A DNA stretch of 64,000 nt from Flammeovirgaceae bacterium. Lineage in GTDB: Bacteria > Bacteroidota > Bacteroidia > Cytophagales > Cyclobacteriaceae. The translations under genes and the position numbers were made by a program. The number at the start of each line of letters is the position of its first letter. The first letter of the stretch is position 1. The DNA lies in NCBI GenBank assembly GCA_027487845.1, contig JAIYCV010000039.1, positions 1-64,000 of the forward strand, in the 5' to 3' direction. The notes under the pieces were generated by a model. It made no database searches and was not told the DNA's origin. It saw nothing but the letters and a program-made list of their open reading frames with translations. Of this stretch, positions 1 to 64,000 are shown in pieces.

Positions 1-146
1 AATTTTATTTCTGCCTTTCGCTTACCCACTTTATTCAATCGCTGTTGGTAAACCTCAATCAAATCTCCTTCAATATGATCGAGCAACTTCGGATGGCAGT
101 ACCAGCGGAAGAAGCGGAGAGGGAGTTTAGGTGGCTTCTTAGACAT
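1..146 (-). CDS. FtsX/MacB-type permease, N-terminal fragment (cut by window edge)
   Basis: The minus strand reads from an ATG at 146..144 through 48 codons to the window edge. The peptide begins MSKKPPKLPLRFFRWY and continues with HPKLLDHIEGDLIEVY. This is the cytoplasmic prefix segment also found at the N-termini of the eight complete permeases in this window (compare PPKLATRLL and LLEDLEGDLNEY). The gene follows PadR directly, with 12 bases between the PadR stop and this ATG, the same order as in the other two PadR-permease modules. The start codon lies inside a 7-bp-periodic repeat array. Only the prefix is visible, so the assignment of the rest of the protein is inference from paralogues. 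Confidence 0.75.
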   Translation of the reverse strand, partial: MSKKPPKLPLRFFRWYCHPKLLDHIEGDLIEVYQQRLNKVGKRKAEIK

Positions 147-218
147 AAGTATCAAGACTTAGGACATAAGATTTAGATGCGCCAAATCTTGTGTCTTATG
201 TCTCCCGTCTATGAGTCT
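141..218. repeat. 7-bp-periodic palindromic array A
   Basis: Read on the plus strand the array gives heptamers AGACATA, AGTATCA, AGACTTA, GGACATA and AGATTTA. After a short centre it gives the complementary series AAATCTT, GTGTCTT, ATGTCTC, CCGTCTA and TGAGTCT. The two halves are therefore imperfect reverse complements with the same 7-base phase. It overlaps the 3' end of the PadR gene and the start codon of the next permease. A similar array is at 18800..18852 and a one-sided version at 413..454 of the 47-kb interval (47413..47454). The mechanism of spread is unknown. Confidence 0.75.
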
Positions 219-542
219 ATCCCAAGTCACCTTCGGTATCGCATTCCACAATTCATCGCGTGTGCTTTTCGAGTAGGCGATTGCTTTTTTACCCAGGGCG
301 GTTATCTCAAAATATTTGCGCGGTCGGCCTGCTCTTTCTTCAGTTGCTTCTCCGTTACTTGATTTTATATAACCTTTGTCTTCCAGCCGGATCAACGCAG
401 TGTGCATGGCGCCCATACTTACGTCTCGTGCCAACCGCGCTTCAATTTCGTTTTTAATGGATACTCCGTAAGCTTCTTTATTTAAGATGCCGATGGTCAG
501 TAAAACGATTTCTTCAAATTCACCGAGATAATATTTTTTCAT
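159..542 (-). CDS. PadR-family transcriptional regulator (module 1)
   Basis: A 127-residue protein with the PadR winged-helix signature: LGEFEEIVLLTIGIL at the N-terminus, the recognition region MHTALIRLEDKGYI around residues 45-58, and a basic wing with RAGRPRKYFEIT. PadR proteins are usually dimeric repressors, often of adjacent membrane-transport genes, and the permease fragment immediately downstream fits that. Compared with the PadR at 18875..19207, which stops soon after the conserved LWSMIPQ segment, this one carries about 14 extra residues (IDGRHKTQDLAHLNLMS). That tail is encoded by a 7-bp-periodic palindromic repeat at 141..218, so it is probably a captured repeat and not conserved sequence. 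Confidence 0.9.
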   Translation of the reverse strand: MKKYYLGEFEEIVLLTIGILNKEAYGVSIKNEIEARLARDVSMGAMHTALIRLEDKGYIKSSNGEATEERAGRPRKYFEITALGKKAIAYSKSTRDELWNAIPKVTWDRLIDGRHKTQDLAHLNLMS

Positions 543-693
543 TCGAATTGTTTAATATTATCTAAATGTAGGAATAATAATCGTGCCGAGCTTGAAAAGC
601 CGGAAAATAGACTGAAAATGAATATTGAGTGAAATAAACTTGTTCACAAGCGAACAGGTTTGGTCGCAGTCGAACTTAAAATCTGCTAAACAG

Positions 694-1773
694 TCAAAAC
701 CAAATTGTAAGATTGGTTACAAGCAAGTTGCTGTTGTTCACAGGCCTAGTATTTCGTTCGAAAATTGAGTTGCCTGATAAGAAAGTTCGACCTTCAAACC
801 GTAGCATAGCATTTTGTAGAACCTTTAAATTTATTCCAATTGAACTGCTAAGGCAATTAAAATCTGCAGCACTTGTGATCGGGATAATTTGAACGCCCTC
901 TGGATCATCGAAATATTCAAACCGACCCGACAATGATAACTTTCGAGAAATCGAATACTGGCCGATGGCGTTCGCTTGCCACCAAATAGCACTACTATTC
1001 CCTTGGCGTTGTTGCATTCCGTAATAAACAGACCCTGAAGCTGACCACTTCTCACTCATATAAACGAAATACAAATCTGAAAAGTAGCGAGTGCCAAATT
1101 CAGGACGAGCGAAGGACACCTCATTTCCAGTATAGGTGTTCCAGTTTATCAAGAGATGCTCGGTCGCTTGATATTTTAATTGCGTGCCAATCGATTTATT
1201 TTCATTTTGATCCTTGATCTGCTGCCAACCATTTATTAAATATAAAAACACGCTCAGTTTTTCTGTCAATGGCACAGATAGTTTTACTCCCGAAAGATAA
1301 TAAGGCACATATTCTGCAGCGAAAGAACGCGTGTAAGTCAATTGGTTCTTAGAGATGGGGCCCTCTGTTGAATAGGGAGAACTTAAGATGCCGGCATCAA
1401 TCCAGATATTTTTTTTATCCCAAACTTTATAACCTATGTTTGCTTCAACAAGGTATTTCAAGATGTTTGGCTCTGATGCATAGTTCGCCTTCATGTAGGT
1501 ACCAAAACCCGGAATCAAAGAACTCCGCAAACGGGAAGAAGAATACGTTAACGCTAAGTAAGCGAGATTGATAGCAATTTCGTTGTGCCGTGCCATGGAT
1601 ACAGAATAAGCCCGATCTCCCGTTAACGGCTTATTGAAATCGTATCCATAATATCCATCAATATAACCTTGCAAGGTGATTTTTTTCTGATCAGATCTGC
1701 TGGAGTCTTGGCGAATACTTTGACCACGGGTCGAAAAAACGCCAAAGAAAAGTATAATCAGCACGCTTCTCAT
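694..1773 (-). CDS. Outer-membrane beta-barrel porin, OmpL-like (BBP2-type)
   Basis: 359 residues starting with a signal peptide (MRSVLIILFFGVFSTRGQS, cleavage near residue 19). The mature part alternates short amphipathic strands and aromatic girdle residues, for example ITLQGYIDGYYGYDFN near residues 33-48, and ends in LTIWF, a C-terminal aromatic typical of barrel insertion. The opening strand, followed by a segment with SMARHNEIAINLAYLAL, resembles the putative beta-barrel porin-2 family of Bacteroidota. It would act as an outer-membrane pore; the substrate cannot be read from sequence. It is a single gene, separated by 233 bases from the permease operon behind it and by 151 bases from PadR. 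Confidence 0.8.
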   Translation of the reverse strand: MRSVLIILFFGVFSTRGQSIRQDSSRSDQKKITLQGYIDGYYGYDFNKPLTGDRAYSVSMARHNEIAINLAYLALTYSSSRLRSSLIPGFGTYMKANYASEPNILKYLVEANIGYKVWDKKNIWIDAGILSSPYSTEGPISKNQLTYTRSFAAEYVPYYLSGVKLSVPLTEKLSVFLYLINGWQQIKDQNENKSIGTQLKYQATEHLLINWNTYTGNEVSFARPEFGTRYFSDLYFVYMSEKWSASGSVYYGMQQRQGNSSAIWWQANAIGQYSISRKLSLSGRFEYFDDPEGVQIIPITSAADFNCLSSSIGINLKVLQNAMLRFEGRTFLSGNSIFERNTRPVNNSNLLVTNLTIWF

Positions 1774-2006
1774 TTTATTCTAAACTAGGGTTCAGGCAGG
1801 CGTAAATATAAATTCATACATCCGTTTTACCTAAACTTGGGAATATCTTTTTAAACACATAAATGAATGTAAAATAGCGGACTGGATTGCGTTATTTTTT
1901 TCCATCGGATATCTCCACTGCCTTTTGGCCGACACGAGGGAAGGGGGACTCCAGTGGGTGTGGATTTTGATCACCAAACTTAAATCCAAAAGCGTCTCGT
2001 TTCATT

Positions 2007-4604
2007 TCACTCCGTTTTCAAATTATTCACTGGGTTCGTCAACGCTGCTCTCACTGCTTGAAAACTCACCGTTATTAATGTTATCACCAAAACACCAATG
2101 CCAATTAGCAACAAAAGCCATCCAGAAATAGTAGTATGGTATTCGTATAGTTGTAACCAGCTGTTCATTAAATAATAACCGATGGGAGCTGCCAGTAGGC
2201 ATGATATTGCTGCGAGGATAACAAAGTCTTTGGAGAGCATTTGCCAAAGACCTGACACGGAAGCTCCCAATACTTTGCGGATGCTAATCTCTTTGATGCG
2301 TTGTTCTGCCATGAATGAAGCGAGGCCAAACAAGCCCAAGCAGCTAATAAAAATGGCGATTAATGCGAAAATGCTTACCAATTTTCCGACTCGTGCTTCA
2401 AAGGAAAACTTTCCTGCGAATTCATCATCTGCAAACTTATATTCGAAGGGCGTGTTCGGATTATGCTTTACAAAAAGGCGATTCAATTCTTCTATAGCCT
2501 TACTTGCTCCAACTTCCGGATTGATCTTAACATTAATGAAGCTTGCCCGATCAGATCGATCCAACACGAAGACTGTTTGCTTATTTGATTCGTAAAGCGA
2601 TTGCGTAACCATATCCTTTACCACACCGATCACGGTATAGTTTCTGCCGTAAAAGCGAATGGTCTCTCCAATCGGATGTTCTAAACCCATATACTTTACA
2701 GCCGCTTCGTTGAGTATAAAAGCAGAAGAGTCGGAAGGGAAGTCTCTGGAAAAATCCCGGCCTTCTTTTATTTTCCAGCCGATGGTCTTCCCAAATTCAT
2801 AGTCAATCGCACCGCGGTAGATATGACCCGGTGAACTCGGGTCTTTACCTTTCCATTCATATCCCCAGTCCGACCACCACAGATTAGTTACAGTCGTTTC
2901 AGAGGTGGATACTTCGACAATCGCACCGCTGGTCAACAGTTCATTTCGCAACGCATTGTAATTCTTTTTTACTTCCTGGGTTTGCATGGGTATTGTCACC
3001 AGTCCATTCAATTCATAGCCAATCGGTCTGTCTCTAGCAAATTGAATTTGCTGATATACTACGGCAGTGCCAATAGCTAGAATAATCGAGACCGAGAATT
3101 GAACTATTACCAACGCTTTGCGCGGAAGGGCTGCATATTTTCCAACCCGGAAAGTTCCCTTTAGTACTTTGATGGGACTGAATGCAGACAAATAAAAAGA
3201 TGGATAGCTGCCAGCAAGGAGCGTGATCAACACCGCGAAGGCAGACAGTGCTACCCACAACGATGGGTTTAGCCAATCAATGCGGATGTTCTTGCTTGCG
3301 ATTTGGTTGAACAAAGGCAAGAAAAGATGAACCAATAAAATGGCGCAAATAAAAGCCAGTTTTACCACCAGCAATGACTCAACAAAGAATTGGCGGATGA
3401 GTTGAACACGACCAGACCCGATTACTTTGCGAACGCCAACTTCTTTGCTACGCTTCAAAGAACATGCCGTACTCAGATTCATAAAGTTGATACAAGCGAG
3501 CAAGACCACAAAAACACCTATCAAGCCGAATAACCAAACAAGCTCAATAAGACCTCCTATATTTACTCCATCCTTAAAATCGGAATACAAATGCCATTTC
3601 GATAGAGGGTGTAGAAAAAGTTCGGGGTTGAAGCGTTTATCATCCCCCTCTACGTTTTTCATTTTGGCATTCTTAATAGCGACTGATGCTTGCTGCATTT
3701 CCACGTTTTCAGCCAACTGAACAAACACCTGAAGCCAGTTATTGCCCCAGCCAAAACTTCGACCACCTCTATTAACAAGCACTTCAAGTGGAGCAATAAA
3801 TGCGAGTTCTCCTCTAAATGATGAGTTATCGGGAATATCCTGATATACACCAATCACTTTAAGATCAACACTATTATCAAGTTTCAATACTTTGCCGATC
3901 GGGTCATCTACGCCAAAAAACATGTTTGCCGTGGAGGCGGAAAGAAGAAGGGAGCTTGGGTCTTTCAACCCGGAGCTTGTTCCCTTTATCATTTGTAGCG
4001 ATAACAATTCTGGTCCGTATTCTTCCATGAAACAACCTGTTATTGTTATTACTTTTTCCTCTTTCGCCAGAATAGAACTGCTTGCAAAAGAAGACATCAC
4101 CACATACTTGAAATAGCTTCCATAGCTCTCGCGAAGCTCTGGGCCAAGCTGATACGACTGAGATGAAAAGGTTTCCGTTTTACCATCCTCTGTGTTATTC
4201 TGAAGTACGGTTGCCACGGTGTCATAATTTTTCTGGTGTTTGTTGTAAGATAACTCATCATGCACCCACAACCCAATCAGTATGGCTACAGTCATACCCA
4301 GCGCCAACCCGCTAATATTGATTAAAGAATACCCTTTGCTACGAAGAAGATTCCTCCACCCGATTTTAAAATAGCTCTGGAACATATCGTAGTTATTTAA
4401 GTGATTCAATCTTGATTTCCGCATTGCAAACGGCCTGAGATAATTTAGAACTTGATACCAGTAATTCAGTTTTGCTTTGAAAGCAGATTTGCTTTTTAAG
4501 TCAGCATAGAATTTTTGTTCCAAGTCACCGCGCACTTCTTCTGATAAGTCACCGCGCAGGAAACTGTTGAGCAAGCGCGTGGCGAGTTTAGCAGGTGTTG
4601 TCAT
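2007..4604 (-). CDS. FtsX/MacB-type orphan permease 1 of the five-gene operon
   Basis: 865 residues with the architecture shared by all permeases here: a cytoplasmic prefix of about 75 residues (PAKLATRLLNSFLRGDL, then EEVRGDLEQKFYADL), a first membrane helix near 94-115, a MacB-like periplasmic core, an FtsX three-helix block carrying KRSKEVGVRKVIG near residue 388, a second periplasmic core, and a final FtsX block carrying KEISIRKVLGAS near 771. It ends NPVNNLKTE. FtsX/MacB permeases couple cytoplasmic ATPase strokes to extracytoplasmic work and are not classic import channels. No ATPase gene lies in this operon. The ATG follows the stop of the upstream permease with no gap, suggesting translational coupling. 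It is the last gene of the operon. Confidence 0.9.
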   Translation of the reverse strand: MTTPAKLATRLLNSFLRGDLSEEVRGDLEQKFYADLKSKSAFKAKLNYWYQVLNYLRPFAMRKSRLNHLNNYDMFQSYFKIGWRNLLRSKGYSLINISGLALGMTVAILIGLWVHDELSYNKHQKNYDTVATVLQNNTEDGKTETFSSQSYQLGPELRESYGSYFKYVVMSSFASSSILAKEEKVITITGCFMEEYGPELLSLQMIKGTSSGLKDPSSLLLSASTANMFFGVDDPIGKVLKLDNSVDLKVIGVYQDIPDNSSFRGELAFIAPLEVLVNRGGRSFGWGNNWLQVFVQLAENVEMQQASVAIKNAKMKNVEGDDKRFNPELFLHPLSKWHLYSDFKDGVNIGGLIELVWLFGLIGVFVVLLACINFMNLSTACSLKRSKEVGVRKVIGSGRVQLIRQFFVESLLVVKLAFICAILLVHLFLPLFNQIASKNIRIDWLNPSLWVALSAFAVLITLLAGSYPSFYLSAFSPIKVLKGTFRVGKYAALPRKALVIVQFSVSIILAIGTAVVYQQIQFARDRPIGYELNGLVTIPMQTQEVKKNYNALRNELLTSGAIVEVSTSETTVTNLWWSDWGYEWKGKDPSSPGHIYRGAIDYEFGKTIGWKIKEGRDFSRDFPSDSSAFILNEAAVKYMGLEHPIGETIRFYGRNYTVIGVVKDMVTQSLYESNKQTVFVLDRSDRASFINVKINPEVGASKAIEELNRLFVKHNPNTPFEYKFADDEFAGKFSFEARVGKLVSIFALIAIFISCLGLFGLASFMAEQRIKEISIRKVLGASVSGLWQMLSKDFVILAAISCLLAAPIGYYLMNSWLQLYEYHTTISGWLLLLIGIGVLVITLITVSFQAVRAALTNPVNNLKTE

Positions 4605-7277
4605 TTATTCAGATTTTAAACTGTTTACGGGGTTTGTAAGAGCAGCTTTTATTATTTGGGCAAATACCGAGCAGAATGAAAAAAGAGAAACCATGCCAAT
4701 GGGAACAATGAACATCCAAGTGCTTAATGGCGCGCGGTAAGCAAAATTGGCTAGCCAATTGTCAAATACAACGATCGCTATTGGTACGCCCAACACGAAT
4801 GCAATCGCAATCAGCTTAAAAAATTCTTTAGAAAACAAAAACACAATACTGGTGATGGATGCCCCCAGCACCTTTCTGATTCCTATTTCCTTCATCCGGA
4901 CCATTACGGAATAGGAGACGAGCCCAAACAGACCGAGGCAGCCAATCAAAACAGAGAAAGTAGAAAATAGTAGAAATATTTTGCTGAACCTTTCCTCTTC
5001 TTGGTATTGATTGTTCACATCTTCATTTAAAAAAGAATATAGAAATGGACTGCCTGCGTATATCGTCTTCCATAGCGTATTGACTCTATCGATAGTCTGG
5101 CTGAGATTGGCCGTTGAACTCTCTGGCAGGCGAATTGAAATATAGTTGGTATTGGCTATTCTGTTTCGCAGTATGATCGGTTCAAAGTTATTTTTCAACG
5201 ACTTGTGGTGATAGTTTTCAACCACTCCAATGACTTCTTTGTTATAACCGCTAAAACTCATCTTCTTGCCTATGATGTCCCCAGGATTGGAATATCCCAA
5301 TAGCTCGCATGCCTTTCTGTTGATAACAATGACATCGTCTGGCGCATCACCGATTAGTTGTGTGTCCGTCATCATCCTATCATGCGAATAGAAATTGCCA
5401 GCCACCATCTTTATTTTGAACACTTTTAAAAAATCTTGATCCAATCTGAACACGGCAAAAGATTTATTAAAGGAATCATCTTGCCCCACCATTTTAACAG
5501 GCCCATTCATATCAAGGTCATTACTCGATTTGCCAGGCAGTGATGACGAAATCGTTACATTTTCTATTTCCGGGTACTTCGCAAGCTCTAGCTTGAACTG
5601 ACGGTAGCTGTTAAGAAATTCTATTTCACTTGCTATCGTACGGGGAGAATTTACAATCAATGTCTGTTCATGAGCAAAACCTAACTCTTTTGATTTCACA
5701 AAAATGAGTTGATTATAGATAATAATCGTACCCATAATCAATCCAATGGACACGATGAATTGAAACACAACGAGCGACTGACGGAGCAGTGACTTCCCAC
5801 GAGCAATACTGTGCGATCCTGATTTAAATATGTCAATAGGTTTGATTGTTGACAAGATAAAGGCAGGATAAATGCCAGAAATGAAACTTCCAAGCACGTA
5901 CAGCATTCCTACTGAAATAAGAAATGACGGATCGGTGAACAAGGAGAACAGGAGTGGTTTTTTAAGAAGGACTCCTATCAATGGCATAGCGGCCTGTACT
6001 AGTACCAACGAGATGAAGACAGCAATAAAATTCATTTGAAATGACTCAACTAAAAGTTGAGCCATCACTTCCTTACGCGTAGCACCGTTTACCTTTCGGA
6101 TGCCCACTTCTTTGGCTCTGCGCTCCGACCGAGCAGTAGATAAGTTAACGTAGTTTACCCACGCAATGATTAGAATAACCAAAGCAATGACAGAAAGAAA
6201 ATAAACATTTTGTGAACTTCCATTGGCTTCCAACTCAAAACCAACATTAGAATGTAAATGAATGTCTTCAATAGATTGCAATACCATTCTATCCTTCGTC
6301 CTTTGCTTTTGATGCCTACGAAGTACGTTATCTAGTTTTGACTCCAACGTTTTGTAGTCTGTTTTCGGTTGTAGTTTTATATACGTGTAAAAATCATTCC
6401 ATCCCCAATCATTGGTAGGATCGTTTTTTTTAATGAATGTAGTAAAGGATATGAGTGCATTAAATTTTAAATGAGAATTGACAGGTGTATCCTCCATAAT
6501 ACCTGTAAGGGTGTACGATTCTTTATTGTTGACGAGAATCAACCGACCTACAGGGCTTTCTTTCCAACTTGATTTTTCGCCAAAATACTTTTCTGCTACA
6601 GACTGCGATAGCACCATCGATCGCGGTTCTCGCAGTGCCGTCTTGGCATCTCCCAGAAGCAGTTTATAGCCGAAGAAGTTAAAAAATGTAGAGTCTGCGT
6701 AATACACTTTCTTCTCTTCAAATATTTTTTCATGAAGGTTTAGCACTAACCCAAAGTATTCGGGTGTAATGCGCGTATATTCAACTACTTCGGGGAAATC
6801 ATTTTTGAGAGCGGGCGCGGTAGGTGCAAAGTTGGCGGCATCCCAGGTAACCTGTCCGTCTGATTCTGAGCCAAGGATAACACGATAGATGGTATTGCTT
6901 TGAGGGTGGAATCGATCATAGCTTTTTTCAAATTTCACATATTCGAGTATGATAAGACAGACAGACAACCCAATGGAAAGCCCAAGAATATTAATAAAGG
7001 AATAAACCTTCGTCTTCATTAGATTCCTCCACCCAATTTTAAAATAACTTTGAAACATATCGAAGTTGTTTAAATGATTCAATCTGGATTTTCGTATCGC
7101 AAACGGCCTGAGATAATTGAGAACTTCATACCAGTAATTCAGTTTTGCTTTAAAGACAGATTTATTTTTTATGTCTGCATAAAATTTTTCTTCTAAGTCG
7201 CCACGCACTTCTTCGGCAAGATCCCTGCGGAGGAAGCTGTTGAGCAGGCGCGTGGCGAATTTTGGAGGTGTTGTCAT
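4605..7277 (-). CDS. FtsX/MacB-type orphan permease 2 of the operon
   Basis: 890 residues, the longest of the array. The prefix contains PPKFATRLLNSFLRRDLAEE. The first helix is near 93-112 and contains ILGLSIGLSVCLIILEYV. The two FtsX switch motifs are ERRAKEVGIRKVNGA near 392 and RMKEIGIRKVLGASITS near 797. It ends NPVNSLKSE. It abuts both neighbours without intergenic bases, so it probably needs coupled translation. The periplasmic cores differ strongly from those of the neighbouring copies, while the 5' ends are very similar, so the paralogues seem to have diverged mainly in their periplasmic parts. Substrate unknown. Confidence 0.9.
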   Translation of the reverse strand: MTTPPKFATRLLNSFLRRDLAEEVRGDLEEKFYADIKNKSVFKAKLNYWYEVLNYLRPFAIRKSRLNHLNNFDMFQSYFKIGWRNLMKTKVYSFINILGLSIGLSVCLIILEYVKFEKSYDRFHPQSNTIYRVILGSESDGQVTWDAANFAPTAPALKNDFPEVVEYTRITPEYFGLVLNLHEKIFEEKKVYYADSTFFNFFGYKLLLGDAKTALREPRSMVLSQSVAEKYFGEKSSWKESPVGRLILVNNKESYTLTGIMEDTPVNSHLKFNALISFTTFIKKNDPTNDWGWNDFYTYIKLQPKTDYKTLESKLDNVLRRHQKQRTKDRMVLQSIEDIHLHSNVGFELEANGSSQNVYFLSVIALVILIIAWVNYVNLSTARSERRAKEVGIRKVNGATRKEVMAQLLVESFQMNFIAVFISLVLVQAAMPLIGVLLKKPLLFSLFTDPSFLISVGMLYVLGSFISGIYPAFILSTIKPIDIFKSGSHSIARGKSLLRQSLVVFQFIVSIGLIMGTIIIYNQLIFVKSKELGFAHEQTLIVNSPRTIASEIEFLNSYRQFKLELAKYPEIENVTISSSLPGKSSNDLDMNGPVKMVGQDDSFNKSFAVFRLDQDFLKVFKIKMVAGNFYSHDRMMTDTQLIGDAPDDVIVINRKACELLGYSNPGDIIGKKMSFSGYNKEVIGVVENYHHKSLKNNFEPIILRNRIANTNYISIRLPESSTANLSQTIDRVNTLWKTIYAGSPFLYSFLNEDVNNQYQEEERFSKIFLLFSTFSVLIGCLGLFGLVSYSVMVRMKEIGIRKVLGASITSIVFLFSKEFFKLIAIAFVLGVPIAIVVFDNWLANFAYRAPLSTWMFIVPIGMVSLFSFCSVFAQIIKAALTNPVNSLKSE

Positions 7278-9917
7278 TTATTCGCTCTTCAAACTATTCA
7301 CGGGGTTAGCGAAAGCAGCCCTTACTGACTGAAACCCAATTGTCAATAGCGCAATAAGCAAAGCTGAAGTTCCAGCCAAGGCAAATATCCACCAACTTAC
7401 ATTTACATGATAGGCAAATCCTTGAAGCCATTGCTTCATCACATAATACCCAATTGGCGAGGCTATAATGAAAGAGATAACCACCAACTTCAAAAAATCT
7501 TTGGACAACAGCATCACAATCTGTGATACGCTTGAGCCTAATACTTTGCGAATACCTATTTCTTTTACGCGTTGCTCGGCTGTAAAGCTGGCCAACCCAA
7601 AAAGTCCCAAGCAGGCAATGACAATGGCAATCAGTGTGAAGTAGCGGATGAGTGTTAACGTAAGTTCTTCTTTTTCATAACTCTTTTGAAAGTCCTTTTC
7701 CAAGAAAGAGTACGCAAATGGGGAACCACTGTTTATCTTCTTCCATGTTTTCTCTAGTAGGGCAATCAAGTCAGCATAGTCATTCGTATTTGTATCCAAA
7801 ATAAGATAACTCATTGGCAAGCCGAAGAAAGGAGATACTGACAGGGCCATTGGTTTTACTTCTTGATGTAAACTTTGAAAGTGGTAATTCTTCACCACAC
7901 CAATGATGTTCATGGTAACTTTTTTACCCTGCCATTCAAAATAGATATTCTTGCCTACTGCGCTGGCTGCTGCATACCCTAACTGCTTGATGGCTGCTTC
8001 GTTCAACACGACCGCAGCAGAGTCGCCCATAAATTCTTTTGAGAATCCGCGTCCTTGCAAAAGTTCAATATCTAAGGTTTCGATGTAGTCGTTACCCGCA
8101 TTGCACATGATGATATCAACCGTTTCGTTAATTGATTTCCCTTCTGCATAAAAAAGCATATCATTAATATTTTCGATGCCCGGGTAACTTGATGCGTGTG
8201 TGGCCGCTATCACTTTAGAATTGGCTAATAGTGCGGCTTTTAATGCCTCTGCGTTTTTATTGGCTTCGGCTGTTTGAATAGGAAGTACGATTTTCTGGTT
8301 CTTATTAAAACCTAGATCTGTATTCGCTAAAAACCTCATTTGATCTCCAATTAAAATAGCACCGAGAATTAATACAATTGAAATAGTGAATTGAAAGACG
8401 ACTAAACCCTTTCTAATCATCACACCAGAAAACGTATTCACCAATTTTCCCTTCAGTACTGTTACTGGTTTGAAAGAAGAAAGATAGAAGGCCGGATAAA
8501 GCCCAGCCAACAAACCAGTTATAATAGTTAAACCGACCAACCAAAAATAAACGTTGGGCAATTGTATCAGCGACAATTGTTTGTTGATAAGCTGATTGAA
8601 AATGGGAATGGCAAGTTGAATTAGTAAAAACGCCAAGAGTAAGGCCAATACGCTCATGAGTATTGATTCGGTTAGGAACTGGCTTATCAACGCGTGCTTC
8701 TCAGCACCTATTACTTTTCGTAGACCAACCTCTTTCGCTCTGCGCTCGCTTCTAGCGGTACTTAAATTCATAAAGTTGATACAGGCAATCAGCAGTAAGA
8801 AAACCGCAATCGAAAAAAATATATAGAGATATTTTATACTGCCATTCGGGGTCACTTCAAATCCATAATCCGAATGAAGATAAATGTCTGGAAGTGGTTG
8901 AATGAATAACGATTTGCTGAATCCTGCTGCCTTTAAATCTTGCCCGCCATTTCGCTCCAAAAACGGGGTGAGTTTACTTTCAAAATAGATTGGATCAGTG
9001 GCTATTTTTAATTTTACATAGGTGTGAAAAAGGTTATTGGTAGCCCAGTTATGCTGATTTTTAACCCAGCCACCTACATCGCTGTTATTCATAGATAGCA
9101 ACAGGTTGGCTGGAATATGCGACTTCTTATTCGTTCTAAATACACCTTTTACGGTGTAATTAAAATCGCCAAAAGGAAGCGTAATTTTCATCACATGATC
9201 CACAGGGTTTTCGTTTCCAAAAAACTTTGCTGCTACTTCTTCCGAAAGAAGCATCGAATTGGGGTCATTCAAAGCCGTCTTATCATCACCGAAGATAAGA
9301 TCGTATGTTAAGACTTGTAAAAAAGTAGAGTCGACATAAAAACCATTCATCTCAAAAAACTGCTTTTGAGTTGCCTCGTCCTTTACCACCATTTTATCGG
9401 TACCGGGGAATCTCAATAACCGCGTTGATTGCTCTACTTCTGGAAAATCTTTTTTCAATCCTTCAGCAATCGGAGCGGAGGCGGCCACAAATTTTTCACT
9501 TTTTACTTCGGAGGCAATCCGATAAATACGATTGCCATCTTTATGATGTTTATCATAACTCATCTCATCCACCACATAAAGCATAATCAACACACAGGCC
9601 GTCATGCCAATGGCCAAGCCAAAAACATTGATGAAAGAGAAACCTTTGTTGTGTAATAAATTCCTCCACCCGATTTTAAAATAGCTCTGAAACATATCGT
9701 AGTTGTTTAAATAACTCAATCTTGATTTACGAATGGCAAATGGACGGATGTAGTTAATGACTTGGTACCAATAAATTAATTTTGCTTTAAAGACTGATTT
9801 AGTTTTTAAGTCCAAAAGAAATTTCTCTTCCAAGTCGCCACGCACTTCTTCAGCCAGATCGCTGCGGAGGAAGCGAGTGAGCAAACGATTGGCTGTTTTA
9901 GGTGATTCTTGTTTCAT
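7278..9917 (-). CDS. FtsX/MacB-type orphan permease 3 of the operon
   Basis: 879 residues. The start MKQESPKTANRLLTRFL differs from the MTTPPKL form of the neighbours, but the prefix then matches closely (SDLAEEVRGDLEEKFLLDL). The first helix is near 95-116, with FGLAIGMTACVLIMLYVV. FtsX motifs are RRAKEVGLRKVIGAE near 399 and RVKEIGIRKVLGSSVSQI near 787, and the C-terminus is NPVNSLKSE. A 17-base gap separates it from the upstream permease, the only measurable gap between permeases of this operon. Function beyond membership of the MacB_PCD/FtsX family is not visible. Confidence 0.9.
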   Translation of the reverse strand: MKQESPKTANRLLTRFLRSDLAEEVRGDLEEKFLLDLKTKSVFKAKLIYWYQVINYIRPFAIRKSRLSYLNNYDMFQSYFKIGWRNLLHNKGFSFINVFGLAIGMTACVLIMLYVVDEMSYDKHHKDGNRIYRIASEVKSEKFVAASAPIAEGLKKDFPEVEQSTRLLRFPGTDKMVVKDEATQKQFFEMNGFYVDSTFLQVLTYDLIFGDDKTALNDPNSMLLSEEVAAKFFGNENPVDHVMKITLPFGDFNYTVKGVFRTNKKSHIPANLLLSMNNSDVGGWVKNQHNWATNNLFHTYVKLKIATDPIYFESKLTPFLERNGGQDLKAAGFSKSLFIQPLPDIYLHSDYGFEVTPNGSIKYLYIFFSIAVFLLLIACINFMNLSTARSERRAKEVGLRKVIGAEKHALISQFLTESILMSVLALLLAFLLIQLAIPIFNQLINKQLSLIQLPNVYFWLVGLTIITGLLAGLYPAFYLSSFKPVTVLKGKLVNTFSGVMIRKGLVVFQFTISIVLILGAILIGDQMRFLANTDLGFNKNQKIVLPIQTAEANKNAEALKAALLANSKVIAATHASSYPGIENINDMLFYAEGKSINETVDIIMCNAGNDYIETLDIELLQGRGFSKEFMGDSAAVVLNEAAIKQLGYAAASAVGKNIYFEWQGKKVTMNIIGVVKNYHFQSLHQEVKPMALSVSPFFGLPMSYLILDTNTNDYADLIALLEKTWKKINSGSPFAYSFLEKDFQKSYEKEELTLTLIRYFTLIAIVIACLGLFGLASFTAEQRVKEIGIRKVLGSSVSQIVMLLSKDFLKLVVISFIIASPIGYYVMKQWLQGFAYHVNVSWWIFALAGTSALLIALLTIGFQSVRAAFANPVNSLKSE

Positions 9918-9934
9918 CTTGAATTGACCAATGT

Positions 9935-12553
9935 CTATTCGTATCGCAATGCCTTTACCGGATTTGACCGTGCTGATCTTAACGTGTGATAGCTAATCGT
10001 AAGTAGCCCAATAACTAATGCCAAGGCACCTCCCAAAACAAACAATAGTAGGTTAATATTAATGCGGTAGGCAAAACTCTCTAACCACCGATGCAGGGCA
10101 TAGTAAGTTATTGGGCTCACAATTAAAAATGCTATGACAATAAGCATGGCGAAGTTGCGAGACAAGAGAACGGTAATCTGGCCTTCTGTAGCTCCCAATA
10201 CTTTTCTTACTCCGATCTCCTTTGTCTTTTTCTCTATGGTAATAGCTGCCAAACCAAACAAACCAATGCAAGAGATTAAAATGGATAGCCCTGCCATGAT
10301 TGCAACGACTGCACTCATTTGCTTGTCCGATCGATACACCTCTTCAAAATGCGCATCTAAAAAAGTGTAATCAAACGGGAAGGAAGGCACCAGCTCGTCC
10401 CATACTTTTTTTACTGCAGCTATTCCTTCTCCGGTGCGGCCCTTCTCAATTTTTACGGAGAGTTCTTGGTATCCCCACTCAGGATGTACGACCATTGCCA
10501 ACGTATTCACTTTATAGTGAAGGGAATTGAAGTTAAAATCTTTTACCACTCCTATGATAGTACCAAGCGAGTCATTGTGATACCAATCGTGGCCCGCTTT
10601 GGTACCGATGGTTTCTTTTAACCTGAGCTCTTGCGCAAACGATTCATTGATCACAAACGCGCGACCGTTGTCGGTGAGGTTGTCTTTTGAAAATCCCCGA
10701 CCCTCCTTTACTTCTATGCCATAAACGTTTAGATAATCATAATCCACATTTACATTGGAAGGTGTAATAGATAAAACACCTGTATCCGCCTTTACCTTGA
10801 AACCCCCTTGGTGAAAGTTGTTCCCCAAGCGCTGACCGCTGGCCGTAACACCACGGATCATCGATTGCTTTTGTAATTCTTTTTTGATGGTCTCAAATTT
10901 CTCGTTCGCCTCGTTATTCATATTCACCAGCAACATCTGGTCTTTATCAAAACCAATGTCAGATTCTTTCATAAAGGATAACTGCTGAATTACAATTAGC
11001 GTGCTTACCATCATGGCGATGGCCAATCCAAATTGAACTACTACCAACGTACTTCGCAGCACCGACTTACCCTCAACCCGGTTTCCACCTTTTAATATTC
11101 TGGATAAATCAAACGAGGTCATGTAAAACGATGGGTAAACGCCAGTCAGAATTCCCAACATGAGTGTACCTACTAACACAGCCGTCAATTGCCAACCATT
11201 TTGAAACAAGGGAAGTATGCTAAGTTTTCGCCCAATCAAATCATTGAGAAAAGGGATTAGAAGCGCGTCCAACAGCAAAGCCACCATCAATGCAATGCTC
11301 GCCAGCATAACCGATTCAAAGATAAACTGACCAAATAATTGTAGTTTCTTTGCGCCCACGGATTTGCGTACACCTATTTCCTTCCATCGATGCGAAGCGC
11401 GTGCGGTGGTGAGGTTCATAAAATTCACTGCAGCTATCAATAGGATAAACCCTGCTATCAGATAAAAGATAGTCAGGTATGAACCATTAAATTTTCGATA
11501 GTTAATGTAATCATGTTCAATGTCGTTAGAAGCCAAGTGTACTTCATTAAAAGGCTGTAGAAACAATTTATACGTTGTAGTAATATCGGGGTCATCCATA
11601 TACTTAGATAGAAACGCTGGAAACTTTTCTTCCATGGACTTGATATTCGCAGTAGACTCCAACAGCAGATAAGTAGTCATCCAATTTCCACCCCAGGAAT
11701 TGTTTACATTATTTTCTCCGCTGGTATAGGTCACCATGGATAGCAACGCTTCAAATTGAATATGCGAATTCTCAGGAACATCTTTTAAAATTCCCGTAAC
11801 CTCATAATCACGTCCATCCCATAAAATTGTATTGTTGAGTGCATCACTCGTTGTCTTGAAAAATTTCAAAGCGGTGGACTCCGTAAGTAAGATAGTCAAG
11901 GGTCTATCTAGACATGTATTGATGTCTCCCTGAATCAAAGGAAAGTCAAACACATCAAAAATAGTACTGTCTGCCGCGATTACATTATCGATCAAGTGCT
12001 TGGTATCGTTCTTGGTGATTAATTGTTTTCCGCGCAGCCAAAGGCGCACATAATTTTTCACTTCTGGAAAATCGCGCTTCAAAGCAGGGCCCATACCTGG
12101 CATGGAAAGCGCTACCTTTTGCTCATTGGTGCCGTTAAATTTTTGCACTTCATCCAGGCGATAGATGTTCTTATTCTTGCTGTGGAAAGCATCAAAACTG
12201 CGCTCATCTGAAACAAACGAATAAATGGCCACACAGGCCGCAAGCCCAACAGCCAAACTAAATACGTTGATAAACGAAATCATCTTGTGCTTAGAGATGT
12301 TTCGGGTACTGATTTTGAAATAATTCTCCAGTAGTTGGTTGTTCATGGTTCTTAGTCTTTTTAGTTTTTTGATGGCGAAGGGTCGGAGATAATGGAGAGT
12401 TTGATACCAGAAATTCAATTTTGCTTTAAAGACAGATTTAGTTTTTAAGTCCAAAAGAAATTTCTCTTCCAAGTCGCCACGCACTTCTTCTGATAAGTCA
12501 CCACGAAGGAAACTGTTGAGCAAGCGCGTGGGGAGTTTAGGAGGTGTTGTCAT
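9935..12553 (-). CDS. FtsX/MacB-type orphan permease 4 of the operon
   Basis: 872 residues. The first 60 codons are nearly the same as in the neighbours (PPKLPTRLLNSFLRGDLSEE), but the linker before helix 1 is different (KKLKRLRTMNNQLLENYFKIS), as are the membrane and periplasmic regions. Motifs: HRWKEIGVRKSVGAKKLQ near 393 and KTKEIGVRKVLGATEGQ near 781. The C-terminus NPVKALRYE departs from the NPVNSLKSE of its neighbours. This is therefore the most distant copy of the operon carrying a common 5' end, which fits either recombination at the 5' end or strong selection on the prefix. It directly abuts permease 5. Confidence 0.9.
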   Translation of the reverse strand: MTTPPKLPTRLLNSFLRGDLSEEVRGDLEEKFLLDLKTKSVFKAKLNFWYQTLHYLRPFAIKKLKRLRTMNNQLLENYFKISTRNISKHKMISFINVFSLAVGLAACVAIYSFVSDERSFDAFHSKNKNIYRLDEVQKFNGTNEQKVALSMPGMGPALKRDFPEVKNYVRLWLRGKQLITKNDTKHLIDNVIAADSTIFDVFDFPLIQGDINTCLDRPLTILLTESTALKFFKTTSDALNNTILWDGRDYEVTGILKDVPENSHIQFEALLSMVTYTSGENNVNNSWGGNWMTTYLLLESTANIKSMEEKFPAFLSKYMDDPDITTTYKLFLQPFNEVHLASNDIEHDYINYRKFNGSYLTIFYLIAGFILLIAAVNFMNLTTARASHRWKEIGVRKSVGAKKLQLFGQFIFESVMLASIALMVALLLDALLIPFLNDLIGRKLSILPLFQNGWQLTAVLVGTLMLGILTGVYPSFYMTSFDLSRILKGGNRVEGKSVLRSTLVVVQFGLAIAMMVSTLIVIQQLSFMKESDIGFDKDQMLLVNMNNEANEKFETIKKELQKQSMIRGVTASGQRLGNNFHQGGFKVKADTGVLSITPSNVNVDYDYLNVYGIEVKEGRGFSKDNLTDNGRAFVINESFAQELRLKETIGTKAGHDWYHNDSLGTIIGVVKDFNFNSLHYKVNTLAMVVHPEWGYQELSVKIEKGRTGEGIAAVKKVWDELVPSFPFDYTFLDAHFEEVYRSDKQMSAVVAIMAGLSILISCIGLFGLAAITIEKKTKEIGVRKVLGATEGQITVLLSRNFAMLIVIAFLIVSPITYYALHRWLESFAYRININLLLFVLGGALALVIGLLTISYHTLRSARSNPVKALRYE

Positions 12554-15205
12554 TTATTCGGATTTCAAACTGTTGACGGGATTCATGTTTGCTGTATTAA
12601 AACTATGAACAGCAACTGTTATGAATGCTAATACAATTGCGAGGCCAGCAACCAGTACAAATAACAAATAATTGATTTGTGTTTGATAAGCAAAGTTGCT
12701 CATCCACTTCGAAACAATGTAGTAGGAGGCAGGAATAATGGCTATCGCTGCTATGATCACTAACAACATAACCTCTCTAAAAAGTAAGTAAATAATCTGC
12801 GAAACCGAAGCTCCGTGTACTTTCCGTATGCCAATTTCTTTGGTACGTTGCACTGCGGCAAAAGCACTTAAACCGAGCAAGCCCAACAACGAAATGAAAA
12901 TACACACCCATGACAACATTGCCAGCAATTTCTGTTGCGTTTCATCCGCGCGATATTGCTCATCAAATTTTTGATCGAGAAAGAAATATTCAAAAGGATG
13001 ATTAGGGTCAATCGCTGCCCATTTCTTTTTGATTTCTTCTAATGTGGCGGGCAATCCATCGCTCTTCAATTTCAAATGTAGAAAACCGCCTTCTTTGCTA
13101 GGCTTTACAATCAACAGCGGTTCCACACGATTGTGGAGAGACTGAAAGTTAAAATCCTTCACCATGCCGATCACTCTTCCATCTTTTTCTGCATGGAAGT
13201 ATTTGACCTTCTTTCCAACGGGATCATTTCCCCAGCCCATCAACTTTGCTGCTGCTTCGTTCACTATAAAAGAGTCTTCCAAATCGGCTTTCGATCCTGG
13301 CAAAAAATCGCGGCCTGCTAATAATTTCATATCCAGTGTCTTCAGATAGTCGTCACCCACATTCATCATCGAGAAAGACTGCTGTTTCATTCCTCCCTCT
13401 CCTTCAGCCCACATCACGGGTGCACCCACACCCATGCCAATTACATCATAAGAAGTGGTGACGGATGAAATACTCGGGTATCGAAGAAATTCATTTTTGA
13501 TTGCTCCAATTTGATTTTGAACCAGTGTATCTTGTATGGGAAGAACCAATACATTGTCTTTGGAAAAGCCCAAGTCTTTCAACCGCATAAAAGCAATTTG
13601 ATCTTGCATGAACCATGTACAAACTACCACAAACATGGAGATGCCAAACTGAGTTGTTGTAAGTACCTTTCGTAAAACCAAACTTGACGTTTGATTTTTA
13701 AATGCCCCCTTCAACGCTTTCAATGTGGGAATGCTAGGTAGGTATAGTGCTGGGTAAAGCCCAGAGATAATTCCTATTACAAATGTGACGGCAACAGAGC
13801 CAACCAGCATTGTTGGATTGTCGAAGAAGTTGAGTGACAGGTTTTTGCCAATCAACTCATTGAAAGGTGTAACTATGAGAATCAAATAAACGAGACCAAT
13901 TGCCACCACTAACGATATAAATGATAGAAATACGGACTCCACAAGAAAAGATATCAGCAACGAACCTCGGCTTGATCCCAGTGTTTTTTTCATGGCAATT
14001 TCACTGGCCCTGTTGATGGATTTTGCGGTAGATAAATTCATGTAGTTGATACATGCTAGCAGGATGATAAAAAAACCAACTCCGGCAAAAGCGTAGAGGT
14101 AGCCGATATTTCCATGCGGCTCATCTTCATTTAACTTGGAGTAAAAGTGGATTGATGTAAGCGGCTCGAGAATAGGGGTAAACTTACCACCCACCTGATC
14201 GCCAAACGATTTAAAGTACTTGTTAAAGATTGCCCCAAATTTTTCATGGAACCGTTGCGTATCATATCTTTCAGGAAACAATAAATAGGTATAAACGTCA
14301 GGGTTCCAAAATGCCTCTGACTTTATCTTGCCCTCATCCATTGCCCAACTACGGTCTCTGAAATTGGAGATGAGAATATTGAATTTCAAGTGTGTATTTT
14401 CTGGGACATCGCGGATTACACCCGTCACTTTTCCTTCTTGGCCATCTATCAGCAGAGTTTGATCTAGCGGGCTCGCATCGCCAAAAAATTTTTTGGCTGT
14501 TGACTCGGTAAGCACCAAGTTATTCAGTCCTTTAAAACAAGTGCTTGGATTACCTGCTATAAATTCATGTGTGAATACATAAAAATAAGTAGAATCTGCT
14601 CGAACGATATTTTCTTCATGAAAAGATTTTTCGACTCCTTCTTTGGGTTGGTACTTGACGAGCGTACGCCCCCAACTATTAGCCCGCACCGCTTGTTCAA
14701 TTTCTGGAAACTCATCTTTCAAAATGGGCGCCAACTCACGGGCTGACCTTGCCACTTGAGCATCTAGGCCAGTAGCTTGCAGATGTCCGCCTAGTCTGTA
14801 AATCCTTGCATGATTCGTATAGTGCTTGTCATAATTCAAATCATTTTGCAGAATAAGCAAAAGAAAAATGCTGACCGTGATACCCAATGCCAGACCAAGA
14901 ATGTTGAGTACTGAAAAAGACTTGTCTTTCAAGAAGACTCGAATTGAAAATTTTAAATTGTTGAGAAACATATCGAGCTGGTTTATGTGTGATGTTTTTG
15001 ATTTACGAATGGCAAATGGACGGACGTAGTTAATGACTTGATACCAATAAATCAGTTTTGCTTTGAAGACTGATTTAGTTTTTAAGTCCAAAAGAAATTT
15101 TTCTTCCAAGTCGCCACGTACTTCTTCCGCCAGATCGCTGCGGAGGAAGCTGGCGAGCAAGCGCGTGGCGAGTTTGGGGGGAGGTATGGTTTTAGTTGAT
15201 TTCAA
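12554..15205 (-). CDS. FtsX/MacB-type orphan permease 5, first permease of the operon
   Basis: 883 residues read from a TTG at 15205..15203. No ATG occurs upstream in this frame close to the prefix, and the peptide begins MKSTKTIPPPKLATRLL. All other permeases here start with ATG, so the start region may have been altered when the GxxExxY gene arrived just upstream (53-base gap). The first helix is near 101-120. The first FtsX motif is degenerate (RASEIAMKKTLGSSRGS near 403), while the second is normal (RTKEIGIRKVHGASVSQ near 793). It ends NPVNSLKSE. Confidence 0.85.
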   Translation of the reverse strand: MKSTKTIPPPKLATRLLASFLRSDLAEEVRGDLEEKFLLDLKTKSVFKAKLIYWYQVINYVRPFAIRKSKTSHINQLDMFLNNLKFSIRVFLKDKSFSVLNILGLALGITVSIFLLLILQNDLNYDKHYTNHARIYRLGGHLQATGLDAQVARSARELAPILKDEFPEIEQAVRANSWGRTLVKYQPKEGVEKSFHEENIVRADSTYFYVFTHEFIAGNPSTCFKGLNNLVLTESTAKKFFGDASPLDQTLLIDGQEGKVTGVIRDVPENTHLKFNILISNFRDRSWAMDEGKIKSEAFWNPDVYTYLLFPERYDTQRFHEKFGAIFNKYFKSFGDQVGGKFTPILEPLTSIHFYSKLNEDEPHGNIGYLYAFAGVGFFIILLACINYMNLSTAKSINRASEIAMKKTLGSSRGSLLISFLVESVFLSFISLVVAIGLVYLILIVTPFNELIGKNLSLNFFDNPTMLVGSVAVTFVIGIISGLYPALYLPSIPTLKALKGAFKNQTSSLVLRKVLTTTQFGISMFVVVCTWFMQDQIAFMRLKDLGFSKDNVLVLPIQDTLVQNQIGAIKNEFLRYPSISSVTTSYDVIGMGVGAPVMWAEGEGGMKQQSFSMMNVGDDYLKTLDMKLLAGRDFLPGSKADLEDSFIVNEAAAKLMGWGNDPVGKKVKYFHAEKDGRVIGMVKDFNFQSLHNRVEPLLIVKPSKEGGFLHLKLKSDGLPATLEEIKKKWAAIDPNHPFEYFFLDQKFDEQYRADETQQKLLAMLSWVCIFISLLGLLGLSAFAAVQRTKEIGIRKVHGASVSQIIYLLFREVMLLVIIAAIAIIPASYYIVSKWMSNFAYQTQINYLLFVLVAGLAIVLAFITVAVHSFNTANMNPVNSLKSE

Positions 15206-15214
15206 ATTGTCAGA

Positions 15215-15268
15215 ATCAGGATTTATAAGATTTTAAGATTAACTGGATTGTGATGTAATCATCCTGAT
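15215..15268. repeat. Inverted repeat ATCAGGAT/ATCCTGAT beside the GxxExxY gene
   Basis: ATCAGGAT at 15215..15222 is the exact reverse complement of ATCCTGAT at 15261..15268. The AT-rich stretch between them contains several AAGATT-like words. The right arm overlaps the end of the GxxExxY coding sequence. From memory, GxxExxY genes of Bacteroidota often carry similar AATCAGGAT/ATCCTGAT text next to them; this should be checked by search. It may mark one end of a small mobile unit. Confidence 0.45.
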
Positions 15269-15651
15269 CTTGGATTTTGTTTTCGGAATAATCGTTTTAC
15301 CTCCAAACTTGTTGATCCAAAATTGATCAATAGGCCTTTGTCAATTTTATACGCTTGCAAATAATTCAACCCTTGGGCAAGGTGAACATCTTCTAATTTG
15401 ATAACAGCTTTTAACTCCACCAATACCTTATTTTCCACTATGAAATCAGCGCGTCTTGTTCCTACCTCAACATCTTCATAGTAAATAGGCATCTCTAGTT
15501 CTCGGGCAAACAAAAGCTTTTGTTTCTCCAGCTCTATTGCCAAGCATCTTTGGTAAATGACTTCTTGAAATCCATTACCAAGTGCACTGTGAACTTTCAT
15601 AGCACATCCAATGATCTTATAGGTAAGTTCATCTTTTGTAATGTCGTCCAT
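15259..15651 (-). CDS. GxxExxY family protein (PD-(D/E)XK-like)
   Basis: 130 residues. The N-terminal half has the family hallmark GFQEVIY within HSALGNGFQEVIYQRCL. The second half has RRADFIVENKVLVELKAV, matching the D...ExK core of PD-(D/E)XK nucleases. It ends in a strand-rich segment with GLLINFGS. The biochemical role of GxxExxY proteins is not established; a nuclease-like fold is inferred. It sits between PadR (22 bases upstream) and the first permease (53 bases downstream) of a single-direction operon, and no such gene is present in the other two PadR-permease modules. Insertion into the operon is the simplest reading. Confidence 0.85.
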   Translation of the reverse strand: MDDITKDELTYKIIGCAMKVHSALGNGFQEVIYQRCLAIELEKQKLLFARELEMPIYYEDVEVGTRRADFIVENKVLVELKAVIKLEDVHLAQGLNYLQAYKIDKGLLINFGSTSLEVKRLFRKQNPRSG

Positions 15652-15673
15652 GGTTTTGTTTTAAATTTTTAAG

Positions 15674-16027
15674 CTATCCGGTAAATCCAATAATCCCATC
15701 CATCCTGATCGCGAAGCCCGGAAACTGATTCCACAACGCTTGCTTAAAATCGCGCGCAGCGGTGAGGGTCTTCTTCCCATAAGCGGTTATGGTATAAATC
15801 CGCTTTCGCCTCCCGCCACGTTCAGCTGTCGATTTTCCCATCTCTGATTTTAGAAAACCTTTTTCTTCCAGCCGGGTCAGTGTTGAATGCACTGCACCAA
15901 TGGACACCGAGCGGCCAGTTTGTGATTCAAACTCTTCAGCGATTCTAAAAGCGTATGCTTCTTCGCCCAGTATTCCCGTAAGGAGTAAAATAACTTCTTC
16001 AAATTCTCCAAGCTTTGTTTCTATCAT
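15674..16027 (-). CDS. PadR-family transcriptional regulator (module 2)
   Basis: 117 residues with LGEFEEVILLLTGILG at the N-terminus, the helix-turn-helix region VHSTLTRLEEKGFLKSE near residues 46-62, and a basic wing with ERGGRRKRIYTIT. It is the first gene of the minus-strand operon leading through GxxExxY to the five permeases, so it probably represses its own operon. The upstream region contains a perfect 14-bp inverted repeat (16036..16084), the natural candidate operator. The C-terminus extends slightly past the usual LWNQFPG segment and ends GIIGFTG. Confidence 0.9.
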   Translation of the reverse strand: MIETKLGEFEEVILLLTGILGEEAYAFRIAEEFESQTGRSVSIGAVHSTLTRLEEKGFLKSEMGKSTAERGGRRKRIYTITAYGKKTLTAARDFKQALWNQFPGFAIRMDGIIGFTG

Positions 16028-16035
16028 ATCATACT

Positions 16036-16084
16036 AAATTGTAGAACAATTATACGGAAGAAATTTTTATTTGTTCTACAATTT
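16036..16084. promoter_or_regulatory. Candidate PadR operator: perfect 14-bp inverted repeat
   Basis: AAATTGTAGAACAA at 16036..16049 and its exact reverse complement TTGTTCTACAATTT at 16071..16084 are separated by 21 bases. They lie directly upstream of the module 2 PadR start (16027) and 106 bases before the adenosyltransferase ATG (16190). A centre-to-centre distance of 35 bp would put the arms on roughly the same DNA face. PadR proteins are known to bind palindromes in their own promoters. Whether this site also affects the divergent gene cannot be told. Confidence 0.6.
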
Positions 16085-16189
16085 AAAATCAAATCAAAAG
16101 AAATCTGAAAATAAATAACCTTTAACCTGTAATTTTGGGGTTTAAAATCGAATTTACGTCCTACTACTTTATACTTGCATCTAATAAAA

Positions 16190-16738
16190 ATGAAGATTTA
16201 CACAAAAACGGGAGATGAAGGTTACACGGCATTGTTTGGGGGAACACGAGTCTCTAAGGCTGACCTGCGAATTAATACCTATGGAACGATAGACGAACTC
16301 AATTCTTACCTGGGGCTTTTGCGAGATCAAGAGGTAAACAAAAATAAGTTGGAAGAGCTAGTCGAAATTCAAGACCGACTTTTTACAATTGGCTCGATAT
16401 TGGCCACTGAGCCTGGCAACACGAAAGTGAAAATCCCATCGCTGCAAGAAAGTGATGTTGTGTTTTTAGAAAACAAAATGGATGCGATGGATGAACTGCT
16501 TGAACCCATGCGTTTTTTTGTTTTACCAGGTGGTCATGCGTCCATATCATTTGGCCATGTTGCACGAACCGTTTGCCGCAGGGCAGAACGGCTGGTGATT
16601 GAATTAGATGCCCACGAAAAAGTAGACGCACTGGTATTGAAATACCTCAATCGCCTTTCCGATTATCTATTTGTACTGTGCCGAATGATGACGAAGGAAT
16701 TGAACGTCACGGAGACTCCTTGGAGGCCTCGGATGTGA
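16190..16738 (+). CDS. Cob(I)alamin adenosyltransferase, PduO type
   Basis: Transfers the adenosyl group of ATP to the cobalt of cob(I)alamin or corrinoid precursors, giving adenosylcobalamin. The ATG at 16190 gives 182 residues, normal for the PduO-type family; an upstream in-frame TTG at 16175 is less likely. Visible motifs are KIYTKTGDEGYTALFGG with the glycine-rich ATP site at residues 2-18, RVSKADLRINTYGTIDEL, MRFFVLPGG in the middle and RTVCRRAERLV near residue 130, all of which bind ATP or the corrinoid in the family. It stands alone between divergent PadR and a secreted protein gene, without other cobalamin genes nearby. Confidence 0.92.
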   Translation: MKIYTKTGDEGYTALFGGTRVSKADLRINTYGTIDELNSYLGLLRDQEVNKNKLEELVEIQDRLFTIGSILATEPGNTKVKIPSLQESDVVFLENKMDAMDELLEPMRFFVLPGGHASISFGHVARTVCRRAERLVIELDAHEKVDALVLKYLNRLSDYLFVLCRMMTKELNVTETPWRPRM

Positions 16739-16813
16739 TTATCCAGCGGCTTGGTATGGTTTATGTGGCGTTGAAATCTATTCTTTTGCGTAATGATTTA
16801 ATACTCAAAATTT

Positions 16814-18682
16814 ATGAGAGCATCTATTGTAGTGTATGTATTTCTAGCTTCGCTTTGTAACATTTCTAGCGCACAAGTGCCCGATTGGGTAACCAGCAAG
16901 CCAAATGATATTGCGTACTACATTGGGGTTGGTTCAGCCAGTAAAAAGCTTAACGATTATACCGGCATCGCAAAAAAGAGTGCTTTACAAGATTTAGTAA
17001 GTGAAATCAAAATCAATATAAGCAGCACTTCTATTTTAAGTCAGATCGATAAAAACTATCAATTCAAGGAGGAGTATGAATCCAAGATAAAGACAATGGC
17101 TGCTGCCGAAATCCAGGATTTTGAACGTGTTGCCGCTTATGAAGATGCAACCAACTACTGGGTTTATTATCGACTTTCAAAAGCTGCCTTTAGCGCCCAA
17201 AAGCAAAAGACATTGGGCGATGTTAAAAGCATGGCGTTGCAGTTTTTTGAAAAAGCTGTAAAGGCTGAGCAAGACCAATCGATTGCCACGGCTATTGATT
17301 TTTACTTTCGCACTTTGCTTACGCTCAAAGATTATTGGGGAGACAACATTGAAGTCAACTATCAAGGTAAGCCATTTTTTCTAGCTATTGAAAGCTATGC
17401 GCGGTTGCAGCAGTTACTAGATCTTATCAACATTAAAGCTGCGGCTAATTTTGTTCGGTTGTCTAGTCCAGCCAATGGGCGAGTTACTTTTACAATAAAC
17501 AACCGCACTCAACCACTCGTCAAGATTCCCGTCTTATTGCAGTCATCGCCAGCCCGGATAAATCCAACTGGATATACGAGTGACGAAAAGGGCGAAGTTA
17601 CCGCTTTGTTTTCGCCCGATGTATGGACGAGTGCTTCACGTGAAGCTGAAGTGATCTTGGATTTAAAAAGCTTTTCTAAAGGCAATTCAGAAGATCGGTT
17701 CTACAACTACTTAATTCGTAGCTTGAGAGTACCTTCTACAAAAATAGGAGTGGAAGCAACGTCAGCCAACCGTATTCAAGCAACGGGTGATTTCTTTCCT
17801 TTTTATTCGGGTTTAGTGATGGCAGACTTCTCATCACCCGAAAAATACACGAATAAAAATTTGAGGCTGGTGCCCATTCGAATGAAAGACAATTTTAAAG
17901 AGGCCGTTGGCAGTATGGGCTATTACTTGTCGCTGCACCAAGCCATGTTAACGGATAAAATTGCCATCAGCGAATCGGGCACTGGCGGTTCTGTAAATAC
18001 GTTGATTGGCAGAAATCTCAGTACCGACACACTTTTTGTTATGTCGGGTGAAATTGTGCAGGGTGGCAAGCAAGATCGAGTGGTGGCGCGCGATATGCTT
18101 ATTCCGCCAGGGGAAGGCAGGGTGAAGATACCCGTATTCTGTGTGGAGAAGGGGAGATGGAAGCTGAAAGGAGAAAGTAATGATGAAAAATTTTCAGAGT
18201 ATTACGGAATGGCCAACGAACATCTACGCGATATCATCGATCACAGAAAAGGCCAACAGGCAGTATGGGAGGAAGTAGCGAAAAGTAATAAGCGCGATGG
18301 AGTCAGTAGTAGTAGCGATGCCTACACAGATCATGCAAATAATCGGGCTTTTCGCAACGTAGAACAAGACTATCTTAATTTTTTTCAGCGTTTGTTTGAA
18401 GATGACAAAAGTGTAATAGGTGTAATGTCGGTAACAGCAAATAGAGTGGAAGGTGTTGATTTGTTTATTAACAATCAGTTGTTTCTCCAAGAATATACAA
18501 AGCTAGTTTATTCATGTATTGACGAAGCTGTTACTTATGGAGCTCCTGTTACCGCATCGCAACGTATTATGGAGGACTATGTCAATAAGCTGCTGGATAT
18601 TTCAACACAGGCAAATTTCATTGATCAACAAGGTCAGGCTTTTCGAAAAGGCCAACAAGTAATCCACATTTCTACTTATTGA
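16814..18682 (+). CDS. Secreted LPP20-like plus ARPP-1-like (DUF6569) protein
   Basis: 622 residues with a signal peptide (about residues 1-20, ending NISSAQ). After cleavage, VPDWVTSKPNDIAYYIGVG and a helical stretch with KKSALQDLVSEIKI look like the LPP20 lipoprotein domain. The middle, roughly 200-310, appears beta-rich. The C-terminal 300 residues contain NTLIGRNLSTDTLFVMSGE, GGKQDRVVARDMLIPPG, VKIPVFCVEKGRWK and GQQAVWEEVA. These fit the ARPP-1 domain as I recall it, a family usually found as a stand-alone or enzyme-associated domain of unknown function. No catalytic residues can be named. The start ATG is preceded by 75 bases after the adenosyltransferase stop. Confidence 0.65.
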   Translation: MRASIVVYVFLASLCNISSAQVPDWVTSKPNDIAYYIGVGSASKKLNDYTGIAKKSALQDLVSEIKINISSTSILSQIDKNYQFKEEYESKIKTMAAAEIQDFERVAAYEDATNYWVYYRLSKAAFSAQKQKTLGDVKSMALQFFEKAVKAEQDQSIATAIDFYFRTLLTLKDYWGDNIEVNYQGKPFFLAIESYARLQQLLDLINIKAAANFVRLSSPANGRVTFTINNRTQPLVKIPVLLQSSPARINPTGYTSDEKGEVTALFSPDVWTSASREAEVILDLKSFSKGNSEDRFYNYLIRSLRVPSTKIGVEATSANRIQATGDFFPFYSGLVMADFSSPEKYTNKNLRLVPIRMKDNFKEAVGSMGYYLSLHQAMLTDKIAISESGTGGSVNTLIGRNLSTDTLFVMSGEIVQGGKQDRVVARDMLIPPGEGRVKIPVFCVEKGRWKLKGESNDEKFSEYYGMANEHLRDIIDHRKGQQAVWEEVAKSNKRDGVSSSSDAYTDHANNRAFRNVEQDYLNFFQRLFEDDKSVIGVMSVTANRVEGVDLFINNQLFLQEYTKLVYSCIDEAVTYGAPVTASQRIMEDYVNKLLDISTQANFIDQQGQAFRKGQQVIHISTY

Positions 18683-18799
18683 TTTTCAACACAGGGAGGC
18701 TTCAAAATTAGAGTTGTGACAATTTGTTACATCTGAAAATGCTAACTTCATAACTATTATACATACATTTACGTAATTAATCAACAGATTTAAGTGAGA

Positions 18800-18852
18800 A
18801 GACATAAGACTTAGATTATCGAAGACCAATTCGTCTTTAATCTTGCGTCTTT
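18800..18852. repeat. 7-bp-periodic palindromic array B
   Basis: The heptamers AGACATA, AGACTTA, GATTATC and GAAGACC are followed, after AATT, by the complementary CGTCTTT, AATCTTG and CGTCTTT. Its first two units equal units seen in array A (141..218). It lies 22 bases before the start codon of the module 3 PadR gene, so both palindromic members of this family are next to PadR genes, one at the 3' end and one at the 5' end. It could form a hairpin in the PadR leader RNA. It lacks a following T-run, so it is not a simple terminator. Confidence 0.65.
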
Positions 18853-18874
18853 CTATTAGCTTAAAAAAATATAT

Positions 18875-19207
18875 ATGAAAGGAACAAACCTTGGCGAATT
18901 TGAAGAGCTGGTGCTGCTGACCATTGCGGCATTAATAAACGATGCTTACAGCGTGGGTATTTGTGATGAGCTAGAAAAGCAAACTGGAAGAACAGTAAAA
19001 CTGGGCGTAGTGCATGCCGTGTTGAATCGGTTGGAGGAAAAAGGCCTCGTGAAAAGTAAACTAGGTGAAGCCACACAAGCACGCGGTGGCAAACGCAAGC
19101 GTTACTACTCCATCACCAGTGCAGGTAAATCTGCATTATTGAAGTCAAAAGAAGTGCGCGATCAATTGTGGAGCATGATTCCGCAGCTGTCGCTTAAAAG
19201 GATTTGA
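18875..19207 (+). CDS. PadR-family transcriptional regulator (module 3)
   Basis: 110 residues: LGEFEELVLLTIAALIND at the N-terminus, VHAVLNRLEEKGLVKSK as the recognition region near residues 47-63, a basic wing with ARGGKRKRYYSIT, and a short tail LWSMIPQLSLKRI. It is the compact form of the three PadR proteins and a useful reference for the extended module 1 copy. It leads three co-oriented permease genes, the first 89 bases downstream, and is likely their autoregulated repressor. Confidence 0.92.
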   Translation: MKGTNLGEFEELVLLTIAALINDAYSVGICDELEKQTGRTVKLGVVHAVLNRLEEKGLVKSKLGEATQARGGKRKRYYSITSAGKSALLKSKEVRDQLWSMIPQLSLKRI

Positions 19208-19229
19208 GATCATAGACTTGGGCGATGAT

Positions 19230-19263
19230 AGGCGTCTGACACCTTAAAGGTGTCTTGACGCCT
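19230..19263. repeat. Nested palindromic element between PadR and permease
   Basis: Outer arms AGGCGTC (19230..19236) and GACGCCT (19257..19263) enclose an inner palindrome ACACCTT-A-AAGGTGT (19239..19253). No T-run follows, so it is not a typical terminator. It resembles a dispersed repeat of the REP or mini-palindrome kind. Its place in the 89-base gap between PadR and the first permease could also lower read-through or stabilise the upstream message. Confidence 0.55.
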
Positions 19264-19296
19264 GCTAGATTGGAAGAGTTGAATTCTTAACATTAA

Positions 19297-21966
19297 ATGA
19301 AAGACCTAAAGGATATATCACCACCGAAATGGGCAACTCAGTTACTCTCTTGGTATTGCAAGGTCGAGTTACTAGAGGATCTCGAAGGTGATTTGAATGA
19401 ATACTTTGAACGAGACATAAAAGTAAAAGGAGTAACGAAGGCAAAATTGATTTATGTTATAAATGTCTTCAAATTCTTTCGCCCGTACACCGTTAGGAAA
19501 CCTGAATTTATTAACACGTTAATTAATTGGATCATGTTGAGAAGTCATATCAAAACATCGATGCGCAGTGTAGCGCGCAATAAACTGTTTTCTACAATCA
19601 ACATTGTCGGTCTTGCTGTTGGCATGTCTGTAAGCTTGCTGTTGATTGCTTTTGCACACGATCTTTTGTCGTACGATAAGTTTAACGAAAAAGGAGAACT
19701 CATCTATCGGATTACCTCAAAGGCGAAATTTAAAGAAGGATATAGCAGCAAGTTCGCCACTACGCCAGTTAAGATTGGTCAATTGATAAAAGAAAAAGTG
19801 CCTGGAGTGGAAGAGATCACGATGCTACAGGCAGAATTTGCTGGCGATGCAAACATCAACGGCAATTTCGTTCCACTAACAGGGTTTTATGCCGAGCCTT
19901 CCATGCTCCGAATCTTTACGCTGCCATTGGCGAAGGGTGATCCGACCACTGCACTCACCGAACCTTATTCCATCGTACTTACGGAAACTTCTGCAAAAAA
20001 GCTCTTTCGTGCTGCCGATGCTTTCGGTAAGACCATTCATCTCAACAACCTCGATTACAAAGTCACTGGAATTCTAAAGGATGTTCCTTTTTTTTCTCAT
20101 TTGCAGTTTGAGTCGCTTGTTTCTTATAGTACCATTGAACCACGCATCGCAAAAGATCCAAATCTTTTGAAGTGGGGAAATGTATTTCAGCGTAACTATG
20201 CATATATTTTACTTCAAGAAAATGCGAATGCTTTTAACGTGCAAGCACAGCTGAATGCCATTTGTGCGCAAGAAAATAATTTAGATAAAGACGCACAGGT
20301 TCAACTTACACTTCTTCCACTATATAACATCATGATGGGTGATGATCTGGAAAATTCGATTCGCCCGGTGATGCCACGAATTGTATTGTGGGTAATCGGT
20401 GGATTGGCGTTTATCGTAATCTTGTCAGCTTGTTTCAACTACACTAATCTTTCTATTGCCCGATCAATGAGAAGATATAAAGAAGTTGGTTTACGAAAAG
20501 TGATTGGCGCTGGAAGAAGTCAGGTGCGCGCACAGTTTCTTGCGGAATCGGTAATCATTTCACTGATGGCTCTTTTGCTTTCATTCGGAATGTTCTTACT
20601 AATACGCCCTCAGTTTATAACCATCGCCCCAGAGCTATTAAAAATGGTAAAACTTGAAATAACGTTGCCCTTTATGTTACTGTTTTTTGCCTTCTCAATA
20701 GTAGTAGGTATCGCAGCCGGATTATTACCAGCACTCTTCTTCTCACATGTGAAAATTATAACGGCTCTCCGTGATGTATCCACAGCAAAGGTATTCAAAG
20801 GCCTGAGTTTCAGGCGCGCGTTGGTTGTAGTTCAATACACACTTACGTTGATCTTCATCACCAGTACAGCCATCGGATACGTTCAGTACAAGAACATACT
20901 TGAATTTGATCTTGGCTTCAATACGGAGAACATTCTTAATATCAGTTTGCAAAAAAACAACCCAGAGGAATTGATCAACAAGTTGAAAGCTTTGCCTGAA
21001 GTGTCGGGCGTTTCTCAATCTCGGCTACTAACTAGCGTAGGCAATGTTTGGGGCGGCTTCATCAAATATAAAGGCATACGAGACTCTGCACTTGTGTTTA
21101 CCAACATCGTGGATGAGAACTATATTCCATTACATCAATATGAGTTGATTGCTGGCCAGAATTTCATAACACGACCAAAAACGAAAGACGCGACCAGTGA
21201 AATCATTGTAAACGAAAAGACACTTAAGGCATTCAACATCGCCAATGGTGATCCGCAAAAGGCCGTTGGCGAAGAAATTGTTCTCAGTGGTTTCCAGCAA
21301 GTTGGTAGAAGGCTTATCATCGTGGGTGTGATGAAGGACTTTCACTACGGAAAACTTGATTCAGACATTTCACCGGTTGCGTTTACTTCTCTTACACCCG
21401 ATGCATTTCTAACAGCCAATGGTCGAGACGGCCTGATAAACGTGCGCGTAGATACCAGTGATCCGATCGAAACAATGGCCAAGATCAACGAGGTTTGGAA
21501 AAGCATTGACCCTGTCCACCCGATTGAAGCAAAATTTTATGACGATTCGATTGAGGATGCTTACAGCGATCTATCAGCGATGATTAAAGTAATTGGTTTT
21601 CTATCGTTCATCGCAATATCAATTGCATCCCTGGGATTGCTTGGCATGGTAGTGCTAGCCACCGAAACCAGGTTGAAGGAAATCAGCATACGAAAAGTAA
21701 TGGGGGCAAGCTCGGGTAACCTGGTATTCTTGCTTAGTCGCGGATTTGTGATGCTACTTGTTGTTTCAGCTTTGATTGCCTTGCCTATCACCTATCTCTT
21801 CTTTGAAAAGATGGTGCTTACGCGTTTCCCTTTTCATAAAGCGATTGGCCTGGAATTGTTTGCAGGACTGCTTACCGTTATGGGTATTGCCCTTATTATG
21901 ATTGGATCGCAGACATTGAAAGCTGCCCAAAGTAATCCGGCAGAAATACTAAAGAACGAACAATGA
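19297..21966 (+). CDS. FtsX/MacB-type orphan permease 1 of the plus-strand module
   Basis: 889 residues. The prefix belongs to a second subtype: PPKWATQLLSWYCKVELLEDL, then EGDLNEYFERDI and KAKLIYVINVFKFF. Helix 1 is near 101-125, the first FtsX motif RYKEVGLRKVIGAGRSQ near 394, the second RLKEISIRKVMGASSGN near 794, and the C-terminus NPAEILKNEQ. These details separate the plus-strand module from the minus-strand operon and indicate an older split of the two arrays. The stop overlaps the next ATG by four bases (21963..21966), the classic coupled arrangement. Substrate and partner ATPase are not identifiable. Confidence 0.9.
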   Translation: MKDLKDISPPKWATQLLSWYCKVELLEDLEGDLNEYFERDIKVKGVTKAKLIYVINVFKFFRPYTVRKPEFINTLINWIMLRSHIKTSMRSVARNKLFSTINIVGLAVGMSVSLLLIAFAHDLLSYDKFNEKGELIYRITSKAKFKEGYSSKFATTPVKIGQLIKEKVPGVEEITMLQAEFAGDANINGNFVPLTGFYAEPSMLRIFTLPLAKGDPTTALTEPYSIVLTETSAKKLFRAADAFGKTIHLNNLDYKVTGILKDVPFFSHLQFESLVSYSTIEPRIAKDPNLLKWGNVFQRNYAYILLQENANAFNVQAQLNAICAQENNLDKDAQVQLTLLPLYNIMMGDDLENSIRPVMPRIVLWVIGGLAFIVILSACFNYTNLSIARSMRRYKEVGLRKVIGAGRSQVRAQFLAESVIISLMALLLSFGMFLLIRPQFITIAPELLKMVKLEITLPFMLLFFAFSIVVGIAAGLLPALFFSHVKIITALRDVSTAKVFKGLSFRRALVVVQYTLTLIFITSTAIGYVQYKNILEFDLGFNTENILNISLQKNNPEELINKLKALPEVSGVSQSRLLTSVGNVWGGFIKYKGIRDSALVFTNIVDENYIPLHQYELIAGQNFITRPKTKDATSEIIVNEKTLKAFNIANGDPQKAVGEEIVLSGFQQVGRRLIIVGVMKDFHYGKLDSDISPVAFTSLTPDAFLTANGRDGLINVRVDTSDPIETMAKINEVWKSIDPVHPIEAKFYDDSIEDAYSDLSAMIKVIGFLSFIAISIASLGLLGMVVLATETRLKEISIRKVMGASSGNLVFLLSRGFVMLLVVSALIALPITYLFFEKMVLTRFPFHKAIGLELFAGLLTVMGIALIMIGSQTLKAAQSNPAEILKNEQ

Positions 21967-24581
21967 AGCAACAGCATCCCCCTCGCTGGGCAACTCGACT
22001 ACTTCGTTGGTATTGCAAACCATCGTTACTGGAAGACCTCGAAGGAGATTTGAATGAATACTTTCAACGCAGTATAAAATCCAACGGAGTAAGAAAAGCC
22101 AAACTCATTTATGTCATCGATGTATTCAAATTCTTTCGACTCTATACTATTCGCAAACCGGAATTTATAACCCTTTTAATGAACTTTATTATGATAGGTA
22201 GCTACATCAAAACTTCTGGCCGCAGCATTGCGCGCAACAAATTATATTCAACTATCAACATTGTGGGACTGGCCATCAGCATGTCGGTAGGGTTGTTAAT
22301 GATTTCGTTCATCAGTGACCTCTTGTCGTACGATGATTTTCACGAAAAAAAAGACCGCATTTATCGAGTAAACACAACTCGCCATTATTTGGAGGAGCCT
22401 GTTATGAATTTTGCTTCGACTTCGGTTAAGGCCGGAAAAAAAATCCAAGAAACCATTCCAGGAACGGAAACAGTCACAATGCTTCGCAGGGATTTCAACT
22501 ATGATGCCACGGTAGGTGAAAATATTCTTCCCATCAGCGGGCTTTGGGCTGATCAATCGTTGTTCAAAGTGTTTAGTTTTCCCCTGCTTCAAGGTGATGC
22601 GACTACCGCATTGAAAGAACCTTATTCCATTGTGCTTACGGAAAAGTCAGCGAAAAAATTATTTGGGCAAATGGAAGCACTCGGCAAGTCATTAAAGATT
22701 GATACGACCAACTATCTGGTTACTGGCATAGCCAAAGATGTTCCCAAACTATCGCACATGCGGTTTGATGCCTTGATTTCTTTTTCCTCTATTGAATTAA
22801 TGTCCAAAAGTGATCCCGATTTTCTTAGCTGGGAAAGCATTTGGTCAAATTATGTGTACATTCTTCTCCCTGAAAATGGATCCATTGAAACATTGCAGAC
22901 CAACTTGGACAAGCTAAGTGCTTTAGAAAATGCTGCTATTCAAAACACCAAAAACGAATTATTTCTCCAGCCCTTAAAGGAAATAGTCATTGGTCCACAC
23001 TACGAAAATGAAATTGGGAAAAACCTACCTGCGCTTATACTCTACGTCTTAGGTGGATTGGCATTTATAGTTATTATCTCGGCTTGCTTTAATTACACTA
23101 ACCTTTCCATTGCCCGCTCCATGAGGCGTTCACGCGAAGTGGGCATTCGCAAAGTGGTTGGGGCATTAAGAGGCCATGTGTTGAGCCAGTTCATTGTCGA
23201 ATCCGTCCTCATCTCTTTATTGGCCCTGCTGTTTTCATCCCTCTTGTTCCTTTTGCTAAGGAATCAGTTCCTTTCGTTGCATCATTTCATAAGTGATCTA
23301 GTTTCGCTGGAGTTGTCCGCAAAAATAATTCTCTACTTCGTTCTGCTGGCATTAATTGTTGGCGTGGTGGCTGGTTTTCTGCCAGCCTTATTTTTCTCGA
23401 GGATCAACGCTTTAAAGGTGTTGAAGGCTGCGTCTTCGCTGCAGTTATTTCGCCATGTGAGTTTCCGCAAAGCGTTAGTGGTTATTCAATATACTTTTTC
23501 GTTAATGTTTATTACGGTTACCATCTTGGGTTATAATCAATACAAAAATTTTTTGGCATTTGACCTTGGCTTTACAACAGAAAATATTTTGAATATTTAT
23601 ATGCAAGGCAATAAGAGTGATCTGATCATTCATGAGTTGGCTCAATTGCCCGAGATTACTCAACTTTCAAAATCAAGAATGATCACCAGCTTAGGGAGCA
23701 TGTACGGATCGCAAGCCAAATACACCAACTCTCAGGATTCCTCCAATATATGGCTGAATGTAGTGGATGAAAATTACATGCCCTTGCATCAACACAAGTT
23801 GATCGCAGGCACCAATTTTAAGCTAAGGCCAAAAAAGGGCGAGGAGAGCGAAGTGATCGTAACTGAACAAGTACTGAAACGTTTTAACATCAAAGACAAG
23901 GATCCCAACAAGGCAATCGGGGAAGTGCTTACAATAGATAAAAAGAATCTCACCATTGTAGGTGTGTTAAAGGACTTTCATTACGGGAGCGTTGATAAAC
24001 CAATTGAACCTGTTGCATTTCTTTATTCGGCAGATGAACCAAGTGGCTACATCAACGCAAAAATTTCATCCAATGACTGGCCCGCAACATTGGCCAGCAT
24101 TGACAAAGCGTGGAGCAAGATTGATAAAATCCATCCATTGGATGCAAAATTTTATAACGAACAAATCGAACAAAACTACTCATGGTTTTCAATAATCCTC
24201 AAAGTCATCGGCTTCCTCACTTTCCTCGCCATCTGTATTGCTTCGATGGGCCTCTTTGGCATGGTGGTTTTTACTACCGAAACAAAACTGAAAGAAATTA
24301 GCATTAGAAAAGTTATGGGTGCCAACGAAGTTAGTTTGATTTATTTGTTGGGCAAAAGTTTTTTGCTGTTGCTAGCGATTGCCGCCATCATTGCGTTGCC
24401 GTTAACATATCTGTTTTTTGACAAGGTAGTATTAACACAAGTAGCATATCATAAACCAATTGAGTGGAGCGAGTTGCTTGTTGGCTCACTGGGCGTTTTG
24501 ATAATTGCAGTTCTTATGATTGGCTCGCAAACCTTGAAAGTGGCGCGCACCAATCCTGCGGAAGTATTGAAAAATGAATGA
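21963..24581 (+). CDS. FtsX/MacB-type orphan permease 2 of the plus-strand module
   Basis: 872 residues, prefix PPRWATRLLRWYCKPSLLEDL, first FtsX motif RSREVGIRKVVGALRGH near 392 and second KLKEISIRKVMGANEVS near 777, ending NPAEVLKNE. A stretch of more than 200 bases from about 22018 is almost the same in the following gene (from about 24652), while the periplasmic regions differ, which points to recombination or gene conversion in the 5' part. Start and end overlap both neighbours, so the three permeases are probably one transcript with coupled translation. Confidence 0.9.
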   Translation: MKQQHPPRWATRLLRWYCKPSLLEDLEGDLNEYFQRSIKSNGVRKAKLIYVIDVFKFFRLYTIRKPEFITLLMNFIMIGSYIKTSGRSIARNKLYSTINIVGLAISMSVGLLMISFISDLLSYDDFHEKKDRIYRVNTTRHYLEEPVMNFASTSVKAGKKIQETIPGTETVTMLRRDFNYDATVGENILPISGLWADQSLFKVFSFPLLQGDATTALKEPYSIVLTEKSAKKLFGQMEALGKSLKIDTTNYLVTGIAKDVPKLSHMRFDALISFSSIELMSKSDPDFLSWESIWSNYVYILLPENGSIETLQTNLDKLSALENAAIQNTKNELFLQPLKEIVIGPHYENEIGKNLPALILYVLGGLAFIVIISACFNYTNLSIARSMRRSREVGIRKVVGALRGHVLSQFIVESVLISLLALLFSSLLFLLLRNQFLSLHHFISDLVSLELSAKIILYFVLLALIVGVVAGFLPALFFSRINALKVLKAASSLQLFRHVSFRKALVVIQYTFSLMFITVTILGYNQYKNFLAFDLGFTTENILNIYMQGNKSDLIIHELAQLPEITQLSKSRMITSLGSMYGSQAKYTNSQDSSNIWLNVVDENYMPLHQHKLIAGTNFKLRPKKGEESEVIVTEQVLKRFNIKDKDPNKAIGEVLTIDKKNLTIVGVLKDFHYGSVDKPIEPVAFLYSADEPSGYINAKISSNDWPATLASIDKAWSKIDKIHPLDAKFYNEQIEQNYSWFSIILKVIGFLTFLAICIASMGLFGMVVFTTETKLKEISIRKVMGANEVSLIYLLGKSFLLLLAIAAIIALPLTYLFFDKVVLTQVAYHKPIEWSELLVGSLGVLIIAVLMIGSQTLKVARTNPAEVLKNE

Positions 24582-27222
24582 TTTAATGAATCGTGAAAAC
24601 AAAATATCGCCTCCGCCTTGGGCAACTCAATTGCTTCGTTGGTATTGCAAGCCATCATTGCTTGAAGACCTCGAAGGAGATTTGAATGAATACTTTCAAC
24701 GCAACATAAAATCCAGCGGAGTAAGAAAAGCCAAACTCGTTTATGTCATCGATGTATTCAAATTCTTTCGACTCTATACTATTCGCAAACCGGAATTTAT
24801 AACCCTTTTAATGAACTTTATTATGATTGGTAGCTACATCAAAACCTCGGGCCGCAGCATGGTGCGCAACAAATTATTTTCGTTCATCAACATCGTGGGC
24901 TTAGCTGTAAGCATGTCCGTGGGCTTGGTATTGATTGGTGTGCTCACTGATGTTTTGTCGTACGATAAATTTCATCAAAATCATCAGCGCATCTCTCGGG
25001 TTATCGCTCGTTACGAGTATTTGGGAGAAAAGGGAAACAATTTCATGGCCACCACTTCGCTGAAATCAGCGAGGCTAATCAAGGAGAACTTTAGCGGAGT
25101 GGAAGACGTGGCCATTCTTCGCAGCACTCTTCAAGGCGATTTACAAATCGGTGAAAAGATAATTCCTCTCGGTGGATTCTGGGCAAACCCTGCGTTGTTC
25201 AAAGTATTTTCGTTTGAAATGATAAAAGGAAATCAAGTCACCGCGCTTCAACAACCATTTTCATTAGTACTAACCGAGACGTCCGCTAAAAAACTTTTTG
25301 GTGACCAAGACGCACTAGGTAAAACAGTTGTCCTGAATAAAGATAGATCATATACGATCACGGGTATAATTAAAGACATACCATTCTTCTCACACATTAA
25401 ATTTGAGATGTTGGGTTCACTCGGTACGCTTGAAATTATTGAAAAGGAAGATTGGCGCAAAGATTCCTGGGATGACGTTTGGCGCACGTGGGCTTATGTG
25501 CTTTTGTCGGAAGGTGCTGATACAAAATTGATAAAAACGAATCTGGACAACTTGAGTAAGAAAGAAGACCCGTCCGTAAAAAACACACACATTGAATTAG
25601 CACTCCAACCAATGGATAACATCATGTTTGGTGATAGTATTGGCAACGAAATTGGGCCGGTTCTTGGCAGCACATTGCTTTGGGTATTTGGAGGGTTGGC
25701 GTTTATCGTAATATTATCCGCTTGCCTAAACTACACTAATTTATCCATTGCCCGAGCACTGAGACGAACACGGGAGGTAGGGGTGCGCAAAGTAATTGGC
25801 GCGATGCGCAACAATGTAGTGATGCAATTTATGGTGGAAGCCGTGATCATTTCGCTGTGTTCGCTAGCTATTGCGATAGTGGGATTCTTCTTGATTCGAC
25901 CTCATTTTTTGAGCATCGAACCGGAGATCCAAAAAATGTTTACGCTGCAGTTATCACCGTTGATGCTCATTTACTTTTTCTTATTTGCTATTTTGGTCGG
26001 TGTCTCCGCAGGCATGTTTCCGTCATTATTCTTTGCAAAAGTTCAAGCGATTCAAGTACTAAAGAATACAGCTTCATTTGGTGGTTCAAAAAAAATCACT
26101 GGGCGTAAAGTGCTAATGGTAATTCAATACTGCATTTCTATCATTTTGGTTTGTGCCAGTATCGGTGTCTATCGACAATATCAACACTACGTAAATTTTG
26201 ATCTGGGTTTTAACACAGAGAATATTTTGAATATTTCGTTGCAGGGAAACAAACCAGATATTTTGCGAAAAGAGTTGAGTGAATTACCAGAAGTAAAAGC
26301 GGTGTCACAATCCATGATGGTAACTAGCGTAGGCAGTTATTGGGGCACCAATATGAAATATCATGGTAGCCCCAATGATTCTTCGGGAGTAGGGTTTAAT
26401 TCGATTGATGAAAATTATGTGCCGTTGCTCGGGCACAAATTAATAGCCGGTAGAAACTTTGAAGCCAAGGCCGATAGCACCAAAGAGAGCGAGGTAATTG
26501 TGAATCAACAAGTGTTGAAGCGATTTAACATTGGCAATCAAGAACCCGAAAAAGCATTGGGCGATGTCATTAAAATTGATGGCAAAGATTTAACCATCAT
26601 TGGTGTGATGAAAGACTTTCAATATGGCCGTGCTAATAATCAAGTGTCGAAAGAGATTGTATTTCGTTATTCAAAAAAAGATTCACGACTGATGAATGTT
26701 AAACTCCAGTCGAATGACTTGATTGCAACCCATGCTAAAATGGAGGCTATTTGGAAGAAGATTGATCCGGTACATCCGTTCGAAGCGCATTTTTACAACG
26801 AACAAATTCAAGAAGCCTTTGCGGGTTTGAGTGCTACAGTAAAGTTGGCAGGTTTCCTGGCATTTCTTGCCATCAGTATTGCTTCATTAGGATTATTGGG
26901 TATGGTTGTATTCACCACAGAAATCAGATTAAAGGAAATCAGCATACGCAAAGTAATGGGAGCCAGTGAAGGAAAATTACTTTACTTGTTAGGCAAAGGT
27001 TTTGTGTTCTTGTTGTTGATTGCTGCCGCGATCAGTATGCCTATTGTTATATTATTTTTTGAAAAAGTAGTGTTCCCCAAGACGGCCAATCATGCGCCTT
27101 TGAATGTTTTTGAAATGGTGCTCGGTGTTTTGGCAATACTAATTCTAGCATTGATCATGATTGGCTCACAAACGCTTAAGGCAGCAAAGTCAAACCCGGC
27201 AGAGGTGCTGAAGAATGAATAA
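24574..27222 (+). CDS. FtsX/MacB-type orphan permease 3 of the plus-strand module
   Basis: 882 residues from an ATG at 24574 that overlaps the upstream stop by eight bases; a second ATG at 24586 (MNRENK) lies just beyond that stop and is an alternative. The prefix PPPWATQLLRWYCKPSLLEDL matches the previous gene. FtsX motifs are RTREVGVRKVIGAMRNN near 401 and RLKEISIRKVMGASEGK near 787, and the C-terminus is NPAEVLKNE. It is the last gene of module 3. An AT-rich stretch follows it, without a strong terminator hairpin. Confidence 0.9.
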   Translation: MNDLMNRENKISPPPWATQLLRWYCKPSLLEDLEGDLNEYFQRNIKSSGVRKAKLVYVIDVFKFFRLYTIRKPEFITLLMNFIMIGSYIKTSGRSMVRNKLFSFINIVGLAVSMSVGLVLIGVLTDVLSYDKFHQNHQRISRVIARYEYLGEKGNNFMATTSLKSARLIKENFSGVEDVAILRSTLQGDLQIGEKIIPLGGFWANPALFKVFSFEMIKGNQVTALQQPFSLVLTETSAKKLFGDQDALGKTVVLNKDRSYTITGIIKDIPFFSHIKFEMLGSLGTLEIIEKEDWRKDSWDDVWRTWAYVLLSEGADTKLIKTNLDNLSKKEDPSVKNTHIELALQPMDNIMFGDSIGNEIGPVLGSTLLWVFGGLAFIVILSACLNYTNLSIARALRRTREVGVRKVIGAMRNNVVMQFMVEAVIISLCSLAIAIVGFFLIRPHFLSIEPEIQKMFTLQLSPLMLIYFFLFAILVGVSAGMFPSLFFAKVQAIQVLKNTASFGGSKKITGRKVLMVIQYCISIILVCASIGVYRQYQHYVNFDLGFNTENILNISLQGNKPDILRKELSELPEVKAVSQSMMVTSVGSYWGTNMKYHGSPNDSSGVGFNSIDENYVPLLGHKLIAGRNFEAKADSTKESEVIVNQQVLKRFNIGNQEPEKALGDVIKIDGKDLTIIGVMKDFQYGRANNQVSKEIVFRYSKKDSRLMNVKLQSNDLIATHAKMEAIWKKIDPVHPFEAHFYNEQIQEAFAGLSATVKLAGFLAFLAISIASLGLLGMVVFTTEIRLKEISIRKVMGASEGKLLYLLGKGFVFLLLIAAAISMPIVILFFEKVVFPKTANHAPLNVFEMVLGVLAILILALIMIGSQTLKAAKSNPAEVLKNE

Positions 27223-27310
27223 AAAAGTAGTAAGGCTTTTAACTTTTTGAATTTAGATTTTCGAGATGTTGATTTGCTAATTTTGATTACTGAACTTTAT
27301 CATCAAGAAA

Positions 27311-27976
27311 ATGAAATCAACATCACTTCAACTTACAGTTTCAGAAACCATTGGTTCAGTCTCTGCTGAGTTAATCGAAGCCGATTCCGCTATTGTGATG
27401 ATTACATTGGCTCATGGTGCTGGGGCGGGCATGAATCACCCCTTCATGGTTTCTTTAGCCAACGAACTTGCGCTACAAGGAATTTCAACAATTCGCTTCA
27501 ACTTTCCTTTTATGGAAAACAAAAAGGGAAGACCTGATGTACCTGCAGTTGCTCATCAAACAATTGAAACAGCGATAGTAAAGGCGCAAGAATTATTTCC
27601 GAGCCTTCCACTTTTCGTTTCCGGTAAATCATTTGGCGGTAGAATGTCATCTCAATACCTGGCGAAAGCGAAGCTCGATGTTGTTAAAGGAATTATTTTT
27701 TTCGGATTCCCATTACACCCAGCTGCGAAACCCTCCATCGAACGAGCAGAGCATTTAAACGATCTTAAAACGCCTATGCTTTTTTTACAAGGCACGCGCG
27801 ATGAGCTTGCCGAGTGGAATTTGATAGTTGACGTTACTAACAAGTTACCCAACGCGATATTGAAGAAAATTGAAGGTGCTGACCACGCTTTCAAAGCGGG
27901 AAAGCAAAATCTAGTCACAACACTTGGTCCGCTAACAAAAGATTGGATAAGCCAGTTTTCGGTAAACCAAAAATAG
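27311..27976 (+). CDS. Alpha/beta hydrolase of the KANL3/Tex30-like group
   Basis: 221 residues, cytoplasmic. An early oxyanion-loop motif LAHGAGAGMNHPFM (33-46) is followed by a nucleophile elbow GKSFGG with Ser107. The likely acid is Asp164 in QGTRDEL and the base His192 in GADHAF, so the catalytic triad is complete. The length fits small dienelactone-hydrolase-like proteins. The natural substrate is unknown. Monocistronic by spacing, with 88 bases upstream and 69 downstream. Confidence 0.82.
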   Translation: MKSTSLQLTVSETIGSVSAELIEADSAIVMITLAHGAGAGMNHPFMVSLANELALQGISTIRFNFPFMENKKGRPDVPAVAHQTIETAIVKAQELFPSLPLFVSGKSFGGRMSSQYLAKAKLDVVKGIIFFGFPLHPAAKPSIERAEHLNDLKTPMLFLQGTRDELAEWNLIVDVTNKLPNAILKKIEGADHAFKAGKQNLVTTLGPLTKDWISQFSVNQK

Positions 27977-28045
27977 CACATCTAAAATCTAACATTTTAA
28001 ATCATTTCTTTTTACCTTGACCTTGTATTCAAAACTTATTGGCGG

Positions 28046-28552
28046 ATGACTAAGGCGTGGTTAATTTTACTTATTCTTTTTGGCGTGAAATTAGGCAGCG
28101 CCCAAAATCAATTAGTCTTGTTGAAAGGTGAAAAGGTACTCGCCAGGTATAAAGAAGGGGAAGACATTACGTATAAGCTCAAAAAAGAAGCAAACTATAA
28201 AACGGGCTACCTTATTGCCGTAGAAGATTTTTTTATCGTTACCAGCAAGGATACCATTCCGTTGATCAACGTGGATAAAATTGATCTGCGAGGAAAATCG
28301 TACGATACTCGATTGAATGTTGCAGGAGCGGCATTAGTTACCATTGGCATAGGATATTTTGCTATCGATCAGTTCAACTCAATAGTGGTTAGAAATCAAG
28401 GGTTTAATGAAAGTGAAGGATCTTGGTTACCCGCTACCATTGCCACTGGCATTGGCTTACCTTTAATGGCGATAAAAAGGAAAAAGCATCATATAGGGTG
28501 GAAATACAAACTGCGATCGGCCTCACCCGGTTCACCTTTTTATAAGTATTGA
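28046..28552 (+). CDS. Hypothetical exported or membrane protein
   Basis: 168 residues. A signal peptide is seen at the start (MTKAWLILLILFGVKLGSAQ). A beta-rich domain follows (residues 22-85, containing KGEKVLARYKEGEDITYKL and FIVTSKDTIPLINVDKID). Then come two hydrophobic stretches, near 92-110 and 128-144, and a basic tail. The layout resembles small Bacteroidota envelope proteins of unknown function; no enzyme motif is visible. It ends 48 bases before prfB, whose promoter-like element lies in that gap. Confidence 0.6.
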   Translation: MTKAWLILLILFGVKLGSAQNQLVLLKGEKVLARYKEGEDITYKLKKEANYKTGYLIAVEDFFIVTSKDTIPLINVDKIDLRGKSYDTRLNVAGAALVTIGIGYFAIDQFNSIVVRNQGFNESEGSWLPATIATGIGLPLMAIKRKKHHIGWKYKLRSASPGSPFYKY

Positions 28553-28579
28553 ACCAGTACTACAAGCCAGTTTTTCCCT

Positions 28580-28587
28580 TACCTTTG
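28580..28587 (+). promoter_or_regulatory. Promoter -7 element of prfB
   Basis: TACCTTTG matches the Bacteroidota -7 consensus TAnnTTTG exactly, 13 bases before the prfB ATG. No convincing -33 TTTG occurs at the expected distance. The resulting leader would be very short. Confidence 0.45.
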
Positions 28588-28600
28588 CAAAAATTTTAAA

Positions 28601-29702
28601 ATGACCACAGAACAATTAAAGGACTTGAAAGTCCGTGTTGCCGCCCTCAGGCGGTATCTTTGACTACGACCGCAAAATCGTAGAAATACAAGACGAGGAA
28701 AATATTACCCACCAAGCTGATTTCTGGAACAACTCAAAGGAAGCGGAAACAATCCTGAAAAATATCCGCACAAAAAAGATCTGGACCGATGCCTATGAGA
28801 ACGTGGAGCGGCAAATTGGCGACCTAGACGTTCTTAATGAATTTCACGAAGCAGGCGATGTAAGCGAAGAAGAACTCGACAAAGAATTTAAAAAAGCATT
28901 CACAGCTACCGAGGAGTTGGAGTTCAAGCGCATGTTGAACAAAGAAGAGGATCAGCTTAGCGCGATGGTTGAAATAAATCCGGGAGCAGGTGGAACAGAA
29001 AGCCAGGACTGGGCAGACATGCTTAACCGCATGTACATTATGTGGGGAGAAAAAAATGGTTATAAGGTAACGCAGGTAAACTATCAGTCGGGCGATGTTG
29101 CAGGAATTAAGTCGGCAACGCTAGAAATTGCGGGAGACTTTGCTTACGGAAAGCTTAAGTCAGAAATTGGAGTTCATCGCCTGGTGCGTATCTCTCCGTT
29201 CGACTCAAATGGAAGAAGGCATACTTCATTTGCTTCGATATTTGTTTACCCAGAGGTAGATGATACGCTGGAGATTGAAATCAACCCTGCCGATGTGGAA
29301 CTTCATACTTCTCGTTCGGGTGGCGCTGGTGGGCAAAACGTAAACAAAGTGGAAACAAAAGTTCAGCTAACCCATAAGCCCACCGGTATTGTTGTTGTTT
29401 GCCAAGTAGAGCGCTCGCAACATGCCAATAGAGAAAAGGCCATGCAAATGCTGAAGTCGAGATTGTATCAATTGGAGATGGAGAAGCGCAATGCGGCTCG
29501 CGATAAGGTAGAAGCTGGAAAAATGAGAATAGACTTTGGTTCTCAAATTCGCAATTATGTATTACATCCCTATAAGTTGGTAAAAGATGCCCGCACAGGT
29601 GTTGAAAGCCATGACGCCCAGCGTGTGTTAGATGGCGACTTAGATGAGTTCATCAAGGCATTTTTATTAGGAGCTCAAGAAACTAAAAGTGCTGAGCTGT
29701 AA
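28601..29702 (+). CDS. prfB: Peptide chain release factor 2, with programmed +1 frameshift
   Basis: RF2 ends translation at UGA and UAA codons. The first frame runs from ATG 28601 for 20 codons to an in-frame TGA at 28661..28663. The shift site reads AGG CGG TAT CTT TGA C, the known RF2 autoregulatory signal, with AGGCGG acting as the internal Shine-Dalgarno; slippage at CTT resumes at GAC (28662). The joined protein is 366 residues. The second frame holds the stop-recognition motif SPF in [12 protein letters not shown] and the catalytic GGQ in [13 protein letters not shown] near residue 243. Low RF2 favours the shift, giving feedback control. An annotation beginning only at the second frame would lose the N-terminus. 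Confidence 0.97.
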
Positions 29703-29765
29703 TTGAAAGTTAACAGTCACGAACGTTTTGTCGACTTGAAGCTTCCAAGCAACGTTAAAAATCAA

Positions 29766-30947
29766 ATGATCCGAAAAGAAAAACCGAGCATCTATACAAG
29801 GCAGTTTTGGTTGTTGTGTACGAGCTCGATGCTTTTTTTTGGAAGCTTCTCGATGATTATTCCTGAGCTCCCTTCTTTCCTCACACGGCTAGGCGGTGCA
29901 GAACACAAAGGATTGATCATTGCACTTTTCACGATTACCGCCCTGATATCCAGGCCATTTAGTGGAAAGCTTTCAGATACCATAGGCCGCGTACCGGTTA
30001 TGATGTTTGGTGCACTTGTCTGCTTCCTGTGCAGTTTAATGTACCCCATTCTTACCACCGTTTCCGGATTCTTGCTTTTGAGACTAGTTCACGGCTTTTC
30101 AACAGGGTTTACCCCTACCGGGCAAACAGCCTATTTATCGGATATAATTCCTGCCGAAAAAAGAGGCGAAGCGGTAGGCTTGCTCGGAACAGCAGGAACA
30201 CTTGGCATGGCGTTAGGCCCAGCGGTAGGAGGCTCAGTAGCCAATAGTTACGGGTTATCCTTTATGTTTTACAGTTCTTCACTCTGTGGACTAATTTCCA
30301 TTTTTATTTTAATGAGGATGAAGGAAACGCTGCAAGAGAAACGAAAATTTTCGGTTTCGGCAATTCGCATTAGGCGGAAAGATCTATTTGAGCCAAAAGT
30401 ACTTATCCCAAGTTTTATTATGGCTTTGATCGCCTATGCCTATGGAACAATGTTTACTGTGATTGCAGACTTTGGCTCCTTTCTGGGGATTGAAAACAAA
30501 GGTCTTCTTTTCTCCTATTTAACGGTTGCGTTACTTATCATCCGTTTATTAGCTGGCCGCGCTTCGGACAAGTATGGCAGAGTGCCTGTTTTAAAAATTT
30601 CAATCTTCTTCCTTACCGTTTCACTGATAATTATCGGGGTTGCTAAGGCTCCTCTCGTGCTAATTTTTGGCTGCGTCCTGTATGGCCTCGCCCATGGTGC
30701 AACATCGCCAACGCTGTTGGCTTGGGCAACTGATTTGAGTGACGAGGAACACAAAGGAAGGGGAATTGGATCGCTTTATATTTCTATGGAATTTGGAATT
30801 GGAATAGGAGCGTTTACCTCGGGTTTGTTATATGCCAACACCAATGCCAATCTCTTTCTGGTATTTATTTCTGCCGCTGCATTAAGTTTTATTGGCTTCC
30901 TTTATCTTGCTTTCAATCCTTTTAATCATAAAGCTATAAATCAATGA
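29766..30947 (+). CDS. Major facilitator superfamily transporter
   Basis: 393 residues from ATG 29766 (MIRKEKPSIYTRQFW). A TTG at 29703 would add 21 polar residues and is less likely. About twelve hydrophobic segments are visible. The loop 2-3 motif is present as GKLSDTIGRVPVM and repeated in the second half as GRASDKYGRVPVL, the normal internal duplication. It resembles drug/proton antiporters of the Bcr or arabinose-efflux type; the substrate is unknown. The stop overlaps the next ATG by four bases, so it is cotranscribed with the YhhN-family gene. Confidence 0.88.
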   Translation: MIRKEKPSIYTRQFWLLCTSSMLFFGSFSMIIPELPSFLTRLGGAEHKGLIIALFTITALISRPFSGKLSDTIGRVPVMMFGALVCFLCSLMYPILTTVSGFLLLRLVHGFSTGFTPTGQTAYLSDIIPAEKRGEAVGLLGTAGTLGMALGPAVGGSVANSYGLSFMFYSSSLCGLISIFILMRMKETLQEKRKFSVSAIRIRRKDLFEPKVLIPSFIMALIAYAYGTMFTVIADFGSFLGIENKGLLFSYLTVALLIIRLLAGRASDKYGRVPVLKISIFFLTVSLIIIGVAKAPLVLIFGCVLYGLAHGATSPTLLAWATDLSDEEHKGRGIGSLYISMEFGIGIGAFTSGLLYANTNANLFLVFISAAALSFIGFLYLAFNPFNHKAINQ

Positions 30948-31618
30948 AAAAGACTTTCCTACTGATCTTCATCTGCGTTGCCCTTCTTGAACTTGTGGGG
31001 GTTGTGTTGGACGATGCCTCAATCAAAATGTTCGCAAAACCTTTTCTGGTGCTGTCATTGATAAGCTATTATCAATACTCAATGGAAAAGCCGTCTTTGA
31101 TTTTTACAACTGCGCTATTCTTTTGTTGGGTGGGCGATGTGATGCTTATGTTTCAGGAAAGAAGCAGTATTTTTTTTATGCTCGGATTGGCCGGCTTTTT
31201 AATCGGTCATTTATTTTTTATCCTTGCTTACAGAAAGGCTCGAACAGATGAATCAGATGATTCTTTGTTAGGAACACAAAAGGCCCGGTTTGCTTTTCCT
31301 ATTATTCTCGCTGGCTCGGGACTCGTTGTCACGTTGTATCCGTCACTCGGAGATATGAAAATACCAGTGTTGCTTTATGCCTTAGTAATTACAATTATGA
31401 CGTTGAATGCTTCCTTCCGTTATGGGCGCACTTCAAAAAATAGTTATTGGTTGGTATTCATCGGTGCTTTTTTGTTTATGGTTTCCGACACCATTTTAGC
31501 CTTGAATAAGTTTCAGGCACCATTTCCTCATGCCGAATTATACATTATGTCAACGTATATGCTCGCTCAATTTGCAATCGTAGAAGGCATCGTTCAACAC
31601 TCGGCTTTAACAAAATAA
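30944..31618 (+). CDS. YhhN (TMEM86/lysoplasmalogenase) family membrane protein
   Basis: 224 residues with about eight hydrophobic helices. Family motifs are CWVGDVMLMF near residue 61 and FMVSDTILALNKF near 180; the two Asp residues are conserved in the family. Characterised members hydrolyse the vinyl ether bond of lysoplasmalogen, but many bacterial members have no proven activity. It is translationally coupled to the MFS gene by a four-base overlap. Confidence 0.82.
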   Translation: MKKTFLLIFICVALLELVGVVLDDASIKMFAKPFLVLSLISYYQYSMEKPSLIFTTALFFCWVGDVMLMFQERSSIFFMLGLAGFLIGHLFFILAYRKARTDESDDSLLGTQKARFAFPIILAGSGLVVTLYPSLGDMKIPVLLYALVITIMTLNASFRYGRTSKNSYWLVFIGAFLFMVSDTILALNKFQAPFPHAELYIMSTYMLAQFAIVEGIVQHSALTK

Positions 31619-31619
31619 A

Positions 31620-31643
31620 AAGAGGGCAGTGGCCTGCCCTCTT
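31620..31643 (-). terminator. Rho-independent terminator of the GIN-domain gene
   Basis: A perfect 10-bp stem (AAGAGGGCAG with CTGCCCTCTT) encloses a TGGC loop. On the minus strand the stem is followed by TTTATTTT, which fits a terminator for the gene at 31667..32482. On the plus strand only A residues follow, so it is not a clear terminator for the YhhN gene ending at 31618. Confidence 0.8.
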
Positions 31644-31666
31644 CAAAAAAATAGTCATCAATTTTC

Positions 31667-32482
31667 TCACATCTTTCTCACCGATCCGCTTCCTGAAGCA
31701 TGACTATTTACATGGCTGGGATTACCTTTATAAGAGACGCTGCCGCTTCCGCTGATGTTTGCGTCTAAATCGCTTTTCACATTGATCTCTACATCACCCG
31801 AACCCGAAATGCGCACATCGCATTTGTCAACTTCTAAGTTGGCTGCAAGCACCTTGCCTGAACCGCTTATGTTCGCTTTAGCACTCTCCGCTCTTCCTGA
31901 AGCCATGATTTTTCCCGATCCAGAAACACGAAATTCTGCTCTCTCCGCAATTGTTGCTTCCACCTGAATTTTTCCAGAACCACTTACATCGCTGCCATAA
32001 GACTTAAACTTTCCTTTTATCTCCAGGTCTCCTGAACCGGAAACATCTGCTCTGCCTTCTCCACTTGCTTCAATTTCAGCAATCAACGATCCGGAACCGC
32101 TTACTTTTAAATCTATATCATTGGTCAAGATTTTAGTCTCTGCAATCAGATCGCCAGAGCCACTCACACTTAAACCACTAATATCTTTTACAGTGATATA
32201 CACATTGATTTTATCCTCATCGTTCCAACTCCAATTGAACCATCTTTCTTCCGTACCAATGACTAAGCGATCTCCATCCAACCGTGTTTCAATTTTTGCG
32301 AGTACAGTTTTACTTCCTTCTAATTCTACCTTTTGTGGTGAACCCTGGCGCAGGTAAAGCTTGCCCGGTGTGCGAAACGATATCTTTGTAAAAGTACCAA
32401 CGGAGCGACTTTCTTTTTGAGCGAAGGCTACAGCATAGCTCAAAAGTAAAACGGCTGAAAGAGTTGCTAATTTATTTTTCAT
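31667..32482 (-). CDS. Head-GIN domain (DUF2807) exported protein
   Basis: 271 residues with a signal peptide (ending VAFAQ near residue 22). After a first domain containing ISFRTPGKLYLRQG, residues 100-271 carry at least nine copies of an SGSG core (VSGSGDL, VSGSGSL, ISGSGKV and similar) at about 18-20-residue spacing, as expected for a right-handed beta-solenoid. The family is described as a putative auto-transporter adhesin, though surface display here is not shown and no C-terminal sorting tail is present. Function is unknown beyond the envelope location. Confidence 0.85.
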   Translation of the reverse strand: MKNKLATLSAVLLLSYAVAFAQKESRSVGTFTKISFRTPGKLYLRQGSPQKVELEGSKTVLAKIETRLDGDRLVIGTEERWFNWSWNDEDKINVYITVKDISGLSVSGSGDLIAETKILTNDIDLKVSGSGSLIAEIEASGEGRADVSGSGDLEIKGKFKSYGSDVSGSGKIQVEATIAERAEFRVSGSGKIMASGRAESAKANISGSGKVLAANLEVDKCDVRISGSGDVEINVKSDLDANISGSGSVSYKGNPSHVNSHASGSGSVRKM

Positions 32483-32610
32483 TATTGGAGGGTTTAACAG
32501 ATTTAGGTTATAGACTTACAAACGACAACCTAGGTTGCTTGATTTAGAATAAATTTTTCGTGTTACTTAAATTCTTTTCTTTGATACTGATAAAACCCCG
32601 AATAAGTTAC

Positions 32611-33237
32611 ATGTCTGCCTATTCTTTCTTTACAATCGAGGATACTTCATACGGCATCTATAAAGAAAAAGGGAGTAAATTTCTCTCGTTCGCCATTCCT
32701 GTAGATTCTGAATTGAGCGTTAAGCAGAAATTAGCCGAGCTAAAGAAAAAGTATTATGATGCCCATCATCATTGTTATGCGTATGTGTTAGGTGCCGATA
32801 AAGACAAATTCAAAGCGTTTGACGATGGTGAGCCGAATCATTCAGCCGGGGCACCGATTTTGGGTCAATTAAGAGCAAAAGATTTGACTAACGTACTAAT
32901 AGTTGTCGTTCGTTATTTTGGAGGCGTAAAGCTTGGGGTAGGTGGCCTGCTGCACGCATACAAAGCTGCCGCTGAAGACGCGCTCGCCAAATCAATAATT
33001 TCTGAAAAGGCAGTAACGAAAACAATAGTCATTGGCTTTGATTATCAGTACAACACCGAAGCAATGAAACTAATAAAGGAGTTTGATCTAGAAACACTTG
33101 ACCAACATTATGGCAGCGAGGGGAAGCTGGTGGCAAAAATGCAATTGAGAATTGAAGAAAAAATTCTGGCAAAAGTTAAATTACTCAACGACCTAAAAAT
33201 CCCGATTCAAATCAACTTTTCCGAACCTACAGATTAG
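32611..33237 (+). CDS. YigZ/IMPACT-family protein
   Basis: 208 residues from ATG 32611 (MSAYSFFTIEDTSYGIYKEK); a longer reading from 32560 adds residues absent from the family. The IMPACT N-terminal domain shows the conserved AHHHCYAYVLG, DDGEPNHSAGAPIL and VVVRYFGGVKLGVGGL. The C-terminal third is the smaller ferredoxin-like domain. Bacterial YigZ is thought to act with translation or nucleotide-binding partners, but no activity is settled. Confidence 0.9.
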   Translation: MSAYSFFTIEDTSYGIYKEKGSKFLSFAIPVDSELSVKQKLAELKKKYYDAHHHCYAYVLGADKDKFKAFDDGEPNHSAGAPILGQLRAKDLTNVLIVVVRYFGGVKLGVGGLLHAYKAAAEDALAKSIISEKAVTKTIVIGFDYQYNTEAMKLIKEFDLETLDQHYGSEGKLVAKMQLRIEEKILAKVKLLNDLKIPIQINFSEPTD

Positions 33238-33257
33238 CGTTGCTCTTAGAAAAAAAC

Positions 33258-34004
33258 TTAAAACAGATTGAGGGGCAAAAGTGAGTTTTCTTTTATAAAA
33301 GCATCTTTTCCATTCCATTTGACTTTAAACCAAACATCGTACTTCCCTTCAATGGCTAATTTATGGCCTTCGTTAGCGATCGAAATTACAGACGATCCTG
33401 ACGAAGGGCCTTCCATAATATACGTGTTGGATGCAGCAATGATGCCTGTTGATGGTGGAGCACTAAAATTTACCTGCCAAAAAAGAATTCCCAAAAAGAA
33501 GAGCAGAAAAAATCCTGCAAAAACCGGTCGCTGTTTCTTTGCCTTTTGAAAAACAATTACGCCTAATACCATGCAATTAAAAGCAATTAATGCCCATGTT
33601 AACAGAACTCTTTGTTCCTGAAAAAAACGCATAATCAACTCCTTTGAGTAAGGATCGTTATAGCCTTCGAGGTTATTTTTAGTGGCGAGTTCAGCTATTT
33701 TTTCATCCGTTTGCGCATCGTGTGTTAGTTTACTATAGCCACTTAAGTAATAGAGAGACGTACTCAAATGGCCGAGTCCTTCCTGAATAAAAGCCATTTT
33801 AAGCAGCATCGAAGGGGTGTACATTTTGTTGGAGAACAGTTCATGGTAAAGATCAAACGATTGAGTATAGAGTTTTGCTGTAAAAAGTGAGTCAGCTTTT
33901 TTGAGTTTATTGTCGTTATTCTGGGCAGCGGCACCAAAAGCGAACCTAAAAACCAATAGCAATAAAAGGATAAATTTTAAAGACGTGGTTTGCATATTTT
34001 TCAT
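33258..34004 (-). CDS. TPR-like and SH3-like membrane protein (BatE-like)
   Basis: 248 residues. A signal peptide (to about residue 27) is followed by a helical repeat region with KKADSLFTAKLYTQSFDLYHEL that looks like a tetratricopeptide pair. Two hydrophobic helices come next, near 135-152 and 160-180. The last part is a bacterial SH3-like domain (MEGPSSGSSVISIANEGHKL to VKWNGKDAFIKENSLLPL). The same order occurs in BatE-like proteins of aerotolerance operons, but no Bat genes are near. The gene lies back to back with tRNA-Lys, whose promoter overlaps its start. Confidence 0.65.
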   Translation of the reverse strand: MKNMQTTSLKFILLLLLVFRFAFGAAAQNNDNKLKKADSLFTAKLYTQSFDLYHELFSNKMYTPSMLLKMAFIQEGLGHLSTSLYYLSGYSKLTHDAQTDEKIAELATKNNLEGYNDPYSKELIMRFFQEQRVLLTWALIAFNCMVLGVIVFQKAKKQRPVFAGFFLLFFLGILFWQVNFSAPPSTGIIAASNTYIMEGPSSGSSVISIANEGHKLAIEGKYDVWFKVKWNGKDAFIKENSLLPLNLF

Positions 34005-34019
34005 ATTAAGTTACCTTTG
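33989..34019 (+). promoter_or_regulatory. Promoter of tRNA-Lys
   Basis: TTTG at 33989..33992 and TACCTTTG at 34012..34019 are separated by 19 bases, a perfect match to the Bacteroidota -33/-7 promoter. Transcription would begin around 34025..34028, about 40 bases before the tRNA. The -33 box lies within the first codons of the divergent SH3-protein gene. Confidence 0.7.
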
Positions 34020-34066
34020 CGTCCTCAATAACGGAAAAGCCTTTTAAATGGGCAAATTCGTGGATT

Positions 34067-34139
34067 GATCTCGTAGCTCAGCTGGTAGAGCATTACACTT
34101 TTAATGTAGGGGTCCTGGGTTCGAATCCCAGCGGGATCA
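34067..34139 (+). tRNA. tRNA-Lys (anticodon TTT)
   Basis: A complete 73-base cloverleaf. The acceptor stem GATCTCG pairs with CGGGATC with one T-G wobble. The anticodon stem TTACA/TGTAG encloses the loop CTTTTAA, giving anticodon TTT. The T stem CTGGG/CCCAG encloses TTCGAAT. The discriminator is A139 and CCA is not encoded. It stands at the left border of the restriction-modification region, but no copy of its 3' end was found further right. Confidence 0.97.
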
Positions 34140-34145
34140 CAGAAC

Positions 34146-34187
34146 AAAAAGCCTAAACAACTTCCAATTAGTAGTTTAGGCTTTTTT
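34146..34187 (+). terminator. Terminator behind tRNA-Lys
   Basis: AAAAAGCCTAAAC at 34146..34158 pairs with GTTTAGGCTTTTT (34174..34186) to form a 13-bp stem with a 15-base loop, followed by further T residues. This is a strong rho-independent terminator for the tRNA transcript; the A-rich left arm means it could also act on the minus strand. Confidence 0.85.
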
Positions 34188-34346
34188 ATTTTTTGACTTG
34201 CGGACGCATAAGCGGACATACTTATTTTTTGATCTACGTATTTGTAAAAAGTATTTTGATAGCATCGCAGCAATAAACTCATCTGTAACTTTCATTTTTG
34301 TACATACTTCTTAAAAGCATTTCTTTCGCTCTTTCGGAATTTTCAC

Positions 34347-34715
34347 TTAAGCAAACTTCATTTGGTTAGGTTGAACAATTGACGCTAAAAGCTGATCGAT
34401 CTCTTGATAGAAAGGTTCGTTCGTTAAATGAACCACAGGCCTATTCATAAGTTGGGCAACAACGCTTTCGTAATGCTGAAGAACAACAACAGAGTTTTTA
34501 AGCGACATCAATTCTTCTTTAATCTTCAGCGAGGAATCCTTATCAGGCTTGTACTGGAATTTGAAATCAAGGTAAACCGGAAGTTCACCTACTAACCGAT
34601 TAATGATTAAAGCACGGTGCTCTTTAATAATTTCCCTTAGCTGTACTAAAAGAACTTCTTGGTTGGTATCAATGAGATTTTTTGAGCCTAATAGGGCACT
34701 TTTTACTGTTTTCAT
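34347..34715 (-). CDS. Hypothetical protein at the edge of the RM region
   Basis: 122 residues from ATG 34715 (MKTVKSALLGSKNLID); seven additional upstream codons are possible from 34736. The protein is mostly predicted helical, with VLLVQLREIIKEHRALIINRL and a hydrophobic segment near residues 71-90. It has no membrane signal and no motif I recognise. It is divergent from hsdR, with 187 bases between them, so it could share a control region with the restriction operon. Function unknown. Confidence 0.5.
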   Translation of the reverse strand: MKTVKSALLGSKNLIDTNQEVLLVQLREIIKEHRALIINRLVGELPVYLDFKFQYKPDKDSSLKIKEELMSLKNSVVVLQHYESVVAQLMNRPVVHLTNEPFYQEIDQLLASIVQPNQMKFA

Positions 34716-34902
34716 AATTACTAAAATATTTAGCAATAGTAGTTAAAAACTATTTATATTAGTAATCCGCCATCGTAAAAATTTTAATTCTTCGAAATTC
34801 TCATCGAAATGACCAAACAGGTGCCAACACTCATCAAAATGTCATGAGCTCTTTACTTAATCTATAAGCCTTTACTATATTTATCCTAATCATGGCTAGG
34901 TT

Positions 34903-37701
34903 TTGAAAAACGAGAAGTCAACCCGTAAGGAAATCATTGATATTAAGCTAAATGCTGCCGGATGGAATTTATCTGACCGAAGTCAGGTGGTGGAAGAGTA
35001 TGATATTCAAATCGGATTACCTGTCGGAGTTCAGGAACCAAGTACTCCCTATCAAGGGCATCAATATTGTGATTATGTTCTTTTTGGGCGCGATGGCAAG
35101 CCATTGGCTGTTGTTGAGGCAAAGAAAACCGCTAAAGATGCCGCAGTTGGTCGTGAGCAAGCAAAACAGTATTGCCAGCATATTCGCGATACGCAAGGGT
35201 ATGACCTGCCACTTTGCTTTTATACCAATGGCCATGATATTTTCTTTTGGGATCTCGGCAACTATCCACCGCGCAAAGTATTCGGTTTCCCTACACGCGA
35301 TGACCTTGAACGCTATAAATACATTCAAAAGTCGAGGCGGTCGTTGGCTGATGAATTAATCAATACCCGCATTGCCGGACGCGACTATCAACTTCAAGCC
35401 ATCAGAGCAGTGTTGGAAGGTGTTGAAAAGAAGAGGCGCAAGTTTTTGTTAATCATGGCAACAGGTACGGGCAAAACGCGAACGTGTATTGCGTTGGTAG
35501 ATGCCTTAATGAAAGGCGGGTGGGCAGAACGTGTTTTGTTTCTCGTGGATAGAATCTCATTACGTGACCAGACCTTAAATGAATTTAAGATGCACCTTCC
35601 CAATGAGCCGCGCTGGCCAAAGGAAGGAGAATATGAAATCTCGAAGGATAGAAGGATTTATGTGTCCACCTATCCAACCATGCTCAATATCATTCGCGAT
35701 GATGAAAATACTCTATCTCCTCACTTCTTTGATTTGATTGTGGTAGATGAAAGTCATCGTTCCATTTACAATACCTATCAGGAAATCTTAGATTACTTCA
35801 ATACAATCACTCTTGGATTAACGGCCACGCCAACCGATGCCATTGACCACAACACATTCAAATTATTCGAGTGCGAAGATGGGGTGCCCACATTTGCGTA
35901 TTCGTACGATCAAGCGGTAAACAACATTCCTCCTTACCTCTGCAACTTCCAGGTGATGAAAATCAAAACGAAGTTTCAGGAGGAAGGAATCAGCAAGCGA
36001 ACGATCTCGCTCGAAGATCAGAAGAGTTTGATGCTGGAGGGAAAAGAAGTGGAAGAGATCAACTTTGAAGGCACGGACATTGAAAAGACGGTTGTCAACA
36101 AAGGAACGAATGCACTCATCGTTCGGCAGTTTATGGAAGAGTGTATTAAAGATCCCAACGGAGTGCTTCCGGGCAAAACGATTTTCTTCTGTATGAGCAT
36201 GAACCATGCGCGAAGAATTGAACAGATCTTCGATGCGCTCTATCCAGAATATAATGGAGAACTTGCTAAGGTGTTGGTGTCTGATGATCCCCGAGTTTAT
36301 GGTGTCGGTGGTTTACTCGATCAATTCAAAACCCGAGACATGCCTCGCATTGGGATCAGTGTAGATATGTTGGATACTGGTATTGACATTCGTGAGCTTG
36401 TCAATCTTGTTTTTGCAAAGCCTGTCTATTCTTATACCAAGTTCTGGCAAATGATTGGTAGAGGAACTCGAATGTTAGAACCAACGGCTATGAAGCCTTG
36501 GTGTACTGAGAAAGATACCTTCTTGATTCTCGATTGCTGGGATAACTTTGAATACTTCAAGATCAATCCGAAAGGGAAGGAGCTTCGATCACAAGTACCT
36601 TTACCCGTTCGTTTGTTTGGCTTTCGATTAGATAAAATTGAGAAGGCACTTGAACTGGGCAAGCAGGAATTGGCGGCCAAAGAAATCGGAAGATTGCGCA
36701 AGCAGATAGATGCTCTTCCTCAAAACTCCGTTACCATCATGGATGCAAAGTCGTCCTTGCAGCGTCTTGATGATGAAAACTTCTGGGCAAAGCTGGATGA
36801 TAAGAGAATTGACTTTCTCCGCACAATCGTAAAGCCTTTGCTAAGAACAGTCTCCAACACCGATTTCAAAGCCATGCGTTTTGAAAAGGATATTGTGGAA
36901 GTATCACTGGCTCATTTGAATGAAGAGAAAGATAAATTTGAAGCAATTAAAGACAGCATCATTGAAGAGATTGCCAAACTGCCACTTTCTATTAATACCG
37001 TTGCTTTACAAGAAGAGTTAATCCGGAAAAGCCAGGCCAATCATTTCTGGGCAACCGTAACGGAAGAAGGTTTTGATCAACTGATTGACAAGCTAAGTCC
37101 GTTGATGAAATTAATTGAATCGTTCGTTGTGCCGCTTGGCCCTGCTGCCTTCGATCTTAAAGATGAGCTTTATGCCAAAGAGTTTGTAGAGTTTGGCCCG
37201 CAGCATGAAGCCTTGAGTGTGGCCAGGTATCGAGAGCTGGTGGAGAAAAGAGTAAATGCGTTGGTTTCTCAAAATCCCATTCTTCAAAAGATAAAAGACG
37301 GAAAATCAATAAATGAATACGAAGCCGAAAAGTTAGCCGACCAGCTTCACGAAGAACACCCGCACATCACGATTAATTTATTGAGGAGAGTTTACAATCA
37401 TAAGAAGGCTGAGTTACTTCAATTCATTAAACACATTTTAGGAATTGAAATTCTCGAAAGTTTCCCTGAAACCGTGTCAAAGTCTTTTGAGAAATTTATT
37501 TTCGAACATAGTAATTTATCAAGTCGCCAATTACAGTTCCTAGAATTGTTAAAAGGCTATATCCTTGAAAAAGGTGACTTAACAAAAAAGAATTTAATTG
37601 AATCACCCTTTACAATGCTACATCCAGAGGGCATTCGAGGAGTTTTCAATCCGAAACAAATTGAAGAAATTTTCGGGTTTATACAACGACTTGTGGCTTA
37701 G
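34903..37701 (+). CDS. hsdR: Type I restriction enzyme, R subunit (EcoEI-like)
   Basis: 932 residues from a TTG codon; an ATG just upstream is out of frame and closed by a stop. The N-terminal nuclease domain has D57, E72 and K74 (CDYVLFG and VVEAKKT). Helicase motifs follow: Walker A MATGTGKT with K191, Walker B VDESH, motif III LTATP, and motif VI QMIGRGTR near 520. The C-terminal 250 residues fit the EcoEI_R_C region that contacts the methylase. With HsdM and HsdS it would translocate and cut unmodified DNA. Unusually, two unrelated genes separate it from hsdM. Confidence 0.95.
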   Translation: MKNEKSTRKEIIDIKLNAAGWNLSDRSQVVEEYDIQIGLPVGVQEPSTPYQGHQYCDYVLFGRDGKPLAVVEAKKTAKDAAVGREQAKQYCQHIRDTQGYDLPLCFYTNGHDIFFWDLGNYPPRKVFGFPTRDDLERYKYIQKSRRSLADELINTRIAGRDYQLQAIRAVLEGVEKKRRKFLLIMATGTGKTRTCIALVDALMKGGWAERVLFLVDRISLRDQTLNEFKMHLPNEPRWPKEGEYEISKDRRIYVSTYPTMLNIIRDDENTLSPHFFDLIVVDESHRSIYNTYQEILDYFNTITLGLTATPTDAIDHNTFKLFECEDGVPTFAYSYDQAVNNIPPYLCNFQVMKIKTKFQEEGISKRTISLEDQKSLMLEGKEVEEINFEGTDIEKTVVNKGTNALIVRQFMEECIKDPNGVLPGKTIFFCMSMNHARRIEQIFDALYPEYNGELAKVLVSDDPRVYGVGGLLDQFKTRDMPRIGISVDMLDTGIDIRELVNLVFAKPVYSYTKFWQMIGRGTRMLEPTAMKPWCTEKDTFLILDCWDNFEYFKINPKGKELRSQVPLPVRLFGFRLDKIEKALELGKQELAAKEIGRLRKQIDALPQNSVTIMDAKSSLQRLDDENFWAKLDDKRIDFLRTIVKPLLRTVSNTDFKAMRFEKDIVEVSLAHLNEEKDKFEAIKDSIIEEIAKLPLSINTVALQEELIRKSQANHFWATVTEEGFDQLIDKLSPLMKLIESFVVPLGPAAFDLKDELYAKEFVEFGPQHEALSVARYRELVEKRVNALVSQNPILQKIKDGKSINEYEAEKLADQLHEEHPHITINLLRRVYNHKKAELLQFIKHILGIEILESFPETVSKSFEKFIFEHSNLSSRQLQFLELLKGYILEKGDLTKKNLIESPFTMLHPEGIRGVFNPKQIEEIFGFIQRLVA

Positions 37702-37731
37702 TAGTAATCTCAATCTTAATTTCTCTGAAAT

Positions 37732-38277
37732 ATGGAAAATGACTTTAAAGGAAAATCTGAAGAGGCCTTAAAATTTTTGGCTTGGGGATACAAAACCGCC
37801 ATTGTTCTCTCTATCCTCGGGCTTTTGTTTTCAGCAGGCTATCTATACATTTTTATTAGCCAGTCTCACCCCGATTTAATAAAAATTGAAACGATGACTG
37901 GTTTCAGTGCTGAACGAAGAATGGCATTGTTGTCCACTGGTATTTTTGTGGCCATGGCATTTGGATTTCTTGGATTTGCTCTCTTTTTAATACAGGCCAA
38001 GGGAGAGGTGGAAGGTTCGTTCGAGGCAAAGGACTTCAAAATCACCATTGCTCGAATGTCGCCTGGGCTATTTGTAATTATGTGCTCTACCATAATAATT
38101 ATATTTTGCTCTACATTTCCAATTGAATATACGGTTCGTCAAATACCGGTTAGTCAAACAGATTCAACAAAAAATTCATTTCAAGTAGCACCTGATGTTA
38201 ATTTAGATTTTGCTACTGGTCAAACGTATGACTCTGCCAATAAAGTTGACACTGTCAATAAGAAAAAAAGAAAGTAA
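37732..38277 (+). CDS. Three-helix membrane protein inside the type I RM operon
   Basis: 181 residues. Hydrophobic helices lie near 22-46 (AIVLSILGLLFSAGYLYIFI), 68-90 (GIFVAMAFGFLGFALFLI) and 111-130 (LFVIMCSTIIIIFCS). A polar tail of about 50 residues ends in KKKRK. No signal peptide and no recognised domain. It starts 30 bases after hsdR and ends five bases before the protease gene, so it is cotranscribed with both. A physical link with the exported protease encoded next to it is plausible but not shown. I do not recognise its family. Confidence 0.6.
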   Translation: MENDFKGKSEEALKFLAWGYKTAIVLSILGLLFSAGYLYIFISQSHPDLIKIETMTGFSAERRMALLSTGIFVAMAFGFLGFALFLIQAKGEVEGSFEAKDFKITIARMSPGLFVIMCSTIIIIFCSTFPIEYTVRQIPVSQTDSTKNSFQVAPDVNLDFATGQTYDSANKVDTVNKKKRK

Positions 38278-38282
38278 TATTT

Positions 38283-39905
38283 ATGAGAGCAAGAATGATA
38301 TTTCCTATCGTAGGTTTTTGCATGATCAGTTCTTTCTGTAGTAGTCAGCAGTCTTGCAATACCTTTCAAGAGCAAAAAATTTCCTTGGATGCAATGAGAC
38401 TCAAATTCAAGAGCGAAGTAAATACTTTCAAACAAATGGAAATATTTAATGCCTACACTGAAAAATCGGGTATTGCTTCAGAACAATTGAAACAGTGCAT
38501 TTTGGACAGACAAATTGATAAAACCAGTTTTGCCGGACTCCAGTATTATTATACTCTCGGAAAAACTTTATATGAGGCTGGTAAATGTGATGAAGCCGCT
38601 GAGGTATTTAATTCTTGTTTAGCAAACCCCAATGTTGGTAAGATCTTAATAAAGGGTAGTACATATGCTCAGGTTATTAACCAGTCATTTCTTTCCTGCT
38701 TTAATAAAGAGACCGCACATGATAGAAGCGCCACTATGGGCTGGTTTATTACCTATCGCGGAAAATCGGGCAGCTATCTTGCCTCTTTCTTTGAAAACCT
38801 GCCTGATAAGTCTGTTTTGGATGGCGCCCCTTTGTTTGCAGATGAAATAGAGTCAATTCTGGAAAGGAGAATTGAACCAACGGATACTATCAATAAATCG
38901 CTCATCAAGAAACTCAGCGGAGACACGAGTTTTGTTATGAGCATACCATTTATCTTCATTCCCATTGGTCATGATTTTATTACTGATACGTTGCAACAGC
39001 TTAAAAACCTTCCCGATCCATTAGATTCCGAAACCACATTGAGTAATGAAAAAATGATGGAAGACATTTCATTTATCAACCTTCATTCTAAAAGACTAAT
39101 CTCAATGTATTTTGACTCTATAAAAATTGATAAAATCAGAATGCCAGTTTATATGGTCGGTGGAGCTAATAGTCCAAAGGGTCTGCAAGAGTTTCTTGAA
39201 ATTTGTAAGAAGATGCACTTCCGAGTTGGACAAAGTGTTGCTTATTATATGCCCCTTGATCAAAGTATTGTTGTTTGGATGTCGTCTGGTGGTGGTACAA
39301 TTGTTCATGAAATTGGACATGCGTTGATGGATCACGACTTCTCCGCAGCTCCTTTTTGGTTAAATGAGGGAATTGCAAGTTTGTACGAGGAGGCCGATAG
39401 GTATGGGAATCCTATTGATAACTATAGGATTATTTATATTCAGGAAATGTTCAAAAGAACACAGAATTTTATGAAAATTTCTGCGTTGATGAAAGTGGAC
39501 AGTAGGTACCAACAAGATCAGTCATCGGCTACAATGATCAATGCCTACGCAAGATATTTCTGCAAGTTTATTGTTGATGAATTTGGAAAAGAAACATTAA
39601 TCGAAATCTACAAGGAAAATCGCAAACATGTAAAGAATGATATTAGTTCGCTTGATATTATTTTGAGATTTACAGACATGACTGAAATCGAACTTCAAAA
39701 AAGATGGCAGAATTATTTATTAGAAAGAACGATACCAAATAGATGGAGGTACTTACTAGAACATATTTCTAGAAATCCTGTCTTTCTGCATGGACTCGAA
39801 TATTCAGAAATCCCCGCTGATGAGAAATCCATCGAGCAATTCAACAAAAATAGAGAAAAAGACCTACACCTTTTGCGCAAGGAAATGAGACGCAATCGTC
39901 ATTGA
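38283..39905 (+). CDS. Exported MA-type metalloprotease (peptidase MA-like) inside the RM operon
   Basis: 540 residues. The N-terminus (MRARMIFPIVGFCMISSFCSSQQ) is a signal peptide, with a possible lipobox ISSFC. A helical repeat region with YYTLGKTLYEAGKCDEAAEVF follows near residues 80-105. The zinc site is VHEIGHAL with His342, Glu343 and His346, and the third ligand is probably Glu362 in PFWLNEGIASLYE, the pattern of the peptidase MA-like group. All catalytic residues are present. The gene ends 14 bases before the likely hsdM ATG. An exported protease in the middle of a restriction operon is odd; the target is unknown. Confidence 0.8.
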   Translation: MRARMIFPIVGFCMISSFCSSQQSCNTFQEQKISLDAMRLKFKSEVNTFKQMEIFNAYTEKSGIASEQLKQCILDRQIDKTSFAGLQYYYTLGKTLYEAGKCDEAAEVFNSCLANPNVGKILIKGSTYAQVINQSFLSCFNKETAHDRSATMGWFITYRGKSGSYLASFFENLPDKSVLDGAPLFADEIESILERRIEPTDTINKSLIKKLSGDTSFVMSIPFIFIPIGHDFITDTLQQLKNLPDPLDSETTLSNEKMMEDISFINLHSKRLISMYFDSIKIDKIRMPVYMVGGANSPKGLQEFLEICKKMHFRVGQSVAYYMPLDQSIVVWMSSGGGTIVHEIGHALMDHDFSAAPFWLNEGIASLYEEADRYGNPIDNYRIIYIQEMFKRTQNFMKISALMKVDSRYQQDQSSATMINAYARYFCKFIVDEFGKETLIEIYKENRKHVKNDISSLDIILRFTDMTEIELQKRWQNYLLERTIPNRWRYLLEHISRNPVFLHGLEYSEIPADEKSIEQFNKNREKDLHLLRKEMRRNRH

Positions 39906-39919
39906 CTAAATTATATGCA

Positions 39920-41602
39920 ATGCTCCAATCCAACCCCATCCTAAAATCCCTCATCGACAAACTCTGGAACAACTTCTGGAGCGGTGGCATCTCCAACCCA
40001 CTCACCGCTATCGAACAAATCACCTATCTCATTTTCATGAAGCGGCTGGACGACCTTGAAGCCAAGCGTGAACGTGATGCCGAGTTCACCGGAGAAAAGT
40101 ACACTTCGCGCTTTAGCGGAAAATATAAAGTGCCCGGCAGCAGCGATAGCGTGAGTAAAGAGAAACTGCGCTGGACTAACTTCAAGCGCATGCCAGCCGA
40201 GGAGATGCTATTACATGTGCAAACAAAAGTGTTTCCGTTTTTGAAGGAGCTCAACGTTGTGTCCCCCTCGGGGGACGAGCGGAGCGGAGGGGGGCCATTT
40301 ACAAGATCGATGAGCAACGCAGTCTTCATCATGCCCAAGCCATCATTACTGGTAGAAGCCATCAACATCATTGAACAGATTTTTGCGGAGATTGAAAAGG
40401 ATGCTAACGAAGGTGGTCATGCTTTTCAGGACATACAAGGCGATGTATATGAAATGCTGTTGAGTGAAATTGCTTCTGCCGGAAAGAACGGACAGTTCCG
40501 CACACCACGACACATCATTAAACTAATGGCCGAACTTGTTGCACCCCAACTTGGTCAGCGCATTGCAGATCCTGCCTGTGGCACGGGTGGATTTTTACTG
40601 GCTGCGTATCAATACATGCTCACCGACCTTACACGTAAGGCATTATCAAAATCTAAATCTCCCCTCTCCCAGAGGAGAGGGGCCGGGGGTGAGGCCTTAA
40701 CCACAGACGAAGATGGCTTTGAGCGCGGCACCACCAGCGCAGTAGTTACCGAGAAAGTAAAAAAGATTTTAGAAGACAGCTTCTATGGCTTTGACATAGA
40801 CACTACGATGGTACGCCTTGGCCTCATGAACCTGATGATGCACGGCATCGACAACCCGCACATCGATTACAAAGACACGCTTAGCAAGAGCTTTAATGAA
40901 GACAGCCAGTATGATGTGATTATGGCCAATCCACCCTTCACTGGCAACATTGACAAAGGCGATATTAATGAAGGCCTCAAGCTGCCCACCACCAAAACCG
41001 AACTGCTCTTTACCGAGCGCATCTTTACCATGCTGAAGATGGGCGGCACCGCAGCCGTGATTGTGCCGCAAGGCGTATTGTTTGGCAGCGGCAATGCCTT
41101 TGTAATGGCGCGCAAGAAAATGGTGGAAGAAGCAGAATTGAAAGCCGTGATTACCTTGCCCAGCGGAGTGTTTAAACCCTATGCCGGGGTGAGCACCTCT
41201 ATTTTGATTTTCACCAAAGGAGGCGAAACCCAGCACACCTGGTTCTACGATCTGCAAAGCGATGGATATAGTTTGGACGACAAGCGCAACAAGCTGGAAG
41301 GCTATGGCGACTTGCAAGACATTGTTCAAAAATACAAGGCGCGCTTGTCCCCCTCTAGAGGGGGTAAGGGGGAGGTTTTACCCGCTGGCGGGGGTAAGGG
41401 CGTGGATCGCACCCAAAAATATTTCTTTGTGCCCAAACAAGAGCTGGTGGACAATGAGTATGATCTGAGTTTGAGTAAGTATAAAGAAGAGGTGTATGAG
41501 GAAGTGAGTTATGATTCACCAAAAGAGATTGTCAAAACTTTAACAGATCTTGAAAGCAAGATATCAATAGGACTTCATGAATTATCGGAGTTAATTAAAT
41601 GA
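39920..41602 (+). CDS. hsdM: Type I modification methylase, M subunit
   Basis: 560 residues from ATG 39920 (MLQSNPILKSLIDKLW). A TTG at 39902 overlapping the upstream stop is an alternative. The N-terminal HsdM helical domain is followed by the AdoMet motif DPACGTGGFL near 216 and the catalytic NPPF near 336, so it should be an adenine-N6 methylase. Three GC-rich palindromic segments have been inserted in frame, giving the peptides SPSGDERSGGGP, SPLSQRRGAGGEA and SPSRGGKGEVLPAGGGKG near residues 114, 247 and 476, all at loop-like positions outside the catalytic motifs. The stop overlaps the hsdS start by four bases. Confidence 0.93.
   Translation: MLQSNPILKSLIDKLWNNFWSGGISNPLTAIEQITYLIFMKRLDDLEAKRERDAEFTGEKYTSRFSGKYKVPGSSDSVSKEKLRWTNFKRMPAEEMLLHVQTKVFPFLKELNVVSPSGDERSGGGPFTRSMSNAVFIMPKPSLLVEAINIIEQIFAEIEKDANEGGHAFQDIQGDVYEMLLSEIASAGKNGQFRTPRHIIKLMAELVAPQLGQRIADPACGTGGFLLAAYQYMLTDLTRKALSKSKSPLSQRRGAGGEALTTDEDGFERGTTSAVVTEKVKKILEDSFYGFDIDTTMVRLGLMNLMMHGIDNPHIDYKDTLSKSFNEDSQYDVIMANPPFTGNIDKGDINEGLKLPTTKTELLFTERIFTMLKMGGTAAVIVPQGVLFGSGNAFVMARKKMVEEAELKAVITLPSGVFKPYAGVSTSILIFTKGGETQHTWFYDLQSDGYSLDDKRNKLEGYGDLQDIVQKYKARLSPSRGGKGEVLPAGGGKGVDRTQKYFFVPKQELVDNEYDLSLSKYKEEVYEEVSYDSPKEIVKTLTDLESKISIGLHELSELIK
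40261..40297. repeat. Palindromic insertion 1 within hsdM
   Basis: GTCCCC-CTCG-GGGGAC at 40261..40276 is a palindrome, followed by a purine-rich G-tract to about 40297. It is in frame and encodes part of SPSGDERSGGGP. GC content is far above the surrounding gene. Similar elements lie at 40661 and 41349. Confidence 0.65.
40661..40697. repeat. Palindromic insertion 2 within hsdM
   Basis: CCCCTCTCC (40661..40669) pairs with GGAGAGGGG (40674..40682) around a CAGA loop. A G-rich tail (CCGGGGGTGAGGCC) follows to about 40696. It encodes SPLSQRRGAGGEA in frame, between the conserved DPACGTGG region and the conserved EDSFYGFDID region. Confidence 0.75.
41349..41404. repeat. Palindromic insertion 3 within hsdM
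   Basis: CCCCCTCT and AGAGGGGG form a perfect 16-base palindrome at 41349..41364, followed by TAAGGGGGAGG and a second G-rich unit with CCCGCTGGCGGGGG. It encodes SPSRGGKGEVLPAGGGKG in frame before the conserved TQKYFFVPK segment. It appears to contain two joined units. Confidence 0.7.
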
Positions 41603-42825
41603 GGATACTTCATAAAAAAATTGAAGAAATAGCTGAAGTGATTGCTGGACAATCTCCTCCGTCAAGCACTTATAACAAAGAAGGAAAGGGGTTACCATTT
41701 TTTCAGGGCAAAGCTGATTACGGAGTTAAATATCCAAAGGTTAGATTTTGGTGTTCAGAGCCAACTAAGATTTCTTTACCCGATGACATACTTATTTCAG
41801 TAAGAGCTCCAGTCGGTCCTGTTAATATCAATGACCAAAAATCTTGTATAGGTCGAGGCTTAACTGCAATAAGAGTTAACAACGATATCAGTCGTGACTA
41901 TGTTTACTTCTTTTTAAAAATCAATGAATCAAGGATTGCGAAGCTTGGTGTTGGTTCAACATTTACATCGATAACTCAAAAAGATGTTAAGGCTTTAGTC
42001 ATTCCTATTCCAGATAATCTCGAAGACCAAATCCGCATAGCTAATATTTTAAGCAAAGCCGAGGCGCTGATCAGCCAGCGCAAAGAAAGCCTCCGCCTCC
42101 TCGATGAACTTTTGAAGAGTACGTTTTTGGAGATGTTTGGATTTGATTATAATAAAGAGGGTAAATGGAACATAGTTTCGTTTGGAGAGGTAATAAAAGA
42201 TTTATCTGATTATCACGCTAATGGTAGTTACGAAGCCTTGAAAGAAGTAGTTACTTTAAAAAAGGAAGATGATTTCGCACTTATGGTAAGAACAACCGAT
42301 CTTGAAAACAACAACTTCAACAAGGATTGTAATTACATCGATGAAAGAGCCTACAACTTTTTGAGTAAGTCAAAAATATTCGGAGGTGAAATAATTATTA
42401 ATAAGATTGGAAGTGCAGGTAAAGTGTATTTGATGCCCTACTTAAATAGGCCAGTCTCATTAGGAATGAACGCTTTCTTACTGCGCTTCACTGAGGCTGT
42501 GAATAATGTTTTTGTTTTTTATTTGCTTACTTCTAAATATGGCGCTGATTCAATTCAACGACATGTAAAAGGTGCAGTTACTAAAACTATTACGAAGGAT
42601 GCAGTTAGGAGTATCGCCATTCCACTCCCTCCCCTCAAACTCCAAACCCAATTCGCGCACATCGTAGAAAAAACAGAAGCCCTCAAAGCCCACTACCAAA
42701 CCAGCTTACAAGAGTTGGAGAATTTGTATGGAAGCTTGAGTCAAAGGGCGTTTAAGGGGGAGTTAAATATTAGCGATGATGAGTTGGCAATGGCGGCTGA
42801 GCCTAGTGAAAAATACAAAAAGTAA
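41599..42825 (+). CDS. hsdS: Type I specificity subunit
   Basis: 408 residues with two target-recognition domains (about 1-150 and 190-350), each followed by a conserved coiled helix (ILSKAEALISQRKESLRLLDELL near 150-175 and IVEKTEALKAHYQTSLQEL near 355-380). The second half of each domain shows the usual hsdS end motif (VKALVIPIPDNLEDQIRI and VRSIAIPLPPLKLQTQF). The two halves differ, so a bipartite asymmetric DNA site is expected; the sequence recognised cannot be predicted. The gene is intact and coupled to hsdM by an ATGA overlap. Confidence 0.92.
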   Translation: MRILHKKIEEIAEVIAGQSPPSSTYNKEGKGLPFFQGKADYGVKYPKVRFWCSEPTKISLPDDILISVRAPVGPVNINDQKSCIGRGLTAIRVNNDISRDYVYFFLKINESRIAKLGVGSTFTSITQKDVKALVIPIPDNLEDQIRIANILSKAEALISQRKESLRLLDELLKSTFLEMFGFDYNKEGKWNIVSFGEVIKDLSDYHANGSYEALKEVVTLKKEDDFALMVRTTDLENNNFNKDCNYIDERAYNFLSKSKIFGGEIIINKIGSAGKVYLMPYLNRPVSLGMNAFLLRFTEAVNNVFVFYLLTSKYGADSIQRHVKGAVTKTITKDAVRSIAIPLPPLKLQTQFAHIVEKTEALKAHYQTSLQELENLYGSLSQRAFKGELNISDDELAMAAEPSEKYKK

Positions 42826-42892
42826 TATTTTAATCATTCGAAATAGAAATTAACTGGCTGATTTACAATGTATAATAAATTTTACTTTATGT

Positions 42893-42910
42893 GTTTAGCT
42901 ATAACTAAAC
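42893..42910. promoter_or_regulatory. Candidate operator of the TAC operon
   Basis: GTTTAG (42893..42898) and CTAAAC (42905..42910) form a perfect inverted repeat with a six-base spacer, four bases before the toxin ATG. HigA antitoxins bind palindromes at their own promoters, so this is a reasonable candidate. Short arms make chance occurrence possible. Confidence 0.4.
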
Positions 42911-42914
42911 TTTA

Positions 42915-43307
42915 ATGAATAGATTTGCGTTAGAGGATATTCAGGAAGTACGAGGGATGATTCGGTTTAAGAAACTGATCGTTGACGGTACTTGCGCGTA
43001 TGATGATTTCTGTCAGCAAATAAGGGTAGACGGGAATCTCCAAAAACAACTTGTAGGAATAGTAAACAACATGAATCAGGTCGCAAATCTGAAACGTCTT
43101 CCAAAAGAAAAATTCCGAGATATAACACCATCAAAAGATCCTATTAAGGAGTTCGAAATTAAGAAAGGAGATTTGCGTTTTTATGTTATTAAAGAAGATG
43201 GGCACATAGTTGTGTTGGCTGGTAAGAAAGGCACGCAGAATGAAGACATCTCGCAGTTTAGATCAATAAAGAGAAGGTATCTGGAATCAAAAAGAATACA
43301 AGCATGA
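42915..43307 (+). CDS. HigB/RelE-like toxin of a TAC module
   Basis: 130 residues. The C-terminal half matches the HigB-like RelE fold: KKGDLRFYVIKEDGHIVVLAG, then KKGTQNEDISQFRSIKRRYL. RelE-type toxins are translation-dependent mRNA interferases. The N-terminal half, with FDKLIVDG-like strand text and a helical segment, is longer than in minimal toxins. The gene is the first of three closely packed genes, 89 bases after hsdS, and its stop overlaps the antitoxin start. Active-site residues of the family vary and cannot be assigned with certainty. Confidence 0.72.
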   Translation: MNRFALEDIQEVRGMIRFKKLIVDGTCAYDDFCQQIRVDGNLQKQLVGIVNNMNQVANLKRLPKEKFRDITPSKDPIKEFEIKKGDLRFYVIKEDGHIVVLAGKKGTQNEDISQFRSIKRRYLESKRIQA

Positions 43308-43663
43308 TGAACCGAGAAGAAATATTAAGTTCACCTGATTATTGGTTTGAGGAAGCTCAAAATGAATTATATCGTCAGGTAATTGAATATAAAGAAAAAA
43401 AGGGAATAACTCAAACTCAACTAGCAGAGCAGCTTGGCGTAAGCAAAGGTTATATCTCACAAATATTAAAGGGAGAATTCAATTATACATTGAAAAAACT
43501 CATCGAACTTTCACTGGCTGTTGGCAAAGTTCCTCAAATCGAATACAAAACAATTGCGGAAGTATTGAATGAGGACAGGCATACCTATTATTTAACAGCT
43601 GAAAAATCTGAAGTTCAAAATACTCATGAGCCTGTGTTTATTACGTTAACTTATGCTGCATAA
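43304..43663 (+). CDS. HigA-like XRE antitoxin with a C-terminal chaperone-addiction-like tail
   Basis: 119 residues from ATG 43304 (a second ATG is at 43307). The helix-turn-helix is clear: ITQTQLAEQLGVSKGYISQI near residues 36-55, followed by the dimerising helix LKKLIELSLAVGK. The last 35 residues (from about VLNEDRH to the end FITLTYAA) extend beyond the DNA-binding domain and are rich in aromatic and beta-branched residues. In characterised TAC systems such a tail makes the antitoxin depend on SecB-like chaperone. It presumably neutralises the toxin and represses the operon. Confidence 0.78.
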   Translation: MMNREEILSSPDYWFEEAQNELYRQVIEYKEKKGITQTQLAEQLGVSKGYISQILKGEFNYTLKKLIELSLAVGKVPQIEYKTIAEVLNEDRHTYYLTAEKSEVQNTHEPVFITLTYAA

Positions 43664-43673
43664 TTGATTAGCT

Positions 43674-44132
43674 ATGAATCCTAAGCCAGTACAAATTCAT
43701 TGGGCGATCAAAGAAATAAAAGAGCTCGAATTTTTTATTGATGAATTTATTGACCTAGGACCGTCATTTGATTTCAATTATACTGTGGAAATCATGCCTT
43801 TGGCAAATGAAGAAATAGTTAGATTAGGTATAAAAGTTGATTACGCAAAAAGTGACACCAAGGAGCTATTCATGAGAGGAAAGGTGGTCACTTCTTTTTC
43901 GATAAAGGATTTAAAAACATTGGTAAGGAAAACAGAAGATAATCCAGATTTTGTTGACTTGCCTGAACCCTTATGGATAGCACTATTTAGCATCGCGTTT
44001 ACTCATGCGCGAGCAATATTGTCAAGAAGCTCCGCTGGTACCAAGTATGCTCACATGTTACTTCCAGCCATTAATCCAGAAACTGAGTTTAGAAAATTAT
44101 TTGGAAACCACGTCAAGCAAAAAGAAGTTTAA
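43674..44132 (+). CDS. SecB-like chaperone of a TAC module
   Basis: 152 residues. The middle (FDFNYTVEIMPLANEEIVRL to GKVVTSFSIKDL) looks like the SecB beta-sheet. The end matches the SecB signature region: LFSIAFTHARAILSRSS, then LLPAINPETEFRKLF, compared with the SecB pattern of PYARE, an I-S-x-L-V helix and L-x-PVNFD-x-LF. The start lies 10 bases after the antitoxin stop. Position and size are as in the Mycobacterium tuberculosis HigB1-HigA1-Rv1957 system, where the chaperone protects the antitoxin from aggregation and proteolysis. Distant similarity means a profile search should confirm it. Confidence 0.7.
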   Translation: MNPKPVQIHWAIKEIKELEFFIDEFIDLGPSFDFNYTVEIMPLANEEIVRLGIKVDYAKSDTKELFMRGKVVTSFSIKDLKTLVRKTEDNPDFVDLPEPLWIALFSIAFTHARAILSRSSAGTKYAHMLLPAINPETEFRKLFGNHVKQKEV

Positions 44133-44468
44133 TTGAGTTGTTGGAAGCCCGCTTGGTGAAAGTGTATTGACATCATGCTGCCCATGCTGGTTAACAGTTT
44201 AGCAGAGCCATTGTCGAACGACAGATAAAGGGGGATTTTTAATCCTGGGTTGTGCACAGCATTAAACTACACCTCCCAGCCGACTAGTCTGAATCAGCAA
44301 CGGCTTATGAACGGCAAATGAACGGCAAATGAAGCAACTTAAACTGGATCTATCCTAGGCTATCTTTACCTTATGCTGAGGCAAAAACTGGTTCTTGCTT
44401 ATCGTTTTGGTGTTTTGTTGAGATATCTTGTTCCCAGGTATTTTTCAGCGTTTCTGCAAGAAAGTTAA
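44133..44468. other. Gene-free 336-base stretch between the TAC module and the sugar cluster
   Basis: No convincing coding sequence or RNA gene is visible. It contains an 11-base perfect tandem duplication (ATGAACGGCAA at 44307..44317 and 44318..44328), followed by a partial third copy. It could be the right scar of the defence island, but no direct repeat of the tRNA-Lys end is present. Confidence 0.5.
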
Positions 44469-44807
44469 TCAAAGCTCAAAAATTCTTTCCATCAACACCC
44501 ACTTCTCATTCGGTTTTGCAAAGGGCAACCCCTGTTGATACTTCCACATCAGCGTTTCCCACTCTTGTACCTTTGGATTTTTTAAATCTGCTTCCGACTT
44601 TAAGTCAAACGAGAAATCTTCAGTCGCTTCCATAACCATAAAGAGGCGATTGCCCGCGCGAAAGACTTCCATGCTTGTTATTCCACTATCTTTTATGCTC
44701 TTGGCTATTTCAGGCCAAATATTTTTATGATGACCTTCATATTCTGCAATAAGTGCTGGGTCGTCTTTGAGATCAAGTGCAAGACAATATTTTTTGGAGT
44801 AGCTCAT
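44469..44807 (-). CDS. L-rhamnose mutarotase-family protein (RhaM-like)
   Basis: 112 residues, about the usual length. The family pattern is present: YEGHHKNIWPEIAKSIKDSGI, YRAGNRLF-like VFRAGNRLFMVMEA, the tryptophan-rich WETLMWKYQQGLP and the final VLMERIFEL. RhaM interconverts alpha and beta anomers of L-rhamnose; homologues also act on L-fucose or serve L-sugar pathways. It is the last gene of the minus-strand sugar-acid cluster, 90 bases after the preceding SDR gene. The sugar it handles is inferred from the cluster. Confidence 0.85.
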   Translation of the reverse strand: MSYSKKYCLALDLKDDPALIAEYEGHHKNIWPEIAKSIKDSGITSMEVFRAGNRLFMVMEATEDFSFDLKSEADLKNPKVQEWETLMWKYQQGLPFAKPNEKWVLMERIFEL

Positions 44808-44897
44808 GGTTTTACTTAATATCGCTTTGAAGGTATAAGATCTTTTACTGATGAGGTCAAAATTATTTTAGACCAACCTTTTTGGTGTAACATTCAC

Positions 44898-46512
<1,615 letters not shown>

Positions 46513-46543
46513 TTTTCATTTCAATTGGAGCGTTACAAAAAAA

Positions 46544-47401
46544 TTATTGTTGATACGCAACTGCTTGCTGCCGTTGAGTTCCCAGTCCTTCGATTCCCAA
46601 CTCAATAATATCATTTGGTTTTAGATACCGCGGTGGTTTAAAGCCCAGGCCAACGCCAAAGGGGGTACCTGTGGAAATGACATCGCCTGGCAACAGTGTC
46701 ATAAACTGACTTACGTAACTTATCAAAAAGGAGACTTTGAAAATCATGTCATTGGCGTTGGAGTCTTGCACCTTCTCTCCGTTGATGGTGAGCCACAGAT
46801 GGAGGCTATTGGGGTTAGCTACTTCTTCTTTGGTAGCAAGGAATGGGCCGAGCGGTGCAAACGTGTCGCAGCTTTTTCCCTTTACCCATTGGCCACCTCG
46901 CTCCAATTGATATTCCCGTTCGGAATAATCGTTGTGCAAAGCATATCCTGCAACATAGTCCATTGCATTTTTTTCATCTACATAAGTTGCCTTTTTTCCA
47001 ATGACAACTGCGAGTTCTACCTCCCAATCCGTCTTGATTGAATTTTTGGGAATGACGATATTATCGTTGGGGCCGCAAAGGGCGGTGGTTGATTTGAAAA
47101 AGAGGATGGGCTCAGCAGGTATGGGCGCGTTTGTTTCTAGCGCATGTTTGGCATAGTTCAAACCAATACAAATGATTTTGCTAGGCCGGGCGATACACGC
47201 ACCGATTCTCACCCCCTCGTTTACTTCTGGGCAACTGTCTTGGTTTATTGAAAGCCATTGGCTCAGCCTAGTCAGCCCGTCTGTTTTAAAAAAGGCTTCG
47301 TCATAGTCGTTAACATAGCTGGAGACATCAAGTTTTTTTCCCGCAGCAGTGAGTACACCCGGCTTTTCATTTTCAAATTCTCCAAAGCGGAATAGTTTCA
47401 T
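46544..47401 (-). CDS. FAH-family hydrolase, probable 2,4-diketo-3-deoxy-L-fuconate hydrolase
   Basis: 285 residues. The FAH-fold metal site is visible as Glu127 and Glu129 in DWEVELAVVIG and Asp158 in ALHNDYSERE. The substrate-loop region KGKSCDTFAPLGPFL and the end segment GDVISTGTPFGVGLG are typical for the family. It would cleave the diketo acid into pyruvate and L-lactate. It sits between the lactonase and the second SDR, separated from the latter by a 7-bp-periodic repeat array. An alternative would be another beta-diketone or ureidoglycolate-type substrate. Confidence 0.83.
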   Translation of the reverse strand: MKLFRFGEFENEKPGVLTAAGKKLDVSSYVNDYDEAFFKTDGLTRLSQWLSINQDSCPEVNEGVRIGACIARPSKIICIGLNYAKHALETNAPIPAEPILFFKSTTALCGPNDNIVIPKNSIKTDWEVELAVVIGKKATYVDEKNAMDYVAGYALHNDYSEREYQLERGGQWVKGKSCDTFAPLGPFLATKEEVANPNSLHLWLTINGEKVQDSNANDMIFKVSFLISYVSQFMTLLPGDVISTGTPFGVGLGFKPPRYLKPNDIIELGIEGLGTQRQQAVAYQQ

Positions 47402-47412
47402 GTTTTTAAACT

Positions 47413-47454
47413 AGTAGTGAGACATTAGTATCTAGACGTGAGACCTCATAATCA
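47413..47454. repeat. 7-bp-periodic array C (one-sided)
   Basis: The units AGTAGTG, AGACATT, AGTATCT, AGACGTG, AGACCTC and ATAATCA are in 7-base register, with the same AGAC and AGTATC words as arrays A and B. No reverse-complement half is visible. It lies in the 104-base gap between the FAH gene start and the SDR gene stop, so it must be transcribed in the sugar operon. Confidence 0.55.
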
Positions 47455-47505
47455 TGCTGTTTGGTGCAGAGCATCTTAATGGCGATTTCATATTTCAATA
47501 TGTCA

Positions 47506-48285
47506 TTAATTGTTCAACCTTATAAATCCGCCATCGATGGGATAATCACTTCCTGTAACAAAACCTGCTTCATCAGAACACAGGTACAATGCCAACGAAG
47601 CCACTTCATCTGGCTTACCCATTCTCCCGATGGGCTGTGACGCAGAAAGTTTTTCAAATATTTCTTTTTCCTTGCCGGGATAATTTTTTTGGATGAACCC
47701 GTCCACAAACGGAGTGTGGATTCGCGCAGGCGAAATACAATTGCAACGAATGTTGTGCTTGATATAATCTTTGGCCACCGATAACGTCATGGTAAGTACA
47801 GCACCTTTGCTCATAGAATAAGCAAAGCGATCGGCTATGCCCACGCTAGATGCAACGGAGGCAATGTTAAGGATCACGCCTCCGGTTTCTTTCATGTTTA
47901 CAATGGCGGCTTTCATGCAATTATAAACGCCTTTTACATTTACGTTGAACACTTTTTCGAAATCTGCTTCGCTCGTATTTTCTATGTTGCCAATGTGGGC
48001 AATACCTGCGCAGTTGACTAAAATATCAATTCTATTTTTTTCGTTTAAGATGGAAGAAAAGATATTTGCCACTTCTTTTTGTTCAGCGACATTGCATGCC
48101 ACACCTTGTGCTTTTCCTCCAGTACTATTAATGACATTAACTGCGTCTTCTGCAGCGTCTTTATTCAATTCCAAAATAAAAACAGATGCCCCTTGTCGGG
48201 CAAATAATTCGGCAATGGCGCGGCCAATTCCACTACCTCCACCTGTTATCAATGCAACTTTACCCGATAGATTAAAAAGTTCCAT
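47506..48285 (-). CDS. SDR dehydrogenase, probable 2-keto-3-deoxy-L-fuconate dehydrogenase
   Basis: 259 residues with an intact SDR site: GGGSGIGRAI at 15-24, NCAG, Ser143, Tyr156 and Lys160. The stretch NVNVKGVYNCMKAAI followed by ILNIASVASSVG resembles BDH2/DHRS6-type and keto-deoxy-fuconate dehydrogenases. It would oxidise the C4 hydroxyl of 2-keto-3-deoxy-fuconate with NAD to the diketo acid that the FAH enzyme cleaves. Together with the gene upstream (dehydratase) it gives consecutive pathway steps. Confidence 0.78.
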   Translation of the reverse strand: MELFNLSGKVALITGGGSGIGRAIAELFARQGASVFILELNKDAAEDAVNVINSTGGKAQGVACNVAEQKEVANIFSSILNEKNRIDILVNCAGIAHIGNIENTSEADFEKVFNVNVKGVYNCMKAAIVNMKETGGVILNIASVASSVGIADRFAYSMSKGAVLTMTLSVAKDYIKHNIRCNCISPARIHTPFVDGFIQKNYPGKEKEIFEKLSASQPIGRMGKPDEVASLALYLCSDEAGFVTGSDYPIDGGFIRLNN

Positions 48286-48346
48286 ACTTAGAATTTATTG
48301 TTGCCTATTAACTTAGCCTCGATATTTTGACGCCCATTTGTTTTCC

Positions 48347-50014
48347 TTATAGCGAAACACCTCTTTTCCATGGAATAAAATCTTCTTGCTGCAGCTGTTC
48401 TGCTTTGGTCAAAACTTCACCGCTTGCAATTTTCACCATTAAACTCAATAACTCTTCACCCGATTGTTCGATTGATTTCCCTTCGGTGATGATATCGCCA
48501 TGATCAAAGTCAACGAGATCAGACAGTCGATTTGCCAATAATGAATTGGTGGATGTTTTAATAACAGGTGCAACCGGATTACCTGTGGGTGTGCCGAGCC
48601 CGGTGGAAAAAATAATTAAGTTGGCGCCACTTCCCGCCATACCTGTTGTTGCTTCTACATCATTGCCGGGTGTGCACAAAAGATTCAAGCCATTCTCACG
48701 CACATATTCAGCGTAGTTCAATACGTCTGTTACGGGAGAGGTACCGCCTTTCTTGGCCGCCCCCGCTGATTTCATAGCATCGGTGATCAATCCATCTTTG
48801 ATATTGCCAGGGGAGGGGTTCATGGAAAATCCGCTGCCGATCGCCTCCGCTTTGCTATTGTACTCGGTCATGAGCTGAGCAAATTTTTTGGCAATTCTGG
48901 TATTCACGCTACGGTCGATCAGTTCTTGTTCAACACCGCACAACTCTGGAAACTCCGCTAAAATTGTTTTCCCGCCAAGGGCCGACAGCAGATCGGATAC
49001 ATGACCCATAGCAGGGTTAGCCGTAATCCCTGAAAAGCCATCGGAGCCACCGCACTTCAAGCCAACTATGAGTTGGCTAAGTGGTGCAGGTGATCTGTTG
49101 ACATGGTTTACGTTTACTAGCATGCTAAACGTTTCCAGTATGGCTTGCCTAAGTAAAGTCTCCTCGGAAAGAAATTTTTGCTGTTCAAAAAATAACAGTG
49201 GCTTGTCAAAACTTGGATTGATAGTCTCTAGTGACTGTTTAAGGATTTCTATTTGTGCATGTTGGCAGCCTAAACTTAAAATGGTGGCACCCGCTACATT
49301 TGGGTTGTTCAAATACCCGGCTATCAATTTGCACAAGTTGTCAGAATCTTCGCGTGTGCCACCACATCCACCACTGTGCGATAGAAATTTAATGCCATCG
49401 ATATTTTTGAATAATCGCTGATCGTCTTCCACTTCATTTTCTTGAATATGCTGAGCCGACTTGATCACCCCATTTTTTTTATATTGAGCGATGAGGCTTT
49501 CCACCAATCCCTCATACTTGTCAGGCTTGGCGTAACCTAATTTTTTAGCAAATGCATTTTTGATAAAATCTACATTTCTATTCTCACAAAAGACGAGCGG
49601 CACGACTAGCCAAAAATTCCGAGTACCCACTTGCCCGTCACTGCGGCAATAGCCCATGAATGTGGTGGCCCGCCATTTTGAAACATCAGGTGCTTTCCAT
49701 TGATAATGAGAGGCTCGAACTTCATAGCCCTTCGCATCGTGCTTTAGGTTTTGTGTGGTGATGACTTCGCCAGCTCCAATTGGTTGTGTGGCTCTTCCCA
49801 CCACTACGCCATACATTATAACCTGGTGGCCTACCTTCAAATCATGCGTAGCAAACTTGTGCTTGGCAGGCACTTCAGTTGTTAGACAAATTGTTTTAGC
49901 ATCGTGAAAAACAATTTCATCTTTTTTTAAATCGTGCAGAGCCACTAACACATTGTCCATTGGGTGCAGTTGCACGGACTTTTGAAGTTTAGTCAGCGAA
50001 GGTGTGCTAATCAT
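48347..50014 (-). CDS. UxaA-family (altronate/galactarate-type) dehydratase, probable L-fuconate dehydratase
   Basis: 555 residues, somewhat longer than typical UxaA. An N-terminal SAF-like domain (about 15-95, with NVLVALHDLKKDEIV) is fused to the catalytic part. Family motifs are SHSGGCGGTREDS near 215 and LKCGGSDGFSGITANPAMG near 325, with further cysteines that may hold an iron centre. It would dehydrate a sugar acid to a 2-keto-3-deoxy acid. In the described Xanthomonas fucose pathway this step is done by an enolase-superfamily enzyme, so this would be a non-homologous replacement. First gene of the cluster. Confidence 0.8.
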   Translation of the reverse strand: MISTPSLTKLQKSVQLHPMDNVLVALHDLKKDEIVFHDAKTICLTTEVPAKHKFATHDLKVGHQVIMYGVVVGRATQPIGAGEVITTQNLKHDAKGYEVRASHYQWKAPDVSKWRATTFMGYCRSDGQVGTRNFWLVVPLVFCENRNVDFIKNAFAKKLGYAKPDKYEGLVESLIAQYKKNGVIKSAQHIQENEVEDDQRLFKNIDGIKFLSHSGGCGGTREDSDNLCKLIAGYLNNPNVAGATILSLGCQHAQIEILKQSLETINPSFDKPLLFFEQQKFLSEETLLRQAILETFSMLVNVNHVNRSPAPLSQLIVGLKCGGSDGFSGITANPAMGHVSDLLSALGGKTILAEFPELCGVEQELIDRSVNTRIAKKFAQLMTEYNSKAEAIGSGFSMNPSPGNIKDGLITDAMKSAGAAKKGGTSPVTDVLNYAEYVRENGLNLLCTPGNDVEATTGMAGSGANLIIFSTGLGTPTGNPVAPVIKTSTNSLLANRLSDLVDFDHGDIITEGKSIEQSGEELLSLMVKIASGEVLTKAEQLQQEDFIPWKRGVSL

Positions 50015-50297
50015 ACTCTATTTTTGTTTGTAAAGATCACACGCAAACTATTGAAAACCGCATAAAATTTTGCGCAAATCTGGGTCTAAATTAAGCTTTT
50101 TGTTACCTATTCATCTTATTTTTCCTGGCAGCAATATGAAAAAGCTCCTCTTAAATGTTACCAAAAGGGGCGCTGCTGCCTTTTTAGTATTTTAATTATC
50201 CGCTATAATTCTTACATGGACAAGCCTAGGCTTTAAAAATTAAAAGTTATTCGCTTGAAAAAATATAATTTTGAGCCATTTAGAATAGCCCAAATCG

Positions 50298-50807
50298 ATG
50301 AAATCCTTTCGCCTTACTCTTTTTATTGCAGTGTTGGTGTTTTCAGCAAAAGCAGCTGTTCAAGATCATTATCCGATGTATGGAGTCTTTTTCTATAATT
50401 TCACCAAATATATCCAATGGCCTGACGATTACAATCAGGGGGATTTTGAGGTGATGGTTCTTGGTGAAACTCCGATGGTGGCAGAACTGAAAAAGTTGGC
50501 AGAGCGAAAAAAGATAAACGGCAGATCTTTTAAGATAACAGAGATAACTTCCGTTAGCGAAATCAAAAAATGTCAAGCCATCTTTTTATCAGCTTCCAGT
50601 TCGCAACTCCTACCGGAAGTTGTAAAAAAAGTGAAAGGGTTATCAGTTCTAGTGGTTACTGAAAAAGAAGGTTCAACAAAAAAGGGAGCCGCCATTAACT
50701 ATGTTGAAAAGGACGGTAAGCCAGCTTTTGAGATTAACCTAGAAGCCGCAAATGAGCACAAGCTGAAAGTTTTTAGCGAGCTAACTAAATGGGCTGTAGT
50801 AATTTAA
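50298..50807 (+). CDS. YfiR-family (DUF4154) periplasmic protein
   Basis: 169 residues with a signal peptide ending near AKAAVQ (residue 20). The YfiR pattern follows: YGVFFYNFTKYIQWPDD at 28-44, VMVLGETPMVAELKKLA, and CQAIFLSASSSQLL. The C-terminal part has the NLEAANEHKLKVFSELTKWA motif. In Pseudomonas YfiR is a periplasmic repressor of the diguanylate cyclase YfiN, but here no such partner is adjacent. It is a single gene with long flanks (283 and 248 bases) in which I see no other gene. Confidence 0.85.
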   Translation: MKSFRLTLFIAVLVFSAKAAVQDHYPMYGVFFYNFTKYIQWPDDYNQGDFEVMVLGETPMVAELKKLAERKKINGRSFKITEITSVSEIKKCQAIFLSASSSQLLPEVVKKVKGLSVLVVTEKEGSTKKGAAINYVEKDGKPAFEINLEAANEHKLKVFSELTKWAVVI

Positions 50808-51055
50808 GCTCGGTTCGAGGTAATTCATAGCCTGTTCACTATTTTAAAATACGGAGGTAATTCCTAACTTCATTTTTTTTACCATCTTTACGATGCCATT
50901 GAGTAATCAATGAATTAAGTACGCCTATGATTGTCCTATTTTAAATCTTCTTTAGAAAGGAGATTCTTAAACCAGTTCTGGTTTCTTATTGCTTCAAAAT
51001 TATAAAGCATTTTAACTTTTCACAGATGATTTGATTCATCTTAAACATCTTCACA

Positions 51056-52462
51056 ATGACTTTTTTTCAACGAATAAAATCTTATTTCAATTTATTTAAG
51101 GAAGCTGTAAACGGCAAAGAGCAAGATTTTACAGAGGGTAGCATCAATCGGGCAATTTTTTTTCTTTCCATCCCCATGATCCTTGAAATGGCGATGGAAT
51201 CGCTTTTTGCCGTAGTGGATATATTCTTCGTGAGCCGATTAAACGATAGCAACGCGGTGGCAGCTGTTGGGTTAACGGAATCGTGCTTGGCAATTGTGTA
51301 TTCTATTGCCATGGGCTTGGGCATGGGCGCAACCGCTATGGTGGCCAGGCGAATAGGCGAGAAAGACACAAGTGGTGCTGGCTCTGCCGCGGTGCAGTCC
51401 ATTTACATTGGGCTTGCCGCTTCCTTATTTATTAGTTCTATTGGTATCTTCTTTTATAAAGAGTTACTTAGTCTAATGGGTGCCACTTCTCAAGTAATTG
51501 AGGCGGGCTCGGGTTATACTAGATGGATGCTGATCGGAAATTTCTCGATCATGTTCCTATTCATCATCAATGCCATCTTTAGAGGGGCGGGCAATCCAGC
51601 CATTGCCATGCGTTCCCTTTGGCTCGGTAACCTATTCAACATGGTGCTTGATCCTATTTTTATTTTTGGATTTGGCCCCCTTCAGCCAATGGGAGTGGAA
51701 GGAGCAGCAGTAGCTACTAATATTGGCAGGAGCATCGGTGTGCTTTACCAATTATATCATTTGGTCGGAGGAAAAAGTGTCATTAAAATCCACATGCAGA
51801 CACTTAAAATAGAATGGGATGTTATCATCAAATTGTTAATTCTATCCCTTGGCGGGATCGGTCAATTTTTAATCTCTTCGGCCAGTTGGGTTTTCCTTAC
51901 TCGCATCATGGCCACTTTTGGAAGTGCGGCTGTGGCTGGGTACACCATTGCAATTAGGGTGATCATTTTCACCATTTTACCTTCGTGGGGATTGGCCAAT
52001 GCGGCCGCTACGTTGGTAGGGCAAAACTTGGGAGCCAAGCAACCCGAACGAGCGGAGAAATCGGTTTGGATTGCCGGCAAGCTGAACATGATTTTTCTTG
52101 GGCTGGTATCCGTTTTCTTTTTCTTCATTTCCGAACCCATTATGCGCTTCTTCACAGACCAGACCGAGGTAGTAGCAAATGGAACACTCTGTCTTCAGGT
52201 AGTGGCATTTGGTTACATCTTGTATGGGTATGGAATGGTAGTTTCCCAATCGTTCAACGGAGCAGGAGATACCAAAACACCCACTATTTTAAACCTTATT
52301 GGCTTTTGGGGCTTCCAAATACCGCTGGCCTACTTATTGGCGATTGTCTTGAAACTGGGGCCGCTAGGTGTGTTTCTTGCCATCGCCATAGCGGAATCGG
52401 TAATGGCCGTGGTGGGAATTATACTATTCCGCAAAGGAAAATGGAAAGAGATTAAGATTTGA
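51056..52462 (+). CDS. MATE-family efflux transporter
   Basis: 468 residues with about twelve hydrophobic helices in two similar halves. The first half carries FFLSIPMILEMAMESLFAVVD and a following AAVGLTES, characteristic of cation- or drug/proton antiporters of the MATE family. The second half begins at about residue 255, with LSLGGIGQFLISSASWVFL. Substrate is unknown. A terminator hairpin overlaps the end of the convergent gene downstream. Confidence 0.92.
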   Translation: MTFFQRIKSYFNLFKEAVNGKEQDFTEGSINRAIFFLSIPMILEMAMESLFAVVDIFFVSRLNDSNAVAAVGLTESCLAIVYSIAMGLGMGATAMVARRIGEKDTSGAGSAAVQSIYIGLAASLFISSIGIFFYKELLSLMGATSQVIEAGSGYTRWMLIGNFSIMFLFIINAIFRGAGNPAIAMRSLWLGNLFNMVLDPIFIFGFGPLQPMGVEGAAVATNIGRSIGVLYQLYHLVGGKSVIKIHMQTLKIEWDVIIKLLILSLGGIGQFLISSASWVFLTRIMATFGSAAVAGYTIAIRVIIFTILPSWGLANAAATLVGQNLGAKQPERAEKSVWIAGKLNMIFLGLVSVFFFFISEPIMRFFTDQTEVVANGTLCLQVVAFGYILYGYGMVVSQSFNGAGDTKTPTILNLIGFWGFQIPLAYLLAIVLKLGPLGVFLAIAIAESVMAVVGIILFRKGKWKEIKI

Positions 52463-52474
52463 TTTCTACTTTTA

Positions 52475-52512
52475 AGTGGTTCATGGACGAATGCCTATGA
52501 ACCACTCTTTTT
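52475..52512 (+). terminator. Terminator behind the MATE gene
   Basis: AGTGGTTCAT (52475..52484) pairs with ATGAACCACT (52497..52506), with a 12-base loop and CTTTTT after the stem. It lies 12 bases after the MATE stop and overlaps the last codons of the convergent gene at 52495..52764. Confidence 0.82.
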
Positions 52513-52764
52513 AAACGCAGTCTTTACCGCCCTCTCCAATTCTTCACCTGCTTTTTTCAAGCTGGCTTCTACTTCTTTCCAGCGCTCCTTGTTTTCGGCA
52601 TCATTCTTGAATTTTTCCGCTTGTACCTTTAGCTCTTCGTATTTGTTCTTCAAATCGGCCTCTACACGCGTTCCCGCATCTTTGGCTTCCCCTAGGAATT
52701 GATCAAGTTTTTTTCCGAAATCTTTGAAAAATCGTTCCGCAGTTCCTTCTTCTTGTGGTTCCAT
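52495..52764 (-). CDS. Small charged helical protein (YtxH-like or stress-type)
   Basis: 89 residues from ATG 52764 (MEPQEEGTAERFF). The sequence is almost fully helical and charged, with GKKLDQFLGEAKDAGTRVEADL and KYEELKVQAEKFKNDAENKE, and would form a coiled coil. No signal peptide or membrane segment. Small Bacteroidota proteins of this kind are often called histidine-kinase-like or YtxH-like without evidence, so function is left open. Its end overlaps the terminator of the MATE gene. Confidence 0.6.
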   Translation of the reverse strand: MEPQEEGTAERFFKDFGKKLDQFLGEAKDAGTRVEADLKNKYEELKVQAEKFKNDAENKERWKEVEASLKKAGEELERAVKTAFKKSGS

Positions 52765-52860
52765 AGTAAATAGGTGTTTACTCAAAGATAAGTGGATCAA
52801 CGCCAATTATCATAACAGATCTATCGTTCAGAATAATGTAATCTATCGGGCAAAAAACAG

Positions 52861-52868
52861 TAACTTTG
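52861..52868 (+). promoter_or_regulatory. Promoter -7 element before the small lipoprotein and cmk
   Basis: TAACTTTG matches TAnnTTTG, 24 bases before the GTG start of the small lipoprotein. A -33 box is not obvious at the expected place. Confidence 0.4.
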
Positions 52869-52891
52869 AGCAAGACTTAAACTTAAGAGTA

Positions 52892-53029
52892 GTGATCAAA
52901 AAACTCGCATTATTTATTTTCATAGGCTTGTTTTCCGTTGCTTGTGCAACCCAAAAGAAACAGCCCTATCGGAACAAAACTAAATTAAAGCCAGGCCAGC
53001 CTATCCCTTGCCCTCATAAAGATTGTTGA
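52892..53029 (+). CDS. Small lipoprotein (45 residues) upstream of cmk
   Basis: A GTG at 52892 starts a short frame: MIKKLALFIFIGLFSVACATQ, where FSVAC is a lipobox with Cys near residue 19. The 26-residue mature part ends with GQPIPCPHKDC. Short lipoproteins with such cysteine- and proline-rich ends are common in Bacteroidota. The frame remains open upstream to 52724, but that extension is antisense to another gene and has no coding character. It ends three bases before the cmk ATG. Confidence 0.6.
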   Translation: MIKKLALFIFIGLFSVACATQKKQPYRNKTKLKPGQPIPCPHKDC

Positions 53030-53031
53030 GA

Positions 53032-53712
53032 ATGCAAAAGATAATTATTGCAATAGATGGTTTTTCGGCTTGCGGTAAAAGCACGACTGCGAAGGAAGCC
53101 GCAAAAGCGCTGGGATACCGCTATATCGATTCGGGTGCTATGTACCGAGCAGTAACCCATTATTTTTTGGAACATCACATCGCCCTTACAAATCCCAAAG
53201 AAGTAGCAAAAGCGTTGAATGACATAAAAATCACTTTTCATGTAAATGCAAACGGGGTTTCTGAAACTTATTTGAATGGCTTAAATGTGGAAAAGAAGAT
53301 CCGTAAGATGCGAATCTCAGAAAATGTAAGCCCAGTAAGTGCTATTAAAGAGGTGCGTGTCGCGATGGTTGAACAACAAAGGAAGTTGGGTAAAGAAGGC
53401 GGAATTGTAATGGATGGCCGCGATATCGGAACGGTGGTCTTTCCCGATGCGGACTTGAAAGTTTTTTTGACCGCAGATATGTTTGTGCGTGCCGCGCGGA
53501 GGCAGCAAGAATTATTGGAGAAAGGCGAACTGGTGGAGCTTGATGCGATTTTAGCCAACCTTAAAAAACGAGATGAAATTGACAGCACCCGTGCTGAAAG
53601 TCCGGTAAGAAGGGCAGATGAAGCGATCGAAATAGACACTACCAATATTACGATAGAAGAACAGGTGGATGAATTAGTGCGATTGGCTTTCAGCAGAATG
53701 CTGGTAGCGTGA
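53032..53712 (+). CDS. cmk: (d)CMP kinase
   Basis: 226 residues from ATG 53032, close to the E. coli length; two TTG codons just upstream are less likely. The P-loop is GFSACGKST (7-15). The CMP-binding region shows IDSGAMYRAVT, and MDGRDIGTVVFPDA is the family signature near 125. The lid region carries RAARRQQEL and the end RADEAIEIDTTN. It phosphorylates CMP and dCMP with ATP in nucleotide salvage. Confidence 0.95.
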   Translation: MQKIIIAIDGFSACGKSTTAKEAAKALGYRYIDSGAMYRAVTHYFLEHHIALTNPKEVAKALNDIKITFHVNANGVSETYLNGLNVEKKIRKMRISENVSPVSAIKEVRVAMVEQQRKLGKEGGIVMDGRDIGTVVFPDADLKVFLTADMFVRAARRQQELLEKGELVELDAILANLKKRDEIDSTRAESPVRRADEAIEIDTTNITIEEQVDELVRLAFSRMLVA

Positions 53713-53742
53713 AAATAGATTTTTTATTTAGATAACATTTGT

Positions 53743-54306
53743 GTGGAAAGTTTTTTCAGAAGAATACTCAGATACTTTTTTAGCGGAACGCTATTCATAG
53801 TGCCGTTGGTAGCAACCGTCTATTTTATTGTTACCTCGTTCCAGTGGTTAGATGGATTACTTCAACTGCCATATCCTGGCATTGGGTTCGCCATCATACT
53901 TAGTGCCATCACTATTTTTGGTTACCTGACTTCTAACTTCGCCTTTAAAACATTTAGCAATTGGTTCGACCAAGTGGTAAATAAAATACCACTGGTAAAG
54001 TTGATTTACTCTTCTGTTAAAGACTTGCTGGCTGCTTTTGTGGGTGAGAAAAAGAAGTTTGATAAACCTGTTATTGTTCAAATCAACAAAGAAAACAACT
54101 TAAACCGCATCGGCTTCATCACGCAATCCGACCTAAGCGAACTGGGTTTGGACGATATGATAGTGGTCTACTTTCCGCAAAGTTATGCGGTAGCGGGAGA
54201 TCATTTTCTGGTGCCCAAAGAGGCCGTAAAGCCCCTAAATGTGTCTGGCCCGGCCGCAATGAAGTTTATTATCTCGGGCGGAGTAAGCGGATTTAGAGAG
54301 AGCTAG
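53743..54306 (+). CDS. DUF502-family membrane protein
   Basis: 187 residues from a GTG. Two hydrophobic segments near 10-35 (GTLFIVPLVATVYFIVTSF) and 45-68 (GIGFAIILSAITIFGYLTS) are followed by a soluble domain with the family text IPLVKLIYSSVKDLLAAFVG and VVYFPQSYAVAGDHFLVP. DUF502 proteins have no settled role. Starts 30 bases after cmk and is probably cotranscribed with it. Confidence 0.88.
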   Translation: MESFFRRILRYFFSGTLFIVPLVATVYFIVTSFQWLDGLLQLPYPGIGFAIILSAITIFGYLTSNFAFKTFSNWFDQVVNKIPLVKLIYSSVKDLLAAFVGEKKKFDKPVIVQINKENNLNRIGFITQSDLSELGLDDMIVVYFPQSYAVAGDHFLVPKEAVKPLNVSGPAAMKFIISGGVSGFRES

Positions 54307-54404
54307 GCAGCATTCCCAAAACAATTGCCTCCTTTTATTCCATAAGTTAACCGCAATTGATAATTTGCACTACCTATTTAATCTGTTTTAATTGATCATT
54401 TATT

Positions 54405-56681
54405 ATGCGCACAGCAATTTCTTGTTTAACGATTGCCACTTGTTTGGCTTTTTCTTGTTCATCGCCTAAATCAACGGGCAGTAAAATGGATGCTAAGGTT
54501 GATTCTCTTCTAAGCGTTATGACGCTAGACGAGAAATTAGGTCAGCTCAATTTACCCTCGGCTGGTGATTTTACTACCGGCCAAGCCGAAAGTTCAGACA
54601 TCGGTAAAAAAATCGAAAAAGGATTAGTAGGAGGGCTGTTTAACATAAAGACTGTGGCAAAAATAAAGGCCGCACAAAAATTAGCCGTTGAAAAAAGCCG
54701 ATTGAAAATACCGTTGCTATTCGGTATGGATGTAATTCATGGTTATGAGTCTGTATTTCCAATTCCATTGGGTCTCAGCTGCAGTTGGGATATGAAACTG
54801 ATTGAGCGCAGTGCCCGCATTGCGGCACAAGAGGCAAGTGCCGATGGAATTAACTGGACGTTTTCACCGATGGTGGATGTTTCGCGCGATCCGCGTTGGG
54901 GCAGGGTTTCGGAAGGCAACGGGGAAGATCCGTTTCTTGGTTCGCAGATAGCAAAGGCCATGATCAAGGGCTATCAAGGCGATGACCTTTCGGCAAACAA
55001 TACTATCATGTCGTGCGTAAAGCATTATGCATTGTACGGTGCCTCCGAAGCAGGTCGCGATTATAATACTACAGATATGAGTCGCGTCAGAATGTACAAC
55101 GAATATTTTCCTCCATACAAAGCTGCAGTAGATGCGGGCGTTGAAAGCGTGATGGCATCCTTTAACGAGATTGACGGTATTCCGGCAACGGCCAATAAAT
55201 GGCTTCTTACCGATGTGCTGCGCAACCAATGGGGCTTTAAAGGATTTGTAGTTTCCGATTATACCGGCATTAGCGAAATGATCAATCATGGCATTGGCGA
55301 TTATCAAACGGTTTCTGCGAAAGCGTTAGAGGCAGGTACCGATATGGACATGGTAAGCGAAGGATTATTGAATACGCTTGGCCAATCATTAAAAGAGGGA
55401 AAAATAACTGAACAACAAATAAACGCTGCTTGCAGGCGAATTTTGGTTGCTAAATATAAGTTGGGTTTATTCGATGACCCCTATAAGTATTGCGATGAAC
55501 AGCGTGCTAAAACGGAAGTCTATACAACGGCTAACCGCGCAGAAGCAAGATCTACTGCTGCCCAGAGTTTTGTGCTGTTAAAGAATAACAACGTGTTGCC
55601 AATTAAGAGAACAGGTACGATCGCGTTAGTAGGGCCGCTTGCTGACGCCAAGGAAAACATGACTGGCACTTGGAGCGTGGCAGCCCGGTTTTCAGAATCT
55701 ATTTCTGTATTGGAGGGGTTAACCAAAGCTACTAATGGTAAAGCAAAAGTGCTTTATGCAAAAGGTGCCAACTTAGACGAGAACGCAACCTTAGAAAATA
55801 ACAGCACCTTGTTTGGAAAATCGCTGCATCGCGATAGCCGCACTGCAGAACAATTGAGAGACGAAGCATTAAGGATAGCGCGACAGTCGGATGTTATTGT
55901 TGCTGCTGTTGGCGAAGCTGCCGAAATGAGTGGCGAAGCGGCAAGTAGAACGTATATTGAATTACCCGATACACAGCGAGATTTAATCTTGGCTATGATG
56001 AGTACAGGCAAACCAGTAGTGTTGGTTCTCTTTACAGGAAGGCCCTTGGCACTAAAGTGGGAAGACGAAAATGTACCTGCCATTTTAAATGTTTGGTTTG
56101 GTGGAAGTGAAGCAGGCGATGCCATTGCCGATGTGTTGTTTGGTGACGTAAACCCGTCTGGAAAACTTTCCATGACGTTCCCTCAAAACGTGGGTCAAGT
56201 ACCTATTTATTATGCTCACAAAAATACAGGCAGGCCGCTTTCTGGGCAGTGGTTCCAGAAATTTCAATCCAATTACCTGGATGTTTCAAACGAACCCTTG
56301 TATCCATTCGGTTATGGATTGAGTTATACATCGTTCAGTTATGGCGATGTCAAACTAAGCTCGCCTACTATGTCTTCCTCTGATTCAATCACGGTGTCCG
56401 TTGATGTTACAAACAAAGGTTCTCGAGAAGGTAAAGAAGTAGTTCAGCTCTATGTCCGTGATTTGGTTGGTTTTGTAACACGTCCTGTAAAAGAATTGAA
56501 AGGCTTTGAGAAAGTACTTTTAAAAGCAGGCGAAACCAAAACAGTGACCTTTTCAATTAAAGTGAATGATCTCTCATTCTATAAATACGACCTGAGTTAT
56601 GGTGCTGAGCCTGGCAAATTCAAGGTTTTTGTAGGAGGCAACTCACGCGATGTGAAAGAGGCTGAATTTGAATTGAAGTAA
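54405..56681 (+). CDS. bglX: Glycoside hydrolase family 3 beta-glucosidase, lipoprotein
   Basis: 758 residues, the usual BglX size. The signal peptide ends in a lipobox (CLAFSCSS), so the enzyme is probably anchored. The N-terminal GH3 barrel contains the substrate-binding KHYALYGASEAGRDYN near 205 and the nucleophile Asp near 285 in GFVVSDYTG. The second alpha/beta domain (about 395-600) has VAAVGEAAEMSGEA with the acid/base region. The C-terminal fibronectin-III-like domain begins near 655. It should remove terminal beta-linked glucose residues. It stands alone without a SusC/D pair. Confidence 0.92.
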   Translation: MRTAISCLTIATCLAFSCSSPKSTGSKMDAKVDSLLSVMTLDEKLGQLNLPSAGDFTTGQAESSDIGKKIEKGLVGGLFNIKTVAKIKAAQKLAVEKSRLKIPLLFGMDVIHGYESVFPIPLGLSCSWDMKLIERSARIAAQEASADGINWTFSPMVDVSRDPRWGRVSEGNGEDPFLGSQIAKAMIKGYQGDDLSANNTIMSCVKHYALYGASEAGRDYNTTDMSRVRMYNEYFPPYKAAVDAGVESVMASFNEIDGIPATANKWLLTDVLRNQWGFKGFVVSDYTGISEMINHGIGDYQTVSAKALEAGTDMDMVSEGLLNTLGQSLKEGKITEQQINAACRRILVAKYKLGLFDDPYKYCDEQRAKTEVYTTANRAEARSTAAQSFVLLKNNNVLPIKRTGTIALVGPLADAKENMTGTWSVAARFSESISVLEGLTKATNGKAKVLYAKGANLDENATLENNSTLFGKSLHRDSRTAEQLRDEALRIARQSDVIVAAVGEAAEMSGEAASRTYIELPDTQRDLILAMMSTGKPVVLVLFTGRPLALKWEDENVPAILNVWFGGSEAGDAIADVLFGDVNPSGKLSMTFPQNVGQVPIYYAHKNTGRPLSGQWFQKFQSNYLDVSNEPLYPFGYGLSYTSFSYGDVKLSSPTMSSSDSITVSVDVTNKGSREGKEVVQLYVRDLVGFVTRPVKELKGFEKVLLKAGETKTVTFSIKVNDLSFYKYDLSYGAEPGKFKVFVGGNSRDVKEAEFELK

Positions 56682-56682
56682 A

Positions 56683-57045
56683 CTACTTACCTAATTCGTA
56701 AGCCAATTTCATAAACGATCTTACTTCATCGTTTACATCCTCCAGTTCAATCATCCTAAAATGATGGTTGAACTGTAAATTATCATCAGGTACTTGTGCT
56801 ATTTTCTGAAAGCACAAATTGTCTGGATAAGGTTCTTTAAAAGGGAATACAACATGAAGGAATCCTTTTCCGAAGTGAGTTACATAGACGATTCTTTTTC
56901 TGGGGGTGGCAATGCCAATCATTGTTTTTGCCGGGTGAATGGTAATTCCCCCGATCGATTTGAATTCTTCTAATAAATGGTGGAATAGCAAAACTGAGCG
57001 CTCTGATTTCCCTGCTAAAAAACTTGTAAGGGCGGGGTCTTTCAT
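56683..57045 (-). CDS. DUF5655-domain protein
   Basis: 120 residues, cytoplasmic. The pattern HHLLEEFKSIGGITIHPAKT followed by IGIATPRKRIVYVTHFGKGFL fits the DUF5655 family of small alpha/beta proteins with no known activity. The start shares one base with the stop of the upstream gene (57045), so the two are one operon. Convergent with the GH3 gene, one base apart. Confidence 0.7.
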   Translation of the reverse strand: MKDPALTSFLAGKSERSVLLFHHLLEEFKSIGGITIHPAKTMIGIATPRKRIVYVTHFGKGFLHVVFPFKEPYPDNLCFQKIAQVPDDNLQFNHHFRMIELEDVNDEVRSFMKLAYELGK

Positions 57046-57359
57046 TAGTTGATTTTTGCTGTGCCTGAAGGTTTCTTTTGATTTTCGAACCTTATCTTTT
57101 TTTCGAGAAGTAATTCAAGATAAATATGTTGACGTTTTAAATTTTCTCTGTAAAAAATGGTGGCATTTTTGTTTACTTCTTTGCTTTCATAGAACCCATT
57201 TTTTAAGCCATCCACCTTCTTTCGTTGAATTTCAATCATTTCTTCCAGAAAATCTAATTCCGAATTAGAGGGCTGTTTAAGCAAATACTCCTTCAAACCC
57301 AAAAGGTAAAGCCGCTCAATAAATTGAACATCTCGTTCTTCATACGTTGCTTTTGCCAT
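57045..57359 (-). CDS. Small coiled-coil hypothetical protein
   Basis: 104 residues, highly charged and helical (QFIERLYLLGLKEYLLKQPS, then ELDFLEEMIEIQRKKVDGL and KRQHIYLELLLEKKIRFE). No signal peptide, membrane helix or known motif. It is cotranscribed with the DUF5655 gene through a one-base stop/start overlap. Function unknown. Confidence 0.55.
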   Translation of the reverse strand: MAKATYEERDVQFIERLYLLGLKEYLLKQPSNSELDFLEEMIEIQRKKVDGLKNGFYESKEVNKNATIFYRENLKRQHIYLELLLEKKIRFENQKKPSGTAKIN

Positions 57360-57470
57360 TTTTATGTTAGAAACAGTAGTTAAAGATAACTACTCAGTGA
57401 ATTCATTCACATTAACTTTTCATTAAGGTTGAATTTAATAAATGGTAACTTTAAGTTGCGCTTATTAAGT

Positions 57471-57896
57471 ATGCTTTTAAAAAGAACTGTTTTTTATTAT
57501 GGGCTTGCCCTAGCTCTGTTGGTATTCATAATGAAGTTATTAGAATACAAGTACGTCATGCGCGATCTTTCCGCTGAATTTTATATTACAGTAATCGCGC
57601 TTTTTTTTACTGGCCTTGGTGTTTGGATGGGCTTAAAATTAACCCGAAAGCCCGGTGTGGTAATCCAAGCTAGAACCCAGGAATTGATACCACCACAAAA
57701 ATTTGATTTGAGTAAAAGGGAATATGAAGTGCTACAACTTATCAATCAAGGACTTTCGAATCAAGAAATAGCAGAAAAACTATTTGTTTCTCTTAACACC
57801 GTAAAAACACATACGTCTAATTTATTTGTAAAGCTAGCTGTTAAAAGGCGCACGCAGGCCATTCAACGCGCCAAGGAAATAGGACTCATCGCCTAG
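57471..57896 (+). CDS. Membrane-anchored LuxR-type regulator
   Basis: 141 residues from ATG 57471 (MLLKRTVFYYGLAL). Two hydrophobic helices near 6-24 and 36-55 precede a LuxR (GerE) helix-turn-helix: LSKREYEVLQLINQGLSNQ at about 78-96 with EIAEKLFVSLNTVKTH. No receiver domain. This short membrane-tethered type occurs in Bacteroidota next to DUF4199 genes, as here. Confidence 0.85.
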   Translation: MLLKRTVFYYGLALALLVFIMKLLEYKYVMRDLSAEFYITVIALFFTGLGVWMGLKLTRKPGVVIQARTQELIPPQKFDLSKREYEVLQLINQGLSNQEIAEKLFVSLNTVKTHTSNLFVKLAVKRRTQAIQRAKEIGLIA

Positions 57897-57992
57897 TTCT
57901 TTTGGGCGATTTCTTCGACTTTCAATTAATTCATACTTTCGGGTGAGGTAAGAATTTTCTATTTCCCCGTATTTCGAGCAAAAGATAAAACT

Positions 57993-58535
57993 ATGCGAAA
58001 AATTGTATTGACTTATGGATTGATTTCTGGAACCATTGTAAGCGCCATGATGGTGATTACCATGCCCCTTTATGAGAGTGGAGCATTGAAAATAGAACGT
58101 GGCGAAATAATTGGCTACACCACCATGGTGGTTGCCTTGTCGGTTATTTTCTTTGGTATAAAATCCTGTCGGGATAACCACCTGAACGGGAGCATTACTT
58201 TTGGAAAGGCAGCCTCCGTTGGTTTACTAATTACCTTGATTGCCTCCATTATGTACGCAACAAGTTGGGAAATTACGTTAAAGACAATGAAGGGAGATTT
58301 TGTTAAGCAAATGACTGAAAAGGCAATTGAAAAGGCAAAAGCAAATGGCGATGATGAAAAAGCCATCGCGGACGTACAAAAGCAAATGGACGGCTTTGCA
58401 GCGATGTATAAAAACCCTATTATTCGTTTTGCTATAACGCTTATGGAAATTGCGCCCGTGGGTATCTTAATTTCTCTTTTAAGTGCCGCTATTCTTCGAA
58501 GAAAGGAGTTCCTTCCAACAACCAATATCGAGTAA
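57993..58535 (+). CDS. DUF4199-family membrane protein
   Basis: 180 residues with four hydrophobic helices (about 5-24, 38-56, 71-90 and 145-168). The long polar loop between helices 3 and 4 is helical and charged (QMTEKAIEKAKANGDDEKA). The family is common in Bacteroidota and has no assigned activity. It follows the LuxR regulator by 96 bases and may be its target or partner. Confidence 0.85.
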   Translation: MRKIVLTYGLISGTIVSAMMVITMPLYESGALKIERGEIIGYTTMVVALSVIFFGIKSCRDNHLNGSITFGKAASVGLLITLIASIMYATSWEITLKTMKGDFVKQMTEKAIEKAKANGDDEKAIADVQKQMDGFAAMYKNPIIRFAITLMEIAPVGILISLLSAAILRRKEFLPTTNIE

Positions 58536-58552
58536 CCCATAATGATTTAACT

Positions 58553-59017
58553 ATGCAATCAAAAGCCAAAACAGTAGATGAATACATCGAAGAACTTCCA
58601 ACCGATCGCAAGCCAGTAATTTCAGCACTTCGCAAAGCGATCAAGAAAAATATCCCGAAAGGATTTGAAGAAGCAATGAGTTATGGAATGATTGGTTATG
58701 TGGTACCTCATAAATTGTATGCTGCAGGCTACCATTGCGACCCTAAATTACCGTTGCCATTTATTAATATAGCATCGCAAAAAAATCATATTGCCGTTTA
58801 CCATATGGGTTTGTACCGCGGCAAATTAGTTGATTGGTTTCAAGACCAGTGGAACGAAATCTCAAAGAAGAAATTAGACATTGGCAAAGTGTGTATCCGC
58901 TTTAAAAAACCAGAAGATGTGCCAGTTGAATTGATCGGAGAATTAGTTACAAAAATTACTCCTCAACAATGGATAGAGTTGTATGAACAGTTTAAAGATG
59001 AAAACGTAAAAAAATAA
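58553..59017 (+). CDS. DUF1801-family protein
   Basis: 154 residues. The N-terminus TVDEYIEELPTDRKPVISALR and the following PKGFEEAMSYGMIGYVVP are family markers. The iron-chaperone-like fold (frataxin-resembling) was suggested for some relatives. Starts 17 bases after the DUF4199 gene and leads into the VOC gene 11 bases later. Confidence 0.85.
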   Translation: MQSKAKTVDEYIEELPTDRKPVISALRKAIKKNIPKGFEEAMSYGMIGYVVPHKLYAAGYHCDPKLPLPFINIASQKNHIAVYHMGLYRGKLVDWFQDQWNEISKKKLDIGKVCIRFKKPEDVPVELIGELVTKITPQQWIELYEQFKDENVKK

Positions 59018-59028
59018 ATTGTTAACCT

Positions 59029-59421
59029 ATGAAACGCGTAACAGGCATTGGTGGAATCTTTTTTAAGTCAGACGATCCTAAAAAAATTAAGGAATGGTAC
59101 GGCAAACATTTGGGGTTGCCCGTGGATGATTACGGAGCTTCTTTCCCTTGGTTAGAAGTTGATAAAAAGGACGCGACAACACCAGCACTTACCCAGTGGA
59201 GTCCATTTTCAGCGAGTTCCACTTACTTTGAACCAAGCCAAAAACAATTCATGTTTAATTACCGAGTGGAAAACCTTGTTGAACTACTGAAGGTGCTGAA
59301 AGAAGAGGGGGTAGAAATAGTAGGGGAAATGCAGGAATTTAGCTACGGTAAATTTGGATGGATCATGGATCCTGACGGTAATAAAATTGAATTATGGGAA
59401 CCAAAGGATGACGGTTTTTAA
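59029..59421 (+). CDS. VOC-family (glyoxalase-like) protein
   Basis: 130 residues with one vicinal-oxygen-chelate domain made of two beta-alpha-beta-beta-beta halves. KRVTGIGGIFFKSDDPKKIK starts the first. The end GWIMDPDGNKIELWEP is the standard second-half signature with the metal Glu. The first-half metal position seems replaced (no His in GIGGIFF), so activity is uncertain. Third gene of the small operon. Confidence 0.85.
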   Translation: MKRVTGIGGIFFKSDDPKKIKEWYGKHLGLPVDDYGASFPWLEVDKKDATTPALTQWSPFSASSTYFEPSQKQFMFNYRVENLVELLKVLKEEGVEIVGEMQEFSYGKFGWIMDPDGNKIELWEPKDDGF

Positions 59422-59503
59422 TTTAATAGACGGTTTGTATCGCCTCACTTGAGCGCAAAACCGACTGCTATACATCATTGACCATTTTTGTTAACTTCGT
59501 GTC

Positions 59504-60991
59504 ATGATAAAAGTGTTAGATGGTGATGAACTGAAAAAGCTTGATCAACAGACCGTCCAACAAGAGTCAATTTCCTCTATTGATTTAATGGAACGAGCAG
59601 CGGATGCTTTTGTTCGGTGGTTTGTTCAGCGGTTTAACGCAACTCATAAAGTGGGTATTATTTGTGGCACCGGAAATAATGGGGGCGATGGATTGGCCAT
59701 CGCGCGGCTGCTGAAAAACTGGAATTATCCAGTCAAAGTATGGGTCATTTCTGCCGAAAGGGAAAGCGATGATTTCCTAAAAAACAAAGAAAGACTAGCC
59801 CAAGAAATCAATGAGATAGATAGCTCACCAGAATTTTCTGTTTTTGATGATCGGCACATTTTAATCGATGCAATTTTTGGTATCGGCTTATCACGCCAAA
59901 TAGAAGGTCTTCACGCCTTGGTCATTGATGCCATCAATAAAACAGATTCAATTCGGATAGCGGTCGATGTTCCTTCTGGATTGCATCTAGAAAGACATTC
60001 TTATGGTTGCGTTATCAGGGCGCATTATACACTCACGTTTCAGGTTCCTAAGCTTGCGTTTTTCTTCCCAGAAAATTTTCGCTTTGTTGGCGACTGGCAT
60101 TTGCTCGATATTGGGTTAAGTAAAAAGACATTGAAAGAGAGTCAGGCATCGGCTTATTTTCTCACCCGGGCAGGTATCAAAGAAAAGCTGAAAATCCGGT
60201 CTAAATTTGACCATAAAGGCAAAAACGGAAAAGCGTTGTTAGTGGCAGGGAGTTATGGAAAAATGGGCGCGTGTGTGCTGGCAGCCCGAGCTGCGTTACG
60301 TTCTGGGGTAGGTTTATTGACCGTTCACGTTCCGAGCGAGGGGTATTCTATTATTCAAACAGCAGTGCCCGAAGCCATGGCGTCTATTGATTCAAATGCC
60401 TATTCATTTTCAGATCCGTTAGACGTAGCTGGTGTAGGTGGCATTGGGGTCGGTTCTGGTATAGGGCAATCAAAGGAAACGGTGAACGCATTCTCAAAGC
60501 TATTGAACAGATCAAAGCCGATGGTGATTGATGCCGATGCGCTTAATATCATGGGCGTTTATCAGGAGCTGTTATTGACGGTTACTTCGGGTAGTATTTT
60601 GACCCCGCACCCCAAAGAATTTGAACGAATAGTGGATACATGGGCCAATGACTTTGAACGACTTGAAAAGCAAAGGAAGTTATCAATAGACCTAAAATCA
60701 GTAGTTATTTTGAAAGGAGCCTATACTTCTATCACCTCACCAGAAGGGTTGGTTTATTTTAATTCGACAGGAAACCCCGGCATGGCAACAGGTGGAACAG
60801 GCGATGTGCTGACGGGTGTTCTCACTGCCCTTTTAGCCCAGGGATATTCTGCGATTGATGCTGCCTTAATTGGAGTGTATGTGCATGGATTGGCCGGAGA
60901 TATAGGAGCGAGAGAGAAAGGAATGGATTCTTTAATTGCTTCCGATTTAGTAGATTGCCTGTCGGCTGCTTTTCTCAAAGTCAGATCGTAA
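59504..60991 (+). CDS. nnr: Bifunctional NAD(P)H-hydrate epimerase / dehydratase
   Basis: 495 residues, normal for the fused enzyme. The N-terminal YjeF_N epimerase domain (about 1-210) contains GTGNNGGDGLAIARLL near 55-70. The C-terminal ribokinase-like ADP-dependent dehydratase domain (about 230-495) has ARAALRSGVGLLTVH, NTGNPGMATGGTGDVLTG with the nucleotide-binding GTGD near 435. It repairs hydrated NADH and NADPH. Single gene; 82 bases after the VOC gene. Confidence 0.95.
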   Translation: MIKVLDGDELKKLDQQTVQQESISSIDLMERAADAFVRWFVQRFNATHKVGIICGTGNNGGDGLAIARLLKNWNYPVKVWVISAERESDDFLKNKERLAQEINEIDSSPEFSVFDDRHILIDAIFGIGLSRQIEGLHALVIDAINKTDSIRIAVDVPSGLHLERHSYGCVIRAHYTLTFQVPKLAFFFPENFRFVGDWHLLDIGLSKKTLKESQASAYFLTRAGIKEKLKIRSKFDHKGKNGKALLVAGSYGKMGACVLAARAALRSGVGLLTVHVPSEGYSIIQTAVPEAMASIDSNAYSFSDPLDVAGVGGIGVGSGIGQSKETVNAFSKLLNRSKPMVIDADALNIMGVYQELLLTVTSGSILTPHPKEFERIVDTWANDFERLEKQRKLSIDLKSVVILKGAYTSITSPEGLVYFNSTGNPGMATGGTGDVLTGVLTALLAQGYSAIDAALIGVYVHGLAGDIGAREKGMDSLIASDLVDCLSAAFLKVRS

Positions 60992-61116
60992 ATCAAGAAA
61001 AATGATCTTTTTTTGGAACAGCAATAAACTATTGGCGTACTTATTGCATCTAATGGGTAATTTATTTGCAAAAAAGACCAACCATGAACTGTAATAGTTC
61101 GTATTAAGACGATAAC

Positions 61117-61479
61117 ATGAAGTTCGCGAGATTAATAGTTCTAGTTTTTTCAGCAGTTGCCCTTTCAAAGGCAAGCTTTGGGCAGGTTGCGGGCGAGCAT
61201 CTTCCTTCTATTTTCATTTCTGATCCTGTTAAATCAGTTCAAATTTACCCTAATCCAGCCACTGAATTTGTCGTTGTTAAGTTGGAGTTGCCAGTCGCGA
61301 AAAGATTGACGTTAGATCTATACAACATCATCGGAAGCACATTAGAGATTGAAGCGGAGGTAATAGACGATTTTGAAATTCGCGTTAAAACCAAAGATTT
61401 ACCAGTAGGTTACTACATGATCGCTTTACGCGAGGGCAATTCGGCCACAAAAGCCACTTTCAAGTTTTTGAAACGATAG
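61117..61479 (+). CDS. Short exported protein made almost only of a T9SS sorting tail
   Basis: 120 residues. A signal peptide ends near residue 22 (ALSKASFGQ). After about 20 residues, the type A sorting domain starts (VQIYPNPATEFVVVKLEL near 41-58). It continues through LYNIIGSTLEI and LPVGYYMIAL and ends KFLKR. This domain directs proteins through the type IX secretion system. A protein with nearly no passenger is unusual; it may be a small secreted peptide carrier or a remnant of a larger gene. Confidence 0.85.
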   Translation: MKFARLIVLVFSAVALSKASFGQVAGEHLPSIFISDPVKSVQIYPNPATEFVVVKLELPVAKRLTLDLYNIIGSTLEIEAEVIDDFEIRVKTKDLPVGYYMIALREGNSATKATFKFLKR

Positions 61480-61560
61480 GCATTTTTAGAGTCAACTGTT
61501 GTTTCTTTCCTTTCTTACAGTTGTTTTAATTTCTTACTTTTCTGATCCTTAACCGGATCC

Positions 61561-63018
61561 GTGGATCAATACATTATTACAATAGATATTGGCACTACTA
61601 GCACTAAAGCCTATGCTTTTCTGTCAGAAGGATTTGTATTAGCCAGTTTCCAAAAGACTTACCCTACTTCTTTCGCCCATTTGGCAGCGGAGCAAAATCC
61701 GGATGAGATTTTTGAAGCCGTGAATGAATGTGTTTCCCACATTTTAAGTCAAGTTATTGGGCATAAACTGGTTGCAATTTCATTCAGCAGTGCCATGCAT
61801 AGCTTTATGGCAGTCGATGCAGATGGAAATCCTACTACACCATTAATCATTTGGGCTGACAACAGAAGTGAACCTCAGGCGAGCAAGTTAAAAGCGAGTC
61901 CTTTTGGGGATAAAATTTACCAGCTCGGTGGCACTCCTATCCACCCGATGGCCCCCATTTGCAAGTTGCTATGGCTAAGGGAGGAAGAGCGTGACATTTT
62001 CAAAAAGGCAGCAAAGTTTGTTTCAATTAAGGAATACATTCTCTTCAAACTGACGGGTGAGTTTGCCGTAGATTATTCCATTGCATCGGCAACGGGTTTG
62101 TTTGATACAAAGGAGCTACAATGGCATGCGGAGGCACTGGATTTTTGTGGAATAACAGCCACTCAACTTTCTACTCCTTGCCCCCCTGAGCAGGCGTTTT
62201 TGCTAAAGGCCGCCACAGCGAAGGTTTTTAATGTTGACGTTCCCTTAATTGTTGGTGCTTCTGATGGTTGCCTTGCCAATTTGGGAAGTAAAGCAACTGA
62301 ATTGGGAAGCATGGCCATTACTATTGGAACTAGCGGTGCCGTGAGAATGGCTTCTCATAAGTTTGAAACAGACGCATTACAGCGAACATTTTGCTATTAC
62401 CTATCGGTCGATACGTTTATTGTTGGCGGTGCAACCAACAATGGTGCGGTTTTATTGAATTGGTTTTCCGAGTATATTCAGAACAACAAGCAAACAGCCG
62501 AAGCTTTTGTGAACGACTGCTTTTCTGTGCCAAGCTCGGAGGGATTGATTTTCCTGCCTTACTTGAACGGTGAAAGGGCTCCTGTGTACGATCCGAACGC
62601 CAGAGGTGCTTATGTGGGCATTGCTATCCATCACACGCAAGCTCATTTCAAGAGAGCCATATTAGAAGGTATTTGCTTCGCCATCAAAAGCATTGTTAAC
62701 TCGGTGGAGGCAGTGGTTATGCCATCCACAAACATATCAGTTAGCGGGGGCTTTATTCAATCCGATAAATGGGTACAGCTTTTATGTGATATTTTAGATA
62801 AACCCCTTTATATAGACATGAATGTTGATGCGTCTTCGGTGGGTGCCGCCATGTTGGGCTTTAAGGCATTGGGTATAGAACATCAATTTCCTAAAAAGGC
62901 GCCTACTGCATTCTATCCTGATAAGAATAAAACTACCTATTTCGAAAAGAAGTATGAGGTATTTGCTTCTCTGTATTCCGCTCTAAAAAGTGAGTTCGTA
63001 AAAATGAAAGCGTTGTAA
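61561..63018 (+). CDS. FGGY-family carbohydrate kinase, probable gluconokinase
   Basis: 485 residues from a GTG. The N-terminal phosphate-binding motif IDIGTTSTKAYAF at 6-18 and the second-domain motif TIGTSGAVRM near 260 are in place. The signature SGGFIQSDKWVQLLCDIL lies near 397. Length and the following gluconate permease point to gluconate, which is phosphorylated to 6-phosphogluconate; xylulose or glycerol kinases are less likely given the neighbour. Confidence 0.87.
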   Translation: MDQYIITIDIGTTSTKAYAFLSEGFVLASFQKTYPTSFAHLAAEQNPDEIFEAVNECVSHILSQVIGHKLVAISFSSAMHSFMAVDADGNPTTPLIIWADNRSEPQASKLKASPFGDKIYQLGGTPIHPMAPICKLLWLREEERDIFKKAAKFVSIKEYILFKLTGEFAVDYSIASATGLFDTKELQWHAEALDFCGITATQLSTPCPPEQAFLLKAATAKVFNVDVPLIVGASDGCLANLGSKATELGSMAITIGTSGAVRMASHKFETDALQRTFCYYLSVDTFIVGGATNNGAVLLNWFSEYIQNNKQTAEAFVNDCFSVPSSEGLIFLPYLNGERAPVYDPNARGAYVGIAIHHTQAHFKRAILEGICFAIKSIVNSVEAVVMPSTNISVSGGFIQSDKWVQLLCDILDKPLYIDMNVDASSVGAAMLGFKALGIEHQFPKKAPTAFYPDKNKTTYFEKKYEVFASLYSALKSEFVKMKAL

Positions 63019-63022
63019 AAGT

Positions 63023-64000
63023 ATGCCCCTATTTATTGTGTTATGTAGTGTGCTCATTCTGCTTGCACTCATTTATTTCAAGTTTCCACCCGTGCTTGCT
63101 TTATTACTTGTAGCGCTGGCTGCTGGTTTAATGCAAGGCATGCCATTGAATGACTTGTTTCATGCGATTGAGCAAGGCGTTGGCAGCACACTGGCCAGTA
63201 TTGCGATGATCATTGTGTTGGGCGCTATGTTTGGCAAATTGATAGAAGTAAGTGGAGCAGCACAGCGAATTACGGAGGTACTTATTAGGAGTTTTGGCAT
63301 CAAAAATATTCAATGGGCAATGATGTTGACGGGGTTTATAGTCGGGCTTCCTCTTTTTTATAATGCGGGCTTCGTAATTTTAATTCCGCTCGTTTTTTCG
63401 GTAGCAGTTTCTGCCAACTTGCCGTTGTTGTATGTGGGCATACCCATGGCCGCATCTCTTTCAGTAACGCACGGTTTCTTGCCGCCACATCCGGGCCCGA
63501 TGACGATCGCACCAATATTTCACGCAGATGTGGGCAAAACACTTTTGTATGGCTTGCTAATTTCCGTCCCTACAGTAATTGTTGCGGGCCCAATTTTTTC
63601 AAAAACATTGAAGAAAATCAACGTGGTGATTGCTCCCACCTTTATCCCCTCCAAGAAGCTCACTCAAGTTGAAATGCCTTCGGCAATTGAGAGTTTCACA
63701 ATTGCTTTGTTGCCAGTTTTTTTAATAGGGGGGGTCTCGTTGACGAAGAGTTTAACGGGAAAGGAAAATGATTTTTTCCGTTTTCTGGGTGAGCCGCTGG
63801 TAGCGCTCTTTGTTAGCTTATTATTTGGTTCTTATTTTCTTGGCATAAAGAGGGGCATGAATCGCGCCCGTATTGCTGAAGTGCTTGTTCAATCTGTTTC
63901 TGGAGTGGCGATGATTATCTTAATAACAGGTAGTGGAGGTGCTTTTAAACAGGTACTGGTAAATGGCGGTGTGAGCAACTACATCACCGCCCTTGTTGCC
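63023..64000 (+). CDS. GntP-family gluconate permease, N-terminal part (cut by window edge)
   Basis: The open frame from ATG 63023 runs to the right edge (326 codons) without a stop. It begins MPLFIVLCSVLILLALIYF and has at least eight hydrophobic helices. The GntP-family pattern is clear: ASIAMIIVLGAMFGKLIEVSG near residue 54 and HGFLPPHPGPM near 153. It would import gluconate with protons and lies five bases after the kinase stop, as one operon. The last third is missing. Confidence 0.92.
   Translation, partial: MPLFIVLCSVLILLALIYFKFPPVLALLLVALAAGLMQGMPLNDLFHAIEQGVGSTLASIAMIIVLGAMFGKLIEVSGAAQRITEVLIRSFGIKNIQWAMMLTGFIVGLPLFYNAGFVILIPLVFSVAVSANLPLLYVGIPMAASLSVTHGFLPPHPGPMTIAPIFHADVGKTLLYGLLISVPTVIVAGPIFSKTLKKINVVIAPTFIPSKKLTQVEMPSAIESFTIALLPVFLIGGVSLTKSLTGKENDFFRFLGEPLVALFVSLLFGSYFLGIKRGMNRARIAEVLVQSVSGVAMIILITGSGGAFKQVLVNGGVSNYITALVA

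Follow-up and report, generated by a model that had tools for sequence, protein, structure and literature searches.

A probable toxin-antitoxin-chaperone operon with a SecB-like chaperone beside a type I restriction-modification locus in a Flammeovirgaceae bacterium

The 64,000-nucleotide stretch of DNA analysed here (the window; Flammeovirgaceae bacterium, GCA_027487845.1, contig JAIYCV010000039.1, positions 1 to 64,000) carries on its + strand, at 42915-44132, a module that is very probably a type II toxin-antitoxin-chaperone (TAC) operon with a toxin of RelE/HigB type (Table 1). As the initial annotation had described, three open reading frames are tightly packed on the same strand: ORF 1 (130 aa) overlaps ORF 2 (43304-43663, 119 aa) by 4 nt, and a gap of 10 nt separates ORF 2 from ORF 3 (152 aa). 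Toxin and antitoxin genes are followed in this one packed operon by a gene for a SecB-like chaperone and, because the same order of toxin, helix-turn-helix (HTH) antitoxin and SecB-like gene recurs in relatives, the arrangement is not one of chance. Four lines of evidence speak for the proposed HigBA-type TAC, with its SecB-like chaperone and addiction tail: the predicted fold, the gene order of relatives, the statistics of the antitoxin tail and its degron-like end. Judged by sequence and structural modelling, the module appears to have the TAC features that can be tested in this way, family cut-offs excepted. The system is known in kind, and what is added here is a strongly conserved palindrome abutting the toxin start, together with the probable natural exchange of the half of the operon that comprises tail and chaperone.

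Table 1. Features of the module and of the neighbouring restriction locus, in positions of the window
Feature	Position	Strand	Basis or remark
18-bp palindrome GTTTAGCTATAACTAAAC, probable operator (perhaps promoter)	42893..42910	+	4 nt before toxin ATG
Toxin, remote RelE/HigB (Gp49-like) family, 130 aa	42915..43307	+	TIGR02683 E=4.9e-6; presumed toxicity
Antitoxin N-terminal XRE/HTH core, residues 1-82	43304..43549	+	HTH_3 E=1.3e-10 (Pfam)
Antitoxin C-terminal tail, residues 83-119, candidate chaperone-addiction (ChAD) region	43550..43660	+	tail statistics
DNA similarity to G041 ends here; antitoxin codon 87, probable breakpoint of a cassette	43564		blastn
Last three antitoxin codons Tyr-Ala-Ala, candidate ClpXP-type degron	43652..43660	+	terminal-A statistics
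SecB-like chaperone, 152 aa	43674..44132	+	predicted SecB fold
hsdS, neighbour outside module	41599..42825	+	Pfam Methylase_S; PADLOC Specificity_I
Rest of type I RM locus	hsdR 34903-37701, hsdM 39902-41602		Pfam EcoEI_R_C; PADLOC REase_I, MTase_I

The AlphaFold model of ORF 3 (pLDDT 86) has the four-stranded sheet and two helices of the SecB fold, and comparison of this model with the PDB returned SecB structures as its 19 best rows, among them Rv1957 of the M. tuberculosis HigB1-HigA1-Rv1957 system, from which the window chaperone nevertheless differs in being 5% identical to it in the structural alignment. Non-SecB structures (thioesterases, PelC, LptE and others) scored far below. The SecB-like assignment made in the initial annotation is thus borne out by the predicted fold but not by the curated SecB profiles: ORF 3 has no SecB match in Pfam or NCBIfam and does not reach the cut-off of PF02556, which finds nothing across the whole genome. 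In remote profile comparison, 21 TA-linked chaperones aligned in register with a set of nine SecB sequences (74% probability, one-to-one E=2.8e-5; at most 0.2% for 20 column-shuffled control sets), with E=3.2e-6 once four PF02556-positive Bacteroidota chaperones had joined the SecB side. The probability is lower with other sets of chaperones, at 34% with the largest, 3.5% with the seven closest sequences (shuffled maximum 1.9%) and 5% with the window chaperone alone; with a SecB-plus-bridge HMM the window chaperone gave E=4.5, and 2 of 103 family rows reached E<0.01. Searches with the single protein in genome-contig, viral-contig and plasmid collections confirmed no relative of the chaperone, and phmmer against PDB sequences yielded chance-level rows only for it. 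Profiles A3 and A1, the latter that of the toxin family, likewise gave rows at chance level.

The one PADLOC match of ORF 3, PDC-M64C (E=6.4e-9), points to a larger family. Matches to this model occur in 77 of 395 sampled genomes of the phylum, the window's genome included, and iteration from the window chaperone over the ORFs of collected loci gave 82 family members. For the 81 besides the window's own, an HTH gene was recognised directly upstream in at least 51 and not in 30, the former count being a lower bound (L078 was scored as having no HTH upstream although one is visible). As a separate observation, 26 of these 30 carry genus code g162 (L103, L129, L133, L137, L144-L148 and others) and are possibly the solitary SecB of that group. 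PF02556-positive chaperones also follow a toxin gene and an HTH gene in Bacteroidota (L149, L150 and L143). Since the toxin, the HTH protein and the SecB-like protein of L070 and L073 are all matched by PDC-M64 models, this PADLOC candidate corresponds to a TAC; PADLOC gives no description of it, and its name was absent from the literature searched. The window module shares the chaperone match with PDC-M64 (A/B/C models) but differs from it in its toxin, which matches no PADLOC model, while the toxin of G041, a genome of the same genus, matches one only at E=4e-4. The accessible text of PMC4257090 reports that 52 of 688 SecB sequences are TA-linked, that 33 TAC chaperones are missing from PF02556 and that TAC chaperones do not track taxonomy, and nine Bacteroidetes SecBs are mentioned in that of PMC4361572.

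For the first gene, which had been called HigB/RelE-like, a remote kinship held up, although no family profile was matched over its cut-off. ORF 1 matches TIGR02683 (RelE/ParE family, NCBIfam) at 26.9 of the 62.85 bits needed, and its rows in Pfam are at chance level (BofC_C 0.036; Gp49 0.062, with 13.8 of 23.9 bits). The sub-threshold TIGR02683 match is common to 19 of 21 aligned toxin homologues, one of which is matched by Gp49, and the toxin-family profile A1 reaches further proteins at E 1e-5 to 1e-4; the three of these that were checked are Pfam Gp49 proteins at E about 1e-21 or better. Through these two links the window toxin would be a remote RelE/HigB-type protein. Phmmer against PDB sequences returned no rows for it, and the viral contigs searched held no confirmed toxin relative.

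The palindrome that precedes the toxin gene has the pattern GTTTAG(T/C)TATAACTAAAC. The 38 loci compared here for the window's own TA pair, the window included, come from a relative search (25 loci, 24 used) and from genome searches. In 37 of them the 150 nt before the toxin contain a copy with up to 4 mismatches, and in 34 such a copy lies 3-9 nt from the toxin start codon, a criterion reached by 0.5% of shuffled upstreams; the reference palindrome was read from these same upstream sequences, and L200 is without a usable toxin start for this count. The window's is the sole exact site in the 4.5-Mb genome, the next best having 3 mismatches, and with up to 3 mismatches the backwards control gave 15 and 19 sites by strand, above the pattern itself (4 and 4). 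A search of 240 further genomes of the order gave no exact match; variant copies exist in some of them. None of the viral contigs searched had the exact palindrome 4 nt from an ATG. The palindrome is probably the operator of the antitoxin; a leaderless toxin mRNA, from the TATAAC that lies inside it, was also considered.

ORF 2 joins an XRE helix-turn-helix core to a tail of 37 residues (35 in the initial annotation), which contains 4 aromatics and ends in YAA. Tails could be used at 37 of the 38 loci, 21 with and 16 without a chaperone gene; L176, where the contig ends inside the antitoxin, and L177, with 113 nt after it, are left out of the tail counts, chaperone presence was assigned by HMM in G712, G725, G794 and G700, L190 and L184 have only 498 and 750 nt of sequence after the antitoxin, and the antitoxin-only matches L035, L037, L039 and L041 were kept out. 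Tails of chaperone-linked antitoxins are longer (median 57 versus 36; p 1.8e-5), more hydrophobic (fraction 0.32 versus 0.22, p 1.2e-6, with overlapping ranges of 0.21-0.39 and 0.14-0.25) and richer in aromatics (5 versus 1; p 1.1e-6), and after clustering at 60% core identity (15 versus 9) the p values are 1e-3 for length, 6e-5 for hydrophobic fraction and 1e-4 for aromatics. Core hydrophobicity also differs between the two groups, in the opposite direction (p 0.0018), and, the sequences being related, the starred branches provide just 4 independent comparisons, in most cases with every pair pointing the expected way (median p 0.125). With a hydrophobic fraction of 0.32 and 4 aromatics, the window tail exceeds the maxima of 0.25 and 3 in the 16 chaperone-less relatives, and so stands out from them by composition but not by length (37 residues against their median of 36).

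The extreme C-terminus follows the same division. A final alanine is found in 18 of 21 chaperone-linked but 2 of 16 chaperone-less antitoxins (p 1.1e-5; clustered 12/15 versus 2/9, p 0.01), the exceptions being G064, L191 and L196 among the former and L187 and G058 among the latter. In a wider TAC set of 50 distinct antitoxins (3 overlapping), 22 end in A and 11 in G, and as background 22 of 585 ORFs of 200 aa or more end in A. The genome's own tmRNA tag is GESNYAMAA, and a ClpXP-type end has been reported for TAC antitoxins in the accessible text of printed work; with its hydrophobic/alanine end, the YAA of the window antitoxin is a candidate ClpXP-type degron. Separately, one of the antitoxin-only matches (L037, 1501-1902) has an aromatic tail ending in QLA; the gene beside it resembles hsdM by eye, neither a toxin nor a chaperone gene was seen, and the locus is possibly a remnant.

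Comparison of the window with G041 suggests how tail and chaperone may travel together. The two operons share 76% identity in the toxin and 84% in the antitoxin core but 24% in the tail and 22% in the chaperone, where shuffled sequence averages 18% and 19%, respectively (chaperone maximum 25%). At the DNA level, blastn aligns them over 42892-43564 with 74% identity, starting one base before the palindrome, and reported no further match in 41001-45500. On the TA tree (37 rows) the window groups with G041 (100/98) and then with L188 (98/93), from Mucilaginibacter arboris, where the 7.6 kb available downstream contain no chaperone gene, and across this tree the chaperone state changes at least 8 times. 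The chaperone tree places the window with L195, L178, L180 and G700 (80/73, not starred) and not with G041. Tail and chaperone similarity, with core similarity removed, are weakly correlated (r 0.18, p 0.033). Replacement of tail plus chaperone between the window and G041 is, on this sequence evidence, likely but not proven. Beyond this pair, we incline, by a modest balance of the evidence, to the view that the tail, the degron and the SecB-like chaperone are exchanged in nature as one cassette: different tail-plus-chaperone halves, or none, would be joined within the antitoxin gene to a front half that stays constant (palindrome, toxin gene and DNA-binding half of the antitoxin gene), and one toxin could thereby gain different chaperone sensors, and perhaps different phage triggers, by recombination.

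The main competing account, which we consider unlikely though the strongest of the alternatives, is that the tails and chaperones of the window and G041 are orthologous and have diverged very fast, with no replacement of a cassette. The two remain alike in their first tail residues and first chaperone residues, and the AU test against a window plus G041 chaperone clade gives p just 0.013 in a set of 21 rows with long branches flagged and 0.064 in one of 57 rows (which left out L143, L197, G700 and near-duplicates). Fast divergence would however have to place the chaperone within the shuffled range beside a core at 84% identity, and to let DNA identity stop at codon 87; moreover, among six other close pairs (cores 56-89%; L198 in two), five keep 43-75% chaperone identity. 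In the sixth, G712/G843, the chaperones are 28% identical and the cores 70%. The loci of this last pair (L162, 1501-2929, and L161; G843 and G712) form a second candidate for chaperone exchange.

The initial annotation had also described the module as attached to a type I restriction-modification (RM) operon. Adjacency is evident, with hsdS ending 89 nt before the toxin gene, whereas functional coupling is not supported. RM genes (queried with the window HsdR, HsdM and HsdS) lie within 4.5 kb of 5 of the 51 TACs sampled in the phylum. They were seen at none of the 30 chaperone genes for which no antitoxin was recognised, and at none of the 25 kin loci examined (0/13 with chaperone, 0/11 without, none at G041). 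G041 and G192 belong to both the TACs and the kin loci, the flank available on some contigs is less than 4.5 kb, and kin known only from short loci are omitted. The order behind hsdS, which the initial annotation had proposed to look for in related genomes, has parallels at L143 (3670-4905), where hsdM, hsdS and one gene of 276 aa precede a TAC with a Pfam Gp49 toxin and a PF02556 chaperone, and at L082, where a TAC is flanked on one side by hsdM and a gene that resembles hsdS by eye, and on the other by an hsdR-like gene; at L073 an hsdR-like gene is upstream of the TAC. RM/TAC adjacency therefore recurs, at low frequency. That the module is a functional part of the restriction locus, a guard punishing loss of or attack on the restriction genes, would fit its position directly 3' of hsdS and these three loci, but is very improbable given the counts of 5/51 and 0/25, the module's own palindrome in the gap after hsdS and the TAC operon of G041, which sits between other genes. 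Slightly less credible still is an ordinary two-gene HigBA-like system beside an unrelated solitary SecB-like export chaperone: solitary members do seem to exist, as 30 of 81 family genes are without a recognised upstream HTH, and 16 of 37 loci have the TA pair without a chaperone gene, yet antitoxin tail and end differ systematically in the 21 chaperone loci, the chaperone gene starts 10 nt after the antitoxin, and it is in both tail and chaperone that the module departs from its nearest relative, the remainder being conserved.

Several further features of the window were noted. A tRNA-Lys gene (34067-34140) lies just left of the stretch that holds the RM locus and the TAC. Between hsdR and hsdM there are a 181-aa ORF (37732-38277) with no Pfam match over cut-off and a Peptidase_MA_2 protein (38283-39905; PF13485 E=5e-8), which together are unusual cargo within such an operon. 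In a test for an insertion site, four left-hand window genes were sought at 29 mutarotase loci (L228-L256, flank about 1.5 kb or less) and none of them was seen at any locus, and the edges 34001-34950 and 42821-44480 have no exact 13-bp repeat in common, so an island is not shown. The region 2007-27222 contains a set of eight paralogues (ORFs of 865-890 aa; five on the - and three on the + strand), which we take to resemble FtsX-type permeases.

Under the preferred reading of the module as a TAC, the toxin would be a RelE/HigB-type (Gp49-like) protein and presumably an mRNA endoribonuclease, and the XRE antitoxin would bind the toxin and, by also binding the 18-bp palindrome, keep its own operon repressed. 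The 37-residue tail would make the antitoxin dependent on the chaperone, and the SecB-like protein, by binding this tail, would shield it and the terminal YAA from ClpXP. If the chaperone were lost or titrated away, for example by phage or unfolded proteins, the antitoxin would be degraded and the toxin freed. In this scheme the gene order, the SecB fold of the model, the association of tail and end with the chaperone gene and the conservation of the palindrome come from the present analysis, and tail binding, proteolysis, toxicity and trigger are drawn by analogy from TAC systems in print. Those studied in the accessible parts of the literature surveyed are from M. tuberculosis, Methylomonas, Vibrio, Geobacter and E. 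coli. The window tail is, by eye, not evidently similar to the ChAD peptide published for the M. tuberculosis system (accessible text of PMC6377645). CmdTAC and MqsRAC of E. coli are likewise three-gene TACs with a SecB-like chaperone but have toxins of other families (ADP-ribosyltransferase and MqsR); in the accessible text of PMC9519451 and PMC11618068 they act in phage defence, CmdTAC against T4 and MqsRAC against T2.

In the accessible text of PMC5105189, ChAD/SecB pairs are grafted by experiment and specificity of the chaperones is also reported. If the cassette reading is true, nature performs the graft that was done there by hand, and the window and G041, with the same toxin core and a different sensor, could show whether the chaperone half sets the trigger of the toxin. 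Among the titles and passages surveyed, no account of a TAC from Bacteroidota was met. In the sampled genomes of this phylum, SecB-like chaperones beyond the reach of Pfam are common; many belong to TACs, and a PADLOC candidate without any description is built on them.
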